Assembly: GCA_003279055.1 (NCBI GenBank)
Contig: QCBP01000012.1
Coordinates: 1 to 33,685, forward strand
Reading direction: 5' to 3'
Source: Prochlorococcus sp. AG-347-I21
GTDB taxonomy: Bacteria > Cyanobacteriota > Cyanobacteriia > PCC-6307 > Cyanobiaceae
DNA length: 33,685 bases
Position 1 is the stretch's first letter. Each line of letters opens with the position of its first letter. The translations under genes were made by a program, and so were the position numbers. The notes under the pieces were generated by a model. The model was not told where the DNA came from, ran no database searches, and worked only from the letters and a program-made list of their open reading frames with translations. Shown in pieces: positions 1 through 33,685 of the stretch.

Positions 1-2068
1 TTGGTTGAATAACTTGTGAAGAAGATGGAGTATTTATTTTTCCTCTTTTGTAGGCGGTAGCCCTATAGTTTTTAATGTTTTCATGCCAACTTAAATTTAA
101 GAAGTCCAAAATTTTTTGGATATGATTGTCAAAATCATCGACTAGATTTTCATACTTAGATGTAAAATAATCCATTTTTAATTTTTCTTCATAATCTATC
201 CACATATTCATAGTCAAATTATAAATTTTTGAAGCTGATTCTATACTACGGAAATTTGCCATTGCAAAGTTGGGCTCAAATGTTTGTTGGAAGCAAGATA
301 AAACTGTGTCGTAAGGATGTCTATGAGTGAATATTATTTTTGATTTTGGGAATAATAAATTTATAAGAGGTAGGCAAACAGTTTGAAAAGGAAATTTATC
401 AATTAGAATTTTTGCGTTTTTATCAGAGGTATTTTTCAGAATCTCAATGTATTTATTTCTCAAAAAATCAAGATCATTCTTATTTAGTTTATGAAGCTGA
501 TCAAGAGAACATTTGAATTTTGTTTTTATAATTTGTTCTACAGAATTAATAATTGGTTTTTCCTCTAAAACATCAATTTCAGGATGGCTTCTTAAAATTG
601 TATCGAGTAAGGTTGTACCTGATCTAGGAAATCCTATTAAAAAAACTGGATTATTTTCATTTATTTTTGATGTTTGGTTATCTATAAAAAAAGTTTTATT
701 ATCTAAATTCTTACGGTACGTATATATGTAATTCAGGAAGATATTTGGATTATAAGCTTCATATTTTAAATTTAGTTGACTTTTCTCAAAACATTGAAAG
801 GCTTCATCATAATTTTCAACTTTTTCCTCAATAAATGCTTTAAACGACCAATAAAGAAGATTTGTATGGTGATCTGTATTCTCTATCCATTCATTTGAAA
901 TTTGGTCAATTGATGTTTTTGCCTTAATGTAATCTTTTTCTCTGAAATAAACTCTTGCTTTGAACATCATTATTTCATTAAAAATACTTTTATTTTCGAT
1001 CTCAGTTTCTATCTTATTTTTTAATTTTTTTATATTGTTAGTCTTTTCGTAAAGTCTAAAAAGATTTGCATATGCATAACCATAGTTTTCTTTTATTTTA
1101 ATTGCATTAAGAAATAATTCTTCAGCCTCTGTTAACTTGTCGAGATCAATCTTAATCACTCCTAAGTTTACATAAGCTAACTCAAATTTTGGATTAAATT
1201 TAATAGCCTTTTCAGTAAATTTTTCTGCCTCATTTAAATTACCCTGCTTTGATAGAAGAGAAGCGAGGTTATTGTAAGCGAGAGAAAAATCTGATTTTAT
1301 TTCAATTGCTTTTCGGTAACAGCTTTCTGCAACCTTGTTATTATTTTTCTTAGATAGAATATTGCCTAAATTATTTAGTGCAGTGGGTGAATTTGGATTT
1401 ATTTTGAGAGCTTTTTTTAAAAATTGTTCTCCTTCATCAATTTTTTCCAATTCATTTAGAACTGCACCAAGATTAATTAGGGCAAAATCATAACTCGGAT
1501 TAATTTCAAGAGCATCTCTAAGGTATTTTTCGGCTTGATTAGGATTCCCTAAATCCTTTAAGACACATCCTAAATTCACTAGATTATTAATATCTTTTGG
1601 GTTTATTTCTAAGCTCTTTCTCAAAAAGAATTCGGCTTTTTTGAAATCACCCTCTGCTACGAATATACTGGCCATGTTTGCATAAGGCCTTAAGTACTTA
1701 GGATTTAATTCTATAGCTCTATGCAATACCTTCTTGGCTATATCATTTCTTCCTTTAAGAATAAGTACATTTGCTAAATTAGAGTATGCTTCAAAGTTGT
1801 TTGGGAATTTCTTTATTGATTCATCAAATAATAAAAGGGCTTTATCAAACTGCTTTTGTTGAGAATAAATGCTACCAAGATTATTAAATACCCTAGGGTC
1901 ATAAATTTTATTTTGAATTAGAAAATTATATTTATCAACTGCTTCTTTGATTTTCCCACTTGAATGTAATGAAAACGCTTGCGATATCAATTGATCTTTT
2001 TGCAGATTATTAACTTTTTTTTTTGTTAAGTTTTTATTATTTTTGTCATTACTGCCAAATCCTTTCAT
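1..2068 (-). CDS. TPR-repeat sulfotransferase, C-terminus off the left edge
   Basis: The frame is open from ATG at 2068 to the window edge, about 689 residues, with the C-terminus missing. After a Lys/Asn-rich start (MKGFGSNDK) come many consecutive 34-residue TPR units, recognisable by recurring NLG and A-x-x-x-NP patterns, up to about residue 350. A second domain follows. It has the PAPS-binding loop PRSGTTLL starting at residue 481 (DNA about 605-628), then IDKFPF and a 3'-phosphate-binding-like stretch THRHPYDTVLS near residue 580. This is the layout of TPR plus Sulfotransfer_3 proteins (tyrosylprotein-sulfotransferase-like), which move sulfate from PAPS to a hydroxyl acceptor. The acceptor cannot be told from sequence. 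The last visible residues, TPSSSQVIQP, are typical of the C-terminal end of such domains, so little is missing. It is divergent from the porin gene at 2423, and a second TPR-sulfotransferase lies at 3624. Confidence 0.85.
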   Translation of the reverse strand, partial: MKGFGSNDKNNKNLTKKKVNNLQKDQLISQAFSLHSSGKIKEAVDKYNFLIQNKIYDPRVFNNLGSIYSQQKQFDKALLLFDESIKKFPNNFEAYSNLANVLILKGRNDIAKKVLHRAIELNPKYLRPYANMASIFVAEGDFKKAEFFLRKSLEINPKDINNLVNLGCVLKDLGNPNQAEKYLRDALEINPSYDFALINLGAVLNELEKIDEGEQFLKKALKINPNSPTALNNLGNILSKKNNNKVAESCYRKAIEIKSDFSLAYNNLASLLSKQGNLNEAEKFTEKAIKFNPKFELAYVNLGVIKIDLDKLTEAEELFLNAIKIKENYGYAYANLFRLYEKTNNIKKLKNKIETEIENKSIFNEIMMFKARVYFREKDYIKAKTSIDQISNEWIENTDHHTNLLYWSFKAFIEEKVENYDEAFQCFEKSQLNLKYEAYNPNIFLNYIYTYRKNLDNKTFFIDNQTSKINENNPVFLIGFPRSGTTLLDTILRSHPEIDVLEEKPIINSVEQIIKTKFKCSLDQLHKLNKNDLDFLRNKYIEILKNTSDKNAKILIDKFPFQTVCLPLINLLFPKSKIIFTHRHPYDTVLSCFQQTFEPNFAMANFRSIESASKIYNLTMNMWIDYEEKLKMDYFTSKYENLVDDFDNHIQKILDFLNLSWHENIKNYRATAYKRGKINTPSSSQVIQP

Positions 2069-2359
2069 TGCGTAGAGTTTTGATAATTTAAGAACTTTAT
2101 AGAATTAAACCTAACTTTTAATTCTCAAAAATGTTGCTTAGTAAATAATAATCACTATGAATCTCAATAAAAAATCCATAATTTCTCTATAATAAGGACA
2201 CTAATACCATCGTCACAGTCCATATTATATCAATAAAGTTCTTCTAATTTTATCCTTGAGACCCCTTTGATATCAATTATTCTCGCATTATTGATTTAAA
2301 AATATAGATTATTATGAAAATAAAATTATTGATACCGAAAAGAATGTAGCAGTTGATAC
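2069..2359. other. Intergenic region between sulfotransferase and porin
   Basis: This AT-rich spacer separates divergent genes. On the minus strand TATAAA (2096-2101) could be a -10 element for the leftward sulfotransferase gene, but no convincing -35 is visible. On the plus strand a perfect TATAAT occurs at 2188-2193, about 200 bases before the porin promoter, so a short transcript could start there. No open frame with a plausible start and ribosome-binding site, no tRNA and no strong hairpin was recognised. An undescribed small RNA cannot be excluded. Confidence 0.4.
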
Positions 2360-2389
2360 TTGAAATTCATTTAATTTTTACAGTAATAT
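2360..2389 (+). promoter_or_regulatory. Candidate porin promoter (TTGAAA-18-TAATAT)
   Basis: TTGAAA (2360-2365) and TAATAT (2384-2389) are separated by 18 bases. This would start transcription near 2396 and give a leader of about 27 bases before the ATG at 2423. The second porin gene has a similar arrangement at 5461-5488. Assigned by eye from the sigma-70 pattern; the AT-rich background makes chance matches possible. Confidence 0.45.
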
Positions 2390-2408
2390 AAAGTGTCCTT
2401 TAAATTTC

Positions 2409-2417
2409 GTGTGAGGA
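2409..2417 (+). promoter_or_regulatory. Ribosome-binding site with Yfr1-complementary GTGTGAGGA
   Basis: GTGTGAGGA includes the Shine-Dalgarno GAGGA (2413-2417), five bases before the ATG at 2423. All nine bases are complementary to UCCUCACAC, part of the ultraconserved unpaired motif of the cyanobacterial sRNA Yfr1 (ACUCCUCACAC). From memory, Yfr1 was reported to repress two porin mRNAs in Prochlorococcus MED4 by pairing at this kind of site. The site also decides the start: it places translation at 2423 rather than at the in-frame ATG at 2393. The Yfr1 gene itself is not in this window. Confidence 0.7.
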
Positions 2418-2422
2418 AATTT

Positions 2423-3496
2423 ATGAAGCTTTTTAAGAGCTTACTCGTGGCTCCTGCAACATTAGGCTTACTTGCGCCTATGTCTGCATCTGCCAACGAA
2501 GTCACTATTAATGATTTCAACGCTGCAGAAGAAATTGCAGTTACAAATAGCCGTGTTGACGGTTTAGAAACTAGATTCAATGATCTTGAAGCTGGTTCAT
2601 TCTCAGAGACAACTACAGCATCATTTGGTGTAGATTTTCTTGTTGGTGCTACAGACGGAGCAACTTCTGAGGCAACATCATTTAGTTACCAATTCGGTAT
2701 TGGCCTAGAAACTAGCTTTACTGGTGAAGATTCACTAAGCATAGCTATTGATAGTGGTGATGCTGTAGGTGACATTGGTACTGGTACTACTACAGGTTTG
2801 AACTTTGATTCTGGTGGTGGTCCACTAACAGTTGATGGAGTTGCATATACATTCCCATTAGGTGGTGCAACAGTATTAGTTGGTGATCAAACTGATGTTA
2901 GTGCTGTATACTCTGGAGCTTGTGCTTACTCCGCTTTTACTGATTACATGGGTAACTGTGGTACAGGTAATACAGTTGGTCTTGGTGGTAAAGGCGTTAC
3001 TGCTGCAATGTCATACGCTTTTGATAGCGGATTTTCACTAGCTGGTGGTATTTCATCTGAACCAGCACAGATCCTAACTAATGCAGGAACTGATATCTAC
3101 GGTATCGAAGCTGCCTATAGTGCAGATTCTTACGGAGTAGCAGTTGCTTATGCAGACAATGAAGCGTCAACTGCCTGGGGAATCAACGGTTACTATGCGT
3201 TTGATTTCGCTACACTTAGTGTAGGTGTTGAGTCTGTAGATACTGGTACAACAGCTGAAGGTTTCTTTGTTGGTTTAAGTTTCCCTGAGGTTGGAGCTGG
3301 TTCTCTTGACATAGGAATGGGAACAACAGCTAACTTTGCTGATGGTGCTACTGAAACATACATGTATGAAGCTTCATACTCATATCCATTGAATGATGGT
3401 ATGACAATCACTCCTGGTGTGTTCATCACAGAGGGCGCAGGTCCTAGTGATGCAGACGTTACCGGTGTAGCTGTTAAAACTTCATTTAGTTTCTAA
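2423..3496 (+). CDS. Outer-membrane porin, short form without SLH domain (copy 1)
   Basis: A 357-residue secreted beta-barrel protein of the cyanobacterial Som/porin type, expected to form a diffusion channel in the outer membrane. A signal peptide (MKLFKSLLVAPATLGLLAP) ends at a probable SASA|NE cleavage after residue 24. A short linker with a coiled-coil-like piece (RVDGLETRFNDLE) follows, then a Gly/Ala/Ser/Thr-rich barrel with alternating hydrophobic residues, ending in the aromatic C-terminus SFSF expected for barrel assembly. Two cysteines 12 residues apart (ACAYSAFTDYMGNC) could form a loop disulfide. The S-layer-homology domain usual between signal peptide and barrel in larger cyanobacterial porins is absent. 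I chose the ATG at 2423 because it has GAGGA before it and matches the start of the second copy. From TCAGAGAC (2603) onward it is nearly identical to the porin at 5520; the only residue difference there is Pro versus Gly. Confidence 0.88.
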   Translation: MKLFKSLLVAPATLGLLAPMSASANEVTINDFNAAEEIAVTNSRVDGLETRFNDLEAGSFSETTTASFGVDFLVGATDGATSEATSFSYQFGIGLETSFTGEDSLSIAIDSGDAVGDIGTGTTTGLNFDSGGGPLTVDGVAYTFPLGGATVLVGDQTDVSAVYSGACAYSAFTDYMGNCGTGNTVGLGGKGVTAAMSYAFDSGFSLAGGISSEPAQILTNAGTDIYGIEAAYSADSYGVAVAYADNEASTAWGINGYYAFDFATLSVGVESVDTGTTAEGFFVGLSFPEVGAGSLDIGMGTTANFADGATETYMYEASYSYPLNDGMTITPGVFITEGAGPSDADVTGVAVKTSFSF

Positions 3497-3625
3497 TTAA
3501 ATTTACTTAATTATTAATTAAAACTACACACTTAAAAGGCCTGCTTTAGTGGCAGGTCTTTTTTTTTATGAAAGTTAGAATTTAAAAGAATGTATTATTA
3601 ATTCAGAGGTATTATTTCTTTTGAT
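2603..3625 (+). repeat. 1,023-bp direct repeat, copy 1 (porin barrel, terminator, leader)
   Basis: Aligned by eye with 5736-6758 at a constant offset of 3,133 bases and no indels. I count five substitutions: CC/GG at the Pro/Gly codon, one T/C three codons later, and two transitions after the stop codon (one in the 3' region, one in the terminator loop). The copy starts just after the variable N-terminal codons, includes the stop and the terminator, and ends at the second base of the ATG of the sulfotransferase gene at 3624. No inverted ends, target duplications or transposase are present, so it is a product of homologous recombination or duplication rather than an insertion sequence. Confidence 0.95.
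3534..3567 (+). terminator. Rho-independent terminator after porin copy 1
   Basis: GGCCTGC pairs with GCAGGTC around a seven-base loop (TTTAGTG), flanked by AAAA and followed by nine T residues. It starts about 37 bases after the porin stop codon and would isolate the porin transcript from the sulfotransferase gene downstream. Confidence 0.85.
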
Positions 3626-5441
3626 GAAATACGAGACATCAGAAATAAAAAAATATATTCAAATTGCAAAAAAGAAGCATAAAGAAGGAAATTTGAATCA
3701 AGCGAATGAAATCTATAAAAAATTAATAAATCAAAAAATTTATACATTTGATTTACTTATTTCATATGGAATTTTTAATCGAGAGATTAATAATCTAGAA
3801 ATTGCTAAAAAGTTATTTATTTTGTCTATCAGGAAATACCCTTCAATAGTTCAACCATACTTACTATTAGCTGAAATCTTGAGAAATGAGAATAATATTA
3901 ATGATGCTTTGAAAACATTGTATGCCGCAAAAAAAATTGAAAAATCTAATTCTGATATTAACTACAATTTATCAATTATTTATAAAACTATAAAATCATT
4001 TAAAGAAGCAATAATATCTATTGACCTTGCTATAAAGCAAAAGCCTAAAAATCAAATATACAAAATTTTAAAAGCCGATATTCTTACTGATTTGTTTCAA
4101 AATGAAGAGGCAAAAGAGTTATTGACAAATTTAACATTACCAAAAAGTAGCTTTTTATATTTTCAGAGGGAAATTTTAATTTCAAAAATATTTATTAATC
4201 AAAACAAATATATAAAGGCAGAAAAGGTTCTTCTTAAATTAAAAAAAATTTTTAGTAAGGAAAAAATTCTATATCTTAATTTGAGTGATCTTTATTTCAA
4301 AAATAAAGAATTAGAGAAGGGAATTTTAATTTTAAAGGAAGGAATTAATAAATTCCCAAACTTTATCCCATTGATGTTTAATTTAGGGGTAATGTATAGG
4401 AATTTTGGGTTACTTGAATTATCTATAAAGACTCATATTGAAATCCTTTTAAAGGATCAATTTAATTCAAATAGTTTTTATGAATTATCAACTATGTATG
4501 ATTTCTCAAATCATAGTGACATATTGAAAAAAATACTAAATATTGAGATAGAAAATCTCTCCCAAGTTGAAAAAATATATATAAGTTTTTCAAAAGCTAA
4601 CCTCTTTCATTTAAAAAAAGATTTCGAAAAAAGTGCTCATTTTCTTAAAATTGCTAATGAAGAAAAACTAAAACTCCAACCATCTGATTTGAAAAGTAAA
4701 CTTAATAGAGGTCAATACTATAGAAATTTGGAAATAGAAAAAATACACAATTTGGACAATAAAATTGATAGTAATCGATATCTATTTATTGTTGGCATGC
4801 CAAGGTGCGGCAGTACATTGCTGGAGAGCATTTTGAGTATTAATCCAGAAGTTAAGGATATGGGAGAGGTTTTTTATTTAGAGGAATCTCTTCTAAAAAC
4901 CAATAATTTTTTGAATGTTAATAAACTTTATGAAGAAAAAGTTATGCTTATAGGTTCTCAAAAAAAAATTTATACAGATAAAAATTTGTTTAATTTTTTA
5001 TATTGTCCAATTATTTATAATTATTTCCCTAATGCAAAAATTATTTATTGTAGAAGGAATCCACTTGATAATATCCTTTCCATTTACAGGACTAATTTTT
5101 TAAATCAAAGTTTTTCTAGCTCATTAAAGGATATTGCTGAACTGTATTCATATCATTTGGAACTTATGGATGAGTACAAAAAAAGATTTAGTTCAATTAT
5201 TTATAGTTATGATCACGATAAGGTAATTCAAAACCCTAAGGAAAATATTCGAAGCTTAATAAATTGGCTTGAATGGGAATGGAATGATAAATATCTCTCA
5301 CCGCAAAAAAGTAAAAGAAGTGTATTTACTGCAAGTAGTGCTCAGGTAAGGCAAAAAATTAATTCTAATTCTTCATTTTATTGGAAAAAATATGAGGATT
5401 TATTAAAACCAATTAGTAAGCAATTTCTTACGTGCAATTAG
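3624..5441 (+). CDS. TPR-repeat sulfotransferase between the two porin genes
   Basis: A 605-residue, Lys/Ile/Asn-rich protein. Residues 1 to about 380 are degenerate TPR helix pairs (for example YIQIAKKKHKEGNLNQANEIY and later copies). A sulfotransferase domain follows with the PAPS-binding loop MPRCGSTLLESIL (Pro near residue 393), then YTDKNLFNF and CRRNPLDNILSIYR, the expected 3'-phosphate-binding segment. It should sulfate a hydroxyl-bearing acceptor; a role on surface glycans or envelope proteins is inference from its porin neighbours. The start is uncertain by one codon (TTG 3621 or ATG 3624); AGAGG at 3605-3609 is the only Shine-Dalgarno-like sequence. The leader and the first two bases of the ATG belong to the 1-kb repeat. 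It shares domain plan with the gene at 1-2068 but is clearly diverged and has fewer clean TPRs. Confidence 0.85.
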   Translation: MKYETSEIKKYIQIAKKKHKEGNLNQANEIYKKLINQKIYTFDLLISYGIFNREINNLEIAKKLFILSIRKYPSIVQPYLLLAEILRNENNINDALKTLYAAKKIEKSNSDINYNLSIIYKTIKSFKEAIISIDLAIKQKPKNQIYKILKADILTDLFQNEEAKELLTNLTLPKSSFLYFQREILISKIFINQNKYIKAEKVLLKLKKIFSKEKILYLNLSDLYFKNKELEKGILILKEGINKFPNFIPLMFNLGVMYRNFGLLELSIKTHIEILLKDQFNSNSFYELSTMYDFSNHSDILKKILNIEIENLSQVEKIYISFSKANLFHLKKDFEKSAHFLKIANEEKLKLQPSDLKSKLNRGQYYRNLEIEKIHNLDNKIDSNRYLFIVGMPRCGSTLLESILSINPEVKDMGEVFYLEESLLKTNNFLNVNKLYEEKVMLIGSQKKIYTDKNLFNFLYCPIIYNYFPNAKIIYCRRNPLDNILSIYRTNFLNQSFSSSLKDIAELYSYHLELMDEYKKRFSSIIYSYDHDKVIQNPKENIRSLINWLEWEWNDKYLSPQKSKRSVFTASSAQVRQKINSNSSFYWKKYEDLLKPISKQFLTCN

Positions 5442-5460
5442 ATAAATGGCTTACTAGCTT

Positions 5461-5488
5461 TTGCAATTTATTTATATTGGACTAAAAT
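5461..5488 (+). promoter_or_regulatory. Candidate promoter of porin copy 2 (TTGCAA-16-TAAAAT)
   Basis: TTGCAA (5461-5466) and TAAAAT (5483-5488) lie 16 bases apart in the 78-base gap after the sulfotransferase stop codon. Transcription would begin near 5495, leaving a leader of about 25 bases, like the leader of copy 1. This indicates that the second porin has its own promoter. Confidence 0.45.
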
Positions 5489-5504
5489 GAGAAAGTTTAA
5501 TTCT

Positions 5505-5513
5505 GTGTGAGGA
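5505..5513 (+). promoter_or_regulatory. Ribosome-binding site with Yfr1-complementary GTGTGAGGA (copy 2)
   Basis: The same nine-base GTGTGAGGA found before porin copy 1, here seven bases before the ATG at 5520. It lies outside the 1-kb repeat, and most of the sequence around it differs from copy 1, so its preservation suggests selection. It includes the Shine-Dalgarno GAGGA and is complementary to the Yfr1 motif UCCUCACAC. Confidence 0.7.
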
Positions 5514-5519
5514 ATTTTT

Positions 5520-6629
5520 ATGAAATTATTCCAAAAATTGCTGGTAGCTCCAGCAGCTATTGGTCTTATTGCTCCATTATCAGCTACTGCCTCTGAAGTT
5601 AATTTTGATGCTATTTCAAATTACTCTAATAATTTAGAGATAGATGCAAATTCATTTAACCAAAAATCTGCAAATAATAACCTAATCGCTGGTGGAGAAG
5701 GTTTAGTAGATAGCAGTGAAACTATTGGAGGATTTTCAGAGACAACTACAGCATCATTTGGTGTAGATTTTCTTGTTGGTGCTACAGACGGAGCAACTTC
5801 TGAGGCAACATCATTTAGTTACCAATTCGGTATTGGCCTAGAAACTAGCTTTACTGGTGAAGATTCACTAAGCATAGCTATTGATAGTGGTGATGCTGTA
5901 GGTGACATTGGTACTGGTACTACTACAGGTTTGAACTTTGATTCTGGTGGTGGTGGACTAACAGTCGATGGAGTTGCATATACATTCCCATTAGGTGGTG
6001 CAACAGTATTAGTTGGTGATCAAACTGATGTTAGTGCTGTATACTCTGGAGCTTGTGCTTACTCCGCTTTTACTGATTACATGGGTAACTGTGGTACAGG
6101 TAATACAGTTGGTCTTGGTGGTAAAGGCGTTACTGCTGCAATGTCATACGCTTTTGATAGCGGATTTTCACTAGCTGGTGGTATTTCATCTGAACCAGCA
6201 CAGATCCTAACTAATGCAGGAACTGATATCTACGGTATCGAAGCTGCCTATAGTGCAGATTCTTACGGAGTAGCAGTTGCTTATGCAGACAATGAAGCGT
6301 CAACTGCCTGGGGAATCAACGGTTACTATGCGTTTGATTTCGCTACACTTAGTGTAGGTGTTGAGTCTGTAGATACTGGTACAACAGCTGAAGGTTTCTT
6401 TGTTGGTTTAAGTTTCCCTGAGGTTGGAGCTGGTTCTCTTGACATAGGAATGGGAACAACAGCTAACTTTGCTGATGGTGCTACTGAAACATACATGTAT
6501 GAAGCTTCATACTCATATCCATTGAATGATGGTATGACAATCACTCCTGGTGTGTTCATCACAGAGGGCGCAGGTCCTAGTGATGCAGACGTTACCGGTG
6601 TAGCTGTTAAAACTTCATTTAGTTTCTAA
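5520..6629 (+). CDS. Outer-membrane porin, short form without SLH domain (copy 2)
   Basis: A 369-residue secreted beta-barrel porin. The signal peptide (MKLFQKLLVAPAAIGLIAP) ends at a probable SATA|SE cleavage after residue 24. An Asn/Ser-rich linker of about 48 residues, unrelated to the linker of copy 1, leads into the barrel, which from FSETTTASFG to SFSF differs from copy 1 by a single Gly for Pro. The retained N-terminal signal peptides differ at several positions, so the sharp switch to identity marks a recombination boundary rather than a recent whole-gene duplication. It has its own promoter-like sequence, a GAGGA ribosome-binding site and its own terminator. Function: outer-membrane channel; the solute is unknown. 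No SLH anchor is present, so attachment to the cell wall, if any, must use the short linker. Confidence 0.88.
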   Translation: MKLFQKLLVAPAAIGLIAPLSATASEVNFDAISNYSNNLEIDANSFNQKSANNNLIAGGEGLVDSSETIGGFSETTTASFGVDFLVGATDGATSEATSFSYQFGIGLETSFTGEDSLSIAIDSGDAVGDIGTGTTTGLNFDSGGGGLTVDGVAYTFPLGGATVLVGDQTDVSAVYSGACAYSAFTDYMGNCGTGNTVGLGGKGVTAAMSYAFDSGFSLAGGISSEPAQILTNAGTDIYGIEAAYSADSYGVAVAYADNEASTAWGINGYYAFDFATLSVGVESVDTGTTAEGFFVGLSFPEVGAGSLDIGMGTTANFADGATETYMYEASYSYPLNDGMTITPGVFITEGAGPSDADVTGVAVKTSFSF

Positions 6630-6758
6630 TTAAATTTACTTAATTATTAATTGAAACTACACACTTAAAAGGCCTGCTTTAGTAGCAGGTCTTTTTTTTT
6701 ATGAAAGTTAGAATTTAAAAGAATGTATTATTAATTCAGAGGTATTATTTCTTTTGAT
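5736..6758 (+). repeat. 1,023-bp direct repeat, copy 2
   Basis: Second copy of 2603-3625 in the same orientation. It ends in TTGAT (6754-6758) where copy 1 continues into the sulfotransferase ATG; here the next base is A, giving ATA, and the downstream sequence is unrelated. Copy 2 therefore carries a leader, including AGAGG and TATTAT, that no longer belongs to a sulfotransferase gene. Confidence 0.95.
6667..6700 (+). terminator. Rho-independent terminator after porin copy 2
   Basis: Same GGCCTGC/GCAGGTC stem and nine-T tail as the copy-1 terminator. The only change is G to A in the loop, which does not affect pairing. Confidence 0.85.
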
Positions 6759-6789
6759 AGAGTTTTAGTAATTTATTTTTATTTATTGG

Positions 6790-6936
6790 ATGCCACCTAT
6801 ATTTAAATGCCTAATTTGTAGGAAAGATATTGAAAGATCTACTAAAACATTTTGGATTAAAAAAGGCCACTTATTATGTTCTACTTGCTTAGATAAAATT
6901 GATATAGACAAAAAAAATCTTGAAAAACAAGATTAA
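6790..6936 (+). CDS. Small zinc-ribbon-like CxxC protein
   Basis: A 48-residue frame from ATG to TAA. It contains two cysteine pairs, KCLIC near residues 7-10 and LCSTC near residues 30-33, separated by about 20 residues, the spacing of a small zinc ribbon. The C-terminus is Lys/Asp/Asn-rich. No clear Shine-Dalgarno is visible, which is common in this genome. It lies directly behind the second 1-kb repeat, so the duplicated leader (TATTAT at 6726-6731) could drive it. Tiny Zn-ribbon proteins of unknown role are common in picocyanobacteria. I do not recognise a named family; the ordered cysteines make a real gene more likely than a chance frame. Confidence 0.6.
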   Translation: MPPIFKCLICRKDIERSTKTFWIKKGHLLCSTCLDKIDIDKKNLEKQD

Positions 6937-7156
6937 TATAAAAAAAGTATTTGATTTAAAAATTGGGTGAGTTAGACGAATATAGATGTAAAATTAAATA
7001 AATTTTCACAAAATATTGAACAATAAATTAAATTTGAGCTATTTAAGTAGCAAAAAGTTCTTTGTTTAAAAAAACTATTAAAGATAAAAAATTAATACAT
7101 AATTTGTAAATGAAATTATGTATTAATAAAAAATAGAAAGATGATCTAAATATTAT

Positions 7157-7264
7157 TTAGAACCATCCAGGAATTATTTGGCCTGTAGTTACATATGCAC
7201 CTACTGCTGCAACGAAACCTAGCATTGCTGCCCAACCATTAAAACGTTCTGCTTCTGGAGTCAT
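7157..7264 (-). CDS. hli: High-light-inducible protein (Hli/SCP family)
   Basis: A 35-residue protein, MTPEAERFNGWAAMLGF followed by VAAVGAYVTTGQIIPGWF. It has the chlorophyll-binding ExxNGWxAM core of the single-helix Hli/small CAB-like proteins and their typical TGQIIPG end. These thylakoid proteins bind chlorophyll and carotenoid and protect photosystem II assembly and repair under excess light. It is one of the short Hli forms, essentially one transmembrane helix with little N-terminal extension. It is a single gene between the porin region and tRNA-Lys, transcribed leftward, with an HLR1-like operator over its promoter. The ATG at 7264 is the only ATG that gives the family N-terminus. 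Confidence 0.93.
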   Translation of the reverse strand: MTPEAERFNGWAAMLGFVAAVGAYVTTGQIIPGWF

Positions 7265-7280
7265 GATAATAAAAAGTGAA

Positions 7281-7298
7281 TTTGTAAATGATTGTAAC
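7281..7298 (-). promoter_or_regulatory. HLR1-like RpaB binding site over the hli promoter
   Basis: On the minus strand the sequence reads GTTACAATCATTTACAAA: two (G/T)TTACA(A/T)(A/T) half-sites separated by two bases. This fits the published HLR1 consensus for the response regulator RpaB at all specified positions. It overlaps the proposed -10 element. From work in other cyanobacteria, HLR1 sites at or downstream of the core promoter mediate repression in low light that is relieved in high light, as expected for an hli gene. Confidence 0.75.
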
Positions 7299-7320
7299 AG
7301 TATTTATGAAGCTTTGTAAA
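7291..7320 (-). promoter_or_regulatory. Candidate hli promoter (TTTACA-18-TACAAT)
   Basis: On the minus strand TTTACA (7315-7320) and TACAAT (7291-7296) are 18 bases apart, giving a start near 7284 and a leader of about 20 bases. The -35 hexamer itself looks like an extra HLR1 half-site. Confidence 0.5.
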
Positions 7321-7454
7321 GTAATCTGTAGTTTTTTTTTTAGATTTCAATATTTACCTGAAAAGCTCAATTAAATTTGCATTAATGTGACATAAATGTG
7401 TTAGTTTTTTGGCGTATTTTTTCAAAAAAATATAAACTCAATCAATAAATGATG

Positions 7455-7526
7455 TGGGTCGCCTGAGATTCGAACTCAGGACCAGCCGGTTAAAAGCCGG
7501 ATGCTCTACCGCTGAGCTAGCGACCC
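7455..7526 (-). tRNA. trnK: tRNA-Lys (anticodon UUU)
   Basis: A 72-base cloverleaf. The acceptor stem is GGGTCGC/GCGACCC, the D stem GCTC/GAGC, the anticodon loop CTTTTAA with anticodon TTT, and the T arm CTGAG-TTCGAAT-CTCAG, with discriminator base A. CCA is not encoded. The outermost anticodon-stem pair is T-C and unpaired; the other four pairs are good. Confidence 0.96.
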
Positions 7527-7656
7527 ATTTTGTAAAATCGAGTACATATGAAATTATCCCTTTTTAAGGTAAAAAAAACAACTTTTTATCTCAAGTTGAA
7601 CAATAGAAAAACAATTCTTAACTTATGAAATAAAAAATTAAAATTTCTCTCTATAG

Positions 7657-7684
7657 TTACAGTTAAAAGTTAAAATAACATAAT
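7657..7684 (+). promoter_or_regulatory. Candidate psbY-trmFO promoter (TTACAG-16-CATAAT)
   Basis: TTACAG (7657-7662) and CATAAT (7679-7684) are 16 bases apart, about 20 bases before the psbY ATG. A weak by-eye match, listed because it is the best candidate before this rightward gene set. Confidence 0.3.
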
Positions 7685-7703
7685 ACTTAATGGAATTTCT
7701 CAA

Positions 7704-7820
7704 ATGCTCAGAACAATCGTAGTCTTTGCCCCCATTATTGCTGCTTTAGCTTGGGTTGTGTTTAATATACAAAAACCAGCAAGAGAGCAATTTAATAGGG
7801 ACTTTTTGGGCAAGGATTAA
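7704..7820 (+). CDS. psbY: Photosystem II protein Y (PsbY)
   Basis: A 38-residue protein with one membrane helix at residues 4-22 ([19 protein letters not shown]) followed by a polar tail ([16 protein letters not shown]). Length, the single helix and the W-x-x-x-NI helix end fit the PsbY family, a peripheral low-molecular-mass subunit of photosystem II near cytochrome b559. It is too short for ordinary gene finders. The trmFO start codon follows its stop after six bases, so both are probably on one transcript. The identification rests on recognition of the small-subunit pattern; another single-helix photosystem II peptide is the main alternative. Confidence 0.8.
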
Positions 7821-7826
7821 CCCAAT

Positions 7827-9239
7827 TTGATAGATAAAGAAGTAATAGTTATTGGGGCTGGTCTAGCAGGATCTGAAGCCGCTTGGCAAGTAGCCAACGC
7901 TGGTATACCAGTCAAATTAGTTGAAATGAGACCTTTCAAGTCAACTCCAGCTCACCATACGGGTGAATTCGGAGAGTTGGTTTGCAGTAATAGTTTTGGG
8001 GCTTTAAGTTCAGATAGAGCTGCTGGTTTATTGCAAAAAGAACTAAGATTTTTTAATTCATTGATAGTTCAAACAGCAGATAAATTTTCCGTACCAGCTG
8101 GAGGCGCATTAGCCGTTGATAGATCCAAATTTAGTAATGCTCTTACTGAAGAATTATCTAATCATCCTTTAATCGAAATAAAGAGATTTGAACAATTAGA
8201 TCTCCCAGATAAAGATAATATAACCATTCTCGCAACTGGTCCACTCACGTCAGATGAATTGGCCAATAAAATTCAATTATTTACAGGTATAGGTGCCTGT
8301 CATTTTTTTGACGCTGCTAGTCCAATAATTTATGGTGATACTCTTGATAAAGAGATTGTTTTTAAAGCTAGCAGATATGACAAAGGAGATCCGGCTTATC
8401 TAAATTGTCCTTTAGATAAGAATGAATACATAAATTTTAGGAATGAATTAATTCAAGGCGAGCAGGCTAACTTAAAAGACTTTGATAAAGAATCTTCAAA
8501 TTTCTTTGAAGCTTGTTTGCCAATAGAAGAAATTGCTAGAAGAGGAGTTGACACAATGAGATACGGACCATTGAAATCTATAGGTTTGTGGAATCCGAAA
8601 TGGGGAGATTTATTTGATCGAGAAAATAGATTAAAAAAACGGCCTCATGCAATAGTCCAATTAAGGATGGAAGATCTCGAGGGTAAGTTACTTAATATGG
8701 TAGGTTTTCAAACCAACTTGAAATGGTCAGAACAAAAGCGAATTTTTAGGATGATTCCTGGCTTAGAGAAAGCTGAATTTGTACGTTTTGGAGTAATGCA
8801 TAGAAATACTTTTCTAGAATCTCCTAAATTACTTTTGCCCACATTGCAATTTATCAAAAGAGAAACCCTTTTGGCAGCGGGGCAGATTACAGGTACTGAA
8901 GGTTATGCCCCCGCCGCTGCGGGTGGATTACTTGCAGGAATAAATGCATCCTTATTAGCTATGAGTAAAAACCCTGTAACTTTTCCTGATGAATCAATGA
9001 TTGGTTCTTTAATAAATTTCATTAGTAATAGAAATCAAATACTTTCTAATCAGAAAAAAAATAAATTCCAGCCAATGCCTGCTTCATTTGGTCTAGTCCC
9101 GGAACTTACTAAAAGAATCAAAGATAAAAAATTAAGATATAAAGCTTATCAAGAAAGATCTACAGAAGCTTTAAAAGGGTTTAAAAAAATTTTAGATTCT
9201 AGTTTTGAAAAAGATCACTTAATTATCAAAATTAACTAA
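7827..9239 (+). CDS. trmFO: tRNA m5U54 methyltransferase, folate/FAD dependent (TrmFO)
   Basis: A 470-residue flavoprotein that methylates U54 in the T loop of tRNAs using methylene-tetrahydrofolate and reduced FAD. The N-terminus has the dinucleotide-binding fold [15 protein letters not shown]. The conserved [11 protein letters not shown] and [22 protein letters not shown] blocks contain the two family cysteines, and the C-terminal [16 protein letters not shown] block is also typical. Length is normal for the family (about 435-470). The start is TTG at 7827, six bases after the psbY stop; no upstream ATG is in frame before a stop. It was formerly called Gid. It is followed by crtH after 23 bases. 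Confidence 0.95.
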
Positions 9240-9262
9240 AATAAGTTATTAAAGGTCCAAAA

Positions 9263-10807
9263 ATGAAATCTAATAAGAAAAATTTCGATGCAATTATTAT
9301 CGGTTCTGGAATCGGGGGGTTAGTAACAGCATCACAATTAGCAGCCAAAGGAGCTCAAGTTTTAGTCCTTGAGAAATATATTATTCCAGGTGGGAGTGGT
9401 GGTTCCTTTAAGAGAAATGGTTATACCTTTGATGTAGGAGCTTCAATGATTTTTGGATTTGGAGATAAAGGTTATACCAACTTGTTAACTCGTGCGCTAA
9501 AAGATGTAAATGAGAAATGTGAAACTATTCCTGATCCTGTGCAGCTGGAATATCACTTGCCAAATAATTTAAGTATTTCTGTAGACAAAAATTATGATCA
9601 ATTTATAAGTAAATTATCAGCTATTTTTCCTAGGGAAAAAGATGGTATAAAAAAATTTTACGATACTTGCGCAAATGTATTTAAATGTTTAGATTCAATG
9701 CCCCTTTTATCAATAGAGGATCCGAGTTATCTTTTTAAAGTTTTCTTTAAATCTCCATTATCTTGTTTAGGGTTAGCTAGATGGTTACCTATAAATGCAG
9801 GGGATGTGGCCAGAAAGTTTATCAAGGATCCTGAACTCTTAAAATTTATCGATATCGAATGTTTTTGTTGGTCAGTAATGCCAGCCCTCAAAACTCCTAT
9901 GATTAATGCAGGGATGGTTTTTACTGATAGGCATGCTGGGGGAATAAATTATCCTAAGGGAGGGGTAGGACAGATAGCGGAAAAGTTGGTTTCTGGGATG
10001 GAAAAATTAGGTAGTAAAATTCGATATAAAGCTAATGTTACTGAAATACTTTTAAAGAATGAGAAAGCGGTAGGAGTTAAGCTTTCAAATGGGGAAGAAA
10101 TTTACTCAGAAATCATTGTATCTAATTCCACTAGATGGGATACATTTGGCCTGAAAGATAAAAAAAAGGGATTAATTCCAAGTAAAAACGTTCCAAAAAG
10201 TGAATATAAGTGGTCAGAAACCTATAAGCCTTCACCTTCTTTCGTCTCAATTCACCTTGGAGTAGAAAAAAATCTGATAGGTGATAAATTTAATTGCCAT
10301 CACATAATTGTTGAGAATTGGGATGAATTAGAGAGTGAAAAGGGTGTGATTTTTGTTTCTATACCTACTTTGCTTGACTCTTCTTTGGCTCCAGAAGGTA
10401 AACATATCGTCCATGCTTTTACTCCTTCCTCTATAAATGAATGGGAAGGTTTATCAAGAACAGAATATTTGCTAAAGAAAGAAAAGTACTTTTCATTTCT
10501 TATCGAAAAGATTAAAACTATTTTGCCCAATCTTGAGGATAATATTGATCATAAAGAGATTGGTACTCCAAAAACCCATAAGAAATTTCTTGGAAGATAT
10601 GAAGGTAGTTATGGACCAATTCCTAATCAAAAGTTGCTTGGACTTTTGCCAATGCCTTTTAATACCACAAAAATCAAAAACCTTTATTGCGTAGGTGATT
10701 CATGTTTCCCTGGTCAAGGCTTAAATGCAGTAGCTTTTAGCGGATATGCTTGTGCTCATAAAATAGGTTCCAAACTAAACATCAATAGTTTTAAATTGCC
10801 AGATTAA
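9263..10807 (+). CDS. crtH: Carotenoid (prolycopene) isomerase CrtH
   Basis: A 514-residue FAD-dependent isomerase that converts poly-cis-lycopene to all-trans-lycopene, upstream of the cyclases that make the zeaxanthin and alpha/beta-carotene of Prochlorococcus. The N-terminal FAD motif is AIIIGSGIGGLVTASQLA with the redox-family EKYIIPGGSGGSF and FDVGASMIFGFG blocks. The C-terminal FAD-contact block GDSCFPGQGLNAVAFSGYA is intact. Length matches cyanobacterial CrtH (about 500). The related desaturases CrtP/CrtQ are excluded because the CRTISO-specific GGSGGSF and INYPKGGVGQIAEKL blocks are present. AAAGG at 9251-9255 serves as ribosome-binding site. It is probably transcribed with trmFO and with the membrane protein that starts 15 bases later. 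Confidence 0.93.
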   Translation: MKSNKKNFDAIIIGSGIGGLVTASQLAAKGAQVLVLEKYIIPGGSGGSFKRNGYTFDVGASMIFGFGDKGYTNLLTRALKDVNEKCETIPDPVQLEYHLPNNLSISVDKNYDQFISKLSAIFPREKDGIKKFYDTCANVFKCLDSMPLLSIEDPSYLFKVFFKSPLSCLGLARWLPINAGDVARKFIKDPELLKFIDIECFCWSVMPALKTPMINAGMVFTDRHAGGINYPKGGVGQIAEKLVSGMEKLGSKIRYKANVTEILLKNEKAVGVKLSNGEEIYSEIIVSNSTRWDTFGLKDKKKGLIPSKNVPKSEYKWSETYKPSPSFVSIHLGVEKNLIGDKFNCHHIIVENWDELESEKGVIFVSIPTLLDSSLAPEGKHIVHAFTPSSINEWEGLSRTEYLLKKEKYFSFLIEKIKTILPNLEDNIDHKEIGTPKTHKKFLGRYEGSYGPIPNQKLLGLLPMPFNTTKIKNLYCVGDSCFPGQGLNAVAFSGYACAHKIGSKLNINSFKLPD

Positions 10808-10822
10808 AAAAGGTTTTAAAAG

Positions 10823-11335
10823 ATGATTGAGGTAGAGAAGTTTAAAACTCTTTTTTTTGTTAAAAGTTCTTTAATTTCTCTTTATTTAGCGCTTACAATT
10901 CCAATCCCATTTATTTCTAGTGATCAATTAAAAATCACTTCTATAATTACTTTTTTCTTAGGTCTTTATTTAATCGTCAATATCACAAGTGATTACGTAG
11001 AAACTTGCAATAATAAAATTTCATACAAAACTAGCTTTATTTCTAAATCCCTAGGGAGGAAAAATTGGGAGATTTCTTGGAAAGATATTAAGTTAATAAA
11101 ATCTATGCCCACCAGTCAGGGTAGTAAGGTTTTTTATTTTATTACCAACAAAGGTGAAAATTTCCTTATTCCACAAAGAATAGAAAATTTTGGAAGATTT
11201 TTATCAATTATTTCCCAAAAAACAAGTATATCTATTAATGAGATATCTTATATTTCACCACTTTGGACTTATAAATTACTGACTATAATTTCAGTACTAA
11301 TGATTATTGGCGAACTGTTTGGTTTTTTAATTTAA
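10823..11335 (+). CDS. Hypothetical membrane protein after crtH
   Basis: A 170-residue protein I do not recognise by family. Two hydrophobic helices lie near residues 13-30 and 38-55. A soluble segment of mixed strand character (NKISYKTSFISKSLGRKNWEISWKDIKLI, positions about 65-93, continuing to about 145) resembles a small bacterial PH-like fold, and a C-terminal helix (LLTIISVLMIIGELFGFLI) ends the protein. The layout resembles membrane proteins with a PH-like domain of unknown function. It starts 15 bases after crtH and is probably cotranscribed. Its stop codon overlaps the stop of the convergent response-regulator gene in TTAA (11332-11335). Confidence 0.75.
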   Translation: MIEVEKFKTLFFVKSSLISLYLALTIPIPFISSDQLKITSIITFFLGLYLIVNITSDYVETCNNKISYKTSFISKSLGRKNWEISWKDIKLIKSMPTSQGSKVFYFITNKGENFLIPQRIENFGRFLSIISQKTSISINEISYISPLWTYKLLTIISVLMIIGELFGFLI

Positions 11336-12069
11336 ATATTATCAATACTAAATCGATAACCTTGTTGTCTAACGGTTGTTATTCCTCCTCCTTCTCCCAA
11401 TCCAGCCTGTTCTAACTTCCTTCGCAAAGTTAAGACTTGAGTATCTACAGATCTTGGTCCTCCACTGAAAGGCGGCCAAGCCATCCTTAGAAGCTCTTGA
11501 CGACTTCTCACCATACCAGGCGGCATTAAAAGGGCGCAAAGCAGTGCAAACTCTCTTGGACTTAATTCTACAGGCTTCTCGCTAAGTGTTACTTGTCTTA
11601 AAAGAAGATGAACTTCAAGAGGGCCAACTTCAACTTTTTCTTGCAGTCCTATTCTGCCTCTTTTTAAAAGAGTTCTACATCTAGCTGCAAGCTCTTCCAG
11701 TCCAAATGGTTTTCTAAGAACGTCATCGGCTCCTTCATCCAAAAGATTAACTAATGCTTCAACTCCTGATCTTGCCGTCAAAACAATAACGGAAGAACCT
11801 AATTGTTGAGCAAGTCTCATAGCAGTATTATTCTCAAGAATTTCAGCGCTTACTAATAGATCTGGTGATTGTTCCCTGCACAAGTCCACTGCTTCTGCAG
11901 CAGATCCAACTGCAGCAGCGAGGTGACCATCTTGACGAAGTCTTTGTACAAGGACAGTCCTAAGTGTGGGGTGAGGTTCAACAACAAGAACTCTTGAGGG
12001 AGTTTGAGAGTTCGTAGGCAATTGTGAACTGCCAGGAGTTGAAGCTAAGATTTGCTCAGTTGATTGCAT
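11332..12069 (-). CDS. OmpR-type response regulator with degenerate receiver
   Basis: A 245-residue regulator with an unusual 25-residue Ser/Thr/Gln-rich N-terminal extension, a receiver domain (about 26-145) and an intact C-terminal winged-helix DNA-binding domain (about 150-243, with PVELSPREFALLCALL and RSVDTQVLTLRRKLE). Receiver landmarks by spacing: the acidic pair is replaced by E31-P32, the phospho-acceptor position is A75 (DLLVSAEI), while T98 and K120 (LRKPFG) are kept. The loop after A75 is about seven residues shorter than in PhoB. It is therefore unlikely to be phosphorylated in the usual way, and no kinase gene is adjacent. It is visibly richer in G+C than its neighbours (28 of 60 bases in the line starting at 11521). 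I cannot assign it to RpaA, RpaB or PhoB; the DNA target is unknown. It lies divergent from the gene at 12156. Confidence 0.9.
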   Translation of the reverse strand: MQSTEQILASTPGSSQLPTNSQTPSRVLVVEPHPTLRTVLVQRLRQDGHLAAAVGSAAEAVDLCREQSPDLLVSAEILENNTAMRLAQQLGSSVIVLTARSGVEALVNLLDEGADDVLRKPFGLEELAARCRTLLKRGRIGLQEKVEVGPLEVHLLLRQVTLSEKPVELSPREFALLCALLMPPGMVRSRQELLRMAWPPFSGGPRSVDTQVLTLRRKLEQAGLGEGGGITTVRQQGYRFSIDNI

Positions 12070-12155
12070 TCTTAATTACTGTTGGGCCAGGCAATTTTTT
12101 ATCATCCTTAATAAGGTATAACAAATGCCAAATAAAAATCAGAATCTATCAAATT

Positions 12156-12425
12156 ATGACATCATTTGAAAATCCTAAAGCAATTCGACATTTTCAATCA
12201 ATTTGTGACTGCTGCCAAGCTTTGGTTACTAGTTTTCATTCGCCATCTGATCTTAAGTTATATAGTGATGGTTATCTCCAAGCCTTAAGGAATTGCAGTA
12301 GTTTAGAGCAAAATGATCAAGAAAAATTAGAAAGATTAGTTGAAAGATGGATTTTAGATCCATCAAGTTTTATAGACCCAGAAGGAGAAGGAAATAAAGG
12401 TTTTTTTGATAAAAAAAGGATTTAA
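12156..12425 (+). CDS. Small conserved cyanobacterial protein (DUF6761-like)
   Basis: An 89-residue soluble, mostly helical protein. The patterns IRHFQSICDCC, YSDGYLQALRN and a helix ending in a DPSSFIDPEG tail resemble a short cyanobacteria-specific family that I recall as DUF6761; the function is unknown. The frame is open further upstream to 12024, but that part overlaps the divergent response-regulator gene and is of poor composition. I chose the ATG at 12156, where the conserved part begins. A CxxC-like CDCC near residue 20 is notable. Confidence 0.7.
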   Translation: MTSFENPKAIRHFQSICDCCQALVTSFHSPSDLKLYSDGYLQALRNCSSLEQNDQEKLERLVERWILDPSSFIDPEGEGNKGFFDKKRI

Positions 12426-12473
12426 AATATTAATTTTTATTAACCAAATCAGTATTTATACTTACTAATTGTC

Positions 12474-12797
12474 TTAGGATGCTAATTCAATTTCAATTTT
12501 TTCTTTTAAGGATCCTGAATTATACATTTCGATAAGAATGTCTGATCCACCAATAAATTCTCCTTTTAAGTATACTTGTGGAATCGTCGGCCAATCTGAA
12601 TATTCTTTTATACCCTCTCTTACCTCGTAATCGCTTAAGACATCAAAGGTACTAAATTCTATGCCTAAAGAATTTAGTATTTGTACTACATTATTGGAAA
12701 AGCCGCATTGAGGCATTAATTTAGTTCCTTTCATGAATACCATTACTGGATTAGAGTCAATCAGTTTTTGTATTTTATCTTTTGTTAGGTTGTCCAT
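12474..12797 (-). CDS. grxD: Monothiol glutaredoxin, CGFS type (Grx4/GrxD)
   Basis: A 107-residue class II monothiol glutaredoxin with active site CGFS at residues 31-34, preceded by VMVFMKGTK. The glutathione-contact elements WPTIPQVY and GGSDI are intact. These proteins bind a [2Fe-2S] cluster with glutathione and pass it to target proteins, usually together with BolA. The bolA gene lies immediately upstream in the same operon, three bases away, which supports this role. Length is normal (about 107-115). Confidence 0.95.
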
Positions 12798-12800
12798 AAT

Positions 12801-13031
12801 TCATTTGGGTGTGTCTGTTTTTAATGCCAGTGCATGAATGGCTTCTGAAGCTAATTCTTCTTTTAACGCCGAATAGACTAACTGGTGTTGTTTAACTAAT
12901 GATAATCCATTGAATTCAGATGCAATTACAGTTACTTGCAAATGATCATTTCCCTTGAGGTTTTCAACAAAAACTTGGGAATCTGGTAATTTTTTAGTGA
13001 TTAAACTAACAACTTCTTTTTTCGTAATCAT
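12801..13031 (-). CDS. bolA: BolA family protein
   Basis: A 76-residue BolA-fold protein (class II KH-like). The family block HLQVTVIASEFNGLSLVKQHQLVY is followed by EELASEAIHALALKT, with the conserved His in the HALAL element. BolA proteins pair with CGFS glutaredoxins to form a [2Fe-2S] heterodimer, and grxD follows directly after three bases, so this looks like a functional pair rather than a stand-alone regulator. It starts with ATG at 13031, 11 bases after the stop of the secreted protein upstream. Confidence 0.93.
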   Translation of the reverse strand: MITKKEVVSLITKKLPDSQVFVENLKGNDHLQVTVIASEFNGLSLVKQHQLVYSALKEELASEAIHALALKTDTPK

Positions 13032-13042
13032 AATAAATTTTA

Positions 13043-13558
13043 TTAGCCATTGTAAGTTGTTTCAACAAATCCTAGTTGCATTAGGGTTTTGTAAGCTTTT
13101 TTCCCCTCAGGACTTTCAGGAGACATTATTCTTATTGTTTCAATAAGTAGAGGCACGGCTACATCAGGCTTTTCATCTTTAATATAAAAAGTAGCTAATC
13201 TTTCATTCGATTCAGCCAAAATTTGTAATGTTGCCTTACCCTTCCTTTGCATCTCATTTGGTATTCTTGCATCAACTCCTATAAATGCTTTATTTAGATC
13301 TGAATAAAATGATGCTAGTTGTGTAGCTAATTTTCTTGCATCAAGGTATGAATCTTTAGCTTTATCCAAATCGCCATAGTTTGTTAATTTATCGCCTTGT
13401 TCTAAATAGTACTCTACGTTTGCTATGGAGAGTTTTTTATTAGTCGTTGAAAGAACTTTGTAATCTTTTGGACTTTTAACTTCTGCTCGAACAAAATTTT
13501 CGTAAGGAAAACCTCCAAAAAATATAAATAAAATGAGTATTAATTTTGAGAATTTCAT
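13043..13558 (-). CDS. Secreted helical-repeat (TPR-like) hypothetical protein
   Basis: A 171-residue protein with an N-terminal signal or membrane anchor (MKFSKLILILFIFFGGF, possible cleavage near VRA|E), then TPR-like helices: VEYYLEQGDKLTNYGDLDKAKDSYLDARK at about 48-76 and a second pair toward the C-terminus (ERLATFYIKDEKPDVAVPLLIETIR). The end (KAYKTLMQLGF) is hydrophilic. It resembles conserved lumenal or periplasmic proteins of cyanobacteria without assigned function. It starts the leftward set with bolA and grxD. I do not recognise a named family. Confidence 0.75.
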   Translation of the reverse strand: MKFSKLILILFIFFGGFPYENFVRAEVKSPKDYKVLSTTNKKLSIANVEYYLEQGDKLTNYGDLDKAKDSYLDARKLATQLASFYSDLNKAFIGVDARIPNEMQRKGKATLQILAESNERLATFYIKDEKPDVAVPLLIETIRIMSPESPEGKKAYKTLMQLGFVETTYNG

Positions 13559-13601
13559 TTTCTTATTAAATTATTAAAATTTATAGTAACTTATTACAGA
13601 T

Positions 13602-14273
13602 TCATCTACCTAAATTTTTTAATGCTTTTTCTTCCTCTTGGAGCATTTTTTCATTTAAAAGTATATTAAATTCTTTGATATTAAATTTTAAGTATTTATT
13701 CATTGCGATTGGTTGCCCAAAGGATAAACAAAATTCTCCCCTAAAGTTTGGAGTTACTTTGCTGTAGGCAATTCCAATTGGAATGATAACAATAGAAGTT
13801 GTTTTTTTTGTGGCTAACCTCGCTAATCTATACAGTCCCTCTTTAAGAACTAATTTTTTTCCATATTTATTGATTTTTCCTTCAGGGAAAACAACTAATT
13901 GTTCTCCTTTTTCTATAAGATCAATCGCATATCTTAAAGTTGAGAGAGATGGTGATAATTGATTTATCGAAAAACATCCAAGTCTTTTTAAAAACCAACC
14001 TTGTATTCCTTTCATTTCAGATTGAGTAACCATAAATCTACAATCCTTTTTTGTTACTCTTCTACCCATTGCCAAAGTAAGTATTAAACCATCCCATCTT
14101 GATCTATGAGTTGGAGCCAAAATGATAGAGGAGTTTATGGGGATCAAAAAACCATTATTTAATATTTTCTTTTTTCTAAAAAAGAATCTTAAAACAATGT
14201 CCTGGGTAACGAACATTGCAATAAATCCCAATATAGGATTGATTTTATACCAAATATCTGCAGATTTCTTCAA
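13602..14273 (-). CDS. plsC: 1-acylglycerol-3-phosphate acyltransferase family protein (PlsC-like)
   Basis: A 223-residue acyltransferase. The catalytic H-x4-D motif is HRSRWD (H56, D61) and the substrate-binding FPEG motif lies at residues 129-132 (VVFPEGKIN). An N-terminal hydrophobic stretch (about 14-31) would place it at the membrane. It should add the second acyl chain to lysophosphatidic acid for membrane lipids; cyanobacteria have more than one such paralogue, so the exact acceptor is uncertain. The start is TTG at 14273; an ATG seven bases upstream (14280) is out of frame. It faces the divergent pdxJ. Confidence 0.85.
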   Translation of the reverse strand: MKKSADIWYKINPILGFIAMFVTQDIVLRFFFRKKKILNNGFLIPINSSIILAPTHRSRWDGLILTLAMGRRVTKKDCRFMVTQSEMKGIQGWFLKRLGCFSINQLSPSLSTLRYAIDLIEKGEQLVVFPEGKINKYGKKLVLKEGLYRLARLATKKTTSIVIIPIGIAYSKVTPNFRGEFCLSFGQPIAMNKYLKFNIKEFNILLNEKMLQEEEKALKNLGR

Positions 14274-14373
14274 ATTCCATTTACTATAATATTAATAATT
14301 TAAATGTTTGTATTTTTTTGTTAGCTATTATTGGGCGGTTACAAGATTGTCTAGAAACTAAAAATTTTAAATT

Positions 14374-15090
14374 ATGACTACTTTAGGTGTAAACATCGAT
14401 CATATTGCGAATGTAAGGCAAGCAAGGAAGACTGTAGAGCCTGATCCTGTACAATTTGCTTTTTTAGCTGAATTAGGAGGGGCCGACTCGATAACAGTTC
14501 ATCTAAGAGAAGATAGAAGACATATACAAGATAGAGATGTATTCCTTCTAAAAGAAACTATAAAGACAAAACTAAATTTAGAAATGGCTGCCACAGCAGA
14601 AATGTTAGGAATTGCAAGAAAAATTAGACCACATTATGTAACACTTGTCCCAGAGAAAAGAGAGGAAGTTACTACTGAAGGCGGGTTGGATGTAAAAAGT
14701 AATGTGCAATACCTTAAGAATTTTGTTGGAAATTTAAAAGATTTAAATATAGAAGTAAGTGCTTTTATTGATCCTCTTGACGAACAGATAAATTTTTCCA
14801 AGAAAATAGGTTTTAACTTTATAGAATTACATACTGGAAAATATGCGGAACTATCAGGATCAGAACAATATAAAGAGCTTCAAAGGATTATAGAATCTAC
14901 ACATTTAGCAAATGACCTTGGATTAGTTGTTAATGCTGGACATGGCCTCAATTACAATAATGTTAAAAAAATTGCATCAATTAACAATATGAACGAGTTA
15001 AACATAGGTCATAGTATTGTTGCAAGGGCTTTAGCGATAGGATTAGAAAAGTCTGTGCGTGAAATGAAGTCCCTTATTACATCCAATTAA
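14374..15090 (+). CDS. pdxJ: Pyridoxine 5'-phosphate synthase PdxJ
   Basis: A 238-residue TIM-barrel enzyme that condenses 1-deoxyxylulose 5-phosphate with 3-amino-2-oxopropyl phosphate to give pyridoxine 5'-phosphate, the last ring-forming step of the DXP-dependent vitamin B6 route. The family blocks are present: LGVNIDHIANVRQAR at the N-terminus, ADSITVHLREDRRHI, HYVTLVPEKREEVTTEGGLD, and the phosphate-binding NAGHGLNY plus LNIGHSIVARA at the C-terminus. Length matches the family (about 240). ycf54 follows after nine bases. TATAAT at 14285-14290 could serve as its -10 element but lies far upstream (about 85 bases). Confidence 0.96.
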   Translation: MTTLGVNIDHIANVRQARKTVEPDPVQFAFLAELGGADSITVHLREDRRHIQDRDVFLLKETIKTKLNLEMAATAEMLGIARKIRPHYVTLVPEKREEVTTEGGLDVKSNVQYLKNFVGNLKDLNIEVSAFIDPLDEQINFSKKIGFNFIELHTGKYAELSGSEQYKELQRIIESTHLANDLGLVVNAGHGLNYNNVKKIASINNMNELNIGHSIVARALAIGLEKSVREMKSLITSN

Positions 15091-15099
15091 ATTTTAAAA

Positions 15100-15417
15100 A
15101 TGACAACATATTTTTTCGTCGCGGCAAGTGAAAAGTTTTTAACAGTTGAAGAACCAATTGAAGAGATTTTAAAAGAGAGGATGAGGAACTATAAAGAAAA
15201 CAATAAAGCAATAGATTTCTGGCTTTTAAAAAATCCATCATTTTTGCAAACTAACCAATTTGTTGATCTAAAAGCAAAGATTCCATCACCACCAGCAGTT
15301 ATTTTATCAACGGATAAGAAATTTATAACATTCTTAAAGCTGCGTTTAGAGTTTGTTGTTGTTGGGGAATTCGAATGTCCTAATGCAGAAATAACTGATC
15401 CATTTAAAGTTGAGTAA
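15100..15417 (+). CDS. ycf54: Ycf54, Mg-protoporphyrin monomethyl ester cyclase subunit
   Basis: A 105-residue protein whose pattern is the Ycf54 signature: TTYFFVAASEKFLTVEEP, IDFWLLKNPSFL, then PPAVILSTDKKFITFLKLRLEFVVVGEF. Ycf54 is a small accessory protein of the oxygen-dependent (AcsF) Mg-protoporphyrin IX monomethyl ester cyclase, needed to make protochlorophyllide on the way to (divinyl) chlorophyll. Length is normal (about 105). It is likely cotranscribed with pdxJ (9-base gap) and followed after 21 bases by recC. Confidence 0.92.
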   Translation: MTTYFFVAASEKFLTVEEPIEEILKERMRNYKENNKAIDFWLLKNPSFLQTNQFVDLKAKIPSPPAVILSTDKKFITFLKLRLEFVVVGEFECPNAEITDPFKVE

Positions 15418-15438
15418 GTAATATAAACAAACAGTAAA

Positions 15439-18400
15439 TTGCTCAATCTATATAAGTCAAACAAAATTGAATTAATTAGTGAGCTGTTGGCAGAAGAATT
15501 AAAAATATCCCCTCCTCTTATAACTGATAATTTAGAGATAGCTGTTCCCAATTATTTTTTCGGTAAGTGGTTAAGTGAACAAATAACTATAAAAAACAAA
15601 ATAAGTGCTCTTTATGAATTTAAAACAATATCAAGTTACACCGAATCATTATTGACAAGTTTTTTCCCAGCAATTGATATGGGATTATGGAATTTTGAGT
15701 CAATTAAATGGGGCATTATTGATTCATTTGAAGAATTAAATAGCTTTAAAGAATCATTTCCGCTTAGAAATTGGATTAATAAATATTTGGATAATAAAAA
15801 GACAATAGATGGAGACCTATATAATCTGACAAAAAAGATTACGAATAATTTTATTGATTATTTAATCTTTAGACCTGAAATGATTGCTGAATGGAATAGA
15901 TCTGAAATTAATTCAATTAATCTATTTAAGAATTTAAATTCAGATCAGTTTTGGCAACCGATTTTATATAAATTATTAGAGAAAAAAATATCTGAAAAGC
16001 CTTCGTGTTTATACATGATTGAACTAATAAAGAATTTAAAAAAAATTAAAAACTTTCAAATGCAAGTACCAAACCAAATTTATATAGTTTCCGATAATAA
16101 TTTATCTAAACTACATATTAACTTTTATTCAGAACTTTCAAAATTTACTAAGGTAAATTTATATTTATTATCTGTAGGAGATGACTTATGGAATAGAATA
16201 AATTGTATTGAAGGTGATTTAGAATTTTATAATTTTGAAAGTAAATTGCATTTAAAGGATACAAATATAGAGAAAATATTTGGTAAATTTGGAGCAAACT
16301 TCGAGAAATTAATTGAGGAGAATATTTATAAAGAAGGGATAAATTTAAAAAATAATTTAATATATATTGATCCAACAACTAATTTTTATGAGAAGAAAGA
16401 TATTCCTCTTCTTAATCAAATACAAAAAAGACTAATAGATAATAATAGCAATGATCTTATAATAAATGAAAGGGATGATTCAATATTACTTTGTGAGCAT
16501 TTTAATCAGAAGAGTCAATTAGAATATATAAGAAATAAAATTATAGAAATAATAAATTCTTGCAATAATATTAAATATAGTGATATTGCTGTTTTATCTC
16601 CACAAACTAATCAAATCAAACCTTATCTAAGGTATATCTTTAATAATGAGTCAATTAATGGTGAAAAGATACCTTATTTTTTTATTGATGATGATAATTA
16701 TGATTCTCCAGATATTTATAAATTTTTAATTGACATAACTGAAATAGCAAATGAGAAAATTACTCTTGAAAAAATAGATTATATTCTTTCAAAAAAAGTA
16801 ACTCAGAACATTTTTGATTTTGATATTACTGAGAAGGATGAAATTATTTTCTTACTTAACCAAGTTGGTTTTCATTGGGGATTAGATGCTAATGAAAGAT
16901 TAGGGGAAGAAAAAAATTCTCTAGAATGGTGTATAAATAGAATTACTTTAGGCTTAATTTATGACAAAGAAGTCAACTTAAGTAATTTTAATTTAAAACC
17001 ATTTAATCTAAAAAATATAAGTTTGGATTTGAATAAATGGGTTAAATTATTACTTGATTTTAAAAAATATATTAATTTGCTAAGGGGATCTTTTTCTTAC
17101 TCATGTTGGGTTGAAAAGATAAAGTTTTTATTTAAAAATATTGCTGAATATAATGCAAATTTTAATTTAGAAATAAGTCAAATAAATAGAATTCTTGAGA
17201 ATAACGCAATAAATTTAATACCTGATGATCTTATCTTGTTAAATGTTTTTAGAGAGATATTAATTTCTTCCATAAATGAAGCAAAATATCAAAGCAAATC
17301 ACGTATCAACAAGATCCTAGTAAGTGATATTGAGAGTTCAAGGCATATTCCACATAAGGTTATCTTCTTAATAGACATGAATAGTGTTTATTATCCAAAA
17401 TTATCAAAAAATGAAAATATTAATTTATTAAAAAATAAATATCACCTTGGCGATCCATCAGTTTTTGAAAGAGAGAAATATGCATTTCTTGAGTTGTTAA
17501 TTGCCTGTAGAGATAAATTTATAGTTAATTGGGTAAAGAATGACAAAAACAATAAAAAATTAGATGTTTCTTTTCCTATAAAAGAGTTAATTTCCTTTTT
17601 TGATAGCTTTTTAAACCAACGCCAAAAGGAACTAATAATAAAAGATTTTAATTTAAATAAAAAAGAAATAATTGATCTTGATAATTCTAAGATAATTAAA
17701 AGTAATTATTCTTTAGTTAAAAATATAGATTGGAATGAAAAAAAATATGATATTAAAAATTACAAATTATCAGAACTGATTTATTGGTTCAAAACTCCAC
17801 AAAAATATTGGTTAAATAAAAAAAATATTTCTCCCAAGGAAATATTTATTCATCATCCAGATGAGGAGTCTATAAGTAATTTGAAGAAGTCGCAACTAAT
17901 GACAAAAATAATTAGGGAATTACAGATTGATTACAATAATTTTATTGATGATTTAATAAATTTGAATATTAATGATCAATTGATTAAAAATGCAATTATT
18001 GTGCCAAAAAATAGTATTTTTGTAAAAGAAAAAGAAATCAAAGATTTATTAGAGAGTCTATCTACAAGTTTGAGGCAACATAATAATATTAATAGAATTT
18101 ATGTTAAATCAAATGCAAATAAAGAAGAATATTTCATTGCTGATGATACCGTAATTGAATTAATTCATTCCAAACTAAGTTTAAGTCGTTTGTCAGAGGC
18201 TTGGATAAAATCACTCTTCATTTCTTCTTTACAGAAAAATATAAAAAAGACTAAAGTAATTTTTAGAACAGAAAATCTTTATAAATCACAAGTTATTCAA
18301 ATCCCTGAATCAATTAAGTCAAATTTAATTTTGGAGGAATATATACATATTTTTAAAAATTATTCTGAAAAATGTCTACCTCTTCCTCCAGAAAGTTCTT

Positions 18401-18621
18401 ATAAGTATGTAGAAGCAAAAATAAAATTAAAAAATAAGAAAAAAGCTTTTATGGATAGATGGATTGGTAATAAAATTTTTTCTAAAGGCGAAAGAGATAA
18501 TATTGAAATGAAATTATGTTTCGGAAATAATAAAGAAGCAGAGTTCTTTTTGGGAAATAATAATTTTGATAAATTATCATTTAGATTATATGGTCCACTT
18601 ATTGAAGCATTAGAGAAATAA
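15439..18621 (+). CDS. recC: Exodeoxyribonuclease V gamma subunit RecC
   Basis: A 1,060-residue protein, the inactivated-helicase subunit of RecBCD that splits the duplex and reads Chi. The N-terminus (LNLYKSNKIELISELLAEEL, then NYFFGKWLSEQI) matches the RecC start pattern of short strand, NK/NR and a later QWL-like element. A large helicase-like middle and a C-terminal nuclease-like inactive domain follow. Identity rests on this pattern, on the length (E. coli 1,122) and on recB and recD downstream. The start is TTG at 15439: an in-frame stop lies just upstream and the next Met is deep inside the domain. The gene is extremely AT-rich (7 G+C in 60 bases at 17641). How it recognises Chi in this lineage is unknown. 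Confidence 0.88.
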   Translation: MLNLYKSNKIELISELLAEELKISPPLITDNLEIAVPNYFFGKWLSEQITIKNKISALYEFKTISSYTESLLTSFFPAIDMGLWNFESIKWGIIDSFEELNSFKESFPLRNWINKYLDNKKTIDGDLYNLTKKITNNFIDYLIFRPEMIAEWNRSEINSINLFKNLNSDQFWQPILYKLLEKKISEKPSCLYMIELIKNLKKIKNFQMQVPNQIYIVSDNNLSKLHINFYSELSKFTKVNLYLLSVGDDLWNRINCIEGDLEFYNFESKLHLKDTNIEKIFGKFGANFEKLIEENIYKEGINLKNNLIYIDPTTNFYEKKDIPLLNQIQKRLIDNNSNDLIINERDDSILLCEHFNQKSQLEYIRNKIIEIINSCNNIKYSDIAVLSPQTNQIKPYLRYIFNNESINGEKIPYFFIDDDNYDSPDIYKFLIDITEIANEKITLEKIDYILSKKVTQNIFDFDITEKDEIIFLLNQVGFHWGLDANERLGEEKNSLEWCINRITLGLIYDKEVNLSNFNLKPFNLKNISLDLNKWVKLLLDFKKYINLLRGSFSYSCWVEKIKFLFKNIAEYNANFNLEISQINRILENNAINLIPDDLILLNVFREILISSINEAKYQSKSRINKILVSDIESSRHIPHKVIFLIDMNSVYYPKLSKNENINLLKNKYHLGDPSVFEREKYAFLELLIACRDKFIVNWVKNDKNNKKLDVSFPIKELISFFDSFLNQRQKELIIKDFNLNKKEIIDLDNSKIIKSNYSLVKNIDWNEKKYDIKNYKLSELIYWFKTPQKYWLNKKNISPKEIFIHHPDEESISNLKKSQLMTKIIRELQIDYNNFIDDLINLNINDQLIKNAIIVPKNSIFVKEKEIKDLLESLSTSLRQHNNINRIYVKSNANKEEYFIADDTVIELIHSKLSLSRLSEAWIKSLFISSLQKNIKKTKVIFRTENLYKSQVIQIPESIKSNLILEEYIHIFKNYSEKCLPLPPESSYKYVEAKIKLKNKKKAFMDRWIGNKIFSKGERDNIEMKLCFGNNKEAEFFLGNNNFDKLSFRLYGPLIEALEK

Positions 18622-18624
18622 ATA

Positions 18625-19098
18625 ATGACAAAATTTAAGTCAAAAAATACTTTAAAAGCAGCTTATGAAATAATACTTGTTTTTTTACAGTTTTTTATTA
18701 TTCTTCTCCATTTTTTAAAATGGGAATTTATTCCACAGAAACAAATAATTCAAGTAAGTACTTTTTCTGATTTTTTTGGTTTTTTAATTATCCTAATCGC
18801 TTTAATAATATTGTTAGTTTCAATGAAAGACTTAGGCAGAAATTTATCCCCTTTCCCAAGACCTACAAATAATAGCAATCTTGTTACTAAAGGTATTTAT
18901 CGATATACCTGTCATCCTATGTACTATTCTTTAATATTTATTTCTTTTGGCGTTTTCATAACAAAGTTATCCATTTATTATTTATTTTTATTAACAAGTC
19001 TATGTTTAATAATTAAATTGAAGATTGCCTTGGAAGAGAAATATTTAATGAATAAATTTAAGAATTACTTACTTTATAAGAATGGGGTCAAATTTTAA
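18625..19098 (+). CDS. ICMT/PEMT-like membrane methyltransferase between recC and recB
   Basis: A 157-residue membrane protein with hydrophobic helices near 14-33, 44-66 and 100-135. The diagnostic isoprenylcysteine-carboxyl-methyltransferase-like motif is present: LVTKGIYRYTCHPMYYSL, and later the paired glutamates in LEEKYLMNKFKNYLLY. These integral-membrane methyltransferases use S-adenosylmethionine on small lipophilic or protein substrates. The usual RHPMY is CHPMY here, with Arg displaced to RYTCHP. The gene starts three bases after the recC stop and ends 12 bases before recB, so it is embedded in the DNA-repair operon although nothing in it suggests DNA work. The substrate is unknown. 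Confidence 0.8.
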   Translation: MTKFKSKNTLKAAYEIILVFLQFFIILLHFLKWEFIPQKQIIQVSTFSDFFGFLIILIALIILLVSMKDLGRNLSPFPRPTNNSNLVTKGIYRYTCHPMYYSLIFISFGVFITKLSIYYLFLLTSLCLIIKLKIALEEKYLMNKFKNYLLYKNGVKF

Positions 19099-19110
19099 TT
19101 CAAATAAGAT

Positions 19111-22100
19111 ATGGATATTAATCAAATTAAATTAGATAATAAGTTTAAATTAGTAGAAGCAAGTGCAGGAACTGGTAAAAGTTTTACTTTGGCTCACATA
19201 GTTTTAAGAAATGTTTTAGAGAAAAAAGTTAAACCAGATGAGATACTCTTGCTAAGTTTTACTAAAAATACTTGTTCTGAATTAAGAGATAAAATACTCT
19301 CGAGATTTCATAATTTGAAATTATATTTGCAAAGTCATAATGAAAGTAAGATCGATAATACTCTTAAGGATTGGTATCTAAATTTTAAGGATAAAGATAA
19401 ATCTAAGGAAAAAATAATTTCTGAAATTGATAATTTTGTTAATGAATTTTATAAATTACAAGTAACAACGTTCCATGCTTTTTGTAATAATATTATTGAT
19501 GAATATAGTATTGAAATAGGCGTAACTCAAGATCCATATATTGAAAATAACCTTGATAATTTGTATAAAGATGTAATAGATAATTTGTGGATTGATGATT
19601 TTCTTAATCTTAATCAAGAGCTTATTTCAGCAGTCAATAAAAAGAAAATAAGTTCTAGATTTGGAAGTAGACTCAATAAGTCATTTTTTGTAGAAATTTT
19701 AAAAAATATAGATCAAGAAAATATTTGTAAATTTCAAATAAATAATAAATATAAGATTATTGATTTAAATAATTATTTTAATGAATTTTTTTATTTAAAT
19801 TGGAACGAGTTTTGTTTTGAATGGAATAAGAGTGGTAAGGAATTATTTTTAAAACTTATAGAGTTGGGAAAATTAATTAAGGAAAGTGGTGGAAAAAGTC
19901 AAATATATGCTGCAAAACCAAGAAATGATAAGTTTAATCAAATAAATTGTTGGATTGAAGAGATTAACAAAAGGCTTAATTCTAAAAATGTTATTGATTT
20001 TATATGTGATATTTCTAAGGATGATCTTTTATCTAAATATTTTTACATTGAAAATATATCTAAAGAAATTAATAAACATAATCTAAAATTAGATTTTACT
20101 AAATTTAATTTATTACAAGATAAAATTTATAAAATAAAAGAAGGTTTCTTTACTGAATTTATAAGAATATTTACCCAATTAGCTTATTTAAAATTAATTG
20201 AATTAAAGAAAAGTTTTTCTATTTTCAACTTCAATGATCTTATAAAGACTGTAGAAAATACATTTCTAGATTCGGAAAATAGCAATAGTAATACTCTATT
20301 TAAAATTCAAAAAAGATTTAAATGTGTCTTAGTTGATGAGTTCCAAGATACAGATATTACGCAGTGGAATTTAATAAAAAAGTTCTTTAATACAAAAAAT
20401 CATTTTTTACTTTGCGTAGGTGATCCAAAACAAGCGATTTATAAATTTAGAGGTGGAGATATTGAAACTTACTTAGATGCAAGATCTAATGCAATTGAAG
20501 TTTTTAGTCTTACAGATAGCTATAGATCCTCAAAAAAGTTAATCGATGTTCTTAATAAACTTTACAAGAATGGACTTAAAGAATCACAACTAAACTATAG
20601 TAAATTAACCTCAAGAATTAATGAAAATATTAATCCTCAATTTAAATTTAAGGATGTATTTGAAATTGTAGAATTTTCAAAAAAAGAGACTGATATAGAG
20701 GATCTTGTAACTAATTATATAGTTAACTTTATTTTAAATAATAAAGAAATTGATATTAATAAAATTGCGGTTCTTACATTAAATAATTCGCAATGCTTAG
20801 ATTTTAAAAAAAAATTAAATCAGTTTAACCTCCCATGCAAAATTCAAAATAAACAAAATATTTTTGATACAGAAGCAAGTTCTCTACTATTTTTATTCAT
20901 TGAATGTTTATTAAATCCGAGGTCTTTAAAAAATATAAATTTGCTTGCTACTTCAAAGTTTATAGAAATAAAATTAGAAGATATACTTGATAATCGAATT
21001 AGTAATAATTTAGAAATTTTAATTAATAAATGCTTTACTTGGGCCCAAGAACTAAGAGAAAAAGGTTTTTTAAACATTGTTAATGAACTACTTATAAATT
21101 ACAAGTCATCCTCAATTATTCAAGATTCAGATTTAAATTCAAATTTATTTCAACTTTCAGAAATTGTTGAAATAGAATTAATAAATAATGATTTTGATCT
21201 CAATATAGTCTTCAACTGGTATAAAAATCAGTTAGATCATATTTTAAGAATTTCTACTGGAGAAGATTTTTTGACGAAAGATCATAATCTTCAAAATGGA
21301 ATAAATCTTTCTACCATACATAGTAGTAAGGGCCTTGAATTTGAAATAGTCCTATGTCCATATCTCTCAATTATTTCAAATAAATCAAATAAAATTAAAG
21401 GACCTCTTTGGAAATCAAATATTGATAGAAATATATACCTTAATATTTCTAATAATTACGTGAAGGTTGAAAAATTTAAATTAATAGAAGAAGAAGATTT
21501 ATTTAAAGAGAGTGAGAGGTTAATTTATGTAGCACTTACTAGGAGCAAATATAAACTTATTGTTTTTAATGATTTAGAGGATAAAAATAATATTTTAAAT
21601 AATGATTTACTTAATAATTTGGAAAATATTAATACTTATAAGTCTACTTTTGAAGTCAGGATTGAAAAAGAGAAAATAAAAGAAACTTTTTCTAAGTTCC
21701 AAATCAACCGAATGAATAATAATCTTTGGAAAATAGATAACGTTAATAAAAAAATATCTAATGTATTTAATTCTGATCAATTTATTTCTTATTCAAGTTA
21801 TTCTTCTTGGATGCGTAAAGATAAAAATATTGAAGCAGTCATTAATCAATATAAGGATTATGAAGATAATATATCAATTATCAAAGATTCTAATTTTAAG
21901 AATTCAAAAAATTATCCTAATTATTTTTCTTATCCAAATCCCTTAAGTGAATTTCCAAAAGGAACTCTTGCTGGGACTTGCCTGCACAAAATAATAGAAA
22001 GATTTGAATTTAGAAACGATAATAATGAAGAATTAATAGCTTTAATTATTGAGGAATTGAACTTTCATCAAATCGATACTTCTTTGGCTTTTAAAGTTAA

Positions 22101-22737
22101 AGATGCGATTTTAAGAATCATAAATATATCTTTAGGAAGTGAATTACAAAATAAGAAACTAGTTGATATTCCAAATCAATACTTAATTAAGGAACTCAAA
22201 TATGATTTAACCCTATCTTATGAAGGTAGAAATATTAATTCTAATGATATATCAAAATGCTTTTTTTTAGATCAGGAATATGAATTTGGTGAAGAATATG
22301 CAAATAAAATAAATGATCTTCAAATTATGAATAAAGGCTTTCATTCAGGATGTATTGATTGTGTTTTCCCTGTAGGAAATAAATTAGAAGATAGTAAATG
22401 GTGGGTAATTGATTGGAAAAGTAATTTGATTTCTGGTAGTGATAATAGTGATTGTTTACCAAGAAACTATAACTATGAAAACATGAGAAATGAAATGATT
22501 AAACATCATTATCCATTACAATCTCATCTTTATTTATTAGCATTGCATAGATTATTAAAGTGGCGACTTAAAAATTATCAACCACATAAACACCTAGGAG
22601 GATATATTTATTTGTTTTTAAAGGGATTGCCAGATTTTGAATTATTTGAAAAATCTAATTCTGCAGATATATCTCCAGGTATTTTTATTAGCAAAGCACC
22701 TTTAAAAAGAATTAATTATTTAGATAACCTTTTTTAG
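19111..22737 (+). CDS. recB: Exodeoxyribonuclease V beta subunit RecB
   Basis: A 1,208-residue 3'-5' superfamily 1 helicase with nuclease. Walker A ASAGTGKS (K23), the DEFQDTD motif II (D409), GDPKQAIYKFRGGD, a TIHSSKGLEFE motif V and YVALTRSKYK motif VI are intact. The C-terminal nuclease has H959 (CLHKIIERF), D1083 (CIDCVF), D1101 and K1103 (DWKSN), matching the E. coli H956/D1067/D1080/K1082 set, so the enzyme should be active. It unwinds double-strand ends with RecC and RecD, degrades DNA up to Chi and then loads RecA. Length is close to E. coli (1,180). recD follows after a single base, and translational coupling is likely. Confidence 0.96.
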   Translation: MDINQIKLDNKFKLVEASAGTGKSFTLAHIVLRNVLEKKVKPDEILLLSFTKNTCSELRDKILSRFHNLKLYLQSHNESKIDNTLKDWYLNFKDKDKSKEKIISEIDNFVNEFYKLQVTTFHAFCNNIIDEYSIEIGVTQDPYIENNLDNLYKDVIDNLWIDDFLNLNQELISAVNKKKISSRFGSRLNKSFFVEILKNIDQENICKFQINNKYKIIDLNNYFNEFFYLNWNEFCFEWNKSGKELFLKLIELGKLIKESGGKSQIYAAKPRNDKFNQINCWIEEINKRLNSKNVIDFICDISKDDLLSKYFYIENISKEINKHNLKLDFTKFNLLQDKIYKIKEGFFTEFIRIFTQLAYLKLIELKKSFSIFNFNDLIKTVENTFLDSENSNSNTLFKIQKRFKCVLVDEFQDTDITQWNLIKKFFNTKNHFLLCVGDPKQAIYKFRGGDIETYLDARSNAIEVFSLTDSYRSSKKLIDVLNKLYKNGLKESQLNYSKLTSRINENINPQFKFKDVFEIVEFSKKETDIEDLVTNYIVNFILNNKEIDINKIAVLTLNNSQCLDFKKKLNQFNLPCKIQNKQNIFDTEASSLLFLFIECLLNPRSLKNINLLATSKFIEIKLEDILDNRISNNLEILINKCFTWAQELREKGFLNIVNELLINYKSSSIIQDSDLNSNLFQLSEIVEIELINNDFDLNIVFNWYKNQLDHILRISTGEDFLTKDHNLQNGINLSTIHSSKGLEFEIVLCPYLSIISNKSNKIKGPLWKSNIDRNIYLNISNNYVKVEKFKLIEEEDLFKESERLIYVALTRSKYKLIVFNDLEDKNNILNNDLLNNLENINTYKSTFEVRIEKEKIKETFSKFQINRMNNNLWKIDNVNKKISNVFNSDQFISYSSYSSWMRKDKNIEAVINQYKDYEDNISIIKDSNFKNSKNYPNYFSYPNPLSEFPKGTLAGTCLHKIIERFEFRNDNNEELIALIIEELNFHQIDTSLAFKVKDAILRIINISLGSELQNKKLVDIPNQYLIKELKYDLTLSYEGRNINSNDISKCFFLDQEYEFGEEYANKINDLQIMNKGFHSGCIDCVFPVGNKLEDSKWWVIDWKSNLISGSDNSDCLPRNYNYENMRNEMIKHHYPLQSHLYLLALHRLLKWRLKNYQPHKHLGGYIYLFLKGLPDFELFEKSNSADISPGIFISKAPLKRINYLDNLF

Positions 22738-22738
22738 A

Positions 22739-24442
22739 ATGACTAAAACTAATAGAGATATTGAAAAGTTCCAATACGTTCATATATTTAATTTAATCTT
22801 AGGTATTTTCAAATTTTGTGAAAAAAAATATGGAAATTTCGTAAAAGATGTAATAAGAATTTTATTAGAGTTTGAAAAAAATGGTGAAACTATTATTGAT
22901 GTTGATAATAGTTTAATAATCTTTGAATTATTAGAAGATGGCTGGCCCAATAAACATATAGATGTTCTAAAAAATATAGGTTTGATTGGTTCCCTTAATT
23001 CTCCATTCGTATTAGTAAATAGAAAATTATCCTTATCAAAATGGTCAATAAAGATAGAAAGAGTTATTAATTTATTTTTAAAAAAAATAGATACCGATAA
23101 TTTAATGAACTCAATAATTTATAAAGATGATAATAAAATTGATCAAATTAAAAAAATATTTAAATATTCAAACTTAGTTTTCCTTCAAGGAGGACCTGGT
23201 ACGGGTAAAACCACTTTAATAATTAAGTTAATATTAGAACTCCTTCAAATTGATAACTTTTTAAATATTGGTTTGTCTGCTCCAACTGGTAAGGCTACAG
23301 CTCGTTTAAAAGAAGCTCTTAATGATAAAAAAAATATTTCCTTTAGCAAATTTCTAGACCAAATAGAATTTCAAACTTTACATAGATGGATTTTAAATTC
23401 TCAAAATAAATCTCTTAAGTTGAAATTTAAACTAAAAGAGCTTGATATTTTCATAATTGATGAAATGTCAATGGTTAATATCGATTTGATTGAATCAGTT
23501 TTAAATTTGCTAGCAAAGGACTGTAAAATTATTTTAGTTGGCGATAAAAATCAGTTGTCTCCTGTAAATAACTGTTCTATATGGAATTATTTGTTTGAAT
23601 ATTCCGATAATAGTTCAATTAAATCTTGTGTAGTAAATTTAGAAAAAACTTATAGAAATATTGGAGATATAGCATTAATTAGTAGCTTAGTATTTAATAA
23701 TGATTTTTCTTTACTTAATCAAAAGATCAAAGAATTAGAAAAAGATAATAATTCAAAAGAAATTACTATTTCAAAGAGTAGAGAAAAAGATATTCCAAAA
23801 GATCTATTATTTTCGATTACAAGTCATCTAAAACAGTTAAACATTTCAACTTCAAATTTAAGTAAAAAAAAATATATATTTGATGAGAGTATTGATAATT
23901 TATTGCTTAATGAAAAAGATTTAGTAGATAAGATATTTCTGGATTTACAAAGTCACTTGATATTATGCGAAAAAAATTCCGGAATATGGAGTGTTGAATA
24001 TTTGAATGAAATTGTTTTTGGTCAAAAAAAACCTTATGACCTTAAAACTCTTAAAGAGGGTGTTCCAATCATGTGTACAAAAAATAACAATGAACTTGGA
24101 TTGTCAAATGGGGATATCGGAGTACTTATAGGTTTAAAAAATAAAAGAAAATATCTTTTTAGAAAATTTAATGATAATAACGAAGAAATTGTCGCATTAA
24201 TTGATCCCTCTAATTTAGAAAATGTTGTACCAGCAATAGCCATTACTATTCATAAATCTCAAGGAAGTGAATCTGAAAAAGTAAACATTTTGTGGTCTAA
24301 AAATTATAGAAGAAATCAAGATGCTGTAAAAGAAAAAAAAGATAATCAAATTATCTTTTGCGGAGATAATTTTGAAAGAAGGTTATTTTATACTGCTCTT
24401 ACAAGAGCGAAAAAATTTTTGAATATATATTATTTAAATTAA
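22739..24442 (+). CDS. recD: Exodeoxyribonuclease V alpha subunit RecD
   Basis: A 567-residue 5'-3' superfamily 1 helicase. The N-terminal RecC-contact part is followed by Walker A GGPGTGKTT (K157), motif II DEMSMV (D241), GDKNQLSPV motif III, and the C-terminal AITIHKSQGSE and FYTALTRAKK motifs V and VI. It forms the second motor of RecBCD. Somewhat shorter than E. coli RecD (608), mainly at the N-terminus. Because recC and recB are adjacent, this is the RecBCD subunit rather than the stand-alone RecD2. Confidence 0.95.
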   Translation: MTKTNRDIEKFQYVHIFNLILGIFKFCEKKYGNFVKDVIRILLEFEKNGETIIDVDNSLIIFELLEDGWPNKHIDVLKNIGLIGSLNSPFVLVNRKLSLSKWSIKIERVINLFLKKIDTDNLMNSIIYKDDNKIDQIKKIFKYSNLVFLQGGPGTGKTTLIIKLILELLQIDNFLNIGLSAPTGKATARLKEALNDKKNISFSKFLDQIEFQTLHRWILNSQNKSLKLKFKLKELDIFIIDEMSMVNIDLIESVLNLLAKDCKIILVGDKNQLSPVNNCSIWNYLFEYSDNSSIKSCVVNLEKTYRNIGDIALISSLVFNNDFSLLNQKIKELEKDNNSKEITISKSREKDIPKDLLFSITSHLKQLNISTSNLSKKKYIFDESIDNLLLNEKDLVDKIFLDLQSHLILCEKNSGIWSVEYLNEIVFGQKKPYDLKTLKEGVPIMCTKNNNELGLSNGDIGVLIGLKNKRKYLFRKFNDNNEEIVALIDPSNLENVVPAIAITIHKSQGSESEKVNILWSKNYRRNQDAVKEKKDNQIIFCGDNFERRLFYTALTRAKKFLNIYYLN

Positions 24443-24544
24443 ATTTTATTTTTGAGAAATTAGTAATATCTTATCCTCAAGATGTTAGATTAATAATTCG
24501 GCTCTGTAAGGCTAATCAACAATTCAAGTCAATTTAGATATTTG

Positions 24545-24579
24545 TTGAATGCCTAATCAGAAGATTATTAGGCATTTAA
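24545..24579 (+). promoter_or_regulatory. Hairpin immediately before the DEAD-box helicase start codon
   Basis: AATGCCTAAT (24548-24557) pairs perfectly with ATTAGGCATT (24567-24576) around a nine-base loop. The stem can be extended by a G-T and two T-A pairs to 13 pairs, ending one base before the ATG at 24581. No Shine-Dalgarno is visible outside it, so the structure would sit on the ribosome entry site. Autoregulation by the helicase or temperature-dependent melting is inference. It lacks a T-run and sits right at the start codon, so it is not a terminator for recD. Confidence 0.7.
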
Positions 24580-24580
24580 A

Positions 24581-26362
24581 ATGGCTTTAAAAAAAGATAG
24601 TAACTCTCTTGGTAGTGAACAGGAAAAGTCTCATAATGAAGATTCTTCCCTGCCAGAGTTAAAGAACTTAGATAATGAAAAAGAAATTGAATCTCAACTA
24701 TTGGAAGTATCGAAAGGGGATGATAATGAGAATGGATTTCTCGATTTTGGGTTTAATCAATCGATCTTAAACTCTTTAAAAAATAAAGGATATAAAAATC
24801 CAACTCCCATCCAAAAAGCAGCAATTCCCGAACTAATGTTAGGCAGGGATTTACTAGGCCAAGCACAAACAGGAACAGGAAAGACTGCAGCTTTCGCATT
24901 ACCATTAATAGAAAAACTTACAGATAATAAAGAATTAAATGCCAAGGTTTTAGTTATGACTCCTACAAGAGAATTAGCAACTCAAGTTGCAGAATCTTTT
25001 AAAAGTTATAGTTCTGAATCTAGTAATTTTAAGACGGTTGCAATATATGGAGGTACCGACTATCGAAATCAAATTTCTGCATTAAAAAGAAAAGTTGACG
25101 TGGTAGTTGGGACCCCAGGCCGAATAATGGATCATATAAGGCAGGGGACTTTTAAAATTAAAGATATAAATTGTCTTGTTTTAGATGAAGCAGATGAAAT
25201 GTTAAATATGGGTTTTCTTGAAGATATTGAATGGATAATAGATCAACTTCCGGAAAATAAGCAGATGGTATTGTTCTCAGCCACAATGCCTAGTGAGATA
25301 AGAAATATAGCAAAAAAATATCTAAATGATCCCGCCGAAATATTAATCAAAAGTGTCAAAAAAGAAACTCAATTAATTTCGCAAAAATTTCTATATGTAC
25401 AAAGGCATCATAAGTTAGATGCTCTAAAAAGAATACTAGAACTTAATAACGAGGGAGTAATTATTTTTGTTAGGACAAAACTACTTACTATTTCAATAGC
25501 TGAAGCTTTAGAGAATTCAGGTCATACTGTGGCAGTACTTAATGGAGATATACCTCAAAATCAAAGAGAAAATACTGTAGATAGATTGAAAAAAGGATTT
25601 ATTAATATCCTTGTTGCAACTGATGTCGCAGCTAGAGGATTAGATGTTGAGAGGATAAAACTTGTTGTTAATTACGATTTTCCTTTTGACAAGGAAACAT
25701 ATACTCATAGAATTGGAAGAACTGGAAGGGCAGGCAGATCAGGAGAAGCAATTTTATTTGTTAATCAAAGAGAAAAACATTTTCTAAGAAACTTAGAAAA
25801 CTCAACAAGAACCAAGATTGAAGAAATTAATATACCAAGTAATAAAATAATAAATGAAAAAAGGATGGAGAAACTTATAGATAATGTTAATGAGAGTTCT
25901 TTAGCTAAAGATGAAAATGAAGACAATAAAGCTTTGATTATTGATGTACTAGATAATTTAAAAGAAAAATACTCTATGGATGACTCAAATATTGCAATGG
26001 CGGCGATTAATTTAGTAATAGGTAATAAATCATTTTTTGTTAATGACGATGATTCTTGGATTAATAAACAAAATAATACCGATCGAAATAGATCAAATAG
26101 AAACAGTAATAATCGTATGAGAAATTCAAATAGAAGAAATAATTATCAAAATGATTCTTTTGAAACCTATAAATTTAACTTTGGTAGATTTGATGGAGTT
26201 AGAGTTGCAAATATTATATCCTCAATCTGTAATTCAACTAATATAAATGGTAGATCCATAGGTAAGATACAAATTTTTAATGATTACAGTTTGGTAGATT
26301 TACCCAGAGATCTGCATAGAGAAACTAAAAATAAATTAAAAAAAATTAAAGTTAGAAACTAG
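24581..26362 (+). CDS. deaD: DEAD-box RNA helicase, CsdA/DeaD type
   Basis: A 593-residue ATP-dependent RNA helicase. An acidic N-terminal tail (to about 45) precedes the core: PTPIQKAAIPE Q-motif, TGTGKTAAFALP (K101), PTRELATQ, TPGRIMDH, DEAD at 202-205, FSATMP, IIFVRTK, VATDVAARGLDVE and HRIGRTGRAGRSG. A low-complexity Asn/Arg/Ser-rich linker (about 500-530) leads to a DbpA/CsdA-type RNA-binding domain at about 530-593 (KFNFGRFDGVRVANIISSIC). The overall layout is that of cold-shock helicases that remodel rRNA and mRNA. The gene is preceded by a strong hairpin and followed by a small secreted protein after nine bases. CrhR-like function in cyanobacteria is the closest analogy. Confidence 0.92.
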   Translation: MALKKDSNSLGSEQEKSHNEDSSLPELKNLDNEKEIESQLLEVSKGDDNENGFLDFGFNQSILNSLKNKGYKNPTPIQKAAIPELMLGRDLLGQAQTGTGKTAAFALPLIEKLTDNKELNAKVLVMTPTRELATQVAESFKSYSSESSNFKTVAIYGGTDYRNQISALKRKVDVVVGTPGRIMDHIRQGTFKIKDINCLVLDEADEMLNMGFLEDIEWIIDQLPENKQMVLFSATMPSEIRNIAKKYLNDPAEILIKSVKKETQLISQKFLYVQRHHKLDALKRILELNNEGVIIFVRTKLLTISIAEALENSGHTVAVLNGDIPQNQRENTVDRLKKGFINILVATDVAARGLDVERIKLVVNYDFPFDKETYTHRIGRTGRAGRSGEAILFVNQREKHFLRNLENSTRTKIEEINIPSNKIINEKRMEKLIDNVNESSLAKDENEDNKALIIDVLDNLKEKYSMDDSNIAMAAINLVIGNKSFFVNDDDSWINKQNNTDRNRSNRNSNNRMRNSNRRNNYQNDSFETYKFNFGRFDGVRVANIISSICNSTNINGRSIGKIQIFNDYSLVDLPRDLHRETKNKLKKIKVRN

Positions 26363-26371
26363 TGATAGAGA

Positions 26372-26665
26372 ATGAAAGCTAGCATATATAATTTCTTCAT
26401 TTTTGTGAATCTGATAATACTATTCAACTCCTTTAATAGTTATTATTTAGCTGAAACGAAACAAAATTCAATCATAAAATTATTTTGTCTTCAGAGTGTC
26501 AAAGAGGAGATGATGAAAGCAGAAATGGTATATAGTGAAGAAATTGCGAATGAAACTTGTGACTGTTACTACGAAGAATTTATGCAAACTGCAAGTCATC
26601 AAGATGCAAAAACAAAATGTAAATTAGAAACTAAAGAAAATTTAAATCATAATAGAAAAATTTAA
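26372..26665 (+). CDS. Small secreted cysteine-containing hypothetical protein
   Basis: A 97-residue protein with an N-terminal hydrophobic signal (IYNFFIFVNLIILFNSF). The mature part is polar and helical with four cysteines: one after the signal (LFCLQSV), a C-x-C pair (NETCDCYYEEF) and one near the end (TKCKLE). The TCDCYYEEF plus KCKLE pattern recalls short exported proteins seen repeatedly in picocyanobacteria, for which I know no function. It lies nine bases after the helicase gene and 11 bases before the ABC exporter, so it is likely cotranscribed with them. Confidence 0.7.
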   Translation: MKASIYNFFIFVNLIILFNSFNSYYLAETKQNSIIKLFCLQSVKEEMMKAEMVYSEEIANETCDCYYEEFMQTASHQDAKTKCKLETKENLNHNRKI

Positions 26666-26676
26666 TTATTATTTTT

Positions 26677-28449
26677 ATGAGGTCTAAGAACAATCAAAAT
26701 CCAATAATTAGACTTTATTTAAATCTGATTGAAGAAAGAAGGTTACTATTTTTTGCTTTTCTTAGTTCCATAATTAATAAAATATTAGATTTAGCTCCCC
26801 CTGTAATAATTGGTCTTGCTGTGGATATCGTCGTTAAGGAACAGAATTCGTGGATTGCTGGTTTTGGAATAAAAGAAGTTCCAGCACAATTGATTTTTCT
26901 TGCATTTGCTTCAGGAATAGTTTGGTCTGGTGAATCCTCCTTTGAATATTTATATTCGATTTTATGGAGAAATTTGGCTCAGCTATCGCAACATAAATTA
27001 AGAATAAAAGCTTATGAGCATATCCAGGAGTTAGATATGGATTTTTTTGAAAATGATAATACTGGAAGGCTATTATCTATTTTGAATGATGATATAAATC
27101 AACTCGAGAGATTTCTAGACCAAGGGGCTAATCAGATTATTCAGTTATTTATAACTGTCTTAATAATTGGGGGCACTATGATTCTTGTCGCTCCAAAAAT
27201 CGCTTTATTTGCTTTCTTTCCTATTCCAATTATATTTTTAGGATCAATTAAATTTCAAAGGAAGCTTGCTCCAAAATACAGAGATGTTAGAAATAAAGCT
27301 GGACTGTTGGCATCAAGGCTTAATAATAATTTAAGTGGAATTCTAACCATAAAAAGTTTTACTAAAGAAAAATGGGAATTAAATAGATTAAATAAAGAAA
27401 GTCTCGATTATCAAAGAAGTAATAAGGCTGCAATAAAATTATCTTCTGCTTTTATCCCTCTTATAAGATTTGCAATTTTGTTTGCTTTTATAGCGATTCT
27501 ATTAATTGGAGGTTTCCAAACTTGGAATAAGACACTTGATGTAGGTACTTATAGTTTTTTAGTGTTTATTACACAAAGACTATTATGGCCTTTAACTACT
27601 TTGGGGCATGTTTTAGATGATTTTCAGAGATCTATGGCTTCAATAGATAGAGTAATTGATCTCATAGATACGCCTATAAAAATAAAAGATGGAAAAATAA
27701 AAATTGAACCTAAAGATATCAAAGGAGAAATTATTTTTAATAATGTAAATTTTAATTATCCTGGAAGAGATTTAACTTTAAAAAACATAAATTTCAAAAT
27801 TGAAAATAACTCAACATTAGGAATTGTTGGTTTAACAGGTTCTGGGAAAAGTACAATAATAAAACTACTACTTAGAATTTATGATAGTAATAATGGGTCA
27901 ATAACCTTGGATGGGGTTTCTATTAAAGAAATAAACTTAAGGGATTTAAGAAAGTGTATCTCTTTAGTAAGTCAAGAAACTTATTTATTTCATGGCAGTG
28001 TACAAGAAAATATTGCTTATGGCTCAATCAATCCGAGTCTTAAAGATATTATTAAAGCTTCAAATATTGCGGAAGCTCATAAATTTATTGAACAATTACC
28101 AGATGGTTATAAAACTATAGTTGGGGAAAGGGGCCAAAGGCTCTCAGGCGGGCAACGTCAAAGAATTGCCTTGGCGAGAGCTGTTCTAAAGGATGCTCCA
28201 ATATTAATATTAGATGAAGCTACAGCTTCAGTTGATAATGAAACAGAGGCTTTAATTCAAAAATCGTTATCTAAAATCACAAAAGAAAGAACAACTATAG
28301 TAATAGCTCATAGATTAAGCACTATAAAAAATGCGGATAATATTGTAGTTATTGATAAAGGTAAAATAGTTGAAAGCGGACAACATGAAAAACTATTAGA
28401 TCAGAACAAAATATATGCTGATTTGTGGAATGTTCAAGTAGGAATCTAG
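26677..28449 (+). CDS. ABC exporter half-transporter (MsbA/multidrug type)
   Basis: A 590-residue fused permease/ATPase. Residues about 15-310 hold the six-helix type I exporter membrane domain (for example VIIGLAVDIVV, LFITVLIIGGTMILVAP, FAILFAFIAILLIGGF). The ATPase domain from about 345 has Walker A GLTGSGKST (K391), signature LSGGQRQRIALARA, Walker B ILILDEATASVD and H-loop IVIAHRLSTI. It would work as a homodimer exporting a lipid or hydrophobic compound; the sequence does not reveal the substrate. The preceding small secreted cysteine-rich protein gives no firm clue. It ends 14 bases from the convergent cyanoP gene. Confidence 0.9.
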   Translation: MRSKNNQNPIIRLYLNLIEERRLLFFAFLSSIINKILDLAPPVIIGLAVDIVVKEQNSWIAGFGIKEVPAQLIFLAFASGIVWSGESSFEYLYSILWRNLAQLSQHKLRIKAYEHIQELDMDFFENDNTGRLLSILNDDINQLERFLDQGANQIIQLFITVLIIGGTMILVAPKIALFAFFPIPIIFLGSIKFQRKLAPKYRDVRNKAGLLASRLNNNLSGILTIKSFTKEKWELNRLNKESLDYQRSNKAAIKLSSAFIPLIRFAILFAFIAILLIGGFQTWNKTLDVGTYSFLVFITQRLLWPLTTLGHVLDDFQRSMASIDRVIDLIDTPIKIKDGKIKIEPKDIKGEIIFNNVNFNYPGRDLTLKNINFKIENNSTLGIVGLTGSGKSTIIKLLLRIYDSNNGSITLDGVSIKEINLRDLRKCISLVSQETYLFHGSVQENIAYGSINPSLKDIIKASNIAEAHKFIEQLPDGYKTIVGERGQRLSGGQRQRIALARAVLKDAPILILDEATASVDNETEALIQKSLSKITKERTTIVIAHRLSTIKNADNIVVIDKGKIVESGQHEKLLDQNKIYADLWNVQVGI

Positions 28450-28463
28450 TATCAATTTCTAAA

Positions 28464-29021
28464 TTATATTAAGAAGTTAAATGATTCAATTACGTTACTA
28501 AACATACCGTCAACTTTATTCCACCTTTCTTCATTTGTTCCGACAGCGAAAGTGTAAAGTGTTCCTCTATCAATTACTACAGTAGCCAATTCATGTCTTG
28601 CTTGTTCATTTAAATTTAATTCATACTCTAAATCATAGAAAATATGATTGGATGCCTCCCTCTTATTGGCATTTATAAGTTTTACCTCTCTACCTGAACC
28701 TTCGGGAGCAATGACTTTATCAATTAATGTTTGACCTACTTCACTTGGGCTTCCTAACTGCTCTAATTGAATCTCTTTATTGACATCAGAAATAACTAAA
28801 CTTAAGGTCTCATTACTATTTATCAAATCATGATAAATAATTTCAGGTCCTCCATCGACTTTTACTCTAGTCCATCCTGTTGGATACAAAAAGGCATATC
28901 TACCATCTGGACTTTGATAAGCTTCTAATCCCGCATTTAGTCCTCCACTACATGCACTCAGTGTTAAGCACAAAAAAACCAAAAATAAATATTTGAAAGG
29001 GTTAAATTTAATATTTTTCAT
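28464..29021 (-). CDS. psbP: CyanoP, PsbP-like photosystem II lipoprotein
   Basis: A 185-residue lipoprotein. The signal (YLFLVFLCLTLSAC) ends in a lipobox with lipidated C24. The PsbP fold follows: LEAYQSPDGRYAFLYPTGWTRVKV, a conserved opening, then VVIDRGTLYTFAVGTNEERW and a VIESFNF end. CyanoP sits on the lumenal side of the thylakoid and assists early photosystem II assembly, probably at the D2 module. Length is normal. It is convergent with the ABC exporter and divergent from recR. Confidence 0.93.
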   Translation of the reverse strand: MKNIKFNPFKYLFLVFLCLTLSACSGGLNAGLEAYQSPDGRYAFLYPTGWTRVKVDGGPEIIYHDLINSNETLSLVISDVNKEIQLEQLGSPSEVGQTLIDKVIAPEGSGREVKLINANKREASNHIFYDLEYELNLNEQARHELATVVIDRGTLYTFAVGTNEERWNKVDGMFSNVIESFNFLI

Positions 29022-29124
29022 TTTGTTTGAAATTACTAACTAAAAACATAATAAGACATTAAAAGCAAACAATTATGGCAATTCGGAATTTTGCGTCTAA
29101 ATTATCTCTAGAAATAGTTTAATT

Positions 29125-29724
29125 TTGATTACTTATACCAAACCACTTTCAAAATTAATCGGTCATTTTGAGAAATTCCCAGGGATTGGTCCAAGAACAG
29201 CTCAAAGATTAGCCCTGTTTATTTTAAAACAACCTGAAAGTACAATAAGAGAATTTTCAAAGGCTCTGTTAGAAGCACATAGTAATGTTGGTCGTTGCAA
29301 AAAATGTTTCAATTTGACTTCAGAAGATGAATGCGAAATTTGTAGAAATACTGAAAGAAATCAAAAACTAATCTGTGTAGTAGCGGAAACTAAAGATTTG
29401 CTTGCTTTGGAGCGCGCCAGAGAATTTAAAGGTGTTTACCATGTTATTGGTGGCTTAATATCCCCAATGGATTCTGTTGGCCCCGAACTCTTAGAAATAA
29501 GAAGCTTGGTAGAAAGAGTTAGTAAGTCTGAAATAGATGAGATCATATTGGCATTGACCCCAAGTGTTGAGGGAGATACTACAAGTCTTTATATTGGAAA
29601 ATTGTTATCCCCTTTTACTAAAGTTACGAGGATTGCATATGGACTCCCAATGGGCAGTGAACTTGAATATGTGGATGAAGTTACACTTGCAAGGGCCTTA
29701 GAGGGCAGAACAAAACTAAATTAG
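29125..29724 (+). CDS. recR: Recombination mediator RecR
   Basis: A 199-residue protein with N-terminal helix-hairpin-helix ([21 protein letters not shown]), a four-cysteine zinc finger (CKKC...CEIC) and the Toprim domain ([16 protein letters not shown], then [20 protein letters not shown]). RecR works with RecO and RecF to load RecA at gaps. The start is TTG at 29125, giving [14 protein letters not shown], the usual family start. lipA begins three bases after the stop, so both are cotranscribed. RecR together with RecBCD in this window implies both gap and double-strand-end routes to RecA. Confidence 0.96.
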
Positions 29725-29727
29725 ACA

Positions 29728-30627
29728 ATGAGAGATAATAATCTAATCAAGAAAGAAAAAATCTTAAGACTTCCCTCTTGGATTAATTTTCCTATTAGTA
29801 AAGCTTCAGAATTCGAAAAAATACAAACTCTAATCAAAAAATCAAATATTCATACTATTTGTGAAGAAGCAAGATGTCCAAATAGAGCAGAATGTTATGC
29901 CTCAGGAACAGCCACCTTCTTACTGGGTGGATCGATATGTTCTCGTTCATGTGCTTTTTGTCAGGTAAATAAAGGTAAACCTAGTTCTATCAATATTGAT
30001 GAATGTACTCAAGTTGCTGAAGCAGTGAAAGTACTAAATTTGAAATATGTTGTTTTGACATCTGTAGCTAGAGATGATCTCCCTGATCATGGTGCAAATT
30101 TATTTATATCTACAATTGATGAGATTAGAAAAATTGATTCAACAATTAAAATTGAAGTTTTAACTCCTGATTTATGGGGTGGAGGCAAAAATCTTGATGA
30201 AACAAATAACCTTCAGACTGAGAGATTGAAGATGATTTTAGAAAAAGATCCAATATGCTTTAATCATAATCTTGAAACTGTTGAAAGACTGCAAAAAGAA
30301 GTTAGGAGGGGTGCAAATTACAAAAAATCCCTTAGTTTACTAAAAAAGTCAAAGGATATTGCTCCTCATATTCAAACCAAATCAGGCATTATGTTAGGAC
30401 TTGGGGAAACATTGGATGAAATAAAAAATACAATTTATGATCTTAAAAAAATAGATTGTAATCAAATTACAATTGGCCAATATTTAAGGCCCTCATTCAA
30501 TCATTTGGCAGTTAAGAAATATTGGAATCCATCAGAGTTTGAATATTTATATCGCTTCTCTAAGGAATTAGGATTCAAAAAAGTATCTTCTGGCCCTTTA
30601 GTTAGAAGTAGTTATCACGCGGGTTAA
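29728..30627 (+). CDS. lipA: Lipoyl synthase LipA
   Basis: A 299-residue radical-SAM enzyme that inserts two sulfurs into protein-bound octanoyl groups to make lipoyl cofactors. It has the auxiliary cluster motif CEEARCPNRAEC and the radical-SAM motif CSRSCAFC. The C-terminal YLRPSFNHLAVKKYWNP and SGPLVRSSYHA blocks are complete, including the SSY element that holds the sacrificial cluster. Length is typical (about 290-300). Its stop codon overlaps the stop of the convergent gene at 30624 in TTAA. Confidence 0.97.
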   Translation: MRDNNLIKKEKILRLPSWINFPISKASEFEKIQTLIKKSNIHTICEEARCPNRAECYASGTATFLLGGSICSRSCAFCQVNKGKPSSINIDECTQVAEAVKVLNLKYVVLTSVARDDLPDHGANLFISTIDEIRKIDSTIKIEVLTPDLWGGGKNLDETNNLQTERLKMILEKDPICFNHNLETVERLQKEVRRGANYKKSLSLLKKSKDIAPHIQTKSGIMLGLGETLDEIKNTIYDLKKIDCNQITIGQYLRPSFNHLAVKKYWNPSEFEYLYRFSKELGFKKVSSGPLVRSSYHAG

Positions 30628-31124
30628 CTTTCTTCAATTAAAGAGAGTTTCTTTTCAAGTCTTTTTAATATGGAAATACATTCCCCGTTCATCAGTGTGC
30701 CTGCACCTCCCCAAACCAATCTTAATAAAAGATCTACTGGGCTAGAACCAACTTCTTTGACAATTTTGAATCCTATTAACTTGAAATATCTTACAAGTTT
30801 TTTACTATATCCTTCACTATCAAAAATAGCTAAAAGTCTTACTTTGTTGCTTGATTTTTTTTCAATTGCCCAAGCCATAGTTGTTGCCCATATTAATTCC
30901 GAAACAAAAGCAGGCGCTTTACTAAGGATTCTTAATGTATCAAGCTGAATACCTTGTTTATTTAAATAAGTCCAACCTTTCATTTCGGCCCAAATCTTGA
31001 TTATGTTATCTTTCTGTTTTGCAATCACGATTCTAAAGAAACATAATCCGATAGTTTCTCTAACTTGAATTTTAATTAATAATCCAATGGAACCTGCTAA
31101 TTTTTCTAATTCTTCAACTTTCAT
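30624..31124 (-). CDS. Hypothetical protein, last gene of the uppS-bioB-trhO operon
   Basis: A 166-residue soluble protein that I do not recognise. Helical N-terminus (VEELEKLAGSIGLLIKIQV), central strands (RIVIAKQ, IIKIWAEMKGWTYL), and a Rossmann-like segment VRLLAIFDSEGYSKKLVRYFKLIGFKIVKEVG that resembles the acetyl-CoA region of GNAT proteins. The tail VDLLLRLVWGGAGTLMNGE is conserved-looking. A GNAT-like fold is a guess. It starts 11 bases after the trhO stop. Confidence 0.7.
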   Translation of the reverse strand: MKVEELEKLAGSIGLLIKIQVRETIGLCFFRIVIAKQKDNIIKIWAEMKGWTYLNKQGIQLDTLRILSKAPAFVSELIWATTMAWAIEKKSSNKVRLLAIFDSEGYSKKLVRYFKLIGFKIVKEVGSSPVDLLLRLVWGGAGTLMNGECISILKRLEKKLSLIEES

Positions 31125-31135
31125 GATTTTGAAAA

Positions 31136-32068
31136 TTAGTCCTTATAGATTTTATAATTCTTCACTTTTAATCTATCCATCTGTTTTTGTCTTTCTTCAA
31201 ACCTTTTCCTATCGTCATCGCTGAATTGGTCTATGCAGAAATGACATTGGATACCCTTTCTATATTCTTTTCTTTCTTGATCTTGAATTGAAATTGGCAT
31301 TCCACATGCATGACAAATCGAGTATGAGCCTTTTTCTAAATCTTGATCTAAAGCAACTCTTTTATCAAAAACATAACATTCACCTTCAAATAAGTTCTTT
31401 TCTTTTGGTATATCGTCAAGGTATTGAAGGATACCCCCTTGTAAGTGATAAATATTTTTATAACCTTTCTTTTTCAGTAAACTAGTAGCTTTTTCACATC
31501 TTATTCCTCCGGTACAAAACATTGCTATATTTGTATATTCTTTATTTTCTAAATGACTATCTAAATGATCATCTACCCACTTGGGGAATTCGCTAAAGTT
31601 TCTTGTATTTGGGTTTATAGAGTTCTTAAATGTACCTAAAGAAACCTCATAATGATTTCTAGTATCAATGACTATTGTGTTTTGATGTTTAATTAATTTA
31701 TTCCAATTAGTTGAGTCAATGTAGCTCCCATTATCCTGCGAAGGGTTTATATCTGGGATACCCATCGTGACTATTTCTTTCTTGACTTTTATTTTTAATT
31801 TTTTGAAGATTTTCTTTTTTGAAAAGTTTACTTTCATATTCAAATTTCTATTCTCTGTGTATTTGTTAAGTAAATTGATAACAATATCAATTACATTTTT
31901 CTCAGCACAAATAGTCCCATTAATTCCTTCACTTGCAAAAATTAATAAACCTGAAAGATCGTGTTCATTTGTAATTTCTAATAATTCATTTTTGAGATCA
32001 ATAATTAAGTTTTCTTGAAATGGGAAGAAAGAATAAAGAGATACTATTTTATAGTGGTTTCCTTTCAT
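31136..32068 (-). CDS. trhO: tRNA U34 hydroxylase TrhO (rhodanese family, YceA)
   Basis: About 310 residues. The N-terminal ferredoxin-like domain ([22 protein letters not shown]) is followed by a rhodanese domain with [15 protein letters not shown] and the active-site loop [10 protein letters not shown], then a C-terminal cysteine-rich zinc-binding part ([15 protein letters not shown]). This is the YceA/TrhO family, which makes 5-hydroxyuridine at wobble position 34 of some tRNAs. The start at 32068 is chosen because its ATG overlaps the TGA of bioB as ATGA, the classic coupled arrangement; a longer form starting at 32092 would overlap bioB more. Confidence 0.9.
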
Positions 32069-33072
32069 AAAGAAGATAATGTTTTTTTGCAAGTTTCAAA
32101 ATCTTTATTAAATGATACTCCAACCTCTTTAAGAAGTTTTCTATCTGATTGAAAAGATGGATTTGAAGTTGTAAGTAACTCATCTCCATAAAAAATTGAA
32201 TTTGCACCACATTGAAAACACAAAATTTGGGCTTCTTTTGACAACTTTTCTCGACCTGCACTTAATCTGATTTTAGTTTTAGGCATAAGAATTCTGGCTG
32301 TAGCAATCATCCTTATCATCTCAATAGAATCAATTTCTTGATTATCTTCTAAACCAGTACCTTCAATAGCTACTAATGAATTTATAGGAACACTTTCAGG
32401 GTGCGGATTCATGTTTGAAAGTACTTCCAAAAGAGATGCTCTATCCCCATTAGTTTCCCCCAAACCTATTATTCCTCCACAACAAACATTTATTCCTGCA
32501 TTTCTTACTCTTTTGATAGTATCTAGTCTGTCTTGATAAGTTCTAGTCGTAATAATATTTTTATAATACTCAGGACTAGTATCAAGATTGTGGTTATACG
32601 CAGTCAAACCTGCATCAGCCAGTCTAGTAGCTTGCTCTTCTGTAAGCATCCCAGCAGTGACGCATGCTTCCATCCCTAAATCTCTTACACCGCTAACCAT
32701 CTCTAACATTGCATTAAAGGATTTTCCATCTCTAATTTCTCTCCATGCCCAACCCATGCAAAACCTATCTGCACCTTCATTTTTTGCTATTTTGGCTCTT
32801 GCTAAAACCTCTTCAACTTGAAATTGTGGATGACTTTTGATTTCGCTAGCACTATAAATTGATTGGCTACAATACGAACAATTTTCCTCACATCCACCAG
32901 TTTTAACGCTAAACAATGATGCTAATTGAATGTTGTATTTGTTGAATTTCCTGTGAACGATTTGTGATTCCCACATTAAATCAATCAGAGGCATATTAAG
33001 TATTTCCAATATCTCTTCTTTATTCCAATCGAACCTAATTTCTTTAAACAACTTATTATGCGTCTTAGTCAT
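32065..33072 (-). CDS. bioB: Biotin synthase BioB
   Basis: A 335-residue radical-SAM enzyme that converts dethiobiotin to biotin. The cluster motif is CEENCSYC within [17 protein letters not shown]. The family blocks [46 protein letters not shown] and [11 protein letters not shown] are present in order. I prefer the ATG at 33072, four bases after the uppS stop and giving [16 protein letters not shown]. An upstream in-frame ATG at 33111 would add 13 residues and overlap uppS by 35 bases. The stop overlaps the trhO start (ATGA). Confidence 0.95.
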
Positions 33073-33076
33073 TTTT

Positions 33077-33685
33077 TCAGGAAGAATATCGAGAATCTTG
33101 ATAGGATTCATTTGGTAATGATTCTATACCGCCGAAACGTCTATTCCTTGATTGGTAATCAATTATTGCTTTAAGAAATTCAAACTCATTGAAGTCTGGC
33201 CAAAGTACGTCAGATATATATATTTCTGAATAAGCTAATTGCCATAAAAGAAAATTACTTATCCTTTTTTCACCACTCGTTCTTATAAGTAATTCAGGAT
33301 CCTTAATCCCTCGAGTTAATAGCTCTGAGTTAAATAATTCTTCATTAACTTCACTTGGTTTTATTTCCCCAGAAGAAGATTTTAATGCTATCTCTTTAGC
33401 AACTTTTACTATTTCTTGCCTACCTCCATAATTTACACAAACATTTAGTAAAAAATTATTATTGTTTCTAGTTAGAGATTCTGAACTATAAATTGTTTTT
33501 TTTAATGAATCTGGGAAAGGAGTTAAATCTCCGATGAATTTTATTTTAATTGATTCTTTATGGATTACTTCAATTTCATTTCTCAAAACTTCTTTGAAAA
33601 GATTGATTAGGAAATCAACCTCTTTTGTCGGTCTTGTCCAATTTTCAGTTGAAAAAGCATAAACAGTAAGAACTTTACAACCTAA
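33077..33685 (-). CDS. uppS: Undecaprenyl diphosphate synthase UppS, N-terminus off the right edge
   Basis: 202 C-terminal residues of a cis-prenyltransferase; the frame remains open to the window edge, beginning (L)[15 protein letters not shown]. The motifs [14 protein letters not shown]-type region [15 protein letters not shown] and the substrate-binding [18 protein letters not shown] block identify the family. UppS elongates farnesyl diphosphate to the C55 lipid carrier used for peptidoglycan and surface glycans. The catalytic Asp and the start lie outside the window (about 50-60 residues missing judging from a usual length near 250-260). It leads the operon with bioB, trhO and the unknown gene at 30624. 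Confidence 0.93.

Follow-up and report, generated by a model that had tools for sequence, protein, structure and literature searches.

Neighbouring porin genes of Prochlorococcus share a near-identical barrel, very probably through recurrent recombination

Prochlorococcus is among the most abundant photosynthetic organisms of the sea. One of its genomes carries two neighbouring porin genes that are almost identical over the barrel and distinct at their 5' ends, and the question raised by this locus is how the two came to share one barrel. The stretch of DNA analysed here (the window) is 33,685 nt of contig C12 of Prochlorococcus sp. AG-347-I21 (G000 in our numbering), a 40-contig draft that is 96.8% complete. 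The answer that we hold with high confidence is that recombination homogenises the barrel and terminator of neighbouring porins (concerted evolution), with occasional loss of a unit. The features of the window concerned are:

2..2068, minus strand: upstream of porin 1, a TPR-sulfotransferase gene that loses its 3' end at the contig boundary (689 aa read)
2409..2417, plus strand: GTGTGAGGA, complement of the Yfr1 core, 14 nt before porin 1
2423..3496, plus strand: porin 1, Som/OprB-like, 357 aa
2423..2602, plus strand: porin-1-specific signal peptide and linker, outside the repeat
2603..3625, plus strand: repeat copy A, with barrel, terminator and a downstream stretch reaching the sulfotransferase start
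3535..3568, plus strand: terminator-like hairpin and T-run inside copy A, found by eye (twin at about 6668-6701)
3624..5441, plus strand: TPR-sulfotransferase spacer gene, with Sulfotransfer_3 and TPR matches
5505..5513, plus strand: GTGTGAGGA, complement of the Yfr1 core, 15 nt before porin 2
5520..6629, plus strand: porin 2, 369 aa
5520..5735, plus strand: porin-2-specific signal peptide and linker, outside the repeat
5736..6758, plus strand: repeat copy B, with barrel, terminator and downstream stretch
6790..6936, plus strand: small Cys-rich ORF, 48 aa, shared right flank
7157..7264, minus strand: ORF of 35 aa that we take to be hli-like, shared right flank (weak PF00504 match below the cut-off)
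7454..7526, minus strand: tRNA-Lys
7827..9239, plus strand: gene that we take to be trmFO-like, the anchor for locus comparison

Self-comparison of the window gave a 1,023-bp direct repeat (2603-3625 against 5736-6758) with exactly five mismatches at an offset of 3,133, reproducing the coordinates, the count of substitutions and the offset of a preliminary description of this DNA. The mismatches lie at 2822, 2823 and 2833 (barrel) and at 3520 and 3551 (3' untranslated) of copy A; the three clustered within 12 bases (2822-2833) amount to one Pro/Gly change and possibly reflect a tiny conversion or a multi-base mutation. Identity collapses abruptly at 2602 and 3626, and a DNA search of the same genome found no third copy of the repeat. 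Each copy consists of the barrel half of a porin gene and a terminator-like hairpin. As had been described, the copies enclose the sulfotransferase gene (3624-5441) and the N-terminus of porin 2; both porins are open frames (357 and 369 aa) with differing N-termini and leaders. The RecBCD and RecR reported for the window are likewise present, as a RecR gene and helicase/nuclease genes like those for RecB, RecC and RecD (two of these names, RecB and RecD, are presumed from Pfam domains).

Porin 1 scores below the curated family cut-offs (PF04966, 21.8 against 22.9 bits; NF033921, 70.3 against 100), and we therefore call it only Som/OprB-like. Its structural model is a porin-type beta-barrel in which we counted 16 strands among the elements listed (mean pLDDT 77, and below 50 for residues 1-60), the first strand lying at residue 63; the best PDB matches are general porins, with OprB (4gey) at rank 20. 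With the two membrane sides of this model set by the convention of a periplasmic N-terminus, mean pairwise identity among 48 porin-1 proteins falls from 0.92 in the signal peptide and 0.87 in the linker to 0.74 in the periplasmic turns, 0.60 in the strands and 0.41 in the predicted extracellular loops, the most variable part, where most of the length variation is also found. Fourfold sites of the window barrel (2609-3493) have about 6% G+C, against 13-22% in six other window genes; this is strong codon bias, as expected for a highly expressed gene. We rejected GC-biased conversion as a contributor, since the homogenised barrels average 5% GC at fourfold sites, below those six genes.

For comparison we used 80 loci anchored on the trmFO-like gene and 40 stretches from other genomes of the genus. 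In relatives too the locus sits upstream of the small Cys-rich ORF, the hli-like ORF and trmFO, and it occurs in three forms: two porins with a sulfotransferase gene between them, two porins about 160 nt apart, and one porin. Both one-unit and two-unit relatives, for which the preliminary description had suggested looking, thus exist. The set yielded 55 complete non-redundant pairs (63 minus eight duplicates); L001, L002 and L083-L086 lie outside the pair counts, L109, L110, L112, L115 and L117 have no anchor gene, and L099 and L125 are cut. Beyond the genus, long porin matches in 57 genomes of other genera were at most 38% identical among the matches listed. A third porin was looked for in L092 and L096, which have a long gap before hli, and none was found. 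In L034 (7360-8442) and L080 (5735-6882) one porin is split into two frames near the junction of N-terminus and barrel and the other copy is intact; either true loss or sequencing error would account for the split.

Near-identity of the two barrels proved to be general. The barrels do not differ by a single nucleotide in 34 of the 55 pairs (over 855-972 nt) and differ by one to six in 13 more, so that 47 pairs have six differences or fewer, 36 in sum or about 0.8 per pair. The other eight are patchy (L009, L037 and L067, with 24-102 differences and partial tracts) or diverged (L092, L096, L107, L113 and L114, with 263-484). In these five diverged pairs the porins are adjacent, at this locus or one like it; L096, L107 and L113 fall in a deep clade of the trmFO tree that also holds the homogenised pairs L093 (six differences) and L097 (none).

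The 5' ends behave otherwise. N-terminal amino acid identity between genomes is 84% for porin 1 with porin 1 and 54% for porin 2 with porin 2; the two porins of a single genome share 48% in this part. In the barrel, by contrast, the two copies in a genome have a mean identity of 95% (median 100%), and the porin-1 proteins of different genomes have 54%. A tree of N-termini has one same-genome cherry and three changes of position label; a tree of barrels has same-genome cherries for 50 of 55 genomes and 52 changes of label. The paralogue in the same genome is the closest barrel in 50 of 55, that is, paralogues are more alike within than between genomes, as in concerted evolution. Six comparisons of close genomes make the same point: from one genome to the other the porin-1 barrels differ at 29-75 nt, and the two barrels inside each genome at 0-1. 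The two porin positions are older than the identity of the copies, as seen from N-termini sorted by position and from the shared right flank.

The edges of the shared segment are well defined. In the 39 pairs whose exact tract reaches at least 900 nt, the tract begins in porin 1 between codons 44 and 82 (median 59) and extends 36-87 nt (median 65) beyond the stop codon; the repeat of the window runs farther, to 129 nt beyond it (3496 to 3625). Set against the first strand at residue 63, the tract start implies that the homogenised unit is the barrel with its terminator stretch. A special recombination site at the tract edges is not needed, because these edges coincide with the ends of homology. 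If conversion and mutation are in balance, 0.8 differences per pair would mean that copying of the whole tract is about as frequent as one mutation per pair, an estimate made from the 47 near-identical pairs with the eight diverged or patchy ones excluded.

Between lineages the locus turns over. Loci L030 and L101 differ by 2.6% in trmFO and 5% in the porin-1 N-terminus, against 52% in the barrel and 61% in the porin-2 N-terminus; they also differ in spacer class, and identity drops near the barrel start, an edge seen in coarse identity profiles. These two close relatives, like L020 and L022, thus have different content at one locus, as in replacement islands. L020 has upstream a glycosyltransferase-like gene and an RTX-repeat gene. 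On a trmFO tree of 66 clean loci, the three content classes (30, 24 and 12 loci) require 27 changes against 28.8 when shuffled, and 54 of 200 shuffles were as low. This tree is a repeat run restricted to 12 clean single loci; a first tree of 76 loci (34 changes against 35.7 shuffled) had included 22 single-porin rows, eight of them truncated or broken pairs (L003, L006, L024, L034, L048, L055, L069 and L080), one a duplicate (L106) and one from the deep clade with ambiguous flanks (L124). Loci that are farther apart in trmFO tend only weakly to be farther apart in the barrel (rank correlation 0.29), and recombination can itself blur a single-gene tree such as that of trmFO.

The spacer gene is optional and replaceable. 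We rejected the sulfotransferase as the reason for the repeat, since in 24 of the 66 clean loci it is absent and about 160 nt separate the two porins; the same-strand spacer genes of two-porin loci are 40-81% identical to that of the window. The second TPR-sulfotransferase gene, on the other strand upstream of porin 1 (2-2068), recurs in one group of related loci.

The preliminary description had predicted that one crossover would remove a unit and leave a single in-frame porin. Locus L073, with one porin, is of this form, and its sister with full support in the trmFO tree, L079, has two porins and a sulfotransferase gene. The two are collinear on both sides (L073 1-3888 with L079 1580-5466, and L073 2904-10882 with L079 7613-15590, each at 94%), L073 being without one unit of about 3,130 bp. 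We did not find an orthologue of the spacer gene in the L073 genome (G268), whose sulfotransferase matches are at most 34% identical and all on one contig, at coordinates that fit the upstream gene. This assembly keeps contigs down to 2,091 bp, and loss of a piece of about 2.1 kb from it is therefore unlikely. The main clade has 12 complete loci with a single porin (L013, L027, L031, L035, L043, L053, L065, L073, L088, L094, L098 and L103), and all of them likewise have an upstream flank that fits porin 1 better and a downstream flank that fits porin 2 better, with weaker matches (0.76 and 0.71) in L094, the one single-contig case; draft single-porin loci may in part be collapsed repeats. A search for the spacer gene in 14 single-porin genomes (those of the 12 loci, of a duplicate of L065 and of the truncated L003) gave no match in eight and matches of 22-42% in six. 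Those of 41-42%, in the genomes of L031, L053 and L094, lie on contigs longer than the dropped unit or far from the locus, and could be distant sulfotransferases elsewhere, because same-strand spacer genes go down to the same range of identity to the window's.

A possible objection to all of this, already raised in the preliminary description, is that assemblers collapsed similar but non-identical barrels into one sequence used twice. Most loci come from short-read drafts, exact identity is very common, and the repeat is a frequent place for contigs to stop. Among the 40 anchored loci that are cut off by a contig end at most 10 kb upstream of trmFO, 21 stop inside a 1.45-kb interval around repeat 2 (p 2e-8 when compared with a uniform spread of ends). 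Of the 15 listed genus genomes made up of 2-6 contigs, 13 have a porin match at most about 100 nt from a contig end, though not necessarily one at this locus (G002-G006, G008, G009, G011, G027-G030 and G032; the other two are G007, with one porin at the locus, and G090, with a diverged pair). These breaks themselves point to near-identity, however. Eleven genomes are single contigs; eight have a complete pair, with barrel differences of 0 (G012, G019, G022 and G044), 2 (G001), 6 (G033), 263 (G031) and 482 (G023). One more (G043) has one porin, and G024 and G026, which lack the anchor gene in the stretch read and have a porin frame that is broken or masked, enter no count. Pairs with 0-6 differences thus make up six of these eight, four of them with none, and two are diverged. 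Diverged pairs, moreover, were assembled as diverged, which argues against a blanket collapse, and the window's own copies carry five spread mismatches. The 34 zeros may be inflated, most loci being short-read single-cell drafts in which an assembler can force exact identity, but such inflation does not explain the overall pattern. The single-contig genomes thus answer the worry for the pattern in the genus and not specifically for this genome; artefact as the explanation has, in our judgement, a very small chance of being right.

Other explanations grant that the copies are real. Selection alone, for dosage, might keep two equal barrels with no recombination, and the MED4 homologues are among the highly expressed genes of that strain (PMC3898218); yet silent sites are identical as well in the 34 pairs without differences, and the barrels of close genomes differ by tens of nucleotides. 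Copying accounts for silent-site identity and selection for one protein does not, so that selection as the sole cause is refuted and we give it practically no weight. It is also improbable in a high degree that each lineage has lost one porin and freshly duplicated the other in tandem. Single-porin loci do exist, and in L097 and L041 nearly the same N-terminus stands on both copies, so that these two may be fresh duplications or longer conversions and repeated fresh duplication could there mimic conversion; against this, N-termini and leaders sort by position (the three changes above), unlike the products of fresh whole-gene duplication, and L067, L037 and L009 have partial tracts. The preliminary description saw the repeat as kept so that a porin-sulfotransferase unit can excise and amplify. 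The one-unit form of L073 speaks for this, as does the scatter of locus content over the trmFO tree, but such scatter can also arise from replacement between lineages, many pairs have no gene in the spacer, and among 101 loci with porin frames none has more than two full-length porins, so that the predicted amplification was not borne out. A special excisable module is accordingly unlikely, although loss of a unit by one crossover stands; what mainly happens at this two-porin locus, which is found again and again across the genus, is homogenisation.

On this reading, homogenisation by recombination, the repeat is the common barrel-plus-terminator half of two Som/OprB-like porin genes, which stand next to each other at one locus across much of the genus. 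Gene conversion between the copies and, now and then, an unequal crossover would by homologous recombination repeatedly overwrite one barrel with the other, leaving the barrels of a genome nearly identical, silent sites included, and both 5' ends (leader with Yfr1 motif, signal peptide and linker), being outside the homologous stretch, would stay distinct. Between lineages, replacement of the locus sets in at the barrel, and it is the loops predicted to be extracellular that diversify fastest. The same repeat permits loss of a unit (one barrel, the spacer gene and the porin-2 N-terminus) to leave a single in-frame porin. Sequence comparison provides the identity pattern, the tract edges, the variability of the loops, the turnover of content and the sister lineage without one unit; that the agent is RecA-type recombination, that copying is more frequent than crossover and that selection acts on surface loops is what we infer from them.

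The 5' ends that are kept apart have one element in common. The motif GTGTGAGGA stands 13-16 nt before the start codon of the porin genes and is perfect in 54 of 55 porin-1 and 52 of 55 porin-2 leaders, with one mismatch in the rest; in a shuffle control, 4 of 2200 came within one mismatch. We found Yfr1 in the window's own genome, and it contains TCCTCACAC. Yfr1 is reported to repress a MED4 homologue of these porins (PMC6778093), and the window porins, with the complement of the Yfr1 core before both starts, are candidate targets. Both motifs of the window lie outside the repeat, and barrel copying therefore leaves them untouched.

Several known systems resemble this one in part. In Helicobacter pylori the 3' segments of the outer-membrane paralogues babA/babB and homA/homB are homogenised within a strain, with the 5' segments kept apart or diverging and the copies varying in number and place (PMC3960876). 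The porins have the same arrangement of distinct 5' end and homogenised 3' part; the H. pylori genes, however, are adhesins, whereas the present genes belong to a free-living marine cyanobacterium and encode porins; they are adjacent, with almost all of the barrel in common, a replaceable spacer gene and an sRNA target motif on both copies. MED4 also has a porin pair with Yfr1 targeting, PMM1119/PMM1121 (som), which is said to have arisen by gene duplication (PMC6778093), and the passages on its regulation and expression do not speak of deletion, of diversity among strains or of barrels that are identical. In aquatic prokaryotes, replacement flexible genomic islands place different surface genes at one site in close relatives, with exchange through homologous recombination proposed (PMC4033161); unlike those, the segment here holds an internal direct repeat homogenised within each genome. 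Long-lasting concerted evolution has been described for psbA, psbD and other paralogues at conserved positions that are more alike within than between genomes (PMC6053082); those are core photosynthesis and metabolic genes, whereas the porin barrel is highly diverse between genomes. No report of this porin pattern in Prochlorococcus appeared by title or abstract start among the matches listed, in a search that covers few subscription journals, and none of the listed papers on phage receptors identifies these porins, by title or abstract start, as receptors of cyanophages. Homogenised 3' parts and replacement of surface islands were thus known before, and the Prochlorococcus porin case appears new within the literature searched.

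Near-identity within a cell together with hypervariability between strains suggests selection on exposed loops combined with very frequent recombination between neighbours. One tentative idea, which we think possible and rather doubtful, is that the locus is a device for lockstep change: a phage or grazer could use either copy, so that a change of surface would help only if both barrels changed, and copying would update both while keeping the 5' ends and allowing a drop to one porin without a broken gene. The repeat probably explains why many genomes of the genus that are nearly closed have their breaks at porin genes, and porin copy number and sequence in short-read assemblies need careful reading. 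For the biology of Prochlorococcus, the locus offers a natural measure of gene conversion, and its barrels are a candidate surface target for phages or grazers.
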